The notes under the pieces are model-generated. The model saw only the letters and a list, made by a program, of their open reading frames with translations, had not been told where the DNA came from and did no database searches. From an uncultured Kordiimonas sp. (GTDB lineage: Bacteria; Pseudomonadota; Alphaproteobacteria; Sphingomonadales; Kordiimonadaceae), in contig CANLMI010000001.1 of the NCBI GenBank assembly GCA_947492375.1, positions 124,001-188,000 of the forward strand: a stretch of 64,000 bases of DNA, in the 5' to 3' direction. The number at the start of each line of letters is the position of its first letter. Within the stretch, counting starts at the first letter, position 1. Shown piece by piece: positions 1 to 64,000 of the stretch. Made by a program: the position numbers and the translations under genes.

Positions 1-1
1 C

Positions 2-628
2 GGTGAATTGACGGGGCAAACAATAGCGATACCATTTTTGAAACAGGTTGAAGTTAATATCGGGCTTTTCTATATCCCGTTTGCTGCTTTTATTATGGTT
101 GGTGCCTCAAATTCAGTGAACCTTACTGATGGTTTGGACGGCTTGGCGATTGTACCGGTTATCATTGCGGTTAGTGCTTTTGGGTTTATCGCTTATATGG
201 TTGGTAACGCAGTTTACAGCGAATATTTGGGGGTGGTTCCTGTGCCGGGAGCAGGTGAACTTGCGATTGTTGCAGGTGCCATGATTGGTGCGGGGCTCGG
301 GTTTTTGTGGTTTAACGCGCCGCCTGCAATGGTATTTATGGGTGATACTGGCTCATTGGCCTTGGGGGGGACGCTGGGCACGATGGCTGTTATCACCAAG
401 CATGAGATTGTTTTAGGTATTATTGGCGGCCTGTTTGCGCTTGAAACAATTTCCGTAATTGTTCAGGTCGCAAGCTTTAAACTGACGGGAAAACGTGTTT
501 TCCGCATGGCTCCCCTCCATCATCATTATGAGAAAAAGGGGTGGGCTGAACCAACGATTGTTATCCGCTTCTGGATCATTGCTGTCATGCTTGCGCTGGT
601 TGGCCTTGCAACACTTAAACTGCGCTAA
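2..628 (+). CDS. mraY: MraY, phospho-MurNAc-pentapeptide transferase (5' end outside window)
   Basis: Integral membrane enzyme that joins UDP-MurNAc-pentapeptide to undecaprenyl phosphate, giving lipid I. Only the C-terminal 208 residues are visible; the frame is open from the window edge, so the start lies upstream. Family motifs seen are [10 protein letters not shown] (catalytic Asp loop), [19 protein letters not shown], and the histidine-rich [12 protein letters not shown] loop, between several hydrophobic helices. It ends LKLR followed by TAA. murD starts 11 bases later, as in a standard dcw operon. The assignment is firm; only the N-terminus is missing. Confidence 0.97.
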
Positions 629-639
629 AAGGTGTTGGA

Positions 640-1998
640 TTGATTAAAGCACAGACATATAAAGGAAAAACAATTGGTGTTTTTGGCTTGGCGCGAACAG
701 GTGTTGCTGCTGTTGAGGCATTAATGGCATCTGGCGCTGACGTGCGGGCATGGGATGATAATCCCGGCCGTAATGCTGCTGTATCTTTTGATACATGCAA
801 TCTACATAATGCTGACTTTGAAGAATTGGATGCATTGTTGTTGGCACCGGGGGTGCCATTCACTCATCCAGAACCCCATGGCTTGGTTAAAAAGGCAAAA
901 CAAACTGGCGTAGAGATAATAAGCGATTTTGATGTTTTTGAAGGCGGGCGACATGATCTGCCACAGCATCAAACTGTTGCAATCACCGGGACGAACGGAA
1001 AATCTACGACTACTGCGCTGATTGCCCATATGGTCAATGGATGTGGGCGCTCGGCTATTATGGGGGGAAATATTGGAACGGGGGTGTTAGCGCTTGATCC
1101 TCTTCCTGCGGGCGGTGTTTATGTTTTTGAAATGTCATCGTTTCAGCTTGATATCACATCAAAATTCAAACCTGATATTTCCGTGTTCTTGAATATCAGC
1201 CCGGACCATTTGGATCGCCACGGTGATATGGCAGCGTATGCGCGCGCCAAGGGGCGAATTTTTGATATTCAGGACGAAACCGGTAAAGCTGTCATCAGTG
1301 TTGATGATCAAGCTTCTAAAAATTTTGCTACTCAGCACGCAGAACGTACTTTGCCATTTTCAGTAAAATCAAATGTAGATTACGGCGTATATGCTCAAAA
1401 TAGCATGCTTTATGATTGCCTTGGTGAATGTGAAGTTGCCTATGATTTAGGCGGCGCAAAGGCTCTTGTTGGTGAACATAACCATCAAAACGCAGTTGCA
1501 GCCTATGCGGTAGGTAAGCTTCTTGGATTTGACGGCGCTGCGATTATTGAGGCGTTTAATAGTTTTCCCGGTCTTGAGCACCGACAGGAAACAGTTGCTG
1601 ACATTGCGGGTGTTATGTTTGTCAATGATAGTAAGGGGACTAACCCTGATGCTGCCGCACGTGCGCTTGATGCGTTTGATAATATTCACTGGATTGCCGG
1701 CGGGCGTGCAAAGGGTGAAATGGGAACCACTTTAACCTGCCATGTTGCTGGTGTTAAACGGGCATATTTGATTGGTGAAAGCGCACAGGAAATAGCCGAT
1801 CTTTTGAGTGAAAAAATTCCTTATAGTATTTTTAGTTCGCTTAAAAGTGCGGTCGATGCCGCGAAACATGAGGCTGTTGCAGGTGATGTGGTGCTTTTAT
1901 CGCCGGCCTGTACAGCATTTGATCAATTCGACAGCTTTGTAGAACGAGGGAATGTTTTTAAGTCCATTGTTGAAGAGTATGGGGAGCTAAGCCAATGA
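640..1998 (+). CDS. murD: MurD, UDP-MurNAc-L-alanine:D-glutamate ligase
   Basis: Cytoplasmic ATP-dependent ligase adding D-Glu to UDP-MurNAc-L-Ala. 452 residues, a normal length. N-terminal UDP-binding Rossmann region (TIGVFGLARTGVAA), central ATPase P-loop AITGTNGKSTTTALI near residue 115, then NISPDHLDRHG and the C-terminal ligase domain with NDSKGTNPDA. The start is TTG at 640, chosen because it gives the usual N-terminus just before the Rossmann motif and no in-frame ATG lies nearer. Its TGA stop overlaps the ATG of ftsW by 4 bases (ATGA), implying translational coupling. Confidence 0.96.
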   Translation: MIKAQTYKGKTIGVFGLARTGVAAVEALMASGADVRAWDDNPGRNAAVSFDTCNLHNADFEELDALLLAPGVPFTHPEPHGLVKKAKQTGVEIISDFDVFEGGRHDLPQHQTVAITGTNGKSTTTALIAHMVNGCGRSAIMGGNIGTGVLALDPLPAGGVYVFEMSSFQLDITSKFKPDISVFLNISPDHLDRHGDMAAYARAKGRIFDIQDETGKAVISVDDQASKNFATQHAERTLPFSVKSNVDYGVYAQNSMLYDCLGECEVAYDLGGAKALVGEHNHQNAVAAYAVGKLLGFDGAAIIEAFNSFPGLEHRQETVADIAGVMFVNDSKGTNPDAAARALDAFDNIHWIAGGRAKGEMGTTLTCHVAGVKRAYLIGESAQEIADLLSEKIPYSIFSSLKSAVDAAKHEAVAGDVVLLSPACTAFDQFDSFVERGNVFKSIVEEYGELSQ

Positions 1999-3146
1999 TG
2001 ACATTCTCACGCGCAGATAATTCGCTTCTTTCTCGTTGGTGGTGGACCGTCGATCGTTGGATGTTAGCGCTGATTTTTATCCTGATTACAACGGGGATTT
2101 GGCTAACGCTTACGGCAAGCCCTGCGGTTGCGGAGCGGATTGGACTGGATGCTTTTCATTTCGTTAAACGACAAAGTTTCTTCCTTGCCCTCGCATTGCT
2201 TACAGTTGTTGGTGTTTCGATATTGCGGATTAAATGGATTAAACGGATATCCTTAATTGGGTTGCCTGTAACCATTTTGTTGTTGTGCTTAACATTGGTA
2301 ATTGGTCCTGAGATTAAAGGGGCAACTCGCTGGTTACAAATCGGTAGCTTTACGCTTCAGCCAAGCGAATTTATGAAGCCATTCTTTATCGTTAGTATGG
2401 CATGGATTTTATCGGCTGAATTTGCTGGTAAGCCAATACCAGCCAAAAAAATAGCAACGTGCATTTATGCCTTTGTCGCGGGTTTGCTGGTGTTGCAGCC
2501 TGACTTTGGTCAAACCGTTTTGATCAGCGGCGTTTTCTTTGCACAAATGGCGCTTGCTGGTATGCCGATGACGTGGATATTTATGTCTGGGCTTGCTGGT
2601 GTGATGGGGTTAGGGCTTGCCTATATAACGCTACCACACGTGGCTAACCGGATTGATCGATTTATCAACCCTGCAAGCGGCGACACATACCAAACAGACA
2701 AAGCTTTGCAGGCATTTGAAAGTGGAGGTTTGTTAGGTAAAGGACCGGGTGAAGGGTCAGTAAAGCTTTATCTTCCAGACGCACATGCGGATTATATTTT
2801 TGCCGTAGTTGGTGAAGAGTTTGGTGCAATTGCATGTGTAATGCTGTTGCTGCTTTTTGCAGGCATCGTGGTCCGGGGGCTTGCGCACTTGTTAGATGAA
2901 ACTAACCCTTTCCGATTACTTGCAGCGGCGGGATTGATTATTCAATTTGGTTTTCAGTCATTGATTAATATTGGCGTAAATTTGGCGGTTCTTCCATCCA
3001 AAGGAATGACGTTACCGTTTGTTTCTTATGGTGGGTCATCAATGCTAGCCCTTGCAATAGGGATGGGGATGGTGCTTGCGCTCACCAAGCGTAATCGTTT
3101 TATCGCACCGAGCACAGACCCTATGGGCTGGAAGGCTGCCGAATAA
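1995..3146 (+). CDS. ftsW: FtsW, septal peptidoglycan polymerase (SEDS)
   Basis: SEDS-family multi-pass membrane glycosyltransferase that polymerises lipid II at the division septum with its partner class B PBP. 383 residues with about ten hydrophobic helices. Family signs include GATRWLQIGSFTLQPSEFMK, the DYIFAVVGEEFG loop, and GMTLPFVSYGGSSMLALAIG near the C-terminus. It overlaps murD by 4 bases and murG by 1 base (TAATG), so it sits inside the dcw transcript. FtsW is preferred over RodA because of this gene context. Confidence 0.95.
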   Translation: MMTFSRADNSLLSRWWWTVDRWMLALIFILITTGIWLTLTASPAVAERIGLDAFHFVKRQSFFLALALLTVVGVSILRIKWIKRISLIGLPVTILLLCLTLVIGPEIKGATRWLQIGSFTLQPSEFMKPFFIVSMAWILSAEFAGKPIPAKKIATCIYAFVAGLLVLQPDFGQTVLISGVFFAQMALAGMPMTWIFMSGLAGVMGLGLAYITLPHVANRIDRFINPASGDTYQTDKALQAFESGGLLGKGPGEGSVKLYLPDAHADYIFAVVGEEFGAIACVMLLLLFAGIVVRGLAHLLDETNPFRLLAAAGLIIQFGFQSLINIGVNLAVLPSKGMTLPFVSYGGSSMLALAIGMGMVLALTKRNRFIAPSTDPMGWKAAE

Positions 3147-4270
3147 TGAATAAGGATAAGCGGCATATCATTCTTGCGGCAGGTGGAACCGGCGGACATA
3201 TGGTGCCGGCGGAAGCGCTTGCCGATGAATTGAAAAAGCGCGGCGAGAGCGTATCTCTGGTCACGGATATGCGCGGTGATGCATACCGAAATATCATGGT
3301 TGATATCGACCGGATGGTTCTGCGCGCCACTAGCCATATGCGCGGCGGTATTATTGGCAAGATTGGGTCTGTATTTTCGATTATATCCAGTTTTTTTGCG
3401 GCGCGTAAGTATCTGAGTGCTACGAAATCAGCGAAAGTTGTGGGTTTTGGTGGGTATCCGTCGATGCCAGTGATTTTGGCGGCGCGGAGCAAAGGCATAC
3501 CTTATATTCTGCATGAGCAAAACGCAGTGTTAGGGCGCGTTAATCGTTGGATGGCTGAAAAGGCTGAGTTGATAGCACTTAGTGCGGCGGATACCAGCAT
3601 GATGCCTGATGGCATTCGAACGCAGTATGTTGGTAATCCTGTTCGTGCAAAAATTCGTGAGATTTCTGGCGATAATTATAGGGCGCCGGAGCCTTCATCG
3701 ATAATCAGGCTTTTTATTCTTGGCGGCAGTCAGGGAGCTCATATTCTTTCGCGTGAAATACCGAGTGCAATTGTTCAATTACCTGAACATCTTCGCATGC
3801 GGTTAATCATAACCCATCAGGCTAGAGCAGAAGATATTGACCGCGTAAAACGCACGTACGGCGAAGCGGGTATTAATGCAAACGTTCAGACCTATTTTGA
3901 TGATGTGCCTTCCATATTAGAGGAAACTCATCTGGTCATCAGCAGGTCAGGCGCTTCAACACTGGCGGAGCTAACTGCAACGGGCACACCTGCGATTTTG
4001 GTGCCGCTCGCAATTGCAATGGATGACCATCAAAATGCGAACGCCAAGCCGCTTGGTGATGCAGGTGCAGCCGACGTTGTTTCCGAACAGAATTTTCAGT
4101 CGGATACCCTTACTGCAAAACTGGTAAGCTTGCTGGATGATGCTGATACGCTGAACGACATGGCAAAGAAGATGAAAACATTTGCAAAATTGGATGCCGC
4201 ACCAAAACTTGCGGATCTAGTTTTAAACGACGGTAAAACGACGGTGAGCTCAGAAGAGAAAATAACATGA
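3146..4270 (+). CDS. murG: MurG, lipid I GlcNAc transferase
   Basis: Peripheral inner-membrane GT28 glycosyltransferase that converts lipid I to lipid II using UDP-GlcNAc. 374 residues. The N-terminal glycine-rich loop [19 protein letters not shown] is the membrane/acceptor-side motif; [13 protein letters not shown] follows, and the C-terminal UDP-GlcNAc-binding half has ILGGSQGA and [20 protein letters not shown]. It starts on the last base of the ftsW stop and overlaps murC by 4 bases (ATGA). Confidence 0.96.
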
Positions 4271-5676
4271 AGAATATTCCCTTTGATATAGGCACTGTGC
4301 ATTTTGTCGGTATCGGCGGGATTGGTATGTCTGGCATCGCTGAGGTTATGCATAATCTTGGCTATAAGGTGCAAGGCTCGGATATGAGCGAAAATGCCAA
4401 TGTAGTTCGCCTTCAAGGCCTTGGTATTAATGTTATGATCGGGCAGCGGGCAGAAAACCTTATCGATGCCAAAGTGCTTGTTGTCTCTACGGCCATCAAA
4501 GCAGATAATCCTGAAATGATCGAGGCCCGTGCGCGCCACATTCCGGTCGTCAGGCGCGCTGAAATGCTCGCGGAATTGATGCGGCTTAAATGGTGTGTCT
4601 CGGTTGCGGGAACGCACGGTAAAACAACAACGACTTCAATGGTGGCTACAGTTCTTGAAGCAGCAGGCATTGACCCAACTGTTATCAACGGTGGTATCAT
4701 CAATAGTTACGGCACGAATGCGCGCCTCGGTGAAGGTGATTGGATGGTTGTTGAGGCAGACGAAAGCGATGGAACTTTCGTGAAATTGCCTGCCACGATC
4801 GCTGTTGTAACGAATATGGACGCCGAGCATCTTGATTTTTACGGTACGTTTGACGCTGAAAAAGAAGCGTTTAAAACGTTCCTTGAGCGCGTGCCTTTTT
4901 ACGGCGCTGCAATCCTTTGTATCGACCATCCAGAGGTGCAAGCGCTGATCCCACAGATATCAGACCGAAAACTGGTGACATACGGCACGTCAGCGCAGGC
5001 TGATGTGAAGGCGCATAATATGCGTACAAGCGACGGTGAAGTAACATTTGATGTTAGTTTGAAAAGCCGGGGCGACGATGCCGCGCGTGAAATCCGCGAT
5101 ATTCATTTGCCAATGCCCGGATTGCATAATGTACAAAACGCTCTTGCAGCGATTGCTGTTGGGCTTGAAATGGGCGCGGATGACGCAACCTTACGCGCGG
5201 CCTTTAAAGGTTTTGGCGGTGTAAAACGCCGATTTACGAAAACAGGTGTTGGCGCAGGGATTACTGTAATTGATGATTATGGGCACCACCCCGTTGAAAT
5301 CGCCGCTGTATTGAAAGCTGCGCGTGACAGTTTTGATGGCAAAGTCATCGCTGTTGTGCAACCGCATCGCTACACGCGCCTTGAAAGTTTGTTCGAGGAG
5401 TTTTGCACCTGTTTTAATGATGCAGATACCGTTCTTGTCTCTCCCGTTTTTGAAGCAGGGGAAAGCCCGATTGAAGGCGCTGATCAAGCGAGTTTGGTTG
5501 ACGGCCTGCGCGCACACGGCCACCGCGAGGTTGATGTGACGGCGGGTGAAGGCGATCTGGCGCAAAAAGTTTTGGAATACGGTGCTGCTGGCGATGTGGT
5601 TATTTGCCTTGGTGCTGGATCAATAACCGCATGGGCAAATGCTCTGCCGGATGAACTGGATAAGGTTGCTGGTTGA
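4267..5676 (+). CDS. murC: MurC, UDP-MurNAc:L-alanine ligase
   Basis: First amino acid ligase of the peptidoglycan stem peptide, adding L-Ala to UDP-MurNAc. 469 residues. N-terminal [17 protein letters not shown] (UDP-sugar binding), ATP loop [13 protein letters not shown] near residue 116, EADESDGTF, and the C-terminal [10 protein letters not shown] motif. It overlaps murG by 4 bases. Its stop TGA shares its last base with the murB ATG (TGATG). Family length and motifs are normal. Confidence 0.96.
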
Positions 5677-6653
5677 TGACTGAATTCAACATAAAAGAAA
5701 TTGTTGAAGCAATGCCGCACCTCAAAGGCAGGTTGACTGAAGATGCGCCGCTCGCACGCTTAAGCTGGTTTAGAACGGGCGGGCCTGCTGATCTATTATT
5801 CGAGCCAGCAGATGAAGCTGACCTGATAGAGTTCTTGCGTCATTTGCCGGGTAACATGCCCATAACTATTATTGGTGTCGGGTCCAACCTTTTGGTGCGC
5901 GACGGCGGTGTTGAAGGTGTTGTTATCCGGCTTGGGCGCGGGTTCGCAGGAATTGAAACGCGAGCAAACCTTGTTAAGGCCGGCGCCGCTGCAATGGATG
6001 TGCATGTTGCCCGGTTTTGTGCTGACAAGGCGCTTGCTGGGCTAGAGTTTCTCGTTGGCGTACCCGGGACTATCGGCGGTGCTGTAAAAATGAATGCAGG
6101 CGCTTATGGCCGTGAAATTTCTGACGTGTTTGAGCATGCGCATGCTGTTGACCTGCTTGGTCATGTTCATGAGTTTACAAGTGAAGACCTGAAATTCGCT
6201 TATCGGAAAAGTTCGATCACAGATAATATGATTATCTTGAGTGCTTCCTTTAGGGCTTCGTCCGGCGGCGTTGATGACATCAAAGCGCGCATGAACGAGA
6301 TCACTACATCGCGTCAGGGTAGCCAGCCAATTGGAACAAGAACAGGTGGTAGCACTTTTAAAAACCCTGAAGGGTATAAGGCTTGGGAACTTATTGATCA
6401 GGCGGGGTGTAGAGGAATGCGCATTGGTGATGCGCAGATATCAGAAAAACACTGCAATTTCTTGATTAATCACGGTGATGCAAGTGCGGCTGATATCGAA
6501 GCATTAGGTGAAAAAGCGCGTATAGCTGTTAAGGAAAAAACGGGCGTCGAATTGCAATGGGAGGTCCGTAGAATTGGACGTCCAGTAGGCGATGTACAGG
6601 CAACAAATAATCTGGCTAATAAGCCAGTAAACGAGAAAGAGGTAACAGCATGA
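5676..6653 (+). CDS. murB: MurB, UDP-N-acetylenolpyruvoylglucosamine reductase
   Basis: FAD/NADPH enzyme that reduces UDP-GlcNAc-enolpyruvate to UDP-MurNAc. 325 residues from ATG 5676; an in-frame TTG lies one codon earlier, but ATG overlapping the murC stop is the better start. FAD-binding motifs are SWFRTGGPADLLF, IGVGSNLLVRDGG and FLVGVPGTIGGAVKMNAGAYG. GTRTGGSTFKNP carries the catalytic Ser region, and SEKHCNFLINHG is the C-terminal motif. It is followed directly by ftsQ (ATGA overlap), so ddl, which usually sits here in proteobacteria, is absent. Confidence 0.95.
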   Translation: MTEFNIKEIVEAMPHLKGRLTEDAPLARLSWFRTGGPADLLFEPADEADLIEFLRHLPGNMPITIIGVGSNLLVRDGGVEGVVIRLGRGFAGIETRANLVKAGAAAMDVHVARFCADKALAGLEFLVGVPGTIGGAVKMNAGAYGREISDVFEHAHAVDLLGHVHEFTSEDLKFAYRKSSITDNMIILSASFRASSGGVDDIKARMNEITTSRQGSQPIGTRTGGSTFKNPEGYKAWELIDQAGCRGMRIGDAQISEKHCNFLINHGDASAADIEALGEKARIAVKEKTGVELQWEVRRIGRPVGDVQATNNLANKPVNEKEVTA

Positions 6654-7447
6654 CTGCGGTCCTTTTAAAACATCGTAAGGTATTCGGTGCAAGCTTTATG
6701 GCGCTTTTTAGCGGTTTGATGGTTGTTTTGTTTCTGATTGGCAAGCTGGAGGTTGGTGCGTGGTTTGTGAATACGAGCCGTGATGCTGGATTTGTCTTGA
6801 ATGATTTAAAAGTAGAAGGGCAATTCAGAACATCTGACAATGCAATTTTGGCGCAGCTTGATATCGAAGATGGTATGCCTTTGTTCGCGATTGATCTTAC
6901 CTTGATCAAGGAACGTTTGACGGCACTGCCTTGGGTTCAGGAAGCGCAGATTGTGCGCAAATTCCCAAGCGGGCTGGAAATCAAGATTATTGAACGTGAG
7001 CCTTATGGCCTGTGGCAATATGGTGGTGCGATCAATATTATCGATGACACAGGAGCTGTGATCACAGGGCAAGATGTATCCGCGTTTGCTTATCTCCCTT
7101 GGGTTGTAGGTAAAGGTGCTGCCAAGAATTCACGCCCGCTTTTTGATTTACTTAATCTTGCGCCCGAGCTTTTCGCTGATGTGAAGCAAGCTGTTCGCAT
7201 AGGTGATCGGCGCTGGGATATTATTTTTAATAATGGTGTTCGAGTGAAATTGCCTGAAGTAGCTCTGGAGCCGTCAAAGGAATACGGTGCTGAAAGTGCA
7301 TGGCAAAGGTTTGCTAAAATCGAGCGCGAACACAAGCTTTTGTCGCGAGAATTAAATGTAATTGATATGCGAATCCCTGACCGCGTTATCATGCGGATAA
7401 CACCAGAAGGTGAGCGCGCGATGGAAGGTAAGGAATGGGCAACGTAG
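6650..7447 (+). CDS. ftsQ: FtsQ, divisome membrane protein
   Basis: Bitopic inner-membrane protein linking the cytoplasmic and periplasmic parts of the divisome. 265 residues: short basic cytoplasmic N-terminus, one TM helix around residues 15-35, a POTRA domain (about 45-115, VEGQFRTSDNAILAQLDIED) and the FtsQ/DivIB beta domain. ERPYGLWQYGG-like sequence (EREPYGLWQYGG) is typical of the family. It overlaps murB by 4 bases. A 113-base gap separates it from ftsA, the first real gap in the cluster, where a separate promoter could sit. Confidence 0.93.
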   Translation: MTAVLLKHRKVFGASFMALFSGLMVVLFLIGKLEVGAWFVNTSRDAGFVLNDLKVEGQFRTSDNAILAQLDIEDGMPLFAIDLTLIKERLTALPWVQEAQIVRKFPSGLEIKIIEREPYGLWQYGGAINIIDDTGAVITGQDVSAFAYLPWVVGKGAAKNSRPLFDLLNLAPELFADVKQAVRIGDRRWDIIFNNGVRVKLPEVALEPSKEYGAESAWQRFAKIEREHKLLSRELNVIDMRIPDRVIMRITPEGERAMEGKEWAT

Positions 7448-7560
7448 GCGACACAGAATAATATGGTTAATTGTGTCATAAAATGCTTGAATGCGGGAGG
7501 TTGCGTCCGTAAATAAAGGTCGCCTTCCCGTAGAAAAAGTATGCGTTTAGAGAAAAACAT

Positions 7561-8817
7561 ATGGCCGTAACAACAGAGTCCCTTATTGCTGCAATTGATG
7601 TTGGATCATCGAAAGTAGCTTGCTTGATCGCCAGACTATCACTTGCGAATGAGATTAAGGTTCTGGGCGTTGGAAATCGCTTGTGCGAAGGGGTTGTCGG
7701 CGGTGTTGTTGTCGACATGGAAGCTGTGGAGCTTGCGATCCGGGCTTCTGTTGATCAAGCTGAAAAGATGGCTGGTAGAACTGTCAGTGAAGTCTTTCTG
7801 TCTTTTTCGGGCGGTGAACCCAAAACGCATATAATTGAAACTGAAATTGAAATTAAAGGTGAATGTGTCACGGACGGGGATGTCACAAAAGTTATCGAAA
7901 AAGCAAAAGCTCTGGTCGATGCGGGTGACGAGGCTGTATTACATACATTTCCGGCAGCACTATCGGTTGATGGTACTTTCGGTGTTACATCACCGAAAGG
8001 CATGTTTGGTAATGAACTTGGTATCGCGCTTTTAGCTGTTACAGTCCAAAAGGGGCCTCTTAAAAACCTAGAGGCCTGTATTCGCCGTGCCCACCTAAAT
8101 GTAGTTGATGTTGTTTTGTCTCCGTATGCGGCGGGGCTTTCGGTTCTTGATGAAGATGAACTCAAGATGGGAGTGGCCTGCGTTGACATGGGCGGCGGCA
8201 CAACAGGCATTTCTGTTTTTGCGCGTGGGGCGTTGGTGCATAGTGAAGTGCTACCGCTTGGCGGGGATCAAATCACGGACGAAGTTGCGCGTAAGTTTTT
8301 AACTCCGCTGGATCAAGCGGAACGCCTTAAAACATTCATGGGGTCTGCGATTACGGATAGTGCAGATACGCGCCTAGAAATTGAAATTGCCCAAGTTGGT
8401 GAAACGACCGGTCGTGAAAATATCGTTCGGGTGCCGCGTAGTGATTTGACGGAACTTGTTCAAAAAGAGCTGGAACTTCTTTTCGCAACAGTTGGTGAAC
8501 ATTTGGATGCATCTGGTTTCTCTGGCGTTGCGGGGCGCAGAGTTGTGCTTACAGGCGGGGTTGCACAAACTGAAGGCGTTCGCGATTTCGCGTCAAGTGT
8601 ACTTGGGCGCCGCGTTCGTGTTGGAACACCAAAAATCATTAGTGGTTTACCCCAGGCAGCACAAGGGCCAGCCTTTGCGTCTACTGTTGGCATATTATTG
8701 CATGCGGCTACACTTCCTAACGAAGAGCGTTCCCTGAAAGAGCAGGCTAAATTTCAGGAAATGCAAAAAAAAGGGCTGTTTGGTCGAATGGGTTTATGGA
8801 TAAAGGAAAATTTTTAG
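7561..8817 (+). CDS. ftsA: FtsA, actin-like FtsZ membrane anchor
   Basis: Actin-fold ATPase that tethers FtsZ to the membrane and recruits later divisome proteins. 418 residues. N-terminal phosphate loop AAIDVGSSKVACLIARL, the SHS2-type insertion (1C domain, about 85-165), the second phosphate loop VDMGGGTTGISVF and VVLTGGVAQTEGV. The C-terminus KKGLFGRMGLWIKENF is an amphipathic membrane-targeting helix. ftsZ follows after 80 bases. Confidence 0.96.
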   Translation: MAVTTESLIAAIDVGSSKVACLIARLSLANEIKVLGVGNRLCEGVVGGVVVDMEAVELAIRASVDQAEKMAGRTVSEVFLSFSGGEPKTHIIETEIEIKGECVTDGDVTKVIEKAKALVDAGDEAVLHTFPAALSVDGTFGVTSPKGMFGNELGIALLAVTVQKGPLKNLEACIRRAHLNVVDVVLSPYAAGLSVLDEDELKMGVACVDMGGGTTGISVFARGALVHSEVLPLGGDQITDEVARKFLTPLDQAERLKTFMGSAITDSADTRLEIEIAQVGETTGRENIVRVPRSDLTELVQKELELLFATVGEHLDASGFSGVAGRRVVLTGGVAQTEGVRDFASSVLGRRVRVGTPKIISGLPQAAQGPAFASTVGILLHAATLPNEERSLKEQAKFQEMQKKGLFGRMGLWIKENF

Positions 8818-8897
8818 GAAAATCCATAAAAAATTAACCTTTTGCTGGCGTTTGCGACTCGGGCGCGGTACAAAGGAAAAAACGGAGGTAACGGGCA

Positions 8898-10775
8898 ATG
8901 TCGATTGATTTCGAAAACACGGAACTTACAGAATTAACTCCAAAAATCGCGGTAATCGGTGTTGGCGGTGCAGGCGGAAATGCTGTCAACAACATGATCA
9001 CTTCTAACCTTCAGGGCGTTGATTTTGTTATTGCAAATACGGATGCACAGGCGCTCTCGAAAAGCGCTGCTGATACACGCATTCAATTGGGTGTTGAGAT
9101 AACGCAAGGGTTAGGCGCTGGTGCGCAGCCAAAGATTGGTGAAGCTGCCGCAGAAGAAGCGTTAGAACGCGTTGATGAAATTCTTGATGGCTGCCACATG
9201 GCGTTCATTACGGCTGGTATGGGCGGCGGAACAGGCACCGGTGCAGCACCAGTGATAGCACGCCGTGCACGCGAACGCGGTATTCTAACTGTTGGTGTTG
9301 TTACCAAACCGTTCCAGTTTGAAGGTGGCCGCCGCATGAAGATTGCGGAAGCCGGCATTCAGGAACTCGCAGGTCATGTTGATACGCTAATTATCGTTCC
9401 GAACCAGAATTTATTCCGTGTTGCCAATGAGCGAACAACATTTGCCGAAGCCTTTAATCTGGCAGACGAAGTTCTGCACTCTGGCGTTCGTGGTATTACA
9501 GATTTGATGGTGATGCCGGGCCTTATTAACCTCGATTTTGCTGATGTTCGTACTGTTATGTCTGAAATGGGCAAGGCAATGATGGGAACCGGCGAAGCAG
9601 ATGGTGAAACCCGGGCGCAAGATGCGGCTGCTGCGGCGATTTCAAACCCGCTTCTTGAGGAAGCATCACTTCAAGGGGCCAAAGGTGTAATCATTAACGT
9701 AACAGGCGGCATGGACATGACGCTTTATGAAGTTGATGAAGCGGTGAATATGGTGCGTGAACAGGTTGACCCTGAGGCGTTGATCGTATTTGGATCGGCT
9801 TTCAGTCAGGAACTTGATGGCAAACTTCGTGTTTCTGTTGTTGCAACGGGTATCGAAGGCGGTAACGGAGAATATGTACCTCGTCCTAGGATTGAGAAAA
9901 AAGTTGAAACAGCGCCTGTTGTGGAAACACCAGCCGAAGAAGAAACTGTGGCTGTTGAAGAGATGACTGCCGAAAGTGTGGCACCTGAAGAGGTTGCAGT
10001 AACAGACGAAGCTGCTGCCGTTGAGGTGCGTGAAGAAGACATGTTCACGGGAGAGCATGTTGAAGAAAGTGCTGAGCACAGATCATCAGAAACGTTTGAA
10101 GAGGCGGTTGCTGCCACAAAAACTGATGAATTCGGTATGCCGCTCGATGAAGATGACGGTGCGTCTCTCAGTGGGAATATGATCAAACCACCGACTGAGG
10201 AAGCACAGGCACAGTCTGCTGCCTTCACTGAAGAAGAGGTGATGGAAGAGCGCGCAGTCGCTGAGCAGGAAATGCAAGGTGCTTTTGTTGCTGATGCACC
10301 CATGACCCCTAAGGTTGATAAGGGTTATGCACAAGGTCAGGCTAATATTTTTCAGGAAGCGGCTTATGCCAGCGGCGCCAAAGACAAGGATGTCGCTGTT
10401 GAAGACGAGATTGCCAGTGAAGAGAACTATGCTGCAGTAGAGCCAGTTGAAGCGCAAGAGGAGCTTGTGCAACAAGCAAAGCCAGAGCAGAAGCGTAGCC
10501 TGTTTCAGCTAATGACAGCGGGCCTTCGCGGCGGTAATGAAGCTGAAGCACAAGAAGAGTTAGAGCGCGCACCATCGAACGATCGTGGTAATGTTAGAGC
10601 AAGTTCTATCGTTAAAAAAGAGCCTAGTCTTACTGGGAATGCTAATCAAACGGCAGGGCAAGCATCATCAGCCTCTGTCGGGGGTGTTTCCGGTGATGAC
10701 CGGCCAGTTACGACGCCTAAGCCGACAAAAGATCAGCTTGAAATTCCAAGCTTTTTGAAGCGTCAGCAAAACTAA
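8898..10775 (+). CDS. ftsZ: FtsZ, tubulin-like division GTPase with long acidic linker
   Basis: GTP-dependent cytoskeletal protein forming the Z-ring. 625 residues, far above the roughly 380-400 of enterobacteria. The globular GTPase covers about residues 10-320 with the tubulin signature GGGTGTG at 109-115 and the [16 protein letters not shown]7 region. Residues about 320-610 form a disordered, Glu/Ala/Val-rich linker. The extreme C-terminus [12 protein letters not shown] is the conserved peptide that binds FtsA and other tethers. A strong Shine-Dalgarno GGAGG sits at 8884-8888. A hairpin terminator follows the gene, and no lpxC follows it. Confidence 0.97.
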
Positions 10776-10796
10776 AACGATTTATATAAGATACTG

Positions 10797-10823
10797 AAAA
10801 GCCGGATTTGATCCGGCTTTTTT
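10797..10823. terminator. Bidirectional intrinsic terminator after ftsZ
   Basis: An 11-bp perfect stem (AAAAGCCGGAT / ATCCGGCTTTT) with a TTG loop. A-run and T-run flanks let it work on both strands. It lies between the convergent ends of ftsZ and the GNAT gene and touches the GNAT stop codon. Confidence 0.9.
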
Positions 10824-11352
10824 ATTGGATGTTAATTTTAAAGAAATCTACATTAGTGCCTTTATAAATACCTGATCCAAATTGTTGAAAGTTTAAATGC
10901 TCTGCTATTCTAAGAGAGGCAATATTTGATGCGCCGATTATAGCATTAATACGGTTTAGCTTTGTTTGCTTGGTTGCCCAGTCCAGCACGATAGTCATTG
11001 CACGTTTTGAAATACTCTGGCCTCTTTCTTTAGGGCATGTTCGCCAGAATACTTCTGGATATGTATCAAGGTCTTTGTTTATACCGCGCACATATCTGGC
11101 AATTCCCACCTCACCAACAATTTGCGTTGAAATTTCATTATATACCAGAAATGAACCATATCCATATATTGACCAGTGGCCGATAAATTTTAAAAATCGT
11201 GACCATATTTCTTCAATAGTTAAAATATGAGTTGTATTCTCAGTGTCGGTTTTTTGTGTTTCCCAGAATTCAAGATATGCGTCAAAATTCTCAAGGACAG
11301 GCTTTTGGAGTATAAGCCCGTCATATGTTAATGTGAGCTGAGAGGCTGTCAT
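10822..11352 (-). CDS. GNAT-family N-acetyltransferase (RimJ/RimL type)
   Basis: Probable acetyl-CoA-dependent N-acetyltransferase of unknown substrate. 176 residues. The C-terminal motif GASNIASLRIAEHLNFQQFG is the NxxSxxxxExxGF-like signature of the RimJ/RimL clade, and ISKRAMTIVLDWATKQ fits the acetyl-CoA helix region. The acetyl-CoA loop (CPKERGQSISKRA) is less canonical. The gene is more AT-rich than its neighbours, suggesting accessory status. It starts 8 bases after the moaE stop and could be cotranscribed with it. No strong ribosome-binding site is visible. Confidence 0.8.
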   Translation of the reverse strand: MTASQLTLTYDGLILQKPVLENFDAYLEFWETQKTDTENTTHILTIEEIWSRFLKFIGHWSIYGYGSFLVYNEISTQIVGEVGIARYVRGINKDLDTYPEVFWRTCPKERGQSISKRAMTIVLDWATKQTKLNRINAIIGASNIASLRIAEHLNFQQFGSGIYKGTNVDFFKINIQ

Positions 11353-11360
11353 TATTTATA

Positions 11361-11804
11361 TTACCACTTGTTCAGTGCATCGTCATCGCTTGATTTCGCA
11401 GCTACCCAGTTATCACCTTTGTCGGTTGCCTCTTTTTTCCAGATGGTTGCGTTTGTTTTGAGGAAATCCATCAGGAACTCAGCACTTTCAAAAGCAGCTT
11501 TCCGGTGCGGGGAGGCGGTGATCACCAACACAATGTTTTCCCCCGGTTCCATCCGCCCAACGCGGTGGATGATCGTGCAATCAAGGATAGGCCAACGTTT
11601 ATGAGCGTCTGCTGCTATACGCTCTAATTCCTTTTCAGTCATGCCGGGATAGTGCTCTAGCGTCATCGCATCAAGATCACCAACAGTATCACGCACGGTG
11701 CCTGTGAAGCTAACAATCGCACCAATATCAACCCGGTTATTTCGGATTTTCTCAATCTCGGCGCCAATATCAAAGTTATCAGTTTGTACAGTTATTTTAC
11801 CCAT
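11361..11804 (-). CDS. moaE: MoaE, molybdopterin synthase catalytic subunit
   Basis: Large subunit of molybdopterin synthase, which adds the dithiolene sulfurs to precursor Z during molybdenum cofactor synthesis. 147 residues, normal length. Motifs: AIVSFTGTVRD, LEHYPGMTEKEL, HRVGRMEPGE, ASPHRKAAFESAEFLMDFLK and the catalytic-lysine region TNATIWKKE. It follows moaD by 14 bases, so the two subunits are made together. Confidence 0.96.
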   Translation of the reverse strand: MGKITVQTDNFDIGAEIEKIRNNRVDIGAIVSFTGTVRDTVGDLDAMTLEHYPGMTEKELERIAADAHKRWPILDCTIIHRVGRMEPGENIVLVITASPHRKAAFESAEFLMDFLKTNATIWKKEATDKGDNWVAAKSSDDDALNKW

Positions 11805-11818
11805 AAGAATACTACGGC

Positions 11819-12073
11819 CTAACCGCCGGTAACGGGCGGGAAGAAGGCGATTTCATCGTTGTTGGTAATCGGTGCGTCAAATTTTGCATGTGTTTGGTTA
11901 ACTGCCGCACGGATGAAAATGCTGCTTTCAAAGGCATGCTCAAACGCCCCGCCGCGTTTTTTTAGAAACACCGTTAAATCCTGAACCGTTTTAATATCGC
12001 TAGTGAGGTCAACGGTTTCTTCAGCAGTGCCAAGTTGTTCCTTTAGTGCGCCAAAATATAGAATATCTGCCAT
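11819..12073 (-). CDS. moaD: MoaD, molybdopterin synthase sulfur carrier
   Basis: Ubiquitin-like small subunit of molybdopterin synthase. 84 residues ending FFPPVTGG. The terminal Gly-Gly is adenylated by MoeB and then thiocarboxylated. The N-terminus ILYFGALKEQLG and the central hydrophobic core match the beta-grasp fold. It lies 9 bases downstream of pgsA and 14 bases upstream of moaE. Confidence 0.95.
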   Translation of the reverse strand: MADILYFGALKEQLGTAEETVDLTSDIKTVQDLTVFLKKRGGAFEHAFESSIFIRAAVNQTHAKFDAPITNNDEIAFFPPVTGG

Positions 12074-12082
12074 ATCTACACC

Positions 12083-12634
12083 CTAAACCATATGTTTCAG
12101 GCCAGCACGGAGGTAATCATAGCCTGTATAAAGTGTTAGTATCGCTGCAATCCAAAGGAGAATAGTGCCGATTTCATTGGCTGGAAGGCCAATTTGGGGT
12201 GCTCCTTTTGTCCAGACAAGCGCACCTAGTGCCACCATTTGAACAGTTGTTTTCCATTTCGCGAGGAAAGTAACGGGTACACTAACCTGAATACCGGCCA
12301 GAAATTCCCTAAGGCCCGAGACCATAATTTCACGGCACATGATCACGACAGCAGCAACCACATGAATACCTTCCACCCATTTAAAGGCAACAACCATCAA
12401 GATAACAGCAGCGACCATCAATTTATCAGCAATCGGATCAAGGAACTGACCGATTTTTGAAACACTGCCTGTTGCCCGCGCTAAATACCCATCAAAAAAG
12501 TCTGTGATACCAGCGATTGTAAACAGGATAAATGCCAGATGGCTACCAAATGGTTGATCCAGATAGAAGGACAAGACAAGTACAGGGATTACAAAAATCC
12601 GCGACATGGTTAGAATGTTTGGTATTGTCCACAT
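12083..12634 (-). CDS. pgsA: PgsA, phosphatidylglycerophosphate synthase
   Basis: Inner-membrane enzyme making phosphatidylglycerol phosphate from CDP-diacylglycerol and glycerol 3-phosphate. 183 residues with five or six hydrophobic helices. The CDP-alcohol phosphotransferase signature D-G-x2-A-R-x8-G-x3-D-x3-D is complete around residues 45-67 (DGYLARATGSVSKIGQFLDP followed by IAD). N-terminus WTIPNILTMSRIF is typical of PgsA. It lies between uvrC and moaD, an order common in alphaproteobacteria. Confidence 0.95.
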   Translation of the reverse strand: MWTIPNILTMSRIFVIPVLVLSFYLDQPFGSHLAFILFTIAGITDFFDGYLARATGSVSKIGQFLDPIADKLMVAAVILMVVAFKWVEGIHVVAAVVIMCREIMVSGLREFLAGIQVSVPVTFLAKWKTTVQMVALGALVWTKGAPQIGLPANEIGTILLWIAAILTLYTGYDYLRAGLKHMV

Positions 12635-12782
12635 GGATAAATTGACCCGCCAAATTGAATTTGATCATTCTATGGTGAACATACTCGTTCAAGAGTGTAG
12701 GTCAACCATAGTTCCAGATTATAGGGCTGTAGTTGAACAAAAATATGACATTGGATGGAAATTAATAAGATATGAGCCCGGA

Positions 12783-14669
12783 TTAATCCTGAAAGTGATC
12801 ATAAATATGCTGTGCCATCGCGCGCGAAATACCCTCAACACTCTCAAGGTCGCGAACGCTGGCACCTGAAACGGCTTTTGCCGAACCAAAATGATGCAAG
12901 AGTGCCTTTTTCCTTTTGGGGCCAATACCCCCCACTTCATCAAGCGGCGATTTCTTAATGTCTTTTGAGCGCCTGGCCCGGTGGCTGCCGATGGCGAACC
13001 TATGGGCTTCATCGCGCAGTCGTTGAAGGTAATATAAAACTGGATCATTGATCGGTAGAACAAAGGTATCTCGACCTTCGCGGTGAAATTGTTCCCGCCC
13101 TGCATTTCGGTCAGGACCTTTAGAGATTGCAACAACTGCAACATCATCAGCGATACCAAGGTCATGCATTACTTCCATGACAGAAGATAACTGTCCCTTA
13201 CCGCCATCGATTAACAACAGATCAGGCCACATGCCACGGTCTTTGTCACTGTCTTCTTTGATCAGGCGTGAAAATCTGCGGTGAATAACTTCGCGCATCA
13301 TTCCGAAATCGTCGCCGGGGGTTAATTCTTCGGATTTTATGTTGAATTTACGGTAGCTGTTTTTCATAAATCCATCAGGGCCAGCGACAATCATACCACC
13401 AAGAGCATTGGTGCCTTGAATATGGCTGTTATCATAGACTTCGATCCGCTCTGGTGGTGTATCAAGTTCAAAAAGCTTTGCAACGCCTTCCAGAAGCCTG
13501 CGTTGACCTGCGCTTTCAGCCATTTTACGCTCTAGTGCCTCTTTAGCGTTTCGCACGCTTTCACGGATTAAATCTGCTTTGTCGCCGCGCTGTGGTACTG
13601 TAATTGCAACCTTAAAGCCCATCCGCTCGCTTAAGGCATCGGCGATCAGGGTGTTTTCATTTAGTTTATGCGATGTCAAGATTAGCTTTGGGGCTGGCTT
13701 GTTATCATAAAACTGAGTGATAAAAGCGGTTAAAACATCGGCGGTTTCATCGTTTTTATCGTGCTTTGGGAAATAGGCGCGGTGGCCCCAGTTTTGCCCG
13801 GTTCGAAAGAAGAAAACCTGAATGCCAACTTGCCCAGCGATGTTTGCAGCAGCAATGACATCAGCCTCGTCAACCATGGCATTCACCATACTTTGATGGC
13901 TTTGAATATGGGTAAGGGCCTTAAGGCGGTCACGGTAAACAGCAGCGGCTTCGAAATCGAGTGTATCGCTAGCCTCTTGCATTGCGTCTGCAAAGCGTTT
14001 TTGAATATCGGATGTTTTGCCTGATAGAAAAGACCTCGTTTCCTCAACCATATCGCTGTATTCGCTATCGGTAACTTTATCAACACAGGGTGCCGAGCAA
14101 CGCTTGATCTGATGCAGCAAGCAAGCGCGTGACCTGCTCTCTAATGTTGTGTCAGAGCAGGACCTGAGCTGGAAAACTTTCTGTAAGGTGTTTAGTGTTT
14201 GATTGACTGAGCTAACGCTCGCGAACGGTCCAAAATATTGCCCTTTGTGTTTGCGTGCGCCGCGATGCTTTGTAATTTGCGGCCATTTATGGTCTGTGCG
14301 CAGCAGGATATAGGGAAATGATTTATCATCCTTTAAAAGCACATTGAAGGGCGGCTTAAACCGCTTGATCAGCGATGCTTCTAAAAGGAGAGCTTCGGCT
14401 TCTGTACGGGTTGTAACGAATACCATTGTTACAGTCGCACTTACCATTCTGAGCAATCGGTTGGTCAGGCGGTTAGGCTGCGTATATGACGTGATACGCT
14501 TTCTAATATTTTTAGCCTTGCCAACATAAAGAACGTCTTCATTCTTATCCAGCATACGATAAACACCGGGGGCCGTGGGGGCCGTTTTAAGATATCCTTT
14601 AATGATATCAATGCCGGATATTGGAATATCAGTATTTTCAATTTCGTCAGGCAAGATTGAAGCTTTCAT
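12783..14669 (-). CDS. uvrC: UvrC, excinuclease ABC subunit C
   Basis: Endonuclease that makes both incisions in nucleotide excision repair with UvrAB. 628 residues. N-terminal GIY-YIG nuclease (APGVYRMLDKNEDVLYVGKA, about 32-110), UVR/UvrB-binding motif around 205-240 (ASDTLDFEAAAVYRDRLKAL), C-terminal RNase H-like nuclease (IEVYDNSHIQGTNALGGMIV; LLLIDGGKGQLSSV), and a double helix-hairpin-helix at the end (VGGIGPKRKKALLHHFGSA). It is first in the minus-strand group uvrC-pgsA-moaD-moaE. Its upstream region is the unusual AT-rich intergenic segment. Confidence 0.96.
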   Translation of the reverse strand: MKASILPDEIENTDIPISGIDIIKGYLKTAPTAPGVYRMLDKNEDVLYVGKAKNIRKRITSYTQPNRLTNRLLRMVSATVTMVFVTTRTEAEALLLEASLIKRFKPPFNVLLKDDKSFPYILLRTDHKWPQITKHRGARKHKGQYFGPFASVSSVNQTLNTLQKVFQLRSCSDTTLESRSRACLLHQIKRCSAPCVDKVTDSEYSDMVEETRSFLSGKTSDIQKRFADAMQEASDTLDFEAAAVYRDRLKALTHIQSHQSMVNAMVDEADVIAAANIAGQVGIQVFFFRTGQNWGHRAYFPKHDKNDETADVLTAFITQFYDNKPAPKLILTSHKLNENTLIADALSERMGFKVAITVPQRGDKADLIRESVRNAKEALERKMAESAGQRRLLEGVAKLFELDTPPERIEVYDNSHIQGTNALGGMIVAGPDGFMKNSYRKFNIKSEELTPGDDFGMMREVIHRRFSRLIKEDSDKDRGMWPDLLLIDGGKGQLSSVMEVMHDLGIADDVAVVAISKGPDRNAGREQFHREGRDTFVLPINDPVLYYLQRLRDEAHRFAIGSHRARRSKDIKKSPLDEVGGIGPKRKKALLHHFGSAKAVSGASVRDLESVEGISRAMAQHIYDHFQD

Positions 14670-15028
14670 CTTTAATTTTTATTATCTTTGCTTACAAAAG
14701 TGAGGGGCTTGCGTCAAAGAATCAATATGACAATTATGCGACGAAAAGATATCCACGAAACCTGTGGATAACTTTGTGGGTAAAATGGGGGATTGAACTG
14801 CAACTATACTGTAACACTAGGGTTTTATCGTTTTGCCTAATTTTTATGCAAAAATACTAACTTATTGAAATATATAACTATTATCTAAGTCAATAAGATA
14901 AATTCTATAAAAATAAAAACGTCATATTGCATGTAGATATGGTTTATTGCAGGTAATGATTCGTTGTGCATAAGCGAGATAACGAATTTGTGACATAAGA
15001 TTAGAAAACTATAAATGTTACCAAACAG
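14670..15028. other. AT-rich intergenic region upstream of uvrC, no gene
   Basis: 359 bases without a credible reading frame. It holds three DnaA-box-like nonamers at 14749-14783, an 8-bp inverted repeat CTTATTGA/TCAATAAG at 14861-14897 in very AT-rich sequence, and a 7-bp inverted repeat ATTCGTT/AACGAAT at 14959-14987. It must include the uvrC promoter. I saw no LexA-type GTTC-N7-GTTC box. Confidence 0.7.
14749..14783. promoter_or_regulatory. Cluster of three DnaA-box-like nonamers
   Basis: Against the consensus TTATCCACA: 14749-14757 matches at 7 of 9 on the plus strand. 14763-14771 (TGTGGATAA) is a perfect box on the minus strand. 14775-14783 (TGTGGGTAA) matches at 8 of 9 on the minus strand. 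The first two also form the inverted repeat ATCCAC-N7-GTGGAT. Binding by DnaA is inferred from sequence only. Confidence 0.5.
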
Positions 15029-15454
15029 TTAAGCTGATTTATGGCGTTCAATTTCTACACCAACACTTAAGGCGCCCTCTACGGCTTCTAGTTTTTCTAT
15101 CTTTACGCGGGCACCGATAACGCGGTTATTTTCCAGCGACATGGCAGCAATTTTTTCGGCAAGTGTCTCAACGAGGTTGATATGCCCGTTTGAAAGAATA
15201 TCTTTTATGTTTGTGACGATCTCATTGTAGCAAACAACATTATCAAGTTGATCTTCGTGATGATCCATATCTTCACGAACAGAGAGATCAACATTTATTC
15301 TTATTTTCTGGGTAGAGCCCTTTTCATGATCCCAAACGCCTATCTCTGCATTGGTTTCAAAGTCACGGATAAATACATGGCGGACCGAGCGGGTTGCATC
15401 TGCGTAAGGCAAGTGCATGACATTGGTTTCTGATCTATTGTCCTCGTAAGCCAT
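15029..15454 (-). CDS. folB: FolB, dihydroneopterin aldolase
   Basis: Converts dihydroneopterin to 6-hydroxymethyl-dihydropterin in folate synthesis. 141 residues from ATG 15454; TTG one codon upstream is less likely, since GGAG sits six bases before the ATG. Motifs include IGVWDHEKGSTQKIRINVDL, HINLVETLAEKIAAMSL with the conserved Glu, and the C-terminal KLEAVEGALSVGVEIER. The neighbouring SDR gene carries a pteridine reductase signature, so the two form a small pterin module. Confidence 0.92.
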   Translation of the reverse strand: MAYEDNRSETNVMHLPYADATRSVRHVFIRDFETNAEIGVWDHEKGSTQKIRINVDLSVREDMDHHEDQLDNVVCYNEIVTNIKDILSNGHINLVETLAEKIAAMSLENNRVIGARVKIEKLEAVEGALSVGVEIERHKSA

Positions 15455-15510
15455 CAAGGGCTCCTTTTATGCGTTATAAAGCGTCGCAACACATGAAATA
15501 AAATAAAGCG

Positions 15511-16269
15511 TTAGTCAATAATATCTGGTGTTTGCCATGCTAAATGCTGTCCACCATCAAGCGCAATCATCTGCCCTGTCATAGAAGGGGTGTTGATAAT
15601 AAAGTCAACGGTGTTTGCAATTTCGTCAAGGTCAGGGCCTTTTCTAAGAAGCACATTATCTGCTTCTGTCTGAAAACTCCCTTCGGTTTGATGAATGCTC
15701 TCTAGTACAGGGCCCGGGCCAATGGCATTCACTCTGATATCAGGGGCAAGCGCCTGCGCTGTGGTTCGGGTCAGTGCATAGAGCGCTGCTTTTGACGCAG
15801 TGTAGGTTAAAAATTGAGGATTTGGCTTCCAGACACGCTGGTCGATAATATTAATTACGTTGCCGTTGATTTTTTGCGGTGACTGATTTGCAAAGGCCTG
15901 TGTAAGTATCAGGGGGGCAAGTGTATTTACGCCCATATGCAGGTGCCAGTCTGAGGGCTTGAAGTTCTTTATACTATCATTCTCAAAAACGGATGCATTA
16001 TTTATCAGGGTTGTGCATGGCAGGTCGAATAATTCTGTAGCACGTGGGATCAGGCTTTGGACACTTGTCTCATCTTGAAGGTCGGTTTGTACTGCATGGG
16101 CTATGCCCCCGTTTTTACGGATGGTTTCAGCAACTTTTTCCGCACTCGCTTTTGAGCCGTTGTAATGAACGGCTACAGGATATCCCTTGGCACCTAAGTC
16201 GAGCGCTAAATGTTTTCCAATGCGCTGGCCTGCACCTGTGACTAATACATAGCCGTTAATCTTATTCAT
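15511..16269 (-). CDS. SDR oxidoreductase, pteridine reductase / FolM-like
   Basis: Short-chain dehydrogenase, 252 residues. The cofactor loop reads VTGAGQRIGKHLAL, giving TG-x3-R-x-G, the NADPH signature that distinguishes PTR1/FolM-like pteridine reductases from ordinary SDRs (TG-x3-G-x-G). LINNASVF is the NNAG-like motif and YTASKAAL holds the catalytic Tyr and Lys. Position upstream of folB supports a role in reducing dihydropterins or dihydrofolate. Its ATG lies inside the end of the exchanger gene (8-base overlap), so translation is probably coupled. Substrate is inferred. Confidence 0.8.
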   Translation of the reverse strand: MNKINGYVLVTGAGQRIGKHLALDLGAKGYPVAVHYNGSKASAEKVAETIRKNGGIAHAVQTDLQDETSVQSLIPRATELFDLPCTTLINNASVFENDSIKNFKPSDWHLHMGVNTLAPLILTQAFANQSPQKINGNVINIIDQRVWKPNPQFLTYTASKAALYALTRTTAQALAPDIRVNAIGPGPVLESIHQTEGSFQTEADNVLLRKGPDLDEIANTVDFIINTPSMTGQMIALDGGQHLAWQTPDIID

Positions 16270-17260
16270 CGACTAACTCTAATGATATGGGCATTCCCAT
16301 TGCGCTCGCACTATCTGCTGATTGTGTAAGATAATACATATAGCCGCCGTACATTAAAATCATGATCAAACCGCTAAGTTTACCTACGTGTTTGCGGGTT
16401 TTATAATATGGTATCAGCAACAGGGACGCACCAAGCATTATCCACAGGTCAAACTCTATAAAGCTGTCGGGTACAGGTATATCGCCAAATAGTGAAGCAA
16501 CGCCCATGATACCAAGTGTATTGAATATGTTGGACCCAATAACGTTTCCAACAGCAACATCACAGTGGCCGCGCACAGCGGCAACAATTGCGGTAACCAA
16601 TTCAGGTAAGCTGGTGCCAATGGCTACTAATGTTAGTCCAATTACGGCTTCAGACACCCCAAGTGAACGGGCAACATTAACTGATCCGCTCACTAATAAG
16701 TCAGCACCAAACGAGAGGCCTACGAGGCCGATGATAATTAGAAATGCTGCTTTACCATAACTTACTGGCTCTTCTGCAAGCTCTTCGTATTCCGCTATAA
16801 GCTCTGCATCGCCTTTGCTCTTTTTACCTTGGAAAGCAGAAAACAAAAGAAAACATATAAGTAATGTAAGAAGTAGCAGGCCATTTGACGATGTAATGGC
16901 ACCAGATGAGGCCATGAAGAAAAAGATTACCCCAGCGGCAATCATAATAATCATGTTTCTGCCCATTTTAGGGGCGCTACATGTCATGGGGGCAATGAAG
17001 GCAGGGATACCAATCACAAGCAGAATATTAGCAATATTCGAGCCCACAACGTTCCCGAGTGCAAGAGTAGGGGCGTCGGTTAATACGGCGTCAACACCAA
17101 CTACTAATTCGGGTGCGGACGTTCCAAACGCTATGATCGTCAGGCCGATGATCAAGGTTGGAACACCAAAACGCTGCGCAAGTGATACAGCACCACGAAC
17201 TAAAAAATCACCAGCAAACAATAATAAAACTAGGCCGATGATTATATACACATAATCCAT
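16262..17260 (-). CDS. Calcium/sodium antiporter, CaCA family (YrbG-like)
   Basis: Inner-membrane cation exchanger of 332 residues with about ten TM helices. Both alpha repeats are plain: GTSAPELVVGVDAVLTDAPT then GNVVGSNIANILL in the first half, and GTSLPELVTAIVAAVRGHCD then GNVIGSNIFNTLG in the second. The halves are separated by a cytoplasmic loop rich in Lys and Glu (about 140-165). Likely exports Ca2+ in exchange for Na+; the exact ions cannot be told from sequence. It overlaps the downstream SDR gene. Confidence 0.92.
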   Translation of the reverse strand: MDYVYIIIGLVLLLFAGDFLVRGAVSLAQRFGVPTLIIGLTIIAFGTSAPELVVGVDAVLTDAPTLALGNVVGSNIANILLVIGIPAFIAPMTCSAPKMGRNMIIMIAAGVIFFFMASSGAITSSNGLLLLTLLICFLLFSAFQGKKSKGDAELIAEYEELAEEPVSYGKAAFLIIIGLVGLSFGADLLVSGSVNVARSLGVSEAVIGLTLVAIGTSLPELVTAIVAAVRGHCDVAVGNVIGSNIFNTLGIMGVASLFGDIPVPDSFIEFDLWIMLGASLLLIPYYKTRKHVGKLSGLIMILMYGGYMYYLTQSADSASAMGMPISLELVDE

Positions 17261-17366
17261 ATGACGTTTACGTCCTTACTTCATAACCGATGTTATCTCG
17301 CTCTAACCCCACTCAAGAAAACACCTTCTTTCGGTTTATATAGGTATTGTTGATGCGAAAGGGAAG

Positions 17367-18311
17367 TCAGTATCCACGTTGAATGTTAAGCACATTTTCG
17401 AGAGGTTGCCCGTTATCCATGTTTTTGATGTTGCGAACTACATATTCAGCGGCTGTCTTCGGCCTTGTAACGGCTGCGATATGCGGTGTTATAATAATCT
17501 TTGGATGTGTCCATGCAGGGTGTGATTTAGGCACAGGTTCTTCCTTGAAAACATCAAGGGTAGCAGCGCTTAAGTGATTATTATCTAATAATTTTATCAG
17601 GTCATCTATCTCGATAAGATTACCACGCCCAACATTGATGATTGACGCTCTTTCAGGCAGTTTTGAGAGGCGTTTTTCATTTAGCAGGTTGGTGGTTTCC
17701 TCGGTGTTTGGCAACAGGCCAACAACGATGTTGGTGTTAGTGAGAAAATTATCTAATTCGCCCATGCCTGTATAGTGTGTGACACCTTTTTCATCGGCTT
17801 TTGCTGATTGTGACCAGCTATTGATCTGATACCCAAGCGGTCTTAACACTTCGGCGCATTTTTGACCGAGGGCTCCGTATCCCATAATGCCTACTTTTAT
17901 TGAGGAAGCGGCTGGCGCAAAAATACGGGCCCATTCTTTCTGTTTTTGAGCATTCAACAGTTCCGGCATGCTGCGGTGATGCATTAGTACGCTCATAACG
18001 ACAAACTCAGCCATCCCTTCCTTCAGCCCATCGTCTGCCATACGGACGATAGGAATATTGGTTGGCAGGTCAGGGTCGCTCATAATGTGGTCCACACCCG
18101 CCCCGATAGAAAAGGTAACTTTGCTGTTGGTATATTCTTTCAAGAGCCCGTGTTCGGGCTCCCACACCAATGTGTATGTATCGCCTGACATGTCACCGGG
18201 GTCACCCCAGTCAGGATAGCTTCTGAAATCTATGTCAGGGTCAACCGCGTGAAAGGCCTCGCGCCAAACATCATGGGAATAGCCATTAAGGTAAAATAGA
18301 ATTCGTGTCAT
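17367..18311 (-). CDS. D-2-hydroxyacid dehydrogenase, glyoxylate/hydroxypyruvate reductase A-like
   Basis: NAD(P)H-dependent reductase of 2-oxoacids such as glyoxylate or hydroxypyruvate. 314 residues from ATG 18311 (a TTG precedes it by one codon). Rossmann motif VGIMGYGALGQKCAEVLRPL near residue 140, INVGRGNLIEIDDL (substrate Arg), LDVFKEEPVP (conserved Glu) and the catalytic His in ITPHIAAVTRP. N-terminus RILFYLNG and the SIGAGVDHI segment match the GhrA subgroup. Stands alone between the exchanger and the secreted protein. Confidence 0.87.
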   Translation of the reverse strand: MTRILFYLNGYSHDVWREAFHAVDPDIDFRSYPDWGDPGDMSGDTYTLVWEPEHGLLKEYTNSKVTFSIGAGVDHIMSDPDLPTNIPIVRMADDGLKEGMAEFVVMSVLMHHRSMPELLNAQKQKEWARIFAPAASSIKVGIMGYGALGQKCAEVLRPLGYQINSWSQSAKADEKGVTHYTGMGELDNFLTNTNIVVGLLPNTEETTNLLNEKRLSKLPERASIINVGRGNLIEIDDLIKLLDNNHLSAATLDVFKEEPVPKSHPAWTHPKIIITPHIAAVTRPKTAAEYVVRNIKNMDNGQPLENVLNIQRGY

Positions 18312-18349
18312 CAAATAGGCCTATGATTATGACTGACTTTGAAAAACAG

Positions 18350-19045
18350 TTATTGAACTTTCACAGCTAACGTATCGTGATGCCCAACAATAAGTTCACG
18401 CAGTAAAAAACTGATATCCGAGCGATTTTTAAAACCAGATGCCTTGGCGGCTGCTTCCATTTCCGCAGGTGTCATATCAGGGTGTTCAGCATATTGAACA
18501 AGATCGCGGTAAAAACCGACGGTAAAGTTATCAACGTCACTGCCATATACCGTCTCGAAAATAACGTTCGGTTTGATGCCGATGCGCTCAAGGTAATCAT
18601 TTTCCATCTGACGCTCCTTGAGAAGCGCTGTGTGCTTGCCCGCACCTGCCATAAACATTTCAATATGATAAAGGCCCGATGTTTCATTCAGCGTTTTCAA
18701 ATCTGCCCAGCTCACATCTGATTTTGCAGTGAAGCTTACTTCAGAATCGACAAGAGAGTTCACCTTGTTTTCATACACAGTATGCGCTTTTTCACATGCC
18801 TCTGTTGTGCAGGACGTTTCTCCGCTGCCGAGTAGCATAAGATCCCAGTGGTTGCCCTGGCTGTGACGCATCATAATTGGTGCATCAAACCCCAGTGCTT
18901 TCCAATCGGTATTTTTAACCGCTTCAAGCAGTTCAGGGAATTTGCCTTGGGCAGCACGGTACTGTGAAATCCAGTATTCATCGGCGATAGCATTAGGGGT
19001 TATACCTGCAAGCGTGGTTGCGATTATCAATAGTTTCTTGATCAT
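18350..19045 (-). CDS. Secreted protein of unknown function
   Basis: 231 residues from ATG 19045, chosen because AAGGA lies 7 bases upstream and the product then begins with a clean signal peptide (MIKKLLIIATTLAGITPNAI, cleaved near ADE). I do not recognise the family. Two segments are notable: MMRHSQGNHWDLMLLG, and HIEMFMAGAGKHTALLKER, which resembles the strand-helix of a dimeric alpha/beta-barrel (NIPSNAP/EthD-like) fold; this is inference. The cysteines SCTTEAC could form a disulfide in the periplasm. It lies 22 bases after the M14 peptidase, so both are probably one transcript. Confidence 0.75.
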   Translation of the reverse strand: MIKKLLIIATTLAGITPNAIADEYWISQYRAAQGKFPELLEAVKNTDWKALGFDAPIMMRHSQGNHWDLMLLGSGETSCTTEACEKAHTVYENKVNSLVDSEVSFTAKSDVSWADLKTLNETSGLYHIEMFMAGAGKHTALLKERQMENDYLERIGIKPNVIFETVYGSDVDNFTVGFYRDLVQYAEHPDMTPAEMEAAAKASGFKNRSDISFLLRELIVGHHDTLAVKVQ

Positions 19046-19067
19046 TGTATTATCCTTGTCTTTATCC

Positions 19068-21770
19068 TTAGCGAAGCTTGTTGCTGTGCGCGGTGCCGCC
19101 GAAGATCGCATTAAAATATACAAGATTTAATCCATCCAGATACGCACGCGTAGTAGGTTCCTGCGTAAATCCAATCACCATGCCCCGGCCTTTGCTCTCA
19201 TGGATGAGAAAGGGTTTGAAGGCAAGCTGGGCCTTGTTTTCTTCCCAGAGATGACCTGTCGCAAGCAATTTGTCGCTACCTTTGAAATAGACAACATTGG
19301 TGCCAGTGTTTAAATCGATTGGGGCATAAATATCATCGCCGCGAACAAGCACCTTTAGTTCATCCGCAACACCCGCGGTTAGCCAATGATCTTTATCAAT
19401 ACCGGCATTTACGATCGCGCCGGGCACGCTGTCAGGGCCTTCCTTGGCAGGTTGAAGGGAAGCTTGGTATTCGTCAAAGGATGCATAGTTTTTACCTGCA
19501 ACGCGGCCTTTATCCACCTTGGTTTCTTTAACGCCGTCTTTGGTTTGGTTCTCGCGCTTGGCCGATAATAGACCGGCTTTCTCATGTGTTAGGAAGCGAA
19601 CTGCGGTGGAGTTACCAATTAAAACTCCGCCTTTGGATACCCAATCGCTCAGGTTCTTGGCACCAGTTTCACCGAGCGCATCCATATAATTGCTGCGGAA
19701 ACCTTGAGCCGGTAAAATCAGAACGTCATAGCGTGACAGGTCAGCGCGCTTTAGCATCGGTGTTCTGATCACTGTAACCGGATAGCCGAATTGTTGCTCG
19801 ATCACATAGCGGGTGTTGCCTGCACTATTCTGACTTGTGGCTTCATCCCATGCCATTGCAATTTTAGGGGCATGGATTTTGTTAACTGCACGGCTGCCGA
19901 AATCCATTCCGCTCTCTATCCAGCTTGTATCAACGCCGACCACTTCGGCGCCTGTCTCAGATGCCATGCTCGCGAGCGTATCGCCCAAACGGTCATCATT
20001 TGCTGCAACGTCGATGATCAGCGAACCGGCTGGGTAGGTTCGGCCGTTTTGGGTAAAGCCTTTATCGTTTGATTTGACATTAATGCCTGCACGCAACGCT
20101 TTGGTGAGCAATCGCCCCGCTGCCATATCGCCCCACGGTACAAGGTAAGCAACTTTGGCATCAGTTTTATTGATGGTGCCTTTTGGTGCCTCGTACGCTT
20201 CAACCAGATTACCGTCTACATCTACCGGGCGACCGCATCGGTTCATATCCACATTATACATGATCGGCAGCGACCATCCCGTTACATCATATATATCATG
20301 ATCAAGGTTTTTGGCGCGGCGGCGTTCTTGCTCTTTAACAAAATCAGCGTTCATATCAACCTGTGGGTCAAGGAGCGTGCGCACCATGCGCTTGCGTGGC
20401 TGTGCCAAATCAACAACAAAGGCACCAGCTTTGTAATTTACATTACAGGCTTTGAAATCGGCGCTCGCGCGGGTGATTTCAACACCTTGTGCGGCAAGGA
20501 TACCAGCGAGCTTCTGGTTTGCGGCCTTGTCGCGTGTTGCCGGGAAAATATAGGTCCGGTTTTGTCGGTCGTTAGACCCTTCGCGGACGGCGCTCACCTG
20601 ATAATCATAAAAGTTCTTGAGGAAAGTCTCGCGGTTTTTCGATACTATTTCTGCGGTGGCAAGCGATGTGATGAAATGGCCTTTCACTGTATCGCGGAAA
20701 CCAAATTCACTGCCGTCTGTGCGGCGATATTTCAAACCACGGGATGATGCCTGTTCATACGTCATGGCAAGAGCGCCGTAATAGGCGGGCCAGCTTGCGC
20801 CGTAACCCGGGTAAAAGGCATCAAAAATATCGCGGGTGAAATAGGGACGGCCAAACGCATCGAACCATTTTGCGTTATTCTGTCCAAATAGCGTCAGGCT
20901 GCTGCGCTGACTTGGGGCAAGGTGCGGGTTATAGGGAATGGCTTCTGGCGCAAAATAATAAGTGCTATCGCCGCCCATTTCATGCACATCAACAAACGTA
21001 AGCGGATACCATTCCTGTAATGCCTTCACATGACCGCGAGTTTCGGGCTGTGTCAGTGAAATCCAGTCCCGGTTCATATCAAAGAGATAATGGTTCGTGC
21101 GTCCTGACGGCCACGGCTCGTTATGCTCTGCTGATAGGCGGTCTGTGTCTGCTTCTAAACCCTTTGCAGATCTGAAACGATGGATAAAGCGATCACGTCC
21201 ATCAGGGTTTTGCATCGGATTAATGAAGACGATGGTGTTCTCTAAAATCTCTGGCGCACGCGCGTCGCCCTTGGAGGCGAGCAAATGATAAGCAGTCATG
21301 ATGCTGGCATCAGTTGAGGAAATCTCGTTACCGTGAACACCGTACGCGAGCCATACAGAGGCGGGCAGGGTGCCGATCAATTTGTCGGCTTCGGCTTTTG
21401 ATGTCTTGCGGGGATCAGCGAGCGCCTGCATGCCCGTTTTATAATCATCGAGCTTGGCAATATTATCAGCGCTGGAAATAGCGACATAATATAATTTCCG
21501 GCCTTCCCATGTTTCACCGTATTCAAAAAGGCGGACTTGATCAGGCTTGGCTGCTGCAAGTGCCGTAAAATATTTGTGGGTATTTGCGTGGGTTGTGATC
21601 TTGTCTCCGACCTTGTGGCCAATCACACTCTTTAAACTTGGAATATCATTTGAATATTCAGCGTTTGGCCAGTAGGTGAAGGTGTCATCGGCACTGATTG
21701 CCGTATTTGAACCAATGGCTAATGTGATAGCGAGTGCACTTGCACCGATCTTTGATTTTAAGGATGTCAT
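19068..21770 (-). CDS. Secreted M14-family zinc carboxypeptidase
   Basis: Large exported metallopeptidase of 900 residues with a Sec signal peptide (KIGASALAITLAIGSNTAIS, cleaved near SAD). The M14 domain covers about residues 45-400: zinc site WLAYGVHGNEISSTD (HxxE), PMQNPDGRDRF, the third zinc ligand in FVDVHEMGGDSTYYFAPE, and an acidic MTYEQASSRG that fits the catalytic Glu. The remaining 500 residues look like a class I glutaminase-like domain (LILPAQGFRSNYM; KGGVLIGNSTAVRFL), common in this peptidase group. Shine-Dalgarno GGGAGA precedes the ATG. Likely degrades extracellular peptides. Confidence 0.88.
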   Translation of the reverse strand: MTSLKSKIGASALAITLAIGSNTAISADDTFTYWPNAEYSNDIPSLKSVIGHKVGDKITTHANTHKYFTALAAAKPDQVRLFEYGETWEGRKLYYVAISSADNIAKLDDYKTGMQALADPRKTSKAEADKLIGTLPASVWLAYGVHGNEISSTDASIMTAYHLLASKGDARAPEILENTIVFINPMQNPDGRDRFIHRFRSAKGLEADTDRLSAEHNEPWPSGRTNHYLFDMNRDWISLTQPETRGHVKALQEWYPLTFVDVHEMGGDSTYYFAPEAIPYNPHLAPSQRSSLTLFGQNNAKWFDAFGRPYFTRDIFDAFYPGYGASWPAYYGALAMTYEQASSRGLKYRRTDGSEFGFRDTVKGHFITSLATAEIVSKNRETFLKNFYDYQVSAVREGSNDRQNRTYIFPATRDKAANQKLAGILAAQGVEITRASADFKACNVNYKAGAFVVDLAQPRKRMVRTLLDPQVDMNADFVKEQERRRAKNLDHDIYDVTGWSLPIMYNVDMNRCGRPVDVDGNLVEAYEAPKGTINKTDAKVAYLVPWGDMAAGRLLTKALRAGINVKSNDKGFTQNGRTYPAGSLIIDVAANDDRLGDTLASMASETGAEVVGVDTSWIESGMDFGSRAVNKIHAPKIAMAWDEATSQNSAGNTRYVIEQQFGYPVTVIRTPMLKRADLSRYDVLILPAQGFRSNYMDALGETGAKNLSDWVSKGGVLIGNSTAVRFLTHEKAGLLSAKRENQTKDGVKETKVDKGRVAGKNYASFDEYQASLQPAKEGPDSVPGAIVNAGIDKDHWLTAGVADELKVLVRGDDIYAPIDLNTGTNVVYFKGSDKLLATGHLWEENKAQLAFKPFLIHESKGRGMVIGFTQEPTTRAYLDGLNLVYFNAIFGGTAHSNKLR

Positions 21771-21889
21771 AGATTGAGTCTCCCGACGTTATATCCCCAT
21801 ATAAATTTCTATACGGTTATCGGGTTTTCTCCTGATTTAAAAGAAGAATACGATAATCAGTGAAAAAGATATTAATGCACCGCTTAGTG

Positions 21890-22252
21890 TTAAGGGCCAA
21901 GGTTGGAAGCCACGCCAATTATTAATACCGTGTAAATGCCGAGGCCAAGAAGCGCTTTGTGTAACAATGGGCGCATAGAAAACTTCATAATCAAGTATAT
22001 AACGGCGATTGCTACAAGTGAGATAACGGCAAAGGCAACCCCGGCCTTATAGTTTTCAGCATACCAAATATCAGGTGAACTGATGGTATATTGAGTTCTA
22101 TAGCCGTAAACAGCGTTCGGCGGTATTAAACCAAGAATCATGGGAATGGAAACAAGCAATAATATTACTGGTACGCCGTACGATAGCCATACAAGTATTT
22201 TCATGGCAAACGCATCATATTCCTGTTTTATCTGATTGTAATCCTGCTCCAT
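21890..22252 (-). CDS. SdpI-like small membrane protein
   Basis: 120 residues with three hydrophobic helices (about 15-40, 70-90, 97-116). Between the first two lies YGYRTQYTISSPDIWYAENY, which matches the motif of the SdpI/YfhL C-terminal region (GxRTxxT-xSsxxxWxxan). SdpI confers immunity to the SDP toxin in Bacillus, but proteobacterial homologues have no known role, so only the family is proposed. It is divergent from rpmF. No good ribosome-binding site is seen upstream of the ATG. Confidence 0.7.
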   Translation of the reverse strand: MEQDYNQIKQEYDAFAMKILVWLSYGVPVILLLVSIPMILGLIPPNAVYGYRTQYTISSPDIWYAENYKAGVAFAVISLVAIAVIYLIMKFSMRPLLHKALLGLGIYTVLIIGVASNLGP

Positions 22253-22376
22253 AGTTTTATACTAATATCTAACGTTTGCTAGGTCAAATAGGGTTGTGGA
22301 TATGTGGGTTTAACGACACGGGACAGCCCATATTCCATTTAAAAAATATTGTTGATAAAACTCTCGAATCTTTCGC

Positions 22377-22405
22377 TTGCAATTTAAAAGGCAAACCCTT
22401 ATGTT
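22377..22405 (+). promoter_or_regulatory. Possible rpmF promoter
   Basis: TTGCAA and TATGTT separated by 17 bases, 120 bases upstream of the rpmF ATG. The -35 matches 5 of 6 and the -10 matches 4 of 6. No experimental evidence. Confidence 0.4.
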
Positions 22406-22406
22406 T

Positions 22407-22523
22407 CGCGCCTCGAATCATAGAGTTTACAAATGCGTAGGCTCAACTACTTGCCTAACGGTCGTGAGAGAGCGAATTTGATCGCTAAGTTATCGAGCCG
22501 GGGCGTGCGAAAAGGTTAAGAAA
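22407..22523 (+). promoter_or_regulatory. Structured leader of rpmF
   Basis: The leader can fold as a branched structure: 22436-22442 with 22453-22460 (one bulged A), 22471-22475 with 22482-22486 (AGCGA/TCGCT, 6-base loop), and an enclosing stem CTCGA 22412-22416 with TCGAG 22493-22497, extendable across a bulge. The enclosing stem ends just before the ribosome-binding region. Function, possibly L32 autoregulation, is inferred. Confidence 0.4.
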
Positions 22524-22709
22524 ATGGCAGTTCCAAAAAGTAAAATAACCCGCTCTCGTCGTGGTATGCGCCGTTCACATGATGCTCTTAGAAGCGTTAA
22601 TTTTCAAGAAGACTCAAACACAGGTGAATATAAACTTCGCCACCACATCGACCTGAAAAGTGGTCAGTACCGTGGGAAACAGATTCTTGAGCCAAAAGGC
22701 GACTTCTAA
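22524..22709 (+). CDS. rpmF: Ribosomal protein bL32
   Basis: Large-subunit ribosomal protein of 61 residues. The N-terminus [20 protein letters not shown] is the family signature. The C-terminus lacks the zinc cysteines present in some L32 forms, as usual for alphaproteobacteria (the C-minus type). It stands alone here, with no yceD (DUF177) upstream and no plsX downstream. A hairpin terminator follows. Confidence 0.97.
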
Positions 22710-22736
22710 GAAATATTTCTTGGAAAACAAGTTTTG

Positions 22737-22774
22737 AAAAAAGCCGACACTGTTTATTCAGCGCCGGTTTTTTT
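22737..22774 (+). terminator. Intrinsic terminator after rpmF
   Basis: An A-run/T-run flanked stem: GCCGACACTG and CAGCGCCGGT pair around the loop TTTATT with two A-C mismatches, then seven Ts. It lies 27 bases after the rpmF stop. Confidence 0.8.
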
Positions 22775-22991
22775 CTGTTTGTGTTACTGACCTTCTTACA
22801 AAGCTGGAAATCCGAGAGTTCTTTGCATGTGGCTATCGGATAGATACCTAATCATGTTGGCCATGACGGTTGGTTGGTATCGTTTTTTGTTGCCGTATCC
22901 ATATTCATACAGCTTTCTTTTGCCATATTCCCCAAATATTTATAGTCTTGGCAGGTATATAGTCTGATTCTGAATTCCAAGGGGGAATGCC

Positions 22992-23771
22992 ATGTTTCTG
23001 AAACGCATCATTTTTGCTGTTACTTTTCTCTCGTTAACTGCATGTGTCACAACAAATAATGTTACGGGGCGTAAGCAACTGATTACGATTCCGCCAAGTC
23101 AGGATGCGGCGCTTGGCCTCAATGCCTTGAATGAAGTTAAAAAAACTGCGCCTGTTGTGACAACAGGCCCGATGGCGGAACGCATCCAGCGTATCGGAAA
23201 CCGAATTGCTGCCATATCCCACGCACCCAATATGGACTGGGAATTTATTGTAATTGACGAACCAGTTTTAAACGCGTGGGCGCTGCCGGGCGGCAAGGTT
23301 GCTGTTTATTCAAAAATGGCAGAAACATTCAATACAGACGAACAGCTTGCCGCCATATTGGGGCATGAGGTTGCGCATGCAGTTCTCCGGCACGGGGCGG
23401 AGCAGGTAAGCCGTGGGCAGCTTCAGAATCTTGCGATCACTGGGCTTGGTGTCGCGGCGGGTGTTGCCACCGAAGACGCGAAAACAGCACAGCTTGCCGT
23501 CGCACTTGGTTCAATGGCTGCGCAAGGGTTTGTGCAGTTACCGCATAGTCGCTCGATGGAACTTGAAGCCGATGATGTAGGCACTGCCTATATGGCGAAA
23601 GCGGGCTTCGACCCACGGGCCTCGGTTACGCTGTGGCAGAAAATGAAATCACTCAAAGAAGGCCAGCAGGCACCATCACCTTTCTTCTCAACGCACCCCG
23701 CAGATGACAAGCGCATCGCACGTCTTCAGGCAAAAATGGATGTGTATTTGGCGGAGTATAGAGACCGGTAA
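22992..23771 (+). CDS. M48-family metallopeptidase lipoprotein
   Basis: Periplasmic zinc protease of 259 residues. N-terminal lipoprotein signal ends LSLTAC, with the lipidated Cys at residue 18. The M48 core has NAWALPGGKVAVYS and the zinc helix ILGHEVAHAVLRHGAEQ (HEVAH near residue 127), with the third ligand in SMELEADDVG and the family's FSTHPADDKRIARL near the end. Similar to LoiP/YcaL-type outer-membrane quality-control proteases. Strong Shine-Dalgarno AGGGGGAA upstream. Confidence 0.92.
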   Translation: MFLKRIIFAVTFLSLTACVTTNNVTGRKQLITIPPSQDAALGLNALNEVKKTAPVVTTGPMAERIQRIGNRIAAISHAPNMDWEFIVIDEPVLNAWALPGGKVAVYSKMAETFNTDEQLAAILGHEVAHAVLRHGAEQVSRGQLQNLAITGLGVAAGVATEDAKTAQLAVALGSMAAQGFVQLPHSRSMELEADDVGTAYMAKAGFDPRASVTLWQKMKSLKEGQQAPSPFFSTHPADDKRIARLQAKMDVYLAEYRDR

Positions 23772-23790
23772 AAGGTATTAAGGATTATCT

Positions 23791-24363
23791 ATGAAACATA
23801 TTGTTCTTTTTGTTTTATTTCTCTCATTTAGTGCGCCTGCTATCGCTGATAAGCATGGAATGTATCAATCTGTACAGGATATGGCCGACGATGGTTAGCG
23901 TGTAGTTACGCTAGAGGATTATAAACAGGCAGCAAAGAATAATAAATTAGATGCTCGATACTACACAGATTATAGGTTAAAGGCTGATAATCATTATTTG
24001 GTTGTTGATGGTGATTTTGATGGTAATGGATTAACAGATACAGCTAAATTTTATATCAACGAAAATAAACATCAGTATGGATTATTCGCATTTATGGGGC
24101 AGCCTTCAGGCGAGACCACTATTGTGAATTTGTCCTTACTGAAAAACCATGATTTACATACCCGTTTGGGGGTATCAAAAGTTAAACTGGGAAGATATGA
24201 AACGGCTTGTAGTAAAGGGTACGGGCGTTCCTATTGTACTAGCACTCAACCTGCATCAATCACACTCGAATATGATACAATTAGTGTTATCACCTTTGGA
24301 ACCTCTGAGAGTTTTTATTATTGGAATGAGGGTCATTTCTCTCCAATTTTAATAGCAGATTGA
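23791..24363 (+). pseudogene. Exported protein gene interrupted by in-frame TAG
   Basis: From ATG 23791 the frame encodes a signal peptide (KHIVLFVLFLSFSAPAIA) and then meets TAG at 23896-23898 (codon 36). The same frame continues for another 154 codons to TGA at 24361. The continuation has protein-like content: LVVDGDFDGNGLTDTAKFYI, a Ca-binding-like DxDxDGxxxxD loop as in FG-GAP/VCBS-type proteins, and paired cysteines TACSKGYGRSYC. A 190-residue exported protein broken by one nonsense change is the simplest reading; readthrough or a sequence error are alternatives. The region is AT-rich. The product is unrecognised. Confidence 0.7.
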
Positions 24364-24442
24364 TATTTTTAATCCATTTCTCTTAATAAAAATATGCGTA
24401 CTATCGATAATGAATTGTTTGGTTAGGTTGCACGAGAGAATA

Positions 24443-25735
24443 ATGAAAAAACTAATTATTGGGATAATCATTACCTGTTGGTCAGTGAAAGGCGTTTTAG
24501 CCCAAGACTTACCGCCCGCATCGCCAGAGCGGATGCAGGCGCGCATTGTAGCCTTATCTGAGTTCGGCAAAAACGCTGATGGCGGCGTAGACCGCGTTGC
24601 CTACTCAAAGGCGGATATTGATGGCCGCGCTTATATCATGGATTTGATGCGCGGGCAGGGGCTCACTAATCTTCGTATCGACGTTGGCGGCAATATCATT
24701 GGACGCAGGCCGGGCACTGAGCCTGATGCAAAGCCAATCATGATTGGCTCACATACCGATAGCGTGCCGGGTGGTGGCAATTATGACGGCGATGTCGGCG
24801 TTATTGCAAACCTAGAGGTCATTGACCTGTTGAATGCAGCGAACATTCAAACGCGCTCGCCGATTGATGTTGTTGTGTTCTCGAATGAAGAGGGCGGTCT
24901 TGTGGGTAGCCTTGCAATGACCGGTAAATTAAAGCCTGAAACCCTTGATGTTATGAGCCACTCGGGCCTCACGATCAGGGATGGCATCCGTGCTATCGGC
25001 GGGGACCCTGATAATATTACCCGCGATATTATCAAACCGGGTGTTTTGAAGGCGTTTGTTGAACTCCATATCGAGCAAGGGGCCTTTTTGGACGAAGATG
25101 ATATTGATATTGGGGTAGTGCAAGGCATTGTTGGGATCAACTGGTGGGATATTACGATTGATGGTGTTGCAAACCACGGCGGCACGACGCCGATGAACCG
25201 CAGGCAGGATGCGATGGTGGCAGCAGCGCACCTAACACTTGCAATCAATAAAATCGCAAATGACCTACCGGGCCGTCAGGTTGCGACCGTTGGTCGGATT
25301 GAAGCGTTTCCGGGCGCCCCCAATGTTATTCCGGGCAAGGTTATCATGAGCCTGGAGGTGCGTGACCTTGAGCAATCAAAAATGGATCAGGTGTTTACCC
25401 TCGTTGAAAAAGAAGCATCAAAAATCGCTGACGAGACTGGAACTAAAATTGGCTTTGAGTTTATTGATGTTGCGTCCCATCCCGCCCCAACAGATGAGCG
25501 CATGCGGACTTTAATCGCAGATGCTGCAAAAGAGGCTGGATACTCCTACAAACTCATGCCATCAGGCGCGGGCCATGACGCGCAGGATATGGTCTCGGTC
25601 GCGCCAACAGGTATGATTTTTGTGCCATCAAAAGGCGGCGTCAGCCATAGCCCGAAGGAACATACGAGCCGGGACGAAATGGCGAAAGGTGCTGATGTTT
25701 TACTGCGAACCCTCCTAAAGATTGATGCGCTGTAA
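24443..25735 (+). CDS. Exported M20-family Zn amidohydrolase (allantoate/N-carbamoyl amino acid type)
   Basis: 430 residues from ATG 24443, which begins a signal peptide (KKLIIGIIITCWSVKGVLAQ); the 11 extra upstream codons do not look like protein. Zinc motifs: GSHTDSVPGGGNYDGDVGVI, FSNEEGG, LHIEQG and GAGHDAQDM. The dimerisation/lid segment ITIDGVANHGGTTPMNRRQD is the AmaB/hydantoinase-like (N-carbamoyl-L-amino acid hydrolase, allantoate amidohydrolase) form. These enzymes are normally cytoplasmic, so the export signal is unusual. Substrate unknown. Confidence 0.88.
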   Translation: MKKLIIGIIITCWSVKGVLAQDLPPASPERMQARIVALSEFGKNADGGVDRVAYSKADIDGRAYIMDLMRGQGLTNLRIDVGGNIIGRRPGTEPDAKPIMIGSHTDSVPGGGNYDGDVGVIANLEVIDLLNAANIQTRSPIDVVVFSNEEGGLVGSLAMTGKLKPETLDVMSHSGLTIRDGIRAIGGDPDNITRDIIKPGVLKAFVELHIEQGAFLDEDDIDIGVVQGIVGINWWDITIDGVANHGGTTPMNRRQDAMVAAAHLTLAINKIANDLPGRQVATVGRIEAFPGAPNVIPGKVIMSLEVRDLEQSKMDQVFTLVEKEASKIADETGTKIGFEFIDVASHPAPTDERMRTLIADAAKEAGYSYKLMPSGAGHDAQDMVSVAPTGMIFVPSKGGVSHSPKEHTSRDEMAKGADVLLRTLLKIDAL

Positions 25736-25810
25736 GTATATATATTTTCTAGTATTTATTGTGTTTAAGGTCATTCTTCTCCGTAATCTTGTGAAAGATG
25801 CTTTTTTATG

Positions 25811-25825
25811 TTAACCTTTTGTTAG
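25811..25825. promoter_or_regulatory. Near-match to CtrA box upstream of PEP-CTERM gene
   Basis: TTAA-N7-TTAG, one base off the TTAA-N7-TTAA consensus, 47 bases before the ATG of the PEP-CTERM gene at 25872. Alone it would be weak. It is listed because the other two PEP-CTERM genes have perfect matches. Confidence 0.3.
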
Positions 25826-25871
25826 TAATTAGTAGAAAATAACTAATAACAGACTGAAAAGTAGAAAAGCT

Positions 25872-26450
25872 ATGAAAAAAATTATTATGGCGGCATTAAT
25901 GGCCGTTGGGGTGGCTTTTGGCGTATCCGCGAATACCACCATTACTTTTGACGCCCTTCCGGGCCCAAATGGTTCTGCCTTTGCCGGGCCTTATTTTGAA
26001 GGTGGTTTTGGTGTTACTGCTGAAGCTGGCGATGTGTTTTCTGGTCAAGTTTTTGGCTCACCTGTACCAAGCTTGGTTGTTGGTTCTGTCTTTGGCGGAA
26101 GCGCTTCTGCCACTGTTCGGGTTACTGGTAATACGTTTATTCTGAATTCTTTTGATCTTGCGTCCCAAGGGGTTGGGACTTTTATGATCAATGGATTTCT
26201 GGGTGGAAATTCCGTATTCTCTTTCGGGGGTAATTTAAGTGGCCCGCAAGCGTTCAGTACATTTGCAGGAATGGGAGGTAATGTTGATACAGTTGACTTT
26301 GTATTGACGAATGTTCGTTCCAGCTCGATCAATCTTGATAATATTGTCCTTGGTGCAGTGCCTGAGCCTGCTACGTGGTTGATGATGATTATTGGTTTCG
26401 CGACCATAGGGGCCGCTTTGCGTCGTCGTCAGGTCGTAACAGAAGCATAG
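25872..26450 (+). CDS. PEP-CTERM sorting-signal protein
   Basis: 192-residue exported protein: signal peptide KKIIMAALMAVGVAFGVSAN, a Gly/Ser/Phe-rich beta-type body, and the C-terminal sorting signal VPEPATWLMMIIGFATIG followed by RRR. That tail (PEP motif, TM helix, arginine cluster) is processed by an exosortase, typically in exopolysaccharide-producing Gram-negatives. The body has no recognised catalytic motif. No exosortase or EPS gene lies in the window. Monocistronic, with its own terminator 34 bases after the stop. Confidence 0.9.
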   Translation: MKKIIMAALMAVGVAFGVSANTTITFDALPGPNGSAFAGPYFEGGFGVTAEAGDVFSGQVFGSPVPSLVVGSVFGGSASATVRVTGNTFILNSFDLASQGVGTFMINGFLGGNSVFSFGGNLSGPQAFSTFAGMGGNVDTVDFVLTNVRSSSINLDNIVLGAVPEPATWLMMIIGFATIGAALRRRQVVTEA

Positions 26451-26483
26451 ATTATTATAGATCTAGTATAATATGAGAAGAAG

Positions 26484-26510
26484 AAAAGGCCTTTGTTTAA
26501 AGGCCTTTTT
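26484..26510. terminator. Intrinsic terminator after PEP-CTERM gene
   Basis: An 11-bp perfect stem AAAAGGCCTTT/AAAGGCCTTTT with a GTTT loop and a T-run. The A-run on the other side makes it potentially bidirectional for the convergent DMT gene. Confidence 0.9.
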
Positions 26511-26577
26511 GTTTTTGGTCTTCACTCTGTATATGGGCCATCTATTTTGCTGTGGTTCTGCTGATTGATTTTTGATG

Positions 26578-27471
26578 CTATGAGGCTGTTTTTGATTTCA
26601 TTAATTTGCGTTCGCGGGCGAAGCTATAGATACCTGTTGAAACAACGATTGCGCTACCGATCAGGGTGTATGTATCCGGGAAATCAGCAAAAACAAAAAT
26701 GCTAAGCGCCATCGCCCACACGAGGTAGGTATAGCGAAACGGTGCGACAAACCCAACATCGCCGACCCGCATGGCCATAACTGTACCAATATATCCGAGG
26801 AAAAGAAAGAATGCAGCACCAGCCAGCATGGCGAGATGCGTAAGCGTGATTGTTTTCCATGGTTCAAAGAGCGCGAGTACGGCCCCCATAAGCATCACAG
26901 CAACGCTTGTGTAAAAAGCAATGAACATGCTTGGGATACTTTTTGATATATTTCTGGTTGTTAGATCACGGATAATCATGCACCCAATTGTGCCGAAAAG
27001 CATAAGGAAATAGATATTAAAGCCGCCGCCTTCTGCGCTACTGCCATCAGGCTGAATTACCAGCATAACACCGGAAAATCCTATCAGAATTGCAAGGTAA
27101 CGGCGCCAACCAACGGCCTCACGCATGAAAAGGGCTGCTGCGAGCGTGACCGCAAGGGGCATCACCTGCAAAACGGCGCTGGCATCAGCAAGCGACACAT
27201 GCACAAGTGCCGTTAGGAAAAAGATTGTGCCACCTAATTCACAGAGTGTTCGAACGATAATATGGCGATTAAAATGCCGACGACTGTTTTTCAGTGCACC
27301 AGACTTCACTGCAATAATCCCAAGGAAGATAGTGGAGAAAACACCGCGAATAAAGATAGATTGCTGAAGGTTTAAATCTGCGAGTACCAGTTTCATGAAG
27401 GCATCGTTTACTGCAAATCCCATCATGCCGAGCATCATATAGAACGCGCTTTGAATATTTTCTGATTGCAT
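26578..27471 (-). CDS. DMT-superfamily transporter (EamA domains)
   Basis: Inner-membrane transporter of 297 residues with ten hydrophobic helices and two EamA repeats (about 10-140 and 155-285). Typical pieces are FAVNDAFMKLVLADL, TALVHVSLADASAVLQVMPL and the second-repeat GTVMAMRVGDVGFVAPFRYT. The start is ATG 27471, giving the usual short N-terminus; another ATG eight codons earlier is possible. Substrate (metabolite or drug) cannot be told. Convergent with the PEP-CTERM gene. Confidence 0.88.
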   Translation of the reverse strand: MQSENIQSAFYMMLGMMGFAVNDAFMKLVLADLNLQQSIFIRGVFSTIFLGIIAVKSGALKNSRRHFNRHIIVRTLCELGGTIFFLTALVHVSLADASAVLQVMPLAVTLAAALFMREAVGWRRYLAILIGFSGVMLVIQPDGSSAEGGGFNIYFLMLFGTIGCMIIRDLTTRNISKSIPSMFIAFYTSVAVMLMGAVLALFEPWKTITLTHLAMLAGAAFFLFLGYIGTVMAMRVGDVGFVAPFRYTYLVWAMALSIFVFADFPDTYTLIGSAIVVSTGIYSFARERKLMKSKTAS

Positions 27472-27617
27472 AAGCCTGAACCTGAACTTGCACATGAAGT
27501 ATCATACTGTATTGATCGTGAAACAGCATTAGGGGAATATGGATTTGAGAGCAAACAAGAATTTAAAATCTATTAGGTAAATTTTATATTTGCGCGGCTA
27601 AGGAGTTGGGAGTGAAT

Positions 27618-28454
27618 ATGATTCACAAAATATATTTAGCTATATTAGCTTTTGTTAGTATGTCAGTTTCATGTTTTAGCAGTGATCGGACTTGTGAAAC
27701 ACCGGTCAATATTCCATCAGTAGTGGCAGCTATTAATAAAGAAAAATTGATTTTTCTTGGTGAGCTTCATGGATCTAATGAAATGCCTGCTTTTCTGGTT
27801 TCACTAGCATGTTATTATGTACAATCTGGTGAAAGGGTTTTAATCGCTCTTGAGATGCCTGATGATCAAAATAACGCTTTGGCTAGTTTTCTAAAAAGTC
27901 CGTCCGATGATATTGCAAATATAGCGCTTAGTTCACTTAGAATGAATAAATTTTGGTCCCGTAAAGGCGATGGAAGACAAAGTAGAGCGATGCTTACTGC
28001 TATTAATAATTTTCGAGGCATTTCACAAAAATACTCATTGGATTTGATTGGTGTTGATTTGCCTATTGATGATTATAATAATGAGAAAATAGCTATAACG
28101 CGTGACCAGTATATGGCGAAAAATATTGAATCATATATGCAAACAAACAGATATGATCGGATCATATTTTATGCGGGTAATAATCATACTCGCCTCACAA
28201 AACGTAAAAATATTGATAGTCCTGTAGCGTATTATATGAAAAAATCTAAGCCATTTTCCATTGTTTTATCTTTTAAAATAGGAGAGTTGTGGGCTTGTAC
28301 AAATAAGTGTGGAATTCATAAATTTGAATATAATAAGAACAACTCTGCGCCTGAAAATGTTTTTGTACATAGAGATGCAAATGATTTTGATGGTATCGTC
28401 TATTTCAAGTTGGTAACTGCGTCGCAGCCCGCTTTGAAAAAATCCGAGAAGTAA
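27618..28454 (+). CDS. ChaN-like exported protein (haem-binding uptake/TIKI superfamily)
   Basis: 278 residues from ATG 27618, with a hydrophobic export signal (IYLAILAFVSMSVSCFSS; the Cys could be lipidated but is not a clean lipobox). TTG 27606 and GTG 27612 are alternative starts behind AAGGAG. The motif IFLGELHGSNEMPAF, then ALEMPDDQ, GVDLPIDDY and IIFYAGNNHT follow the ChaN/EreA-TIKI pattern of conserved His and Glu. Visibly AT-rich (a third to two-fifths G+C in sampled lines), suggesting transfer. Its stop is 3 bases from the convergent nadC stop. Confidence 0.7.
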   Translation: MIHKIYLAILAFVSMSVSCFSSDRTCETPVNIPSVVAAINKEKLIFLGELHGSNEMPAFLVSLACYYVQSGERVLIALEMPDDQNNALASFLKSPSDDIANIALSSLRMNKFWSRKGDGRQSRAMLTAINNFRGISQKYSLDLIGVDLPIDDYNNEKIAITRDQYMAKNIESYMQTNRYDRIIFYAGNNHTRLTKRKNIDSPVAYYMKKSKPFSIVLSFKIGELWACTNKCGIHKFEYNKNNSAPENVFVHRDANDFDGIVYFKLVTASQPALKKSEK

Positions 28455-28457
28455 AGT

Positions 28458-29312
28458 TTAGTTTCCGTAATCAAGCCCAATATCAACAGCTGGCGCTGAT
28501 TGGGTCAAGCGTCCGACAGAGATATAATCAACGTCGGTTTCTGCGATTGCTCGGATAGTTTGAAGGTTTACGCCGCCTGATGCCTCGCATGGTATTTTAC
28601 CATTAACGATCTCTAGTGCCTGATGTAATATTTCAGGCGGCATATTATCGAGAAGGAGGCTATTGGCGCCGAATTTAAGGGCGTCTGCCACTTGCTCCAG
28701 CGTGTCGCATTCCACCTGAATGTCATTGCGCCCAGCCAGTTTTGCACTCGTGATTGCAGATTCCACTGAACCTGCAACAGCGATATGGTTATCCTTAATC
28801 ATCACAGCATCGAAAAGGCCAATACGGTGGTTTTTAGCACCGCCCATTTTAGTCGCGTATTTACCGAGTATTCTAAGGCCCGGGATTGTTTTTCGGGTAT
28901 CAAGCAATGTTGCTTTGGTGCCTTCGATCAAATCAGCATACTTGCGGGTCAGGGTGGCAATACCAGATAAGTGTTGAAGCGTATTAAGGGCGGTTCTTTC
29001 CGCGCTTAAAAGTGCGCGTGCAGATCCTTCAATCGTCATGATTTTATCACCAGCAGATAATTGATCGCCGTCGCTCGCAAAGAAAGTAATTTTACAGTTT
29101 TCGTCCAGTCGCTTGAAAACTGGTGCCATAATTGGCAACCCGGCAATCACCATAGTTTCGCGCGCGTTCATTGTAGCTGTTAACTTGGCATCTTTAGGAA
29201 TGACGGTTTCGCAGGTTACATCACCTGACGCGATATCCTCGGCAAAGGCGATGTCTATAAAGCCTTCGATTTGGTCCTTGGATAAGGGAAAATCATCTAC
29301 CCTTGATGCCAC
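28458..29312 (-). CDS. nadC: NadC, nicotinate-nucleotide pyrophosphorylase
   Basis: Quinolinate phosphoribosyltransferase of de novo NAD synthesis. 284 residues. Conserved LSGIATLTRKYAD, LDTRKTIPGLRILGKYA, GGAKNHRIGLFDAVMIKDNH and the C-terminal GGVNLQTIRAIAETDVDYIS. The start is GTG 29312, with the Shine-Dalgarno GGAGA in the end of nadA two bases away. It is directly coupled to nadA; nadB is not present between or beside them. Confidence 0.96.
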   Translation of the reverse strand: MASRVDDFPLSKDQIEGFIDIAFAEDIASGDVTCETVIPKDAKLTATMNARETMVIAGLPIMAPVFKRLDENCKITFFASDGDQLSAGDKIMTIEGSARALLSAERTALNTLQHLSGIATLTRKYADLIEGTKATLLDTRKTIPGLRILGKYATKMGGAKNHRIGLFDAVMIKDNHIAVAGSVESAITSAKLAGRNDIQVECDTLEQVADALKFGANSLLLDNMPPEILHQALEIVNGKIPCEASGGVNLQTIRAIAETDVDYISVGRLTQSAPAVDIGLDYGN

Positions 29313-29314
29313 TG

Positions 29315-30313
29315 TTATTCTCCAATCGCCGAAACGTCTTTGGCTGGGCCTTTTGTCGGGCTTAATTCAAGCATGCGGCGGAGCGGTTTTTCAGCTTTGA
29401 TACGAGTTTCCTCATCCAGATCAATTTCTGGCCCGAGATCGCGCAGGCAAGTATAAAGTTTTTGCATTGTATTCAATGCCATGTACGGGCAGGTGTTGCA
29501 ATTACAGTTACCGTCTGCGCCGGGGGCGCCAATAAAGGTTTTGTGGGGTGCCGCCTTTTCCATCTGGTGGATAATGCCTGGTTCGGTTGCAACGATAATG
29601 GTGTCAGCGTCTGAATTGATTGAAAAATCGAGGATTGAGCTTGTGGAGCCAACATGATCAGCATGTTGTACGATTTGATCAGGGCATTCGGGGTGCGCTG
29701 CAATCGGGGCATTTGGGTGCTTGGCTTTAAGCTTGATCAGTTCTTTTTCGCTGAATAACTCATGGACGATACAGGTGCCTTGCCACAAGAGCATGTCGCG
29801 GTCGAGCTTGCGTGATAAATAACCGCCCAAATGCCGGTCTGGCGCAAAGATAATTTTTTGGTCTTCTGGAAGCGATGCCACGATATGTTCTGCGTTTGAG
29901 CTGGTGACAATGATATCTGTCATGGATTTTATCGCTGCTGAGCAATTGATGTATGATAAAACCATATGGTCGGGGTTTGCGTCGATGAATTTTTTAAACT
30001 CATCAGGCGGGCAGCTATCTTCCAAACTACAGCCTGCTTTCATATCGGGAAGAACAACCGTTTTATTGGGGCTCAGAATTTTAGCGACCTCAGCCATGAA
30101 TTTAACGCCGCAGAATACTATTACTTCCGCGTCGGTTTCAGCGGCTTTTCGTGACAGGTCAAGGCTGTCGCCGACGAAGTCTGCAATGTCCTGAATTTCA
30201 GCGGCTTGATAATAATGAGCCAGGATAACAGCGTTTTTTTCAACGCGAAGGCGATTGATTTCTTTGACTAAATCAAGAGTTGGATCAACTTCAGGGGTTG
30301 CAATATGGTTCAT
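29315..30313 (-). CDS. nadA: NadA, quinolinate synthase
   Basis: 4Fe-4S enzyme condensing iminoaspartate with dihydroxyacetone phosphate to quinolinate. 332 residues from ATG 30313. Motifs: LAHYYQAAEIQDIADFVGDS, VFCGVKFMAEVAKILSP, MKAGCSLEDSCPPDEF, YINCSAAIKS and the cluster-binding end NCNCNTCPYMALNTM. The ribosome-binding site GGGAGA lies upstream. The partner supplying iminoaspartate (NadB or aspartate dehydrogenase) is not in the window. Confidence 0.96.
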   Translation of the reverse strand: MNHIATPEVDPTLDLVKEINRLRVEKNAVILAHYYQAAEIQDIADFVGDSLDLSRKAAETDAEVIVFCGVKFMAEVAKILSPNKTVVLPDMKAGCSLEDSCPPDEFKKFIDANPDHMVLSYINCSAAIKSMTDIIVTSSNAEHIVASLPEDQKIIFAPDRHLGGYLSRKLDRDMLLWQGTCIVHELFSEKELIKLKAKHPNAPIAAHPECPDQIVQHADHVGSTSSILDFSINSDADTIIVATEPGIIHQMEKAAPHKTFIGAPGADGNCNCNTCPYMALNTMQKLYTCLRDLGPEIDLDEETRIKAEKPLRRMLELSPTKGPAKDVSAIGE

Positions 30314-30513
30314 CAATCATCTCCCATCTCAAAGCAGCTTATGGCGCTTGGTGCCATTTTGGTTATCCTGAGCATATACACTATAATGTTGATATCAGAT
30401 CAAGCTTGTTGGTTTTTATTAAGTTTCAAAACGGCTTAAACAAATTTGCTGTATAGATATCGTGCACTTGTACGTTATGCAATGTGTGATTTGTGTAGGG
30501 GCGTTATAAAACC

Positions 30514-31413
30514 TTATGTACTTGCTAAGTTATAATAAGCACTTAGCGATAATGGGCCATCGCATTCGATGCGGTTTTCATCGTAAAGCGAAATAATATG
30601 GGCAAATACTGACCGGGCTGCTGCACCGTGCAAGCGCTTGTCAACATCCTTATACATGCTTTGCACCATGGTTGGAATTGTTTGTGGCCCTGATTTGAGG
30701 TGCGCGAGAATTTGGCCTTCGCGCATTTTGCGGTGAATGATCACGCCTCTGATAAAGGCATTTCCATTTTCTATTACGGGGCCGTGGGTAGGGTATAATG
30801 TATCTGCTTTGTGTGCTTTTAACTTTTCCAGGCTTTTTAGGTAGGCCTGCATGTCGCCGTCAGGCGGCGATATAACAGTTGTAGCCCATTTCATCAGATG
30901 ATCTCCGACAAAAATAGAATTTTCTTCCACAAGTTTGAAGCAAATGTGGTTAGAAGTATGCCCTGGCGTGTGGATGCACTCAAGTGTCCAGTCATTATCC
31001 TTTATAACAGTGCCATCGGATATGATTTTGTCCGGTGTGAATGCCTTATCAGCACCTGCTTCAACCTCTTCAAATTCCAGACCGCCGCTACGCCCTGAGC
31101 CATGTTTGCCAAAGGCATATATTGGTGCGCCTGTCTGGCTTGATAGCCAAGCTGATAAAGGGGAGTGATCCAGATGTGTATGGGTAACCAGAATATGGCT
31201 GACACTGCGACCTCCTATCGCTTTCAGGAGGGCGTTGCCGTGCTCAAGGTCGAGGGGGCCGGGGTCAAGGATTGCCAGATTATGCGTGCCGACAATAAAA
31301 GTTTGGGTGCCAGTGTAGGTATAATGGCTCGGGTTATTGCAGAGAACGCTGGTAACGAGTGCCGATATTTTGCGTGCTGTACCATATAGTCTATCGGTAT
31401 CCGCAGTGGTCAT
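30514..31413 (-). CDS. MBL-fold metallohydrolase (glyoxalase II / LACTB2-like)
   Basis: 299 residues. Metallo-beta-lactamase fold with ILVTHTHLDHSPL (HxHxDH), HTPGHTSNHICF, FVGDHLMKW and the late PTHGPVI. The C-terminal helical domain (about 220-295, IHRKMREGQILAHLKSGPQT) matches the LACTB2/thioesterase-like winged-helix tail (BLACT_WH). Probably hydrolyses a thioester or ester; substrate unknown. Its start is 16 bases after the modA stop, so the two may be cotranscribed. Confidence 0.88.
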   Translation of the reverse strand: MTTADTDRLYGTARKISALVTSVLCNNPSHYTYTGTQTFIVGTHNLAILDPGPLDLEHGNALLKAIGGRSVSHILVTHTHLDHSPLSAWLSSQTGAPIYAFGKHGSGRSGGLEFEEVEAGADKAFTPDKIISDGTVIKDNDWTLECIHTPGHTSNHICFKLVEENSIFVGDHLMKWATTVISPPDGDMQAYLKSLEKLKAHKADTLYPTHGPVIENGNAFIRGVIIHRKMREGQILAHLKSGPQTIPTMVQSMYKDVDKRLHGAAARSVFAHIISLYDENRIECDGPLSLSAYYNLAST

Positions 31414-31429
31414 GAGGTTTCACTCTATA

Positions 31430-32290
31430 TTATTTATCAATCTTGATTTCTGATGGGGTAAACCCAAATGCACGCCAGCTTTCGTTTGTTGAAGGTGATT
31501 GGATGGCTTCGAGGTATTTTTTAGCGCGGTTTTGGTTATTTGAGTTTTTAAGCACGACACCATAATACTGAATTTTATCCACGGTGTTAAGTGTCGCTAT
31601 AATTTTTACCCTTTTACTTTGAACTGCGCTGCTATGGTAGATAAAACCCGGCATATTACCCCGTTCGATAAGTGCTAATGTTTGTCTTGCATTATTTGTA
31701 TATGCAATATTGCTTTTCACAGTATCCAATACCTTTATTTTTTGCATATAGGATACGCTATAGCGCCCTAAAGGGGAGATTTTAGGATCCGCAACTGCGA
31801 GTAGGTTCGCGGATTTAAGGAATGTGTGAAAGAGATCACTATCAGGTTGCAATCGCTGAATTTCCCAATTGTGCGGCGAAGCGAAGACCAGCTTGTTCTC
31901 TGCAATGATATACGGGGTGCCAACAAGCAGGTTTTGAGCTTTCAAAAAGTCTATCCACTCTATATTAGCCGAAATGAAAATATCAGCTGGTGCACCGGCT
32001 GATATTTGACGCGCGATTGTTCCGCTAGGGCCCGTTGCTAATACAGCGTTTATTTTTTTTTGGTCGATGGATAGATTTTGATGAATTTTCTTTAGAATAC
32101 CAGTTAAGCTGGCAGCAGCAAAAATATGTATATTATCGGCCTTTTTATATGCTGTATGCTCTGCCTTATGGTTTGTGTTGAGTACCTCTGCCAATGTATG
32201 CCCTTGAAGGGGAATGCTAACGAACAATACAAGCGTGATTAGCTGGATAAATATTTCAATAAATGTGTGCTTTTTGGCCATAAACCGCAT
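31430..32290 (-). CDS. modA: ModA-like molybdate ABC transporter binding protein
   Basis: Periplasmic solute-binding protein, 286 residues with an N-terminal hydrophobic signal (FIQLITLVLFVSIPLQGHTL). The family core starts late: IHIFAAASLTGILKKI, then TGPSGTIARQISAGAPADIF with the oxyanion-contacting Ser, and FASPHNW and NLLAVADP. An alternative start is ATG 32281. ModB and ModC are not adjacent. With moaD/moaE at 11-12 kb it supports molybdenum use. Tungstate specificity cannot be excluded. Confidence 0.87.
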   Translation of the reverse strand: MRFMAKKHTFIEIFIQLITLVLFVSIPLQGHTLAEVLNTNHKAEHTAYKKADNIHIFAAASLTGILKKIHQNLSIDQKKINAVLATGPSGTIARQISAGAPADIFISANIEWIDFLKAQNLLVGTPYIIAENKLVFASPHNWEIQRLQPDSDLFHTFLKSANLLAVADPKISPLGRYSVSYMQKIKVLDTVKSNIAYTNNARQTLALIERGNMPGFIYHSSAVQSKRVKIIATLNTVDKIQYYGVVLKNSNNQNRAKKYLEAIQSPSTNESWRAFGFTPSEIKIDK

Positions 32291-32341
32291 GAAATTTCTT
32301 ATTTATATAATACCGAGAGAATCACTGTTTTGCCACAATAG

Positions 32342-32356
32342 TTAACAAATAGTTAA
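32342..32356. promoter_or_regulatory. CtrA-type box, modA side
   Basis: Perfect TTAA-N7-TTAA (TTAACAAATAGTTAA) 51 bases upstream of the modA start codon and 282 before the PEP-CTERM ATG. It matches the binding consensus of the alphaproteobacterial cell-cycle regulator CtrA. Binding is inferred. Confidence 0.4.
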
Positions 32357-32469
32357 TATGCAAGGAGGCGGAATGTTATACTATCTTATTTTTTGCAAGA
32401 ATGCCTAGATTCAAATTGTCTATTGATAATAATGACTTAAATTGATTTACACGTAATTAAGTGTAAAGG

Positions 32470-32484
32470 TTAATAAATTCTTAA
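32470..32484. promoter_or_regulatory. CtrA-type box, PEP-CTERM side
   Basis: Perfect TTAA-N7-TTAA (TTAATAAATTCTTAA) 153 bases before the PEP-CTERM ATG at 32638. A one-mismatch copy (TTAG 32524, TTAA 32535) lies closer to the gene. Confidence 0.4.
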
Positions 32485-32560
32485 TATTCAATGCTTTCAC
32501 AAAAGTACAATTCTGTGATACGTTTAGTAAATAATTAATTGAGTAATACTAATAATAACT

Positions 32561-32590
32561 TTCAGGCATCGTTTCTGAGTTTTTCAGGCA
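32561..32590 (+). repeat. Direct repeat TTCAGGCA x2
   Basis: Two perfect 8-base copies at 32561-32568 and 32583-32590, 22 bases apart (two helical turns), 48-77 bases before the ATG of the PEP-CTERM gene. A shorter version recurs before the next PEP-CTERM gene. Confidence 0.5.
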
Positions 32591-32637
32591 AGTATAATAA
32601 TCACTATGTGCAACGTCTTTATTGATGGGGAATATTA

Positions 32638-33324
32638 ATGAGACACTTTAAAAATATATTTATGGCAGTGGCTGTACTGGCGGGTTCGGTAGCAGCGAGT
32701 GCAAGTACTACATTTGACTTTCGGACTTCCGCGTCTACTGGTACACGTAACGTGGATGATTCACTAACATTCATGGCTGGGGCACTCAGTGTTGATGTCT
32801 TCGGTTTCCGTGCGACTGATGGCACAGGTGTTAGCACACCTCTTTCTGGTTCATTGTCAAATGATCAGGTTTTCCAAGGTGGTAATGGCCTTGTATTTGA
32901 TTTTGAAGGCAGTGCTGCTGGTGCTGGCGGCGGTGATAATCACAGAGTTGATGGCCGTGGTTCTAATGAATTTCTAATCTTCAGCTTCAACAGGTCTGTT
33001 TCGCTAGATGCAATCAACTTTGATTTCGCTGGCGGCTTTTTCCAAGTGTTAGGTGGTGTATCGTTTGGAGCTAACAGTTTAGATGGTTCTAGCATCTTCT
33101 CTGGCCCTGTTGGTGGCGGTTTTCAAATCACGAACTTTAATCCAGTTCTAGGACCAGGCACAGTTTTCGCAGTTGGTGCAACTGGTCGTAACGATGAATT
33201 TAAACTTCGTACATTAACTGTAACTGGTGCTGTTCCCGAGCCTGCAACATGGTTAATGATGATCCTTGGTTTTGGCATTGTTGGCCTTGCTCGCAAGCGC
33301 CGTGTTAACAAGCAGTTTGCTTAA
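32638..33324 (+). CDS. PEP-CTERM sorting-signal protein (tandem copy 1)
   Basis: 228 residues: signal peptide (HFKNIFMAVAVLAGSVAASA), a beta-rich body, and the tail VPEPATWLMMILGFGIVG followed by RKRR. The body shares a layout with the next gene: VDGRGSNEFLIFSFNRSVSL against VDGRRANDVLVFEFSQRVRL, and GRNDEFKLRTLTVTG against GNDDFRVAGFNVTA, so the two are paralogues. No catalytic motif seen. Exosortase substrate by signature; role in matrix or surface is inferred from the class. Shine-Dalgarno GGGGA; terminator 46 bases after the stop. Confidence 0.9.
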   Translation: MRHFKNIFMAVAVLAGSVAASASTTFDFRTSASTGTRNVDDSLTFMAGALSVDVFGFRATDGTGVSTPLSGSLSNDQVFQGGNGLVFDFEGSAAGAGGGDNHRVDGRGSNEFLIFSFNRSVSLDAINFDFAGGFFQVLGGVSFGANSLDGSSIFSGPVGGGFQITNFNPVLGPGTVFAVGATGRNDEFKLRTLTVTGAVPEPATWLMMILGFGIVGLARKRRVNKQFA

Positions 33325-33370
33325 GGCTGTTATCGGTTCTACAATCGAATCATCAATATTTATTCATGAA

Positions 33371-33399
33371 GCAGTGACACATTAGTGTCGCTGCTTTTT
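33371..33399 (+). terminator. Intrinsic terminator after PEP-CTERM copy 1
   Basis: A 10-bp stem GCAGTGACAC/GTGTCGCTGC with one G-T pair and an ATTA loop, followed by five Ts. It insulates the second copy, which therefore needs its own promoter. Confidence 0.85.
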
Positions 33400-33533
33400 G
33401 TATTAATAATGGTTGTCAATGCTGTTAACCATTTTTGTTCATTATGTTTTTTAAGATGCTAGCGTCAAACTGTTGTAAAAAAACCAATATATCATCAGTT
33501 TACACACAAAAGAGTGAATACTCGCGGAGAGCG

Positions 33534-33559
33534 TTAAAAAAAAGTTAACAATAAATTAA
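33534..33559. promoter_or_regulatory. Overlapping CtrA-type boxes
   Basis: TTAA at 33534, 33545 and 33556, each separated by exactly 7 bases, giving two overlapping perfect TTAA-N7-TTAA sites 118-143 bases before the ATG at 33678. The central element reads TTAAC as in the fuller CtrA consensus. Binding is inferred. Confidence 0.45.
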
Positions 33560-33604
33560 AATTGTGTAAGTTATCCAGACTATTAAATTTAGGACTAAAG
33601 ATAC

Positions 33605-33630
33605 TCAGGCTAGTAAGAAAGTATCTCAGG
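33605..33630 (+). repeat. Paired TCAGG elements
   Basis: TCAGG at 33605-33609 and 33626-33630, 21 bases apart, each preceded by AC or TC. Spacing and core resemble the TTCAGGCA pair before the upstream paralogue. Confidence 0.35.
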
Positions 33631-33677
33631 TGCGTTCCTAAGTATGTAAGTAACTAGTTTGTACATTGGGAGGTACA

Positions 33678-34361
33678 ATGAAAAAATTATTTAAGACAAT
33701 TGCTGCGGCAGCATTCTTTATCGCTCCGGCAGCTAATGCTACTACTTTTGCTGTTGATTTCGACTTCAGAGCTCCGGGCGGTGCTGTTGATGAAGCATTC
33801 TTCTCTGTAATGGGTGTTGATTTGACTGTTCGTGCAGGCACTTTTGAACCTCGCAGTACAGTTCGTATTGGTGATCGTGATGTATTCCAGTCAACTGCTG
33901 GGTTAGGTGTTCTAGGGCCAGATGAAGAAAGACCAGCTCGCGGCGATGAAGTGCCAGATTCAACAAATGTTGATGGTCGCCGGGCAAATGATGTTCTTGT
34001 TTTTGAATTCAGTCAGCGTGTTCGTTTAAATTCAGCTTCTTTCACATTTGTTGATAGCGATGATGAGTTCCGTTTTTTCCAGGACGTTGATGGTTTTGGT
34101 CAACTGATTGGTTTTGGTGGTAATACTCCTGTTGTTGGTGGACAAATTCCAATTCCTGGAAGCCAGGTTTTTGCATTTACACCGGGTTTATTTGACTCTG
34201 CATTGTTCGGTATCGGTGCATTACAGGGTAATGATGACTTCCGCGTTGCTGGCTTTAATGTAACAGCTCTTCCTGAGCCTTCAACATGGCTTATGATGAT
34301 TTTAGGCTTCGGCCTTACAGGTCTTGTGCTACAGCGTCGTCGTAGACTAGCTGCTGCATAA
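33678..34361 (+). CDS. PEP-CTERM sorting-signal protein (tandem copy 2)
   Basis: 227 residues from ATG 33678 (GGGAGGT four bases upstream; an in-frame TTG at 33666 is rejected). Signal peptide KKLFKTIAAAAFFIAPAANA, a body paralogous to the preceding gene, and tail LPEPSTWLMMILGFGLTG followed by QRRRR. The middle has an acidic/charged insert (GPDEERPARGDEVPD) absent from copy 1. Likely an exported surface or matrix protein; no enzyme motif. Ends in a strong terminator. Confidence 0.9.
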   Translation: MKKLFKTIAAAAFFIAPAANATTFAVDFDFRAPGGAVDEAFFSVMGVDLTVRAGTFEPRSTVRIGDRDVFQSTAGLGVLGPDEERPARGDEVPDSTNVDGRRANDVLVFEFSQRVRLNSASFTFVDSDDEFRFFQDVDGFGQLIGFGGNTPVVGGQIPIPGSQVFAFTPGLFDSALFGIGALQGNDDFRVAGFNVTALPEPSTWLMMILGFGLTGLVLQRRRRLAAA

Positions 34362-34372
34362 GCCAATGAATT

Positions 34373-34391
34373 AGAAGGGTAACACCCTTCT
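34373..34391. repeat. Perfect 8-bp inverted repeat AGAAGGGT/ACCCTTCT
   Basis: A hairpin with a 3-base loop just after the PEP-CTERM stop and 22 bases before the terminator. It has no T-run of its own; it could stabilise the mRNA 3' end. Confidence 0.45.
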
Positions 34392-34412
34392 GATTAAGGG
34401 AGCTAAAGCGAT

Positions 34413-34442
34413 AAAAGCCCGGCATGTTTGCCGGGCTTTTTT
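34413..34442. terminator. Intrinsic terminator after PEP-CTERM copy 2
   Basis: An 11-bp perfect stem AAAAGCCCGGC/GCCGGGCTTTT with an ATGTTT loop, followed by two further Ts. Potentially bidirectional for the convergent polyprenyl synthase gene. Confidence 0.9.
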
Positions 34443-34501
34443 ATGAGCTATTATCTATATATGACGGGAAGATAGGTATATTTCGTCAGTTTTATGATGC
34501 C

Positions 34502-35557
34502 TTAATAGGCACGTGAAATACAAAAATCCACTATATCGCATAGTATTTGTTTGGATGGATTGTTTGGGAATGTCCCGAGTGCATCCTTGGCCATAGCGCC
34601 GTAATGTTTCGCTCGCTCAATTGTATCTTCTAAGGCACCGTGCTTGTTCATCAGGCTCATTGCTTGTTCCAGGTCGCCGTCATTTTGGTCCAAGTCAGCC
34701 ATAGTGCGATTCCAGAAGGCTCGTTCATTATCATCACCTCTATGAAAGGCGAGAATGATCGGCAAGGTGATTTTGCCTTCACGAAAGTCGTCGCCAACAG
34801 TCTTGCCAAGTGTGGCTTGTTTTGCGGAATAATCAAGAACATCGTCAACGATCTGGAACGCAATGCCTAAATATTTACCGTAAGTCGAAAGCGCTGTTTC
34901 GACCTTTTCACCTTGTTCGGCAACAACGCCGGATATTTCGCAGGCTGCAGCAAATAATGCGGCTGTTTTTGCAGCAATGACATCCAGATATACTGCCTCA
35001 GTTGTTGATGTGTCATTAGCCGTTGTTAGCTGTAACACTTCTCCTTCCGCAATGATGGAAGAAGCGCGCGAAAGAATTTTAAGAACCTTAAGTGATCCAT
35101 CTTCAACCATTAATTCGAAGGAGCGGCTAAAGAGAAAGTCACCAACAAGTACACTTGGTTGATTACCCCATATTTCATTTGCAGTTTCCTGACCTCGGCG
35201 CAGCTTGCTCTCGTCAACTACATCATCGTGCAATAATGTTGCTGTATGAATAAATTCTACACAAGCTGCAAGTTTGATATGGCGTTTGCCCTCATAACCG
35301 AGCATCCGCGCCGATGCGAGTGTGAGCATCGGCCGTAGTCGTTTGCCACCTGAAGCAATCAAGTGCCCGGCAAGCTGAGGAATAAGAGCAACAGGGCTTT
35401 CCATCCTGTTTAAAATTGCCTCATTCACTTCGCTCATTTCATCAGCAACCATTGTCTGAAGCGTATCGATGGGGCTTGGGTCTTTCTTTTTCGGGCCACT
35501 GTGAAGTGGTACAACATTTTCGTTGTGTACGCCTTCAACGTGTGATGAGCTTGTCAT
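34502..35557 (-). CDS. ispB: Polyprenyl (octaprenyl-type) diphosphate synthase
   Basis: trans-Prenyltransferase that makes the ubiquinone side chain by adding isopentenyl units. 351 residues. First aspartate-rich motif LLHDDVVDESKLRRG, second DDVLDYSAKQATLGKTVGDD; GGKRLRPMLTLASARM is the isopentenyl-PP binding segment. The residues around and before the first Asp motif fit the long-chain class; chain length (Q8-Q10) cannot be fixed from sequence. A roughly 30-residue hydrophilic N-terminal extension precedes the fold. Divergent from the methyltransferase gene. Confidence 0.92.
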   Translation of the reverse strand: MTSSSHVEGVHNENVVPLHSGPKKKDPSPIDTLQTMVADEMSEVNEAILNRMESPVALIPQLAGHLIASGGKRLRPMLTLASARMLGYEGKRHIKLAACVEFIHTATLLHDDVVDESKLRRGQETANEIWGNQPSVLVGDFLFSRSFELMVEDGSLKVLKILSRASSIIAEGEVLQLTTANDTSTTEAVYLDVIAAKTAALFAAACEISGVVAEQGEKVETALSTYGKYLGIAFQIVDDVLDYSAKQATLGKTVGDDFREGKITLPIILAFHRGDDNERAFWNRTMADLDQNDGDLEQAMSLMNKHGALEDTIERAKHYGAMAKDALGTFPNNPSKQILCDIVDFCISRAY

Positions 35558-35837
35558 AAAGTGACCTTTCCAAATGTATATATAAGAATCAAATTAAGGC
35601 GGACTTTAGTGTCCCTGCCTTATTTGATCAAGAAAATGTCGGCATGTGTGCCGATTGGGCACAGGATTGTGACTATACGTCAAACATCATGATTATAAAT
35701 TGATAGTGTCTTGTATATTGGTTGGATATTTCTACCGAACATAATCATAATAATAGAATACTGTAATCATAGAAAATTAACCTATATAAAAATGACCGCC
35801 AACAAAGATCGATAAAGCGACAGCGAAGAGCCAATAT

Positions 35838-36602
35838 ATGACGGGTGAAGAAACAATAGATGACTTTCTAGGAGGCTGTGTTCGATTAATACAGCCACGA
35901 GCAGGATACCGGGTATCAATGGATACTGTCATGCTCGCTGCTTCAATTCCGGCGCGGGCAGGTGAAACAGTTTTGGAAGGCGGGGTTGGCTCTGCTGGTG
36001 CTTCTCTTTGTCTTGCAAAACGTGTTGACGGCCTGCAGGTAAAGGGTATCGACATTCAAAGCGATATGGTTGCACTCGCCCGGAAAAATATTGACCTTAA
36101 TGCTTTGTCTGATCGTGTGTCTGTTGAAGAGGCGTCGATCAAGGATCTTTCAGGTGCTCAGTCACAGTATGATCATGTCATGATTAATCCGCCGTATTTA
36201 CCTGCTGGTAAGGCGATCTGTCCCCCTGATGACAGTAAGGGGCAGGCACATATGGATTTAAATGCCAATCTTAGGGATTGGATCAGGTTTTGTGTCCATT
36301 ATGTAAAGCAAAAAGGCACTGTAACATTAGTATACAGAGCTGATCGTATGGATGAGGTTATCAGCTATCTATATGGACGTGTTGGTGATCTTATGATCAT
36401 GCCGCTTTGGCCGCGATTGGGGAGTAAAGCGAAAAGAGTTATCATTCAGGGGCGAAAGGGGATGTCGGGCGCTGTTTCAATGTTACCGGGGCTTGCTCTG
36501 CACGGAAATGTGGCGCGTTATACGCCTGAGGCGGATGAAATTTTGCGGCAAGGCATGGCGTTAAATCTGAAAGCCTTTGCGCGCGGCGAACAAAGCGGCT
36601 AA
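35838..36602 (+). CDS. TrmN6-like tRNA1(Val) adenine-N6 methyltransferase
   Basis: SAM-dependent methyltransferase of 254 residues. N-terminus DDFLGGCVRLIQPRAGYRVS is the TrmN6/YfiC family opening. The SAM-binding strand is VLEGGVGSAGASLCLAKR (Rossmann motif I). The catalytic NPPY motif for adenine N6 methylation lies at about residues 116-119 (HVMINPPYLPAGK). The usual reaction is m6A37 of tRNA1(Val); exact substrate is inferred. It is 46 bases upstream of the S49 peptidase, a pairing frequent in alphaproteobacteria. Confidence 0.85.
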   Translation: MTGEETIDDFLGGCVRLIQPRAGYRVSMDTVMLAASIPARAGETVLEGGVGSAGASLCLAKRVDGLQVKGIDIQSDMVALARKNIDLNALSDRVSVEEASIKDLSGAQSQYDHVMINPPYLPAGKAICPPDDSKGQAHMDLNANLRDWIRFCVHYVKQKGTVTLVYRADRMDEVISYLYGRVGDLMIMPLWPRLGSKAKRVIIQGRKGMSGAVSMLPGLALHGNVARYTPEADEILRQGMALNLKAFARGEQSG

Positions 36603-36648
36603 CAATACGGCCAATGAAAAATGATATTCCTTTGGAGAGCATAAATAT

Positions 36649-37572
36649 ATGCGTAAAATAATTTCGACAGCATGGTTCCAGGTGAAAAAGACTGTATTCG
36701 GCGAACCCGCCCCCAAGGTTGCGGTGATCCGTTTCGAAGGTGTGATTGCATCAGGCGGTGGAAAGTTTCGCTCTAACCTGAATCTTGCAAGTGTGGCTGA
36801 ACAGATCGAACAGGCTTTTACGATGCAGGGTGTGAAAGCTGTTGCTATGCTCGTGAATTCACCGGGTGGTTCGCCTGTGCAATCAGCTATGATTACAGAC
36901 CGGATCAGGGCATTTGCGGAAGAGAAAGATATTCCTGTTCTCGCCTTTGCAGAAGATGTTGCCGCTTCAGGGGGCTACATGATCTCGCTTGCAGCAGATG
37001 AAATTTACGTTAACGAGGCATCCCTTGTTGGCAGTATTGGTGTAATTTCAAGCGGGTTCGGTTTTCAGGAGGCCATTAAAAAGATTGGTGTTGAGCGCCG
37101 CGTATACACGGCTGGTGAAAGTAAATCCATGCTGGATAGTTTTGCGGAGCAAAAGGAAGAAGATGTTTCGCGCCTGCGTGAAATTCAGGATGAAATTCAT
37201 GAATTTTTCAAGGGTATGGTCAGGAAACGGCGTGGTAAACGTTTGAAAGGCTTACGGGGTAAAATTTTCTCTGGTGATGTATTTACGGGTAGTGAGGCTG
37301 TTAAACTTGGTCTGGTTGATGGTGTCGGTGATGTTCGCTCGGTAATGCGTGACCGGTTTGGTGATAAAGTGGTTTTGAAAGTAGTTGGTGAGAAGAAATC
37401 GAAGTTTGGTGCTTTATTGGGCTTGAGGCATGATTATTCTTTGGCAAAAGCTGGTGTTGGGGCAAAAGCTGGCATTGGGGCAGACGCTGGCATTGGTAAA
37501 ATCGAAGATTTACCGTCAGGCGTGATCAGTGCAGTTGAAGAACGGATGTGGTGGAATAGATTTGGGCTGTAA
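36649..37572 (+). CDS. S49-family peptidase (SppA/SohB-like)
   Basis: Serine protease of 307 residues using a Ser-Lys dyad. Core: VAVIRFEGVIASGG, LVNSPGGSPVQS, nucleophile in DVAASGGYMISLAADEIY (Ser near 107), VGSIGVISSGFG and the Lys in GESKSMLDSF (near 159). No clear signal peptide; the N-terminus is a weak amphipathic helix. Near the C-terminus is a short repeat AGVGAKAGIGADAGIG encoded by three 18-base repeats (37450-37500). Acts presumably on membrane or signal peptides. Confidence 0.9.
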   Translation: MRKIISTAWFQVKKTVFGEPAPKVAVIRFEGVIASGGGKFRSNLNLASVAEQIEQAFTMQGVKAVAMLVNSPGGSPVQSAMITDRIRAFAEEKDIPVLAFAEDVAASGGYMISLAADEIYVNEASLVGSIGVISSGFGFQEAIKKIGVERRVYTAGESKSMLDSFAEQKEEDVSRLREIQDEIHEFFKGMVRKRRGKRLKGLRGKIFSGDVFTGSEAVKLGLVDGVGDVRSVMRDRFGDKVVLKVVGEKKSKFGALLGLRHDYSLAKAGVGAKAGIGADAGIGKIEDLPSGVISAVEERMWWNRFGL

Positions 37573-37620
37573 ATTTTGAAAAACATTATGGTTTTTCAGC
37601 TAATAGGGCAGTAAAAAATA

Positions 37621-37920
37621 ATGCAATTAGATCACAAAAAGAAACTTCAAGAATACCGGGAAAGTATCGATAATATCGATGCGTCGCTCGTATTCATGCT
37701 TGCAGAGCGCTTTAAGATTACGAAAAAAGTTGGTTTTTACAAGAAAGAGCATGATCTGCCACCCGCGGACCCAGCGCGTGAGGGCGAGCAAATTGATCGC
37801 CTCAAAAACCTGGCAAAGTCTGCTAATCTCGACCCTGCCTTCAGTGAGAAGTTTCTGCATTTTATTATTCGTGAAGTCATCCAGCACCATGAACGAATTC
37901 GCGAAAGCGGTGAATTATGA
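37621..37920 (+). CDS. Chorismate mutase (AroQ type)
   Basis: Converts chorismate to prephenate. 99 residues, all-helical AroQ class: YRESIDNIDASLVFMLAERF (helix 1), ITKKVGFYKKEHDLPPADPA with the active-site Lys, and the closing helix HFIIREVIQHHERIR. Single-domain form, not fused to prephenate dehydratase or dehydrogenase. Overlaps map by 4 bases. Confidence 0.92.
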   Translation: MQLDHKKKLQEYRESIDNIDASLVFMLAERFKITKKVGFYKKEHDLPPADPAREGEQIDRLKNLAKSANLDPAFSEKFLHFIIREVIQHHERIRESGEL

Positions 37921-38657
37921 CGGTTAATGATGTTGAAAGCCTGAAAAAGCTTCAGGAAATCGGCGGTATTTGTAGAGATGTTCTACGTGCAATGGGTGCT
38001 GCTGTAAGGCCGGGTATCACACCGAGAGAGCTGGATGCGCTGGGCGGTAAAATGCTTGCGGAACGTGGGGCGCAGTCTGCACCCATGCTCGCATATGATT
38101 TCCCGGGGTTTACGTGCATATCGGTTGAAACGGCAATTGCGCACGGTATTCCCGGCGATGTGCCGATCGAAGAGGGTCAGTTGATCAATATCGATGTGTC
38201 GGCTGAAAAAGATGGCTTTTTCGGTGATACAGGTTCCAGTTTTGCAGTCGGTGAAATTAGTGCAGAACGCCGTACACTTTTGGATGTTACCCAAACGGCG
38301 CAGCGTAAGGCGATGTATGCCGCCAAAGCGGGTGAACCCATCAATGTTATCGCCAAGGTGATTGAGCGCGAAGCAAAAAAGCATGGTTATAATATTATCG
38401 AAGGGCTTAATGGGCACGGTGTTGGGCAATGGATTCATGAAGAACCCACCGTATCCAATAAATATTTCCCAAGTGACCGCAAGCGCCTTGTTGAGGGGCA
38501 AGTGCTAACAATCGAGCCGTTTTTAGCCACAAAAAGCAGGTCGTATGCAGAAGATGATGACGGTTGGACACTGCGCCTTGCAAACGGTGGCATTGGTGCG
38601 CAGTTCGAGCATAGTTTTGTGGTTACCAAAGGCGCGCCAATTATTTTAACTGCCTAA
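37917..38657 (+). CDS. map: Type I methionine aminopeptidase
   Basis: Removes the initiator Met from nascent proteins. 246 residues. Metal ligands are in INIDVSAEKDGFFGDTGSSF (two Asp), the His in NGHGVGQWIHEEPTV, and the Glu residues in LTIEPFLATKS and GIGAQFEHSFVV. Starts within the chorismate mutase stop (ATGA). The substitution around EPFLATKSRS is slightly off the commonest EP-type motif but all ligands are present. Confidence 0.94.
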   Translation: MTVNDVESLKKLQEIGGICRDVLRAMGAAVRPGITPRELDALGGKMLAERGAQSAPMLAYDFPGFTCISVETAIAHGIPGDVPIEEGQLINIDVSAEKDGFFGDTGSSFAVGEISAERRTLLDVTQTAQRKAMYAAKAGEPINVIAKVIEREAKKHGYNIIEGLNGHGVGQWIHEEPTVSNKYFPSDRKRLVEGQVLTIEPFLATKSRSYAEDDDGWTLRLANGGIGAQFEHSFVVTKGAPIILTA

Positions 38658-38829
38658 TTTTTGTCGCACCACGCGTTTAATCCTGTTTTCCCTAAAATTA
38701 GCGGCGAGAGCGCTTGACCAGTGATAGGTGAGGGGCTAGGTTGCCGCCAAAGATTCTCCAAAGGTAAATCTGGTACTTTACGGGCTTTTCTTTGGGATAA
38801 TGACCTATAAATGACTGGTACAATCGCCT

Positions 38830-39771
38830 ATGTCTACTGATGTGTCCGCTGCGGCTTCTGATTCAAATGCATCCAAAACTGCGATGCCCTTCCAAAAAAT
38901 GATCCTGACCTTGCAGGAATACTGGGCGCGCCCTGAAAACGGCGGCTGTGTGATCCTGCAACCCTATGATATGGAAATGGGCGCAGGGACTTTTCACACG
39001 GCGACAACGCTGAAAACGCTTGGCCCTGAAACATGGAACGCTGCGTTCGTGCAGCCATGCCGCCGCCCAACCGATGGGCGCTACGGTGAAAACCCCAACC
39101 GTTTGCAGCATTATTACCAGTTTCAAGTAGTCTTGAAACCAAGCCCCGCAAACATGCAGGAACTTTACCTCGGCAGCTTAAAGGCTATCGGGATTGACGC
39201 TGATCTGCATGATATCCGCTTTGTTGAAGACGATTGGGAAAGCCCAACACTCGGCGCATGGGGCCTTGGTTGGGAAATCTGGTGTGACGGGATGGAAGTC
39301 AGCCAATATACCTATTTCCAGCAAATGGGTGGTTTTGACTGTAAGTCTGTCGCTGGTGAGCTAACATACGGCCTTGAACGCCTCGCGATGTTCGTACAGG
39401 GCGTCGATAATGTTTATGACCTCGATTATAACGGCGCTGGCGTAACATACGGCGATGTTTTCCTGGAGAACGAAAAACAACAATCAGCCTTCAATTTTGA
39501 GCACGCAAACACCGAAAAATTGTTCCGTGATTTTGCGGAGGCGCAGGATGAATGCGTGAAGCTTTTAAAGGCACACTTACCGCTGCCAGCCTATGAGCAA
39601 TGTATCCGCGCAAGTCACACCTTTAACTTGCTGGACGCTCGCGGGGTGATTTCTGTTACCGAACGGCAGGCCTATATTGGCCGCGTGCGTGACCTTGCTA
39701 AAGGCTGCTGTGACGCATGGATTGAAAAGAATGAAGATCGTTGGAAAAACGATTTCGGATGGGAGAAATAA
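38830..39771 (+). CDS. glyQ: Glycyl-tRNA synthetase alpha subunit
   Basis: Catalytic class II subunit of the bacterial alpha2beta2 glycyl-tRNA synthetase. 313 residues. [40 protein letters not shown], and motif 2-like [20 protein letters not shown] are characteristic; [20 protein letters not shown] is motif 3. About 20 hydrophilic residues precede the conserved part. glyS follows after one base, so both subunits are made from one message. No glycine riboswitch-like sequence seen upstream. Confidence 0.96.
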
Positions 39772-39772
39772 A

Positions 39773-42034
39773 ATGGCTGATCTCCTGATTGAATTATTCT
39801 CTGAAGAAATTCCCGCCCGTATGCAGAAAAAAGCGTCGGACGACCTAAAACGCATGATCACCGATGGCCTGAAGGCTGCTGGTCTGATATTTGATGCAGC
39901 GGATGCATATGTAACACCGCGCCGCCTTGTCTTGAACGTAACGGGTCTTCCTGTCAGCACGCCAGATGTGCGCGAGGAACGCCGCGGGCCACGCGCCGAC
40001 GCGCCTGAAAAGGCAGTTGAAGGTTTCCTTCGCGGTGCTGGTGTACCGCGCGAAGCCTGCGAAGAACGCGAAACGCCAAAGGGCACCTTCCTGTTCGCTA
40101 TCATTGAAAAAAAGGGTAAGAAAACGGCTGAGGTTGTTGCCGAGGTCCTGAAAGATACGATCAAAAACTTCCCGTGGCCGAAGTCACAGCGCTGGGGCAC
40201 TGGATCATTAAAGTGGGTGCGCCCGTTGCACTCAATCCTGTGCATTCTGGACGGTGAAACAATCGACCTTGAAGTTGAAGGGATTAAATCCGGTAACACT
40301 ACTTCAGGTCATCGCTTCATGGCGCCTAGCACCTTCACGGTAACAGGCTTTGATGACTACAAGGCGAAATTGCTTAATCATAAGGTTATGTTAGATGCAA
40401 GTGAGCGCGCAGACCTGATCGAAGCAAAAGCGAAGGAACTCGCGGCAAGCAAGGGCCTTGAATGGGTTGAAGATCGCGGCCTTTTGGCGGAAGTCGCAGG
40501 GCTGATTGAATGGCCAGTGCCATTGATGGGCGGGTTCGACGCTAGCTTTATGGAAGTGCCTGAGGAAGTTCTGATCCTCACGATGAAGAAGGATCAGAAA
40601 TATTTCGTCACCCGCGACCCGAAGACAGGGAAACTCGCGCCGTATTTCATCACCGTTGCGAACATTGAGCCATCAGATGGTGGCACTGCGGTGGCAGCAG
40701 GCAATGAACGGGTTTTATCCGCACGGTTATCAGACGCAAAATTCTTCTGGGATCAGGATTTGAAAGGCAGGCTGGATGATAATCTGGATGCCCTTAAGGA
40801 TATTGTGTTCCACAAAGACTTAGGTAGCGTGCAAGACCGTGTTGAACGGATGAAAAAGTTAGCACGGTATCTGGCAGACTTTATTCCTGGTTGTAATGCA
40901 GACGAGGCAGAACGCGCGGCAGAGCTTGCTAAGGCTGATCTAGTTTCGAACATGGTTTACGAATTCCCTGAGGTGCAGGGGGCAATGGGCCGCTATTATG
41001 CATTGAAGCAGGGTGAAAGTGATGCGGTTGCGGACGCGATCAAGGATCATTATTCACCGCTCGGTCCAAATGACGCATGCCCGACGGCGCCTGTTTCTGT
41101 AGCCGTTGCACTCGCCGAAAAGATCGATACGCTTGTTGGTTTCTTCGGAATTGATCAGAAGCCAACGGGGTCAAAAGACCCGTTTGCTCTAAGACGTGCA
41201 GCATTGGGTGTCATTCGCTTAATTACTGAGAATAATTTACGAATTAATTTTGCTAAAATTTTGACTCAGGCATATCTAGACACTCTTGTACAAGTGCTGA
41301 ATAATTACGGAGACCTATTTACTGGTCCTGAAGAGTTAAAACCGCTTAAGGAGTTTAAGTTAGGTAAAAAATTATCATCGAGTGATGATATCTTATCGCA
41401 TAGCAGTAAGTATCTTTCCTTGCTTAATAGAAGAGATGTCCCCACTAAAACAGATAATGACAGTTTTATCGCTGAAGGTAGTGCACTTTTTACCTCATTC
41501 TTAGAGCTGGAGTCTGATTTACTAAGTTTTCTGAGTGACCGTTTGAAAGTTCAGCAGCGTGAAAAAGGCGTTCGTCATGATTTGATCGACGCTGTGTTCG
41601 CGAACGGCGACGATGATCTGGTTCGTGTATTGAATCGTGTGAATGCGCTAACAACGTTCCTCGACACTGATGATGGCGCAAACTTGCTCGCGGGCTATAA
41701 ACGCGCTGCAAACATCCTCAAAATTGAAGAGAAAAAAGACGAACGGCCTTATGACGGTGCTGTCAATCCAGCTTCCCTCGAAACTGCTGAAGAAAAAACA
41801 CTCGCAGATGCGCTTGGGGTGAACGCTGCGGCGGCGAAGGCAGCGTTGGAGCAGGAAGGTTTCGAGGGCGCGATGGCTGCGCTCGCACGGCTGCGCGCAC
41901 CGATTGATGCCTTCTTTGAAAACGTCATAGTAAACGCCGATGACGCGAAGATTAGAGAGAACCGTCTAAATATATTGAATAGTATTCGCGGTGCCGTAAA
42001 CGCGGTTGCGGATTTCGAAATGATTGACGGGTAA
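39773..42034 (+). CDS. glyS: Glycyl-tRNA synthetase beta subunit with internal insertion
   Basis: tRNA-binding subunit of glycyl-tRNA synthetase. 753 residues from ATG 39773 (GGGAGA 6 bases upstream). N-terminal MADLLIELFSEEIPARM, HD-like middle (KDLGSVQDRVERMKKLARYL), SKDPFALRRAALGVIRLI, and C-terminal anticodon-binding end. E. coli GlyS has 689 residues. The excess is almost all one insertion of about 66 residues after NNLRINF, encoded near 41251-41517. By hand count 41221-41520 is about 34% G+C against 50-53% in the adjoining 60-base lines. The frame is intact through it. Confidence 0.94.
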   Translation: MADLLIELFSEEIPARMQKKASDDLKRMITDGLKAAGLIFDAADAYVTPRRLVLNVTGLPVSTPDVREERRGPRADAPEKAVEGFLRGAGVPREACEERETPKGTFLFAIIEKKGKKTAEVVAEVLKDTIKNFPWPKSQRWGTGSLKWVRPLHSILCILDGETIDLEVEGIKSGNTTSGHRFMAPSTFTVTGFDDYKAKLLNHKVMLDASERADLIEAKAKELAASKGLEWVEDRGLLAEVAGLIEWPVPLMGGFDASFMEVPEEVLILTMKKDQKYFVTRDPKTGKLAPYFITVANIEPSDGGTAVAAGNERVLSARLSDAKFFWDQDLKGRLDDNLDALKDIVFHKDLGSVQDRVERMKKLARYLADFIPGCNADEAERAAELAKADLVSNMVYEFPEVQGAMGRYYALKQGESDAVADAIKDHYSPLGPNDACPTAPVSVAVALAEKIDTLVGFFGIDQKPTGSKDPFALRRAALGVIRLITENNLRINFAKILTQAYLDTLVQVLNNYGDLFTGPEELKPLKEFKLGKKLSSSDDILSHSSKYLSLLNRRDVPTKTDNDSFIAEGSALFTSFLELESDLLSFLSDRLKVQQREKGVRHDLIDAVFANGDDDLVRVLNRVNALTTFLDTDDGANLLAGYKRAANILKIEEKKDERPYDGAVNPASLETAEEKTLADALGVNAAAAKAALEQEGFEGAMAALARLRAPIDAFFENVIVNADDAKIRENRLNILNSIRGAVNAVADFEMIDG

Positions 42035-42204
42035 GAAAAGATTAGGATTTTTTAGGTAGGGATAGTCTTTTAATCGGTTCGAATTTGATAACAAATTCAA
42101 GTTTGGTTCATCCTGATTGGGTATAGGGTGCGCCAAACAGGTTCCGGGTTGGTGAATTTATTTTTTAACGCATTCCATATAGTGGATACAAAGGACGCTC
42201 AAAA

Positions 42205-44862
42205 ATGACAAAATGGGTTTATAGCTTCGGCGGCGGTAATGCAGATGGCCGCGCGGATATGAAAAACCTTCTCGGCGGTAAAGGTGCCAACCTTGCTGAA
42301 ATGGCTTCGCTTGGCCTACCAGTGCCACCCGGCCTTACGATCACCACCGAAGTTTGTACCTATTATTATGATAACGGGCGTCAGTATCCTGCGGAACTTG
42401 AGACGCAGGTAAGCGATGCGCTTAAGGCTGTGGAGGCAAGTGTTGGCGCAAAATTTGGTGACGCGTCAAACCCGCTTTTGGTTTCTGTGCGCTCGGGCGC
42501 GCGGGTTTCCATGCCCGGTATGATGGATACAGTTTTGAACCTTGGCTTGAATGACGAAACAGTATTGGGCCTCGCTAGAAACTCGGGGAACGAGCGTTTT
42601 GCATGGGATAGCTACCGTCGGTTCATTCAGATGTATTCCGATGTGGTTTTGGGCGTTGATCACTATCACTTCGAAGAACTGATCGAAATTCATAAGGAAG
42701 AAAAAGGCGTTGATCTGGATACTGATCTGGATGCTGACGATTGGCGCGAACTTGCCGGTAAATTTAAAGATAAAACCGAGGCAGAGCTTGGCCGTCCGTT
42801 CCCGCTTGATGTGAACGAGCAGCTATGGGGCGCGATTGGTGCTGTGTTTGGTAGCTGGCGCATCGAGCGTGCGAAAGTATACCGCAAACTGAATAACATC
42901 CCCGAAGCATGGGGCACAGCCGTTAACGTGCAGGCAATGGTCTTTGGTAACATGGGCGAAACATCGGCCACAGGTGTTGCCTTTACCCGTGATCCGTCAA
43001 CGGGCGAGAACGAATATTACGGCGAATATTTGATCAATGCACAAGGCGAAGATGTTGTTGCGGGTATCCGCACACCACAGAACCTGACGAAACGCGCGCG
43101 TGAAAAAGCGGGGGCAACCGCGCCTTCGATGGAAGAAAGCATGCCGGAAGTATACGGCCAGCTGGCAGACGTGTTCGCGAAACTGGAAAAGCATTACCGT
43201 GACATGCAGGACATCGAGTTTACGGTGCAACGCGGCAAACTATGGATGCTACAAACCCGTGCAGGTAAGCGAACGGCGAAGGCTGCGCTGAAGATTGCGG
43301 TTGAAATGGTAGATGAGGGCCTCATTGACGAAGAAACCGCAGTAATGCGTGTGGAGCCGGGGGCGCTTGATCAGCTCTTGCACCCAACACTCGACCCTGA
43401 TGCACCGCGTGATATTTTGACAAAAGGCCTACCGGCATCACCGGGGGCGGCATCCGGTATTGTTGTGTTTGACGCTGATACCGCAGAAGAAAAAGCGAAA
43501 GCAGGTGAAGCCGTTATCCTTTGCCGGACTGAAACAAGCCCCGAAGATATTCACGGTATGCATGCTGCCAAAGGTATTTTGACAGCACGCGGCGGTATGA
43601 CAAGCCACGCGGCTGTTGTGGCGCGCGGCATGGGGCGTCCGTGCGTGTCTGGCGCAGGGCAAATCCGCATTGACGGTAAAGAAGGCATCATGACCTGTAT
43701 GGGCCGTGAGATTAAAGCCGGTGATATCATCACAATTGATGGCGGTTCTGGTGAGGTGATGGTTGGTGAAGTAAAAACACTACAGCCCGAGCTTGCTGGT
43801 GATTTTGCAAGCCTGATGGTATGGGCGGACAAGTACCGCAAGCTGAAGGTGCGGACAAACGCCGATACGCCGACCGATACATCAGCAGCGCGCGAATTTG
43901 GCGCGGAAGGTATTGGCCTTTGCCGGACTGAGCATATGTTCTTTGAAGGTGAGCGAATTATTGCGGTTCGTCAGATGATTTTGGCGGAAGACCTGCGCGG
44001 CCGCAAAGAAGCGCTCGCGAAACTGTTGCCGATGCAAAAAGGTGACTTTGAAGCGATTTTCAAGATCATGCGCGGCCTACCGGTAACAATCCGATTGCTC
44101 GATCCTCCACTGCATGAATTCCTGCCGCGTGAGGACGATGAATTTGAAGATGTCGCAAACGCGATTGGTATGGACGTGAAGAAATTGAAGCAACGCGCAA
44201 GCGAGCTTCATGAATTTAACCCGATGCTTGGCCACCGTGGTTGTCGCCTTGGCATTACCTACCCAGAGATTTATGAAATGCAGGCGCGTGCGATCTTTGA
44301 GGCTGCGATTGCGGTGGAAGCGGACACAGGTGAAACTGTGGTGCCGGAGATTATGATCCCGCTTGTTGCAACCGAAAGCGAGCTTGCGATCCTGCGTGAG
44401 AAAGTTGAGGGCGTAGCGAAAGAAGTATTCATAGAAAAGGGTGCGAGCGTTGATTATATGGTTGGCACCATGATCGAATTACCGCGTGCCGCCATTGCTG
44501 CAAATAAGATTGCAAACTCGGCAGACTTTTTCTCGTTCGGGACGAATGATCTGACGCAAACTGCAATTGGTATCAGCCGCGATGACGCTGGCCGTTTCCT
44601 TGATCAGTATGTGAAGATGGATATTTTTGCACAAGACCCGTTTGTATCAATCGATGTTGACGGTGTTGGTGAACTTGTGAAACTGGGGGCAGAGCGCGGC
44701 CGTTCGACAAAAGCTGATTTGAAACTTGGTATTTGCGGCGAGCACGGCGGCGATCCGGCATCGGTTGAGTTTTGCCATAATGTTGGTCTTGATTATGTTT
44801 CCTGTTCGCCGTTTCGTGTGCCAATCGCACGGTTGGCAGCAGCGCAGGCAGCCTTGAAATAA
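42205..44862 (+). CDS. ppdK: Pyruvate, phosphate dikinase
   Basis: Interconverts pyruvate + ATP + Pi with PEP + AMP + PPi. 885 residues in three parts: N-terminal ATP-grasp domain ([20 protein letters not shown] onward), phosphohistidine swivelling domain with catalytic His in [20 protein letters not shown] (about residue 466), and the C-terminal PEP/pyruvate TIM barrel ([49 protein letters not shown]). Monocistronic; no PDRP regulator gene nearby. Confidence 0.97.
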
Positions 44863-45085
44863 TCAACGTACAGCATTGCATCATAGTAAGGTCGGAATTG
44901 CTCTTTGTTGATTAAGGGCATTTAGAAAACGAACTTGTTGGCATTTGTATTCTTTTCAAGTGTCAACGCTGATGATATAGGTTGTTATGTTGTAGTTACG
45001 ATGTCGAACTATTCGATGCATAGATATTAGATGAGTAGCTAATGTCTATTTGCTGAAGAAGCACGCTTGGGGGCGGAGCAAATAT

Positions 45086-45571
45086 GTGTCAGAGCGGTTT
45101 GTGATAGACGCTATCGAAATAGACAATATTCCTGAACAACACCCAGTTTCGGTTTTTAGTCGAAAGTGGGCTGAGTTTCCTAAAAAAAATGGCGCTGCTT
45201 TATGGCATTCCTTTAGCCCTACGACATGTGCGCCTGTATTACCTTGGGCCAGTGTTATTGAAAGAACAGTGGTTGAGGGAAAGACGGCCCATATAATGAG
45301 GCTGCAAGGCACTGAAATTGAAAAAATGGCGGGGCTTAACGCCCAGGGGGCAGCTCTGGAAGATGTTCTGGCGAAAGCGGCGCTGGAGGAAAGACTGCGC
45401 GAACTTAATCATATTATAATGTCGCCGGGATATTTGCTTTCGAAAACGGTGATCCCGTTTGAAGGGCGCGACTTTATCGAAGTATACCGGGGGATTTTTG
45501 CGTTCACAAAAGATGAAGTGAGCGTAGACAGAATAGTTATGATTGTGGGGCCAGAAAATACAATATTATAA
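45086..45571 (+). CDS. PAS-domain protein (PAS_5-like)
   Basis: 161 residues from GTG 45086, chosen because GGAG lies 7 bases upstream; a TTG at 45050 has no ribosome-binding site. The single fold matches the small alphaproteobacterial PAS_5 type: FSRKWAEFPKKNGAALWHSF, LPWASVIERTVVEGKTAHIM, RLQGTEIEKMAGLNAQGAAL and the late YRGIFAFTKD. No effector domain, so it may sense a ligand and act through a partner. Ligand unknown. Confidence 0.65.
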   Translation: MSERFVIDAIEIDNIPEQHPVSVFSRKWAEFPKKNGAALWHSFSPTTCAPVLPWASVIERTVVEGKTAHIMRLQGTEIEKMAGLNAQGAALEDVLAKAALEERLRELNHIIMSPGYLLSKTVIPFEGRDFIEVYRGIFAFTKDEVSVDRIVMIVGPENTIL

Positions 45572-45599
45572 AATAGTCTGTTAATGGCTGTGTTGTGTA

Positions 45600-45716
45600 T
45601 TAGCTACCAAGGAATAGAAAAAACAGAACGGCAATCGCCGCAGTGCTTGCCAAAACGATGAGTTTCTTTTTCTCATTGGCATACATTGTATTTTTTTGTT
45701 TTTTGACCTTACCCAT
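45600..45716 (-). CDS. Small membrane protein, 38 residues
   Basis: Short reading frame with good coding signs: GGAGAA seven bases upstream of the ATG, a very basic N-terminus (GKVKKQKNTMYANEKKK) and one TM helix (LIVLASTAAIAVLFFLFLG). The layout predicts a positive-inside single-pass membrane peptide. No family recognised. It lies convergent to the PAS gene and codirectional with ygfZ, which ends 87 bases upstream of it. Conservation of the frame in relatives would settle it. Confidence 0.6.
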   Translation of the reverse strand: MGKVKKQKNTMYANEKKKLIVLASTAAIAVLFFLFLGS

Positions 45717-45802
45717 ATCAGTTCTCCGTTCTTTCTTGCTTATGGTACAAAAAACACGAGTGAGTGCAACTTAAATGATTGGGCGGGTTGTCTGATCTAT
45801 TA

Positions 45803-46624
45803 CTAGGCTTGGGCAATAATCATTGTATCACCGGCAAAAAGCTTGGTATCGGTTTTTACATGTTCAAGCCGGATATAGCCAATACCGATTTTGCCAGATA
45901 CGGTATGAAGCTCGCCAACCGTTTTACCGCTCTCATTCGTTATACTGGTATCGGCAATCAGGTCATCAGTTTCAGATATAAAAGTAATAAGGCTTTTCTT
46001 TATTGTTGTGCGATGTTTCATCCTGGCGGTTAACTCTTGGCCGACGTAGCAGCCTTTGTCAAAGTCAACGCCGTTTAATGCCTCTGCATTTGTTTCGAGC
46101 CAGAAGTATTTTTCAACTTTCATATCACGGCTGCCATCAGGGATAGTATTTTGTAGGCGTTGTTGTTCATACTCATGATACGCCATTGGGGTGAAAGCGG
46201 GCGCGTGATTTGAAATTATACGTTTGCCCATTCGAGATGATCTTGGATCGTCATAAATAATCGAAGAGGCAGCTTTGTCATTGTTGTCTGTATCAGTATT
46301 GCTATGGTCAAAGACTGCCCATACCTTCAATGTTTCACTCTCATCGATTATATTTACGTCAGCTCGAAGTTTATACATCATGAGCCGCCGGAATAAGTCG
46401 TCCTTGCGGCTTTTTTCAATATCCAAGAACAGATCGCCGTTATTTTGAACAATGATCATGTCGAAAAGAAATTTACCCTGGGGGGTCAAAAGCCCGGCAT
46501 AGATAGCCTGCTGGGTATCAATACCTTTGATATCATTGGTGATTAAGCCTTGAAGAAAGTCTGTAGTATCTTTGCCAGTTAATCGAAGGATCGATCTGTT
46601 TTCTAATTCTACACCGCGGGCCAT
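45803..46624 (-). CDS. ygfZ: YgfZ/GcvT-family folate-binding protein
   Basis: Tetrahydrofolate-binding factor for Fe-S cluster enzyme maintenance. 273 residues from ATG 46624 (GGTGAA upstream); an upstream TTG at 46693 and ATG at 46636 are less supported. The family signature K-G-C-Y-x-G-Q-E is complete in DFDKGCYVGQELTARMKHR. N-terminal part LTGKDTTDFLQGLITNDI and LLTPQGKFLFDMII match. The middle (about 125-150) has a low-complexity Asn/Asp stretch. Stands alone. Confidence 0.9.
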   Translation of the reverse strand: MARGVELENRSILRLTGKDTTDFLQGLITNDIKGIDTQQAIYAGLLTPQGKFLFDMIIVQNNGDLFLDIEKSRKDDLFRRLMMYKLRADVNIIDESETLKVWAVFDHSNTDTDNNDKAASSIIYDDPRSSRMGKRIISNHAPAFTPMAYHEYEQQRLQNTIPDGSRDMKVEKYFWLETNAEALNGVDFDKGCYVGQELTARMKHRTTIKKSLITFISETDDLIADTSITNESGKTVGELHTVSGKIGIGYIRLEHVKTDTKLFAGDTMIIAQA

Positions 46625-47254
46625 TATTTTCACCATAGATTTATTGAAGCGAACTATCTTGCAAGGAGATATAGCTTTTGGCAGTTTTTTCAAGAACTAC
46701 TGCTCTGTAAAGCTCTATATTAAACCAACGAAGCATTCTGATTGCCTGAAAATTTGATATCATACCTGATAATCATAGGCTCTGAATTCAGGAGGTAGAT
46801 ACTCTGTAACGCTTTCGTATTGATAATATGAGTTCGTGTGGGTTTCAGCTTGTGAAAACATGGGCGTTATTTTCAAGAAAAAATAGTATTAAACTGATTT
46901 TGGTTCGGCCTGATAGTATTATGACTTTACCGTGTTTGTCCCCGCTAGGCCGTGTTCAAAAAATAGTGATAGGCTGGTGGTGAGCTAAGGTGAAGTTTTG
47001 TGCCTGAAATATCCTTTTTGGCAAGAATGGGCACCATGACTGCCATCTTTTGATCATGTTAAAAACACATTTGCCATATTTTTTGCGAAATAAGGCATAA
47101 TTTCAATCATTTGGCCGCTTTTGAGTGCTTGATCATCTTGGATTGCAACAGTATAGTCTTTCGCGAGAAGTGATTTGAATTTTATCATGAGCTTTATTCA
47201 ATTCGCATTTGTTTGTGTCGGGGAACCCCCAACCCGCTAGAGGGAGCAAAAAAT
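46625..47254. other. Long intergenic region between ygfZ and pal, no gene
   Basis: 630 bases between divergent genes. It holds AGGAGGT at 46790-46796 with no start codon behind it and a 51-codon frame at 46828-46983 lacking a ribosome-binding site. I saw no tolB, tRNA, or clear operator. The pal promoter must lie here. Confidence 0.7.
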
Positions 47255-47809
47255 ATGTCCGTGCATTTCGGCAAAAAAGTCGCCATTATTTCTGCTGTTA
47301 CACTGCTGCTTGCAGCTTGTTCGAAAGATAACGAACCTGACCCTAATGCCCCTGGTGTTGGTGACGGTGCTGGAGAAGTTGTTGAAACGGCAACTGAGAG
47401 TGTTTCTAACGTTAAATCTGATGCTGAAATCGAAGCTGAGCGTTTAGCAAACCGTTATGGTGCTGCAACGTTACGTGATTTAGAGGACTTTGCTGGATCT
47501 GATCAGGTGCTTTTCGCTTATGATAGCTCGGAGTTATCCGCCTCTGCTCGTGATATTCTTGCAAGGCAAGCTGAGTGGATGAACCATCATAGCCGTACCC
47601 GCTTTACAATTGAGGGTCACTGCGATGAGCGCGGTACACGCGAATACAACCTTGCCCTTGGTGAGCGCCGCGCAACTGCCGTTAAAAATTACCTTGTATC
47701 GCTTAATGTGCCTGCTTCACGTTTGAGCACAATCAGTTACGGTAAAGAGCGCCCCGTAAGTGCCGGTGGTCATGCACAGAACCGCCGCGGCGTTTTGACA
47801 TTTAACTAA
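47255..47809 (+). CDS. pal: Pal, peptidoglycan-associated lipoprotein
   Basis: Outer-membrane lipoprotein that binds peptidoglycan and the Tol system. 184 residues from ATG 47255 (AGAGGGAG upstream; upstream in-frame start rejected). Lipobox TLLLAAC, a short acidic linker, and an OmpA-like C-terminal domain: VLFAYDSSELSASARDIL, IEGHCDERGTREYNLALGER and ISYGKERPVSAG. The usual tolB is not upstream. A strong terminator follows, so cpoB has its own promoter or depends on readthrough. Confidence 0.95.
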   Translation: MSVHFGKKVAIISAVTLLLAACSKDNEPDPNAPGVGDGAGEVVETATESVSNVKSDAEIEAERLANRYGAATLRDLEDFAGSDQVLFAYDSSELSASARDILARQAEWMNHHSRTRFTIEGHCDERGTREYNLALGERRATAVKNYLVSLNVPASRLSTISYGKERPVSAGGHAQNRRGVLTFN

Positions 47810-47830
47810 GATATTATTTTGGTTTAAACT

Positions 47831-47868
47831 ATAACCCCGTCCCAATGTATTTGGGGCGGGGTTATTTT
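47831..47868 (+). terminator. Intrinsic terminator after pal
   Basis: A 15-bp stem ATAACCCCGTCCCAA/TTGGGGCGGGGTTAT with one T-G pair and a 5-base loop, then a short T-run. Confidence 0.9.
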
Positions 47869-47977
47869 ATAGTATATATGAATTATAGCAGTGTTCGTTT
47901 TTTGGCCGTTTTTCTCTGTAAAATAAATACAGGAAGATTAAGACCAAACTGTCTAATGAATTTTTAGGGAGATAACT

Positions 47978-48865
47978 GTGCGAAATTTGTCGTTAGTTTT
48001 TATCTTATATGTTGGCGTTTCAATGCTTTGGGGCGATATGCCGCTCCAGGCGCAAGATACGGCAACTAAAATTGACCGAATAGAACGGCAGTTACGTGCA
48101 GTCCAGCGCCGTGTTTTTGGAACAAATGGCGGAAATATTGATGCCGCGCAGCAGGAGTTTGGTAATTCTACTCAGCCCGTACAACAAAATAACAATACAG
48201 CCCGAATTGTGGCGGATATGTCGGTTAAAATTTCTTCTGTTGAAAAGCAGCTTCGTATCCTGACAGGGCGCTTGGAAGAGTTAGAATACCGTCAGCGTCA
48301 GCTTGAAGATGCGCTTGAGGCTGTTCAGAAAGATACAGATCTGAAGATTAATGACCTAAAGCAATCAAATCTGTCATCAGGGAATTCAGTATCTAATACA
48401 GCTAATAACAGGCCAAACAACACTGACCGACAACCGGCTAATTCTGAGCCTGCTTCGCCTAAAATCGAATTGCCGGCAGGGGACCCTGGGGTACAGTATG
48501 ATTATGCTTTCAGTCTTATCCGTAAAAATGACCTTGATAGCGGTTTGATCGCGATGGAGAAATTTTTAGCGGCTAACCCTGGTGATAGCAGGTCAGGTAA
48601 CGCAAAATACTGGCTTGGTAGAATACATTTTCTCCAGAAACGGCCGGGTCAGGCAGCTCAGAGTTTTTTGAAATTAATTGAAGAACACCCCAATCATCCA
48701 CGAAGGCCTGATGCTCTTGTTGATTTGGCGGAAACGCTTATTAATTTGGACAGTGCTACTGATGCCTGTAATGCGCTAGCTGAATTCGACCGGAGTGCAT
48801 CAGGGGTAAGCAGTCGTTTACGAGACCGTGCCGGACGGGTAGCTTCACGTGCGAATTGTGGTTAA
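47978..48865 (+). CDS. cpoB: CpoB/YbgF, Tol-Pal coordinator
   Basis: Periplasmic protein coordinating peptidoglycan synthesis with outer-membrane constriction. 295 residues from GTG 47978 (GGGAG upstream). Signal peptide (NLSLVFILYVGVSMLWGDMP), a coiled coil around 75-125 (EKQLRILTGRLEELEYRQRQ), an Asn/Pro-rich linker, and a TPR domain from about 165 (YDYAFSLIRKNDLDSGLIAM; KYWLGRIHFLQKRPGQAAQS). It precedes tilS and ftsH as in other alphaproteobacteria. Confidence 0.92.
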   Translation: MRNLSLVFILYVGVSMLWGDMPLQAQDTATKIDRIERQLRAVQRRVFGTNGGNIDAAQQEFGNSTQPVQQNNNTARIVADMSVKISSVEKQLRILTGRLEELEYRQRQLEDALEAVQKDTDLKINDLKQSNLSSGNSVSNTANNRPNNTDRQPANSEPASPKIELPAGDPGVQYDYAFSLIRKNDLDSGLIAMEKFLAANPGDSRSGNAKYWLGRIHFLQKRPGQAAQSFLKLIEEHPNHPRRPDALVDLAETLINLDSATDACNALAEFDRSASGVSSRLRDRAGRVASRANCG

Positions 48866-48895
48866 GGCTGCACTGATAAAGTAAGCGGGAAAATA

Positions 48896-50230
48896 ATGAG
48901 CGCTCGAAATAGCGACATAACGGGCTTTTCCTCAGAAGCCTTAAAGCTGCAATTGCGCGAGTTGGGGATTGACATATCCCGCGACAAGGTTGCTGTTGCA
49001 GTGTCTGGCGGCGCTGATAGTTTGGCGCTTACGATTATGATCGCAGAGATCATGCCCATAGCGGCGCTTACGGTTGATCATAAATTAAGAGCCGAGAGCG
49101 GAAAGGAAGCTGAATATGTTCACAATATCCTATCGGCAAGAGGCATTGAACACCATATTCTGAACTGGGAGGGCTCCAAACCTGTATCAAACCTGCAAGC
49201 CGAGGCACGGCAAGCAAGATATGCCTTAATGGAGCAGTGGTGTGTTGACCGGGAAGTCTTATTTCTGCTGACCGCGCATCATATGAATGACCAAGCAGAA
49301 ACTTTTTTGTTGCGATTGGCGCGAGGAAGCGGTGTTTACGGCCTTGCTTCCATTGATAAGGTTTCAAAGGGGTTGTTTCATAAAAGCCTGACAATTGTAC
49401 GGCCATTGCTGAATATCAAGAAAGAGATGCTTGAGGCGTATTTGGAAGGCATAAATGTTGATTGGATTAAAGACCCCAGTAATATTAATGAAAATTTTGA
49501 CCGGATTAAGGTACGTAACTTTCTCTCCGACCCAGTTTTGGAAGGGTTTAACGTTGATCGTTTAGCGGCAACAGCAAATCATTTTGCACGTACCAAGCAA
49601 GCTTTGATGTTTTATGAAACCGCATGGATATCTGATCATGTCCAATATGATGAATATGGGGCAGTTTCTTTTCAGTCTGAAGCTCTGGGAAAGGCACCTG
49701 AGGAAATTACTCTACGCGCCCTTTCAGGGTTAATTCGGTATGTATCTGGCCAGCCTTACACCCCTCGGTTTGAGAAACTTATTCGGCTTCATAAATTATT
49801 GATGAGTGACGAAGGATTTTCCGGCCAAACTTTAATGGGGGCAATCATCACATTAAATGACGGTGTAATCTCATTAAGCCGTGAACCGGGGCAAATAGAA
49901 GAAGAAATTACGGTCAGGGCTGGCGATAGTGCCATATGGGATAATCGATTTAATATTGAACTCTTGCTTCACGGCGTAAGCGAGGGATTTTGTGATAACA
50001 CGTATAATATTAAAGCCCTTTGCAGTGACGGTTGGAGCGAGCTTTTATCGAAATGCCCTGAAATTAAAGATGAAAAAGGTCATAGATCGTTGTTGCACCG
50101 GGTGAAAATGTCGCTTCCTGCCGTTTTTGACGCTTCTGGATTGCGCGCAGTGCCGCATTTAGGCTACAATAATTTGCAAAATATTAAGGTCAATGTGTCT
50201 CTTATAAGTGGCGCTTTGTCGAAAAAGTGA
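48896..50230 (+). CDS. tilS: TilS, tRNA(Ile)-lysidine synthase
   Basis: Essential enzyme that attaches lysine to C34 of tRNA(Ile) CAU. 444 residues. PP-loop VAVSGGADSLALTIM near residue 33, TVDHKLRAESGKEAE, TAHHMNDQAETFLLRLARGS and IDWIKDPSN-like (DWIKDPSNINENFDRIKVRN). The C-terminal half is diverged, as usual for the family. Lies between cpoB and ftsH. Confidence 0.94.
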   Translation: MSARNSDITGFSSEALKLQLRELGIDISRDKVAVAVSGGADSLALTIMIAEIMPIAALTVDHKLRAESGKEAEYVHNILSARGIEHHILNWEGSKPVSNLQAEARQARYALMEQWCVDREVLFLLTAHHMNDQAETFLLRLARGSGVYGLASIDKVSKGLFHKSLTIVRPLLNIKKEMLEAYLEGINVDWIKDPSNINENFDRIKVRNFLSDPVLEGFNVDRLAATANHFARTKQALMFYETAWISDHVQYDEYGAVSFQSEALGKAPEEITLRALSGLIRYVSGQPYTPRFEKLIRLHKLLMSDEGFSGQTLMGAIITLNDGVISLSREPGQIEEEITVRAGDSAIWDNRFNIELLLHGVSEGFCDNTYNIKALCSDGWSELLSKCPEIKDEKGHRSLLHRVKMSLPAVFDASGLRAVPHLGYNNLQNIKVNVSLISGALSKK

Positions 50231-50392
50231 CAAATAATTAACGATAAACCCTTGCACCTTTTCTGAATGAGCTTATTTCTTGTGAAAAGGGAATATTTGG
50301 GTAGCGAGTATTATGACGCTCTGGTAAAGGTTCCAGCCAAGAATGGCATGAATGAATACTTTTAAGGCCAGAGTATAGAAAGGCAATAAAAC

Positions 50393-52303
50393 GTGAACAG
50401 TTTGATGCGTAATGCACTGATGTGGACAGTAATCATCCTTGTACTGTTTATACTGTTTCAGACGCTCAATAGTAGCTCGGGTAACTCTGACGAGATAGCT
50501 TACACAAAGTTTATCGAAGAGATTAAAGCGGGCAATATTGAAAAGGTCGAGATTGAAGGCCAAGATGTAACAGGTACTTTTAAAACCGGTGGAGATTTTA
50601 GCGCTGTTAAGCCGATTTTCCATGAAAATCTGTATGAATTACTATCAACGAATGATGTAGATTATACAGAAAAGAAGGTTGATCAGAGTTTCCTTACAAC
50701 GGCGTTGATTTCATGGTTGCCGTTTATACTGTTGATTGGTGTTTGGATATTCTTCATGCGTCAGATGCAGGGTAAAGGCGGCGGTGGCGGCGCAATGGGC
50801 TTCGGTAAATCCCGCGCACGTTTGCTAACTGAAAAGCAGGGCCGTGTTACATTTGAAGATGTCGCTGGTATTGAAGAAGCTAAGGAAGAACTGGAAGAAA
50901 TCGTAGATTTCTTGAAAGACCCACAAAAGTTTCAGAAAGTTGGTGGCCAAATTCCTAAAGGGGCGCTGCTTGTTGGCCCTCCGGGTACTGGTAAAACATT
51001 GCTCGCGCGTGCAATTGCGGGCGAGGCAAATGTGCCCTTCTTTACGATTTCGGGTTCTGATTTTGTTGAAATGTTCGTCGGTGTTGGTGCAAGCCGTGTC
51101 CGCGATATGTTTGAACAGGCGAAAAAGAACGCGCCGTGCATTATCTTTATCGATGAGATTGATGCGGTGGGTCGTCACCGGGGTGCTGGTGTTGGCGGCG
51201 GTAATGACGAACGCGAACAAACGCTTAACCAGCTTCTTGTTGAGATGGATGGTTTTGAGGCTAATGAAGGTATCATTATCGTTGCGGCGACAAACCGCCC
51301 AGATGTTCTTGATCCTGCGCTTCTGCGCCCGGGTCGTTTTGACCGTCAGGTTGTTGTCCCGAACCCTGATATTACAGGGCGTGAGCAAATCCTCGGCGTT
51401 CATATTCGTAAAATTCCGCAGCTTGCGCCTGATGTTGAAATACGCACTATTGCTCGTGGTACACCAGGTTTCTCTGGTGCGGACTTGATGAACCTTGTTA
51501 ATGAGGCTGCGCTTCTTGCTGCCCGCCGTGGTAAAAAAGTTGTTGCGATGCAGGAATTTGAAGACGCCAAAGATAAGGTGATGATGGGGTCTGAGCGCCG
51601 TTCGATGGTTATGACGGATGATGAGAAGAAACTGACAGCATTCCACGAAGGTGGGCACGCACTTGTTTCCTTGCACTGTAAATCATCTGATCCAATCCAT
51701 AAGGCAACTATTATCCCGCGTGGCCGTGCGCTTGGTATGGTTATGCGTTTGCCGGAACGCGATGAATATTCGCAGTCACGCGAGAAAATGCATGATAATC
51801 TTGCGATTGCGATGGGCGGCCGCGTGGCTGAAGAAGTTATCTTTGGCTATGATAAGGTGACGTCTGGTGCGTCAAGTGATATCCAATATGCAACAAATCT
51901 CGCGCGTGCGATGGTAACGCAGTGGGGTATGTCGGACAAACTTGGCCCGCTTCTATATTCTGCAAACGAAGAAGAAGTTTTCCTTGGGCATTCGGTTGCA
52001 CGTCAACAGAATGTATCTGAAGAAACATCAAAATTGATCGATTCTGAAATCAAAGCTTTCGTTCACGGTGCTAATGACCGTGCCAAGCAGATTTTGACCG
52101 ATTATAATGATGACCTTCATACGCTTGCAAATGCGCTTCTTGAGTATGAAACGCTTTCTGGTGATGAGATTAAGGCATTATTAGCGGGTGAAGAAATTCG
52201 CAAGAATGATAAATCGAAAGCACCACCAAAACCACCAACACCTTCGTCTACTGTACCGACATCAGGCGGTGCCAATATGGGCGAACCTCAACCAGAAGCG
52301 TAA
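50393..52303 (+). CDS. ftsH: FtsH, membrane AAA+ zinc protease
   Basis: Membrane-bound ATP-dependent protease for protein quality control and LpxC/sigma32-type regulation. 636 residues, GTG start. TM1 about 5-22, periplasmic domain, TM2 about 103-123, Gly-rich segment, AAA domain with Walker A GPPGTGKT (near 195-202) and Walker [35 protein letters not shown], then zinc site [12 protein letters not shown] (near 417). The C-terminal tail is Pro/Thr/Ser-rich. Preceded by a 162-base gap in which a weak long-range CTCTGG/CCAGAG pairing is possible. Confidence 0.97.
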
Positions 52304-52338
52304 AGGCTGTTAACTAGGTGTTAGGTGAAAACTTAGAC

Positions 52339-53448
52339 ATGATTTCCGACGGGGCGAGAATTTATCTCGTGCCCGTCGGTTCAGTTTTTGGTGGTTTGCA
52401 AGGTATTCTCCTTGGGGGAACGGGGCTGCGCTTTCTGTCGGTACGCGCTATTATCCGGGATAATGGAGCCGTCGTTTTTGATAAACAGATAAGCGTTGTG
52501 GACGGGGGTGAAAAGCTGATAGCTGGCCTTCCTGAGCATTTGGCATTACAGGCAAACGCTCAGCTTGACGCGATTAAGGCGCCGATTACCAAAACCGCCA
52601 TTCCAGTGTTAGAGCGTAATATAGTTTATACGCGACCGATTATTATGGGGGTATTAAACGTTACACCGGATAGCTTTTCGGATGGTGGTGACTTTCTTGA
52701 TCAGCAAGAGGCTTTGCGACGTGCCCGCCAAATGATTGCTGAAGGTGCCGATATCATTGATGTTGGTGGTGAAAGTACGCGCCCCGGTGCGAAAGCGGTC
52801 TGGGAAGGCGAAGAATGGGAGCGGGTTGAACCCGTTATAGCGGCGCTTAAATCAGAAGCTATTCCAATTTCAATTGATAGCCGCCATTCCTTTGTAATGG
52901 ATAAGGCCTTGGGGGCTGGTGCGCATATTGTTAATGATGTATCTGCTCTAACCTACGATCCTGACAGCATTAAAGTCGTCGCTTCAAGTGATGCACCTGT
53001 TATCTTAATGCATGCGCAAGGGACACCGCAGACAATGCAGGAAAAGCCGGAATATGATAATATTCTGTTGGATGTGTATGATTACCTGTCTGAGCGTATT
53101 CGTGTGTGTGTGGAAGCTGGTATTGCAAAAGAGCGTATCATTCTTGACCCGGGGATAGGGTTTGGAAAACGAGTTCTTCAAGATAATTTGGCTCTTATCA
53201 ATAATATTGCCTTGTTCCATAGTCTTGGCTGCCCGGTTATGCTAGGGGCGTCGCGGAAGCGCTTCATTGAAGCGGTAACTAATACGGTTGATGCAAAAGA
53301 GCGTATGCCGGGTTCGATTGCTGCGGCGATGCTTGCAATGCAACAAGGGGTGCAGGTTTACCGGGTTCATGATGTGAAAGAGACGGTGCAGGCTGCGCGT
53401 ATGGTTCAGGGTTTCATTGACGCAGGTACTATGGACATACGAGACTGA
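52339..53448 (+). CDS. folP: FolP, dihydropteroate synthase
   Basis: Condenses hydroxymethyl-dihydropterin diphosphate with p-aminobenzoate. 369 residues from ATG 52339; GTG 52318 is an alternative start with a poorer ribosome-binding site. The TIM-barrel core starts about residue 97: IMGVLNVTPDSFSDGG, ADIIDVGGESTRPGA, HIVNDVSA, LDPGIGFGK and LGASRKRFI are all present. The first ~90 residues are an extra N-terminal domain seen in many alphaproteobacterial FolPs. Follows ftsH closely and works in the same pathway as folB at 15 kb. Confidence 0.95.
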   Translation: MISDGARIYLVPVGSVFGGLQGILLGGTGLRFLSVRAIIRDNGAVVFDKQISVVDGGEKLIAGLPEHLALQANAQLDAIKAPITKTAIPVLERNIVYTRPIIMGVLNVTPDSFSDGGDFLDQQEALRRARQMIAEGADIIDVGGESTRPGAKAVWEGEEWERVEPVIAALKSEAIPISIDSRHSFVMDKALGAGAHIVNDVSALTYDPDSIKVVASSDAPVILMHAQGTPQTMQEKPEYDNILLDVYDYLSERIRVCVEAGIAKERIILDPGIGFGKRVLQDNLALINNIALFHSLGCPVMLGASRKRFIEAVTNTVDAKERMPGSIAAAMLAMQQGVQVYRVHDVKETVQAARMVQGFIDAGTMDIRD

Positions 53449-53549
53449 AGGTTCTGGCGCGAATAATAATTTGACATGAATGAAAGTGTGGCATGAATAA
53501 ACGCTTTAATGCGAGTGATTGCCATTTTAGAGCCACATCTGTTAGCTAG

Positions 53550-53569
53550 CTAAAGATGAAAATCTTTAG
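53550..53569. repeat. Perfect hairpin with GAAA tetraloop
   Basis: CTAAAGAT-GAAA-ATCTTTAG, an 8-bp stem, in the 196-base gap between folP and glmM. No T-run follows, so it is not a standard terminator; it could be an mRNA stability element in the glmM leader. Confidence 0.4.
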
Positions 53570-53644
53570 AGTTATTTAAGGCTCATTCTTTATGAGAATA
53601 TTGTAGATATAAATAACGTCTGATGCATTAAGGGGCAGCAAGGC

Positions 53645-54985
53645 ATGGTACGTAAATATTTTGGAACTGATGGCATTCGCGGGCGTGTAAACGAGGGCAA
53701 TTTAACGCCTGAAAAGGCGATGCAAATTGGCTTGGCCGCAGGGCGTGTTTTCACTCGCGGCAATCACGTTCACCGTGTAATTATTGGTAAGGATACGCGC
53801 CGGTCGGGCTATATGTTTGAGCCAGCGCTTGCTGCTGGTTTGGTGGCCGCAGGGATGGATGTGGTTTTGGTTGGCCCAATGCCAACACCAGCTATCGCAA
53901 TGCTCGTGCGGTCAATGCGGGCTGATCTGGGTATTATGATATCTGCGAGCCATAACCCGCATTATGATAACGGTATCAAATTTTTTGGACCGGATGGTTA
54001 TAAGCTTTCAGACGAGCAAGAATTAAAAATCGAACAGTATATGGACGGCGATAGTTCATCAATTTTGCAAGAACCAGAAAAGCTCGGTAAAGCAATGCGT
54101 CTGGATGATGAAAAAGGCCGCTATGTCGAGTTTGCAAAAGCGACAGTGCCCGCAGGGGTAACGTTTGATGGGCTGCGTGTTGTTGTCGATTGTGCCAATG
54201 GTGCCGCTTACAAGGTTGCACCAACTGTGCTTTGGGAATTAGGGGCAGAAGTGATTTCGATGGGGGTGGAACCCAATGGTTTCAACATCAATTTAGAGTG
54301 CGGGTCAACGCATCCTGAGGCTATGTGCCGGAAGGTGATTGAAACGCGCGCGGATTTGGGGGTGGCGTTAGACGGTGATGCTGACCGCTTAATCCTTTGT
54401 GATGAAAAAGGCAAGATTGTTGACGGTGATCAGCTAATGGCGCTTATCACAAGAAACTGGAAAAAACGTGGTATCCTTAAAGGCAACGGCCTTGTTGCAA
54501 CTGTGATGTCAAACCTTGGCCTTGAGCGCTTATTGGAAAGCGAAGGCATGGTTTTGGAGCGCACTAAAGTTGGTGACAGATATGTTGTCGAACGTATGCG
54601 TGAAAAGGGCATGAATGTTGGCGGTGAACAATCAGGCCATATCGTTTTAAATGATTTTACAACGACAGGTGATGGCCTTATTTCTGCGCTTCAAGTGATG
54701 ACAGAGATTAAGCAATCTGGCCTGAAGGCATCCGACGTTTGTAATCAATTTGAATGCGTGCCACAGCTTTTGAAAAATGTTCGATTTAAATCTAGCGATC
54801 CATTAGCTGCGGATAGTGTTGTAAAGGCGATTGCCTCGGCGGAAGAAAAACTAAAAGGCGTTGGCCGTCTGGTTATCCGCAAATCAGGGACTGAACCGGT
54901 TATTCGGGTTATGGCTGAAGGCGATGATGCTGACCTGGTGACGCAAGTTGTTGATGGCATTTGCCATGAAATTGAAGCACTTTAA
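53645..54985 (+). CDS. glmM: GlmM, phosphoglucosamine mutase
   Basis: Converts glucosamine 6-phosphate to glucosamine 1-phosphate for UDP-GlcNAc synthesis. 446 residues. N-terminus [14 protein letters not shown]; catalytic phosphoserine in [20 protein letters not shown] (near residue 101); Mg loop LDGDADRL; sugar-binding [10 protein letters not shown]; phosphate-binding [12 protein letters not shown]. The ftsH-folP-glmM order is common to many proteobacteria. Confidence 0.97.
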
Positions 54986-55015
54986 TCCACACGCTATTAT
55001 AGTAGGAAAGTAATA

Positions 55016-55807
55016 ATGCAGGGTAGGGTTCTTGTTATCGCGGGGTCTGATTCCGGTGGCGGTGCTGGTATTCAAGCTGATATCAAGACGATTACGATGC
55101 TCGGTGGGTATGCTGCAACGGCTATAACGGCGCTGACAGCTCAAAACACGCTCGGCGTTCAGGGTGTTATGCCTGTACCACCCGAATTTATCAGGTCCCA
55201 AATAACCTCGGTTTTGACCGATATTGGCGCTGATGTGATCAAAACTGGCATGCTGCATGATGCGGATACAATCGATGTTGTGATGGATACGCTTGATGCC
55301 TTAAATTGGCAGGGCAGGTTGGTTGTTGACCCTGTTATGGTAGCGACCTCGGGCGACCCTTTATTAAAGAACAGTGCATTAGACAAATTAAAGACACTGA
55401 TCAAATACGCTGATGTTGTAACCCCCAATATTCCAGAAGCAGAGATGCTAACAGGCCATGAAATATCTGGCACTGAAGAAATGGAAGTCGCCACTCAGGG
55501 GCTTTTGGAACTGGGTGCGAAAAATATTATCTTGAAAGGTGGCCATTTGGACGGTGATATAGTGGCTGACCTTTTATTATCAAACGATCATAAAGTCTGG
55601 ATCAAAAACACTAAATTAGATACAAAAGATACACATGGAACAGGCTGTACGCTTGCAAGTGCTATGGCCGCATTACTTGCAAAAGGTGAGGCGGTTGATA
55701 AGTGCTTTAAAGGGGCATGTAGTTTTGTTAGAAGCGCTATTGAGGCGGCGCCAAACTTGGGCAATGGGCATGGGCCTCTTGGGCATATGCATACGAAAAT
55801 AGATTAA
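55016..55807 (+). CDS. thiD: ThiD, HMP/HMP-P kinase
   Basis: Phosphorylates hydroxymethylpyrimidine and its phosphate in thiamine synthesis and salvage. 263 residues. VIAGSDSGGGAGIQADIKT, TALTAQNTLGV, VVDPVMVATSGDPL, VVTPNIPEAEMLTG and the anion-hole DTHGTGCTLASAMAALLAKG are all present. No TPP riboswitch sequence is visible upstream; it is 30 bases after glmM and probably cotranscribed. Confidence 0.95.
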   Translation: MQGRVLVIAGSDSGGGAGIQADIKTITMLGGYAATAITALTAQNTLGVQGVMPVPPEFIRSQITSVLTDIGADVIKTGMLHDADTIDVVMDTLDALNWQGRLVVDPVMVATSGDPLLKNSALDKLKTLIKYADVVTPNIPEAEMLTGHEISGTEEMEVATQGLLELGAKNIILKGGHLDGDIVADLLLSNDHKVWIKNTKLDTKDTHGTGCTLASAMAALLAKGEAVDKCFKGACSFVRSAIEAAPNLGNGHGPLGHMHTKID

Positions 55808-55832
55808 TGAATTCACAGGTATATTGACAGCT

Positions 55833-56594
55833 ATGGATTTATTTTACCGAACACGCGGCGAAGGTGAACCACTGGTTTTGATGCACGGGCTATTTGGTTC
55901 GCTGGATAATCTCGGCGCTTTAGTGCGCGGCTTAGAGGACAGCTATAAAGTTATCGCGGTTGATATGCGTAATCATGGTCGCAGCCCTCATGATGATGGT
56001 ATGACGTATCCCTTGATGGCGAATGATATCAGGCGCGTGCTTGACCGCGAAAATGTTGAAAGTGCCTATGTGTTTGGCCATTCAATGGGCGGGAAGGCTG
56101 CGATGCAATTGGCGCTGAGTGCGCTTGGTCGCGTTAAAAAACTTATTGTGGGCGATATTGCACCTGTTCAATATGGCACCCACCATAGCCGTATCTTGGA
56201 AGGCATGGCTGAAGTTGCGTGCATGGCACCAGATAACCGCAAAGGCGCACAAGAAATACTACAGGCGTTCGAAAGCGAACCTGCCGTTTTAAGCTTTTTG
56301 CTAACAAATTGGCGCAAGCAGGATGATGGTATCTGGGGTTGGCGCTTAAATTTGAACGCAATTACAAAAGAGTACGCCCATATTGCAAGCCGTTTGGACG
56401 GTACTCCTTATGATGGGCCAACGCTTTTTATCCGGGGCGGGAATTCTGATTATATAACAGCTGAACACCGCGATGAAATTCTCTCACTTTTCCCGAAAGC
56501 TGATGTTCGAACGATCGAAGGAACAGGGCATTGGTTTCATGCAGAAAAACCAGATTTAACGCTCAGAATAATTAAACGATTTATTGAGATGTAA
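55833..56594 (+). CDS. Alpha/beta hydrolase (YbfF-like esterase)
   Basis: 253 residues from ATG 55833 (a TTG three codons earlier sits too close to AGGT). Oxyanion region LMHGLFGSLDNLGALVRGL, VDMRNHGRSPH, nucleophile elbow FGHSMGGKAAMQLAL (Ser near 93), late Asp in IRGGNSDYI and catalytic His in GTGHWFHAEKP. The closest known type is YbfF, an acyl-CoA/short ester hydrolase. True substrate unknown. Likely in the glmM-thiD transcript. Confidence 0.87.
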   Translation: MDLFYRTRGEGEPLVLMHGLFGSLDNLGALVRGLEDSYKVIAVDMRNHGRSPHDDGMTYPLMANDIRRVLDRENVESAYVFGHSMGGKAAMQLALSALGRVKKLIVGDIAPVQYGTHHSRILEGMAEVACMAPDNRKGAQEILQAFESEPAVLSFLLTNWRKQDDGIWGWRLNLNAITKEYAHIASRLDGTPYDGPTLFIRGGNSDYITAEHRDEILSLFPKADVRTIEGTGHWFHAEKPDLTLRIIKRFIEM

Positions 56595-56622
56595 AATTTT
56601 AATCTTATGGTATGAATAACAT

Positions 56623-57819
56623 ATGTCGAGATTACGCTTTTCAGTTTGTTTACCCTTACTTGCTTGTTTTACAGCAAGTTTTTCCGCAGTCGCCTATCAA
56701 AATGATAAAGGCCCTGGTGATAAGTTTGATGCCAAGGTGCGCCTGTTTGACGCTCACTTTAAAGAGCAATTAAATAAAAATAATATCCCGGGCGGCGCTT
56801 ATGCGATTTTGCGCGGCGGTAAGATATATAAAATCTCTTCTTACGGTGTTCGTAAAAAGGGTGAGCGCTCGAAAGTAGATGATGACACGGTTTTTCGGTG
56901 GGCATCAGTATCCAAAACATTTGCAGGCGCATTAACCGCAAAATTGGTGGAAGATAAAAAACTCGGTTGGAATGAACCTGTTACCAAGTTTGTTCCCAAC
57001 TTTCAGCTTAAAAAACGCGGCCATACAAAGAATGTTCAAATCAGGCATTTGCTTAGCCATAGTGCGGGCATTATTCCAAATGCATATGATAATTATTTGG
57101 AAGAGGGGTGGACTGTTGACAAAATTATCCCTCGATTCAAACGGGTAAATCCGATTTGCTCGCCGGGCAATTGCTATGGGTATCAAAACATTGTTTTCAG
57201 TTTGATTGAGCCTGCGATTGAGACACGAACAGGGCAGACATATAAGGAACTAATCGAACAAGAGTTTATCGAGCCCCTAAAAATGAAAACGGCAAGTATT
57301 GGTTATGATGGTTTTAAGTCGAGCGAGAACCGGGCATTGCCGCATGTGAAAACACGTCGGGGTTGGCGCTCTGCACGCGTTACCCCCAACTATTATACGA
57401 TTGCACCGGCGGCTGGTGCAAACGGCAGTGTTACGGATCTTGCGAAATGGGTTGAGGCCCAAATGGTGCATGATGAAGATATCCTGCCCTTGAGTGTTGT
57501 TGATACGGTTACAAACAAGCGAGTTCGGACCAAAAAAGAATTATATAAACGCGATTGGCGTGACTACCTGAGTGACGCGCATTATGGCTATGGTTGGCGT
57601 ATTTATGATTTTGGTGATGATACGCTTGTATTCCACGGTGGCGGCGTTACAGGGTATCGCAGCAATGTTGCCTATGCGCCCGAGCATGGTATCGGCCATG
57701 TTATTCTTATTAATGCTGAAACACGGTTGGTGAATGAGCTAAGTATCAAGTTTTGGTCTGATATGTTGGGTGATCCTAAAAAAATCGTACGACTACGTAA
57801 AATTCAGCAAGGCAGGTAA
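56623..57819 (+). CDS. Exported serine hydrolase (class C beta-lactamase/EstB-like)
   Basis: 398 residues with signal peptide (FSVCLPLLACFTASFSAVAY). Serine beta-lactamase/D-peptidase fold: SxxK in WASVSKTFAGAL (Ser near 91), second motif Y-x-N in CYGYQNIVFS, and the third-motif HGGGVTGYRSN replacing KTG. These features fit esterases or D-aminopeptidase-like proteins of family S12 rather than a true AmpC, so antibiotic resistance should not be assumed. It follows the alpha/beta hydrolase by 28 bases. Confidence 0.85.
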   Translation: MSRLRFSVCLPLLACFTASFSAVAYQNDKGPGDKFDAKVRLFDAHFKEQLNKNNIPGGAYAILRGGKIYKISSYGVRKKGERSKVDDDTVFRWASVSKTFAGALTAKLVEDKKLGWNEPVTKFVPNFQLKKRGHTKNVQIRHLLSHSAGIIPNAYDNYLEEGWTVDKIIPRFKRVNPICSPGNCYGYQNIVFSLIEPAIETRTGQTYKELIEQEFIEPLKMKTASIGYDGFKSSENRALPHVKTRRGWRSARVTPNYYTIAPAAGANGSVTDLAKWVEAQMVHDEDILPLSVVDTVTNKRVRTKKELYKRDWRDYLSDAHYGYGWRIYDFGDDTLVFHGGGVTGYRSNVAYAPEHGIGHVILINAETRLVNELSIKFWSDMLGDPKKIVRLRKIQQGR

Positions 57820-57898
57820 AACCGTATTTTTTTTGAATACTCGCGTTGCTGTATAATCCTTGTGTTACCTATATCAGGCTTGGGTATTCACCGTGGCT

Positions 57899-58441
57899 TT
57901 AATCATTTTCAATATCGTCGATTTTACCGCCTTTGCGGCCCCGTTGTTTTTTCTTGTCTTCTGTGCCGCGCGCACCAAGGCGGCTTCGATCTGCAAAAGC
58001 GGCTAATACAGATTCTTGTTCATCGAGTAAGCAATTCCCGTCTCGGTCAATGCCTTGAAAACTGCTATTCGGGATAATTGTAAACTCAGCCCGATCGACC
58101 TTGCCTGATAGGTCAACATCGGCTGCGTCAAAATCTATAAACACAAATGATTTATCTTCAAAAGCGGCCAGACGATATTCGCCTTTCCTTAAAAGATTAT
58201 CTTGATTGGCGTCTATTTGATCAAAGAGGTCATTGCGATTTGCCAATACGTCATCACAAGTTGCCTGACCGTCTTTATTTGAATCCCAACTTTTGATCAA
58301 ATTCTTATGAATTCTCTCTCTTTGTTCTGGCTTTAAAGTTGGTAACTTTTTCTCTGGTCCCCCTCTGGCACATGCAGTTAACAGAAGACTTCCTGATAAC
58401 ATTAGTAAAACAGGTAATTTAAAAGCAGGCATGTTTAGCAT
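57899..58441 (-). CDS. EF-hand lipoprotein
   Basis: 180 residues from ATG 58441 (GGA 8 bases upstream; ATG 58432 or 58453 are alternatives). Lipobox SLLLTAC followed by ARGG. Four EF-hand-type loops: DSNKDGQATCDDV, DANQDNLLRKGEY, DVDLSGKVDRAEF and DRDGNCLLDEQES. The C-terminus is basic and Lys/Arg/Gly-rich. Probably a periplasmic or outer-membrane Ca2+-binding protein; role unknown. Convergent with the serine hydrolase gene. Confidence 0.85.
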   Translation of the reverse strand: MLNMPAFKLPVLLMLSGSLLLTACARGGPEKKLPTLKPEQRERIHKNLIKSWDSNKDGQATCDDVLANRNDLFDQIDANQDNLLRKGEYRLAAFEDKSFVFIDFDAADVDLSGKVDRAEFTIIPNSSFQGIDRDGNCLLDEQESVLAAFADRSRLGARGTEDKKKQRGRKGGKIDDIEND

Positions 58442-58572
58442 TCTGTATTCCATTAACAACCCAGACTGATACGGATTAATTTACATAATCATTCGACACT
58501 TTTGCTGATTATTATAGCTTTGAATAGTATTATTTTAAACTGTGTCTTCACTAAAACGTCACGATATTACGC

Positions 58573-58708
58573 TTGACTCTGTCGCTCCTTCCTATAAATC
58601 TCGTCTTCGGTACTTCCCCCGACCGGGAAGCAGCTGTCTGTGAGGTCAGCATGAACAATTGGGACACGCCTCCCCAACGAGGTGCAACTATCTGGAAGGA
58701 TAGATAAA
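58573..58708 (+). promoter_or_regulatory. Structured serC leader (candidate serC RNA motif)
   Basis: The region before serC can form three hairpins: CTTCCC/GGGAAG (58613-58618 with 58625-58630), CGCCTC/GAGGTG (58667-58672 with 58679-58684, one G-T pair) and CTATC/GATAG (58688-58692 with 58699-58703). The last carries the ribosome-binding site GGAAGG in and beside its loop, 9 bases before the ATG. A serC RNA motif is known in the same position in alphaproteobacteria; I could not align to its model. TTGACT (58573) and TATAAA (58593) are a possible promoter but only 14 bases apart. Confidence 0.5.
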
Positions 58709-59860
58709 ATGGAAAGACCTGCTAAGGCGCCTTTGCGTCCAGAATTTAGTTCTGGGCCATGCGCAAAACGTCCGGACTGGAATCCGGATGCTCTTGAGAA
58801 TGCTCTATTAGGGCGTTCACACCGCTCCAAGCCTGGTAAAGCCAAGCTTCAGGAAGCACTAGATAAAACCCGCAAAGTTTTAAATGTTCCGGCTGATTAC
58901 CGCATTGGTATCGTGCCTGCGTCCGATACTGGCGCCGTTGAAATGGCTCTTTGGTCCATGCTTGGTGCGCGCGGTGTTGATATGCTGGCTTGGGAAAGTT
59001 TCGGCAAAGGCTGGATTACTGATGTTGTCAAACAGCTAAAGCTTGATGATGTCCGCACCTTTGAAGCAGATTACGGTGCATTACCTGATTTATCGGCTGT
59101 TGATACAGACCGTGATGTTGTTTTTACATGGAATGGCACAACGTCTGGTGTGAAGGTGCCAAACGCTGACTGGATCAAAGATGACCGCGAGGGACTAACG
59201 ATCTGCGACGCCACATCGGCTGCATTTGCAATGGATTTGCCGTTTGAAAAACTCGATGTCGTTACATATAGCTGGCAAAAGGTACTTGGCGGTGAGGCTG
59301 CACACGGTGTGCTTATCCTGTCACCGCGAGCCGTAGAGCGCTTGGAAACATATACACCTGCTTGGCCGCTTCCTAAGATTTTCCGCCTAACTAAAGGCGG
59401 TAAGCTTATTGAAGGCATTTTCACAGGTGCCACAATCAACACGCCGTCGATGCTTTGTGTTGAAGATTATATTGATGCCCTTGATTGGTCTGATAGCGTT
59501 GGCGGGCTTAAAGGCTTGATCGGTCGTTCACAGGCAAACCTGAAGGTGCTGGAAGACTGGGCTGAAAAAACTGACTGGGTTGATTTTCTGGCAAGCGATA
59601 AAGCAATACGCTCCAACACGTCCGTATGTCTGAAATTCGTTGACCCTTGGCTGGAAACGCTGGACGCAGATGCGCAAGCGGCGGTGCCGAAAAAGGTTGC
59701 GAGTTTGTTGGACAGCGAAGGCGTTGCCTATGATGTCGGTGCTTACCGTGATGCGCCTGCAGGGCTCAGGATATGGGCCGGAGCGACGGTGGATGCAAGC
59801 GACCTTGAGCTGCTTACTCATTGGCTTGACTGGGCGTACGCAAGCGTAAAGTCAGCGTAA
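58709..59860 (+). CDS. serC: SerC, phosphoserine aminotransferase
   Basis: PLP enzyme converting 3-phosphohydroxypyruvate and glutamate to phosphoserine; also serves PLP synthesis. 383 residues from ATG 58709, behind GGAAGG; an in-frame CTG-rich extension to 58682 is rejected. Alphaproteobacterial class V form: N-terminus [30 protein letters not shown], and PLP lysine in [14 protein letters not shown] (near residue 190). It is followed after 76 bases by serA. Confidence 0.95.
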
Positions 59861-59936
59861 AATACAAACAGAATTGAAAGGGGGCGCACTATCTGCGGCC
59901 CTATCTATCTCCATTTGAATATGAAAGGACGAGATC

Positions 59937-61526
59937 ATGCCAAAGGTATTGATTTCAGATAAAATGAGCCCGCTTGCGGAGCAAACATTCAAGGACCGCG
60001 GCGTTGAGGTTGATTTCAAACCCGGCCTTACGAAAGAAGAATTGATCGAGATTATCGGCGAATATGACGGGCTTGCCATTCGCTCTAGTACGAAGGTAAC
60101 ACCGAATGTGCTGAAGGCGGCCAAGAACCTGAAGGTTATTGGACGCGCTGGTATCGGTGTTGATAATATCGATGTTCCCGCTGCAACCAATTCAGGTGTT
60201 GTGGTGATGAATACCCCGTTTGGTAATTCGATCACAACGGCGGAGCATGCGCTTGCAATGATCATGGCGCTTGCCCGTCAGATCCCGCAGGCAAATGCTT
60301 CGACCCATGCCGGGAAATGGGAAAAGTCGAAATTTATGGGGATTGAGCTTACAGGCAAAACCCTTGGCCTCATTGGGTGTGGCAATATTGGCTCTATCGT
60401 TGCTGACCGCGCTATCGGCTTAAAGATGAAAGTCATCGCCTATGATCCATTCCTTTCTGCTGAACGTGCAGTTGATATGGGTATTATGAAGGTAGAGCTT
60501 GATGAATTGTTCGGCCGCGTTGATTTCATTTCGCTGCATACACCGTTGACAGATCAAACCCGCAATATTGTTGATGCTGGTGCCTTTGAGAAAATGAAAG
60601 ACGGTGTTCGTATTGTTAACTGCGCGCGCGGTGGTTTGATAGATGAGGCTGCGCTTAAGGAAGCGCTGGATAGCGGTAAGGTTGCTGGTGCTGCTCTTGA
60701 CGTATTCGCAGAAGAACCAGCAAAAGAAAACCCGCTGTTCGGTCATGAAAACCTGATCTGTACGCCGCATCTTGGTGCTTCAACATCTGAGGCACAGGTG
60801 AACGTGGCCCTTCAGGTGGCTGAACAGATGTCTGATTATCTGCTTACGGGCGGTGTTACGAACGCCCTTAATATGCCTTCGATTACGGCTGAAGAGGCGC
60901 CGAAACTGACGCCTTATATGAAACTTGCGGAACAGATTGGCGGATTTGCGGGTCAGTTGACAGAAACGGGGCTTAAACGTGTTGTTGTTGAATATGAAGG
61001 GCATGTAGCTGGCTTAAATACCAAACCACTAACGGCTGTTGTGTTAGAGGGGCTGATGTCCCCCCTTATGAGCAGTGTTAATATGGTCAATGCGCCTGTA
61101 GTTGCGAAGGAACGCAATATTCAGGTGACGGAAGTCAAGCATGACCGCGAAGGTGATTATCAAACCCTGATTCGCTTGACTGTTGAGACTGAGCGCGGCG
61201 CCAGAACGATTTCCGGTACTTTGTTTGCCAACAAATCACCGCGAATCGTCGAAATTCACGGCGTACATCTGGAGGCGGAACTCTCGGAAAATATGCTCTA
61301 TGTTGTCAATGATGATAAGCCTGGTTTCATTGGTGCCTTGGGCTCTCTGGTGGGTTACAACGGTGTAAACGTGGCAACATTTGCCCTTGGCCGCCGTGTT
61401 GAAGGCGAGGAAGCTGTGGCTTTGATTGCAGTTGATCAACCGATTAAGGATATTGTGCTTGACCAAGTGGCTGCTCTCGCTCATGTACGTCAGGCAAAGC
61501 GGTTGACTTTCGCAAAAACTTCTTAG
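59937..61526 (+). CDS. serA: SerA, D-3-phosphoglycerate dehydrogenase
   Basis: First enzyme of serine synthesis. 529 residues, the long form with an intervening domain and C-terminal ACT domain. NAD-binding LGLIGCGNIGSIVADRAIGL near 150, catalytic Arg in VNCARGGLIDEAAL, Glu in LDVFAEEPAKENPL, His in CTPHLGASTSEAQ. The ACT domain is about residues 455-525 (YVVNDDKPGFIGALGSLVGY), implying feedback by serine. Shine-Dalgarno AGGA. Pairs with serC. Confidence 0.97.
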   Translation: MPKVLISDKMSPLAEQTFKDRGVEVDFKPGLTKEELIEIIGEYDGLAIRSSTKVTPNVLKAAKNLKVIGRAGIGVDNIDVPAATNSGVVVMNTPFGNSITTAEHALAMIMALARQIPQANASTHAGKWEKSKFMGIELTGKTLGLIGCGNIGSIVADRAIGLKMKVIAYDPFLSAERAVDMGIMKVELDELFGRVDFISLHTPLTDQTRNIVDAGAFEKMKDGVRIVNCARGGLIDEAALKEALDSGKVAGAALDVFAEEPAKENPLFGHENLICTPHLGASTSEAQVNVALQVAEQMSDYLLTGGVTNALNMPSITAEEAPKLTPYMKLAEQIGGFAGQLTETGLKRVVVEYEGHVAGLNTKPLTAVVLEGLMSPLMSSVNMVNAPVVAKERNIQVTEVKHDREGDYQTLIRLTVETERGARTISGTLFANKSPRIVEIHGVHLEAELSENMLYVVNDDKPGFIGALGSLVGYNGVNVATFALGRRVEGEEAVALIAVDQPIKDIVLDQVAALAHVRQAKRLTFAKTS

Positions 61527-61577
61527 GTTTTTGTTGGTCAGCTATAGACGAACAATGAGATAAGGAGTGGACCAATC

Positions 61578-62792
61578 ATGGCTGGTCCTGTGGATAATAC
61601 CGTAAAAAATATGGCGGGCCGTATCAGTGCCCGCCAGCAGGCAAGTAAGAATTATGCGAAACAGGCATTATTGCCTGAAGGGTTTCGGGATCAAATCGGT
61701 GAATATGCCGAACAAGAGGCCCATTTGGTTCGTGAGCTTGTTGATACTTTCCTTTGCCATGGCTATGACCGCGTATCACCGCCGCTTGTTGAATATGAAG
61801 ATAGTTTACTAGCGGGGCCTGGGGCGCAAAAGGGTGCGCAAATGTTCCGTTTGATGGACGCAGATACCCAGCGTATGATGGCCCTGCGTGCAGATATGAC
61901 TGTTCAAATATCAAGGCTGGCGGCTACCCGCCTTTCCAATGAACCACGCCCTCTTAGGCTTGCGTATGCGGGAAGTGTGCTTAGAACAAAAGGTAGTCAA
62001 GTCAGACCAACCCGTCAGTTCTATCAAGCTGGTTTTGAATTGATTGGAATTGATAGCGTTGCTGCCGAGGTTGAAGTGATAGCCCTTGCATGTGCTGCCT
62101 TAACGACCGTGGGACTTAAGAGGTTAAGCGTTGATATTACGCTTGCCCCCATGATCGCTGATATTATTTCGCACCTTGAAATAGACGAGACGCTTCAAGA
62201 TACAGTTATTGAAGCATTGGACGCGAAAGATGTTAGTGCTTTCCACATATTCCCTGATGAGCAGCGAAGAGTTCTCGAGGCGCTTTTAGCGGCAGCCGGA
62301 CCAGCAGAAAACGCTATAAAGTTATTGAAAAACCTTGGCTTGACTGGTCGCGCGGGGGACCTTATCTCCAGAGTAGAAGAAATATATTCTATTCTGATAG
62401 AGAGAATCCCTGATGTTGCTGTTACGGTTGACCCCTGTGAAAGTAAAGGGTTTGAGTATAAAACCGGAATAGGGTTTGCAGTATTTGCCGAAGGGGGCAA
62501 GAATGAAATCGGGCGCGGCGGTCATTATGATGTCAGCCATCCTGATGGCTCGCTTGAGCCTGCAACAGGTTTTTCTGTTTATCTGGATAGTTTACTTGCG
62601 ATGTTGCCTGTCGTCGAGGCACCAAAAAAGCTGTATCTTCCGATAGGGACGGACAGCGTTAAGGCCGCAGAGCTTCGCGGAAGCGGGTGGCGCACCATTC
62701 AGGGCTTGACAGAAGACGAAGATAGTATCAAAGAAGCGCGTCGATTAAACTGTAGTCATGCATTGATCGTAGGTGAAATAGAGGCTATTTAA
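61578..62792 (+). CDS. hisZ: HisZ, ATP phosphoribosyltransferase regulatory subunit
   Basis: HisRS-like paralogue that joins short-form HisG to make active ATP phosphoribosyltransferase in histidine synthesis. 404 residues. LLPEGFRDQIGEYAEQEAHL, motif-2 like LRLAYAGSVLRTKGSQVRPT and FYQAGFELIGIDSVAAEVEV are HisZ rather than HisS; there is no C-terminal anticodon-binding domain. Its presence predicts a short HisG elsewhere. GGAG upstream; purA follows after 56 bases. Confidence 0.93.
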   Translation: MAGPVDNTVKNMAGRISARQQASKNYAKQALLPEGFRDQIGEYAEQEAHLVRELVDTFLCHGYDRVSPPLVEYEDSLLAGPGAQKGAQMFRLMDADTQRMMALRADMTVQISRLAATRLSNEPRPLRLAYAGSVLRTKGSQVRPTRQFYQAGFELIGIDSVAAEVEVIALACAALTTVGLKRLSVDITLAPMIADIISHLEIDETLQDTVIEALDAKDVSAFHIFPDEQRRVLEALLAAAGPAENAIKLLKNLGLTGRAGDLISRVEEIYSILIERIPDVAVTVDPCESKGFEYKTGIGFAVFAEGGKNEIGRGGHYDVSHPDGSLEPATGFSVYLDSLLAMLPVVEAPKKLYLPIGTDSVKAAELRGSGWRTIQGLTEDEDSIKEARRLNCSHALIVGEIEAI

Positions 62793-62848
62793 ACAGGCTG
62801 TTTATGTATCCTTGATGATACATTGAAATCCTAAAAAGGGGATATGTC

Positions 62849-64000
62849 ATGGGCAACGTAGTTGTCATCGGTTCGCAGTGGGGCGATGAAGGTAAAGGTA
62901 AAATTGTTGACTGGCTATCAGAACGTGCTGACGTTGTTGTACGCTTTCAAGGCGGACATAATGCGGGCCATACGCTAGTTATTGATGGAACAGTTTATAA
63001 GCTTTCGTTATTGCCATCAGGTATTGTTCGTGGCGGTAAAACCAGCGTTATAGGCAACGGTGTTGTGATTGACCCATGGGCGTTATTATCTGAAATGGAT
63101 ACATTACGTGATCAGGATGTTGAGATAACCCCTGAGACCCTTCAGATTGCCGCGAATGCAACATTGATTATGCCGTATCACCGTGAACTTGACGCGCTTC
63201 GTGAAGATGCAAGTAAGGGCGTGAAAATTGGTACGACCCGCCGTGGTATTGGCCCTGCTTATGAAGATAAAGTAGGTCGCCGTGCTGTTCGTGTGTGTGA
63301 TCTCCATTCCCGTGAGCTTGTTGAAGCGCGCCTGGATGTTGCGCTTACGCATCACAATGCGCTTCGCCGCGGTCTGGGTGAAGAGGAAATTGACGGCAAA
63401 GCAATTGCTGATGACCTCATGCAACTTGCCGATAAAGTTCTCCCTTATGTTACCAATGTATGGCGCACGCTTGAAAAGGCGGAAAGCGATGATCAACGGA
63501 TTCTGTTTGAAGGAGCACAAGGTGCGCTTTTAGATGTTGATCATGGTACATATCCATTTGTAACATCCTCGAACACGATCGCAGGTCAGGCCGCTGGCGG
63601 CAGTGGTATGGGGCCTTCCAGTCTGGACTATGTTCTGGGTATTACAAAGGCATATACGACGCGTGTTGGATCAGGGCCATTCCCGACAGAACAGGAAAAT
63701 GAAGTTGGTCAGTATCTTGGTGAAAAAGGCCATGAATTTGGAACTGTTACAGGTCGGTCGCGCCGCTGTGGTTGGTTTGATGCTGTTCTCGTGCGTCAAA
63801 CATTAGCAATAAGCGGTGTAACAGGTATTGCGCTTACTAAGCTTGATGTTCTTGACGGCCTCAAAGAACTTAAGGTTTGTGTTGGTTATAAGCATAAGGG
63901 CGAGGTTATTGATTATCTTCCTTATGGAATGGAAGATCAGGCAGAGGTTGAGCCTGTTTATGAAACATTAGAGGGCTGGAGCGAAAGCACGTACGGTGCC
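62849..64000 (+). CDS. purA: PurA, adenylosuccinate synthetase (3' end outside window)
   Basis: GTP-dependent ligase of IMP and aspartate, first step from IMP to AMP. 384 codons are visible of about 430; the frame is open to the window edge. ATG 62849 sits behind AAGGGG. N-terminal P-loop [74 protein letters not shown] and [14 protein letters not shown] are all characteristic. Follows hisZ as in other alphaproteobacteria. Confidence 0.96.

Follow-up and report, generated by a model that had tools for sequence, protein, structure and literature searches.

The window analysed here, a stretch of 64,000 nucleotides from the genome of an uncultured Kordiimonas sp., includes three genes encoding PEPxxWA-CTERM proteins, all on the forward strand. 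Two of them are adjacent (32638 to 33324, 228 aa, and 33678 to 34361, 227 aa from the chosen ATG) and the third is located at 25872 to 26450 (192 aa). All three proteins match the corresponding profiles; the one encoded at 33678 to 34361, which follows a triple of TTAA elements, scores 38.7 bits with NF035944 (cut-off 35) and 26.7 bits with PF07589 (cut-off 20.7). The stretch from 33531 to 33563 (GCGTTAAAAAAAAGTTAACAATAAATTAAAATT) contains the whole triple, with TTAA at 33534, 33545 and 33556. These elements form two overlapping TTAA-N7-TTAA pairs, as claimed in an earlier note on this DNA and as confirmed by the sequence and by a pattern scan of the window: a first CtrA-type box at 33534 to 33548 (forward strand, TTAAAAAAAAGTTAA), with G before it and C after it, and also present in the orthologue of the sister species, and a second at 33545 to 33559 (forward strand, TTAACAATAAATTAA), the middle TTAA being common to both. 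By eye, a possible promoter can be placed on the same strand at 33556 to 33585, with a −35-like TTAAAA (33556 to 33561), an 18-base spacer and a −10-like CTATTA (33580 to 33585), so that the second box would plausibly overlap the −35 element. The counterpart in the sister species, also read by eye, has TTAAAA, an 18-base spacer of other sequence and then CTATAG. No fixed distance to a −10 element was detected across 45 aligned TTAA-N7-TTAA sites.

Two additional perfect pairs, absent from the earlier note, precede the gene at 32638 to 33324 on the forward strand: one at 32342 to 32356 (TTAACAAATAGTTAA), 296 bp before the gene, and one at 32470 to 32484 (TTAATAAATTCTTAA), 168 bp before it. Four of the five TTAA-N7-TTAA pairs of the window thus precede one or the other of these neighbouring PEP-CTERM genes. 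The near match that the note had placed ahead of the third gene is indeed present (TTAACCTTTTGTTAG, 25811 to 25825, forward strand), 61 bp before that gene. In the sister species, its reciprocal best hit, which shares 49% identity with it over 170 residues, is preceded by a perfect site at −50. An inverted repeat (TTTACACGTAATTAAGTGTAAA, 32446 to 32467) is also found ahead of the gene at 32638 to 33324. Taken alone, the five pairs of the window are not significant (2.55 expected; 8 of 100 shuffles reach five), and the case therefore rests on the genome.

In a marker search, the named relatives closest to the Kordiimonas genome (G000; 3.94 Mb in 23 contigs) are Pseudokordiimonas caeni and Kordiimonas sediminis. 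The genome encodes 20 PEPxxWA-CTERM proteins above the family cut-off, including all 16 matched by TIGR02595, and two exosortase-family proteins. Exosortase substrates are expected to have a C-terminal PEP-CTERM domain and to share their genome with an exosortase, and both features are present here. PEPxxWA-CTERM genes were detected in five of 29 genomes of the family (E ≤ 1e-8), and no further genome with such genes was found at E ≤ 1e-9 in a class-wide sample of 114 genomes. We assembled 105 genes from six genomes: 20 from G000, 25 from the sister species G001, 29 from G003 and 22 from G015 (both genomes of 61% GC), 8 from G005 and a single one from G012, which lies outside the family. This set retains one G003 gene (L099) that scores below the family cut-off; one G015 gene with 87 bp of upstream sequence is counted among the 105 and left out where 104 genes are given. 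Gene starts were chosen by a scoring script and not taken from an annotation. The 197 control genes (65 from G000, 44 from G001, 36 from G003 and 52 from G005; G015 is not included) are mechanically picked, unannotated open reading frames of at least 100 aa with at least 100 bp of free upstream sequence. In place of every intergenic region, sampled stretches were used, 160 kb for G000 and 120–140 kb for each of four relatives.

The earlier note had suggested looking for the 11-base pair upstream of other PEP-CTERM genes, and the pair is strongly enriched there in G000 as well as in four of five further PEP-CTERM-bearing genomes, as measured with the exact TTAA-N7-TTAA pair in place of a CtrA weight matrix. 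Among the 92 sites present in the 3.94 Mb of G000, 13 fall within the 20 regions of 300 bp upstream of PEPxxWA-CTERM genes. They are distributed over 11 of the 20 genes, compared with one of the 65 controls (Fisher's test, 8e-8), and dinucleotide shuffling of these 20 regions produced, in 500 rounds, a mean of 0.85 regions with a site and a maximum of six. The pair is found upstream of 11 of 25 genes in G001 (2/44 controls) and seven of eight in G005 (0/52 controls). The enrichment also holds in the two 61% GC genomes, with 11 of 29 genes in G003 (0/36 controls; no site in the 140 kb sampled) and 10 of 22 in G015 (one site in 140 kb). The sole PEPxxWA-CTERM gene of G012 has no site. Over the six genomes, the pair is present within 300 bp upstream of 50 of 105 genes; once similar upstream regions are collapsed, 35 of 72 clusters have a site, compared with three of the 197 controls of four genomes (Fisher's test, 2e-20). 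As for placement, 50 of 104 genes have a site between −300 and −1 and four of 103 between −600 and −301, and there is none on the coding side, either between +1 and +300 or between +301 and +600 (0/105 in both cases). Conversely, 9 of 20 PEP-CTERM genes in G000, and 55 of 105 over the six genomes, have no perfect pair.

The sites are conserved between close relatives. The G001 orthologue of the gene at 33678 to 34361 retains the three TTAA elements with unchanged pitch, in an island of high identity (33/36 at 33533 to 33568) bordered by more divergent sequences (31/52 at 33481 to 33532 and 7/16 at 33569 to 33584), and the leader that follows (33585 to 33677) is again conserved (83/93). A TTAA triple is also present in G005, ahead of a PEP-CTERM gene that does not form a reciprocal best-hit pair with the gene in the window. 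For the adjacent gene (32638 to 33324), the box at 32342 is matched by a perfect pair at the equivalent alignment position of the G001 orthologue; for the box at 32470, G001 has TTAATAAAAAATTAA at −178. More generally, G000 and G001 share 13 reciprocal pairs, of which 12 agree on the site (seven both with it, five both without it, one differing), so PEP-CTERM genes seem to form two stable classes, with and without the pair. In the more distant genomes, where pairs are few and the accord is lower, agreement with G000 is 2/3 for G005, 4/7 for G003 and 5/5 for G015.

The earlier note had also pointed to the presence of ctrA as a check of its proposal. An orthologue is encoded in G000, the genome to which this evidence refers, and reaches 424.9 bits with the NCBIfam CtrA model NF045991 (cut-off 350). 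The G000 protein shows 74% identity over 226 residues, and 69 of 82 identical residues in the DNA-binding domain, with the Caulobacter CtrA sequence; the NF045991 match is independent of this comparison. The stretch PELKIIDVFICKLRKKL, which we take to be the CtrA recognition helix, is identical in the two sequences. By eye, ctrA adjoins apparent fliI and chemotaxis genes. Components of a phosphorelay could be proposed: the best CckA-like and ChpT-like matches in G000 score 629.9 bits (cut-off 1000) and 184.6 bits (cut-off 240), respectively, with clade-specific NCBIfam models, and the ChpT candidate, encoded 6 kb from ctrA, passes PF10090 (86 versus 22.9). The region upstream of ctrA contains several TTAA half-sites and no exact 11-base pair, and neither of the two exosortase genes has a TTAA-N7-TTAA just upstream.

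A motif belonging to CtrA would be expected at motility genes also in relatives that lack PEPxxWA-CTERM genes. Of the 27 family genomes with a motA match, 21 have the same pair upstream of motA, at −76 to −112 from the start of the match, no other spacing being found more than three times. It is present in 19 of the 22 family genomes without PEPxxWA-CTERM genes and in only two of the five that carry them. Since the pair occurs at motA in relatives lacking PEPxxWA-CTERM genes, the motif is not specific for the latter. At mucR, for which 30 of 41 matches had loci and were examined, the pair is found at 12 of 18 loci of at least 65% identity and at none of 12 loci of 51–58%. In G000, the pair is additionally found before a MucR gene, before motA and before a gyrB/parE-type gene, as well as before a MopJ-like gene that scores 30.4 bits (cut-off 200). 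Among the matches listed, 37 further places were examined in this genome; 12 are inside genes and many others precede genes with no evident link to CtrA, as expected for chance. Several other occurrences can be mentioned. Two DUF2336 genes have the pair upstream (C1:534036 and C1:1116617), one of them also matching the SpbR model (195.3 bits, cut-off 400). Two genes encoding RTX-repeat (haemolysin-type calcium-binding) proteins have it shortly upstream (G000:C1:439036 and C3:535510), and five TTAA at 11-base pitch, contained in a tandem repeat (G000:C1:558371-558418), lie just before a gene encoding a YihY-like membrane protein (named by eye).

The boxes could be bound by another OmpR-family response regulator, one whose DNA preference resembles that of CtrA and which is dedicated to exosortase sorting. 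Sites of the OmpR/PhoB family are in general built as 11-base direct repeats, G000 encodes four other OmpR-type regulators that are matched over most of their length with 27–37% identity to CtrA, and one two-component system adjoins an exosortase/exopolysaccharide cluster. This reading is improbable, however. The regulator beside the cluster, considered as a candidate for this role, is PhoB (TIGR02154, 347.5 bits, cut-off 296.2) and has PhoR-like and PstS-like neighbours; a dedicated regulator would not explain the pair at motA in 19 of the 22 relatives without PEPxxWA-CTERM genes; and TTAA-N7-TTAA is the known consensus of CtrA itself. The location of genes for PhoB, a PhoR-like kinase and a PstS-like protein (the last two identified by eye) beside the exosortase A/exopolysaccharide cluster (L123, G000:C1:1038500-1049500) would make a phosphate link possible.

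The form of the motif bears on the second alternative, in which a nucleoid-type AT-binding protein of the MucR/Ros family would act on AT-rich PEP-CTERM promoters and the pattern would merely reflect composition. G000 encodes two MucR/Ros proteins, and the upstream regions of its PEP-CTERM genes are slightly richer in AT than those of the controls (GC content of 0.366 versus 0.387). The note had itself cautioned that AT-richness raises chance matches; in four genomes, the composition control AATT-N7-AATT is found upstream of 12 of 82 PEP-CTERM genes and seven of 197 controls, far below the 40/82 and 3/197 obtained for TTAA-N7-TTAA in the same regions. AATT-N7-AATT being somewhat commoner upstream of PEP-CTERM genes, AT-richness thus adds a little, far less than the signal. 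The N7 spacing (11-base pitch) occurs 56 times in the 105 regions, far above every other (N14, 12 times; N18, 10 times). A dyad search that assumed no motif beforehand, run on G000, G001 and G005, in which 164,492 four-plus-four dyads were seen and those present in at least eight regions were tested, retrieved GTTA-N8-TTAA as best dyad (27 of 53 regions versus none of 161 controls). The consensus of the 45 aligned sites, obtained without G015, is GTTAAC-N5-GTTAAC, a direct repeat of 11 bases with one half-site per helical turn; G precedes the first TTAA in 87% of the sites and C follows it in 64%, the corresponding values for the second TTAA being 64% and 53%. The more restrictive pattern TTAACN6TTAAY is found at 21 distinct places, 10 of them ahead of PEP-CTERM genes; this enrichment is partly circular, because the pattern was picked after the sites were seen, and the main tests use TTAA-N7-TTAA as first given. 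The exact spacing, the conserved G and C around the first TTAA, the contrast between the shuffles and the 11 regions observed, and the enrichment in the 61% GC genomes G003 and G015 together make a composition effect mediated by MucR/Ros proteins very improbable.

According to the available text of Haft et al. (2006; PMC1569441), many proteobacterial PEP-CTERM genes, including those of R. rubrum, are preceded by the motif TTTACA and by a sigma-54 promoter associated with PrsK/PrsR, and one gene of this type has been shown to depend on RpoN (PMC9850573, in the part available). The genes studied here could use the same scheme: the start of an rpoN-like gene was recognized by eye in L118, and TTTACAC is present in the window at 32446 and 33499. 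Nevertheless, no PrsK above the cut-off was detected in the genome, the best match (97.4 bits, cut-off 300) being confined to the C-terminal kinase part. The TTTACA hexamer, tested alone (it forms the end of Motif 1), is found upstream of six of 20 PEP-CTERM genes and nine of 65 controls (p 0.10), TGGCAC-N4-5-TTGC in none of 53 PEP-CTERM upstream regions, and relaxed −24/−12 sites in one of 20 versus three of 65, so that the −24/−12 site is not enriched. On the strength of PrsK and these upstream elements, we regard the published scheme as highly unlikely for these genes. Chance in AT-rich DNA, with which the non-significant count of the window alone would be compatible, is refuted at genome scale by the enrichment, spacing, dyad-search, orthologue and position tests and deserves practically no credence.

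Some of the PEP-CTERM genes without the pair carry a different element. TTGAAACA, noticed after the fact, is present upstream of nine of 54 PEP-CTERM genes without the pair, three of 50 with it and none of 197 controls. It was seen three times as TTTGAAACAGTTTTA, and examples of the element, relative to the gene start, are located at −142 (L014), −169 (L001) and −184 (L029) in G000 and at −127 (L062) in G003. It may be the mark of a further regulator. The sequence TCAGGC shows moderate enrichment ahead of PEP-CTERM genes (18/53 versus 17/161) and was observed by eye, in several genes, from a few to about 20 bases downstream of the TTAA pair, which hints weakly at a part of the promoter. In the window, this hexamer is found at 32562 to 32567, 32584 to 32589 and 33605 to 33610.

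The presence of ctrA and the enrichment of the pair make CtrA-type control of PEP-CTERM genes well supported at the level of sequence; neither of the two outcomes that the note had named as counting against its proposal was observed. In our opinion, the TTAA triple very probably represents two CtrA boxes that overlap in the promoter region upstream of a PEP-CTERM gene. Within this lineage of Kordiimonadaceae, CtrA would exert direct control over about half of the genes encoding exosortase substrates. The earlier note had gone further and placed these genes under cell-cycle control. This last part exceeds the data, only about half of the genes carrying the pair and CtrA being chiefly tied to motility in some alphaproteobacteria, according to the accessible parts of two studies (PMC3692519, PMC6180460). 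We infer that CtrA is the binding protein, that it would activate rather than repress, and that expression would follow either the cell cycle or a switch between motile and sessile states.

A possible mechanism can be outlined. A CckA-ChpT-CtrA relay would phosphorylate CtrA, and CtrA~P would form a head-to-tail dimer on the direct repeat GTTAAC-N5-GTTAAC, each helical turn presenting one half-site. The gene at 33678 to 34361 is preceded by three half-sites, which would permit two overlapping dimers or an array of three subunits, the downstream dimer lying over the likely −35 element (TTAAAA, 33556). In the available part of a study on Caulobacter (PMC11264516), most CtrA-activated promoters have a site at −35, and additional upstream CtrA sites delay and reduce the expression of pilA. 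By analogy with this promoter, the downstream box might activate and the overlapping upstream box might tune expression. The likeness extends to the presence of several CtrA-type sites before a gene for a surface structure, one of them possibly at −35; unlike those of pilA, the sites of the triple overlap through the middle TTAA.

The bipartite 11-base motif and its upstream placement are those of Hyphomonas neptunium, for which the accessible text reports TTAA-N7-TTAAC as the CtrA ChIP-seq consensus (PMC7200025). They are also those of Caulobacter, with a ctrA orthologue whose recognition-helix stretch is identical to that of Caulobacter and the same box at the motility gene motA of relatives. 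The differences are that GTTAAC is here often retained in both halves and that the targets include many exosortase substrates, which were not reported as CtrA targets in the literature searched; in open-licence publications we found no report of a link between CtrA and PEP-CTERM proteins or exosortases, Kordiimonas and Kordiimonadales included. The box is an ordinary CtrA-type box, and what is new is the class of its targets. As in the PrsK/PrsR-sigma-54 regulon (PMC1569441, PMC9850573, from the parts available), a common cis element precedes many PEP-CTERM genes; however, both the element and the regulator differ here, PrsK and the −24/−12 promoter not having been found.

PEP-CTERM proteins undergo sorting and are linked to exopolysaccharide and to the formation of flocs, and CtrA is, in related bacteria, a master regulator of motility and cell cycle. 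That about half of the genes for sorted surface proteins carry its box suggests a surface coat switched by CtrA. We propose only tentatively, as a scenario slightly more apt to fail than to hold, that in PEP-CTERM-bearing Kordiimonadaceae the exosortase-sorted coat was rewired from sigma-54/PrsKR to CtrA. A single regulator would then set both motility and the surface proteome, perhaps including secreted RTX proteins, and would give different coats to motile and sessile cells, or to cells before and after division, a second, CtrA-independent class of PEP-CTERM genes being marked by TTGAAACA. As stated in the available text of Haft et al. (2006; PMC1569441), further regulators and motifs of PEP-CTERM systems were still to be found. 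The link with CtrA would supply one of these regulators for one lineage, would illustrate the way in which a master regulator acquires an entire group of surface proteins, and would open the production of the surface coat to tests of its timing with the CtrA toolkit.
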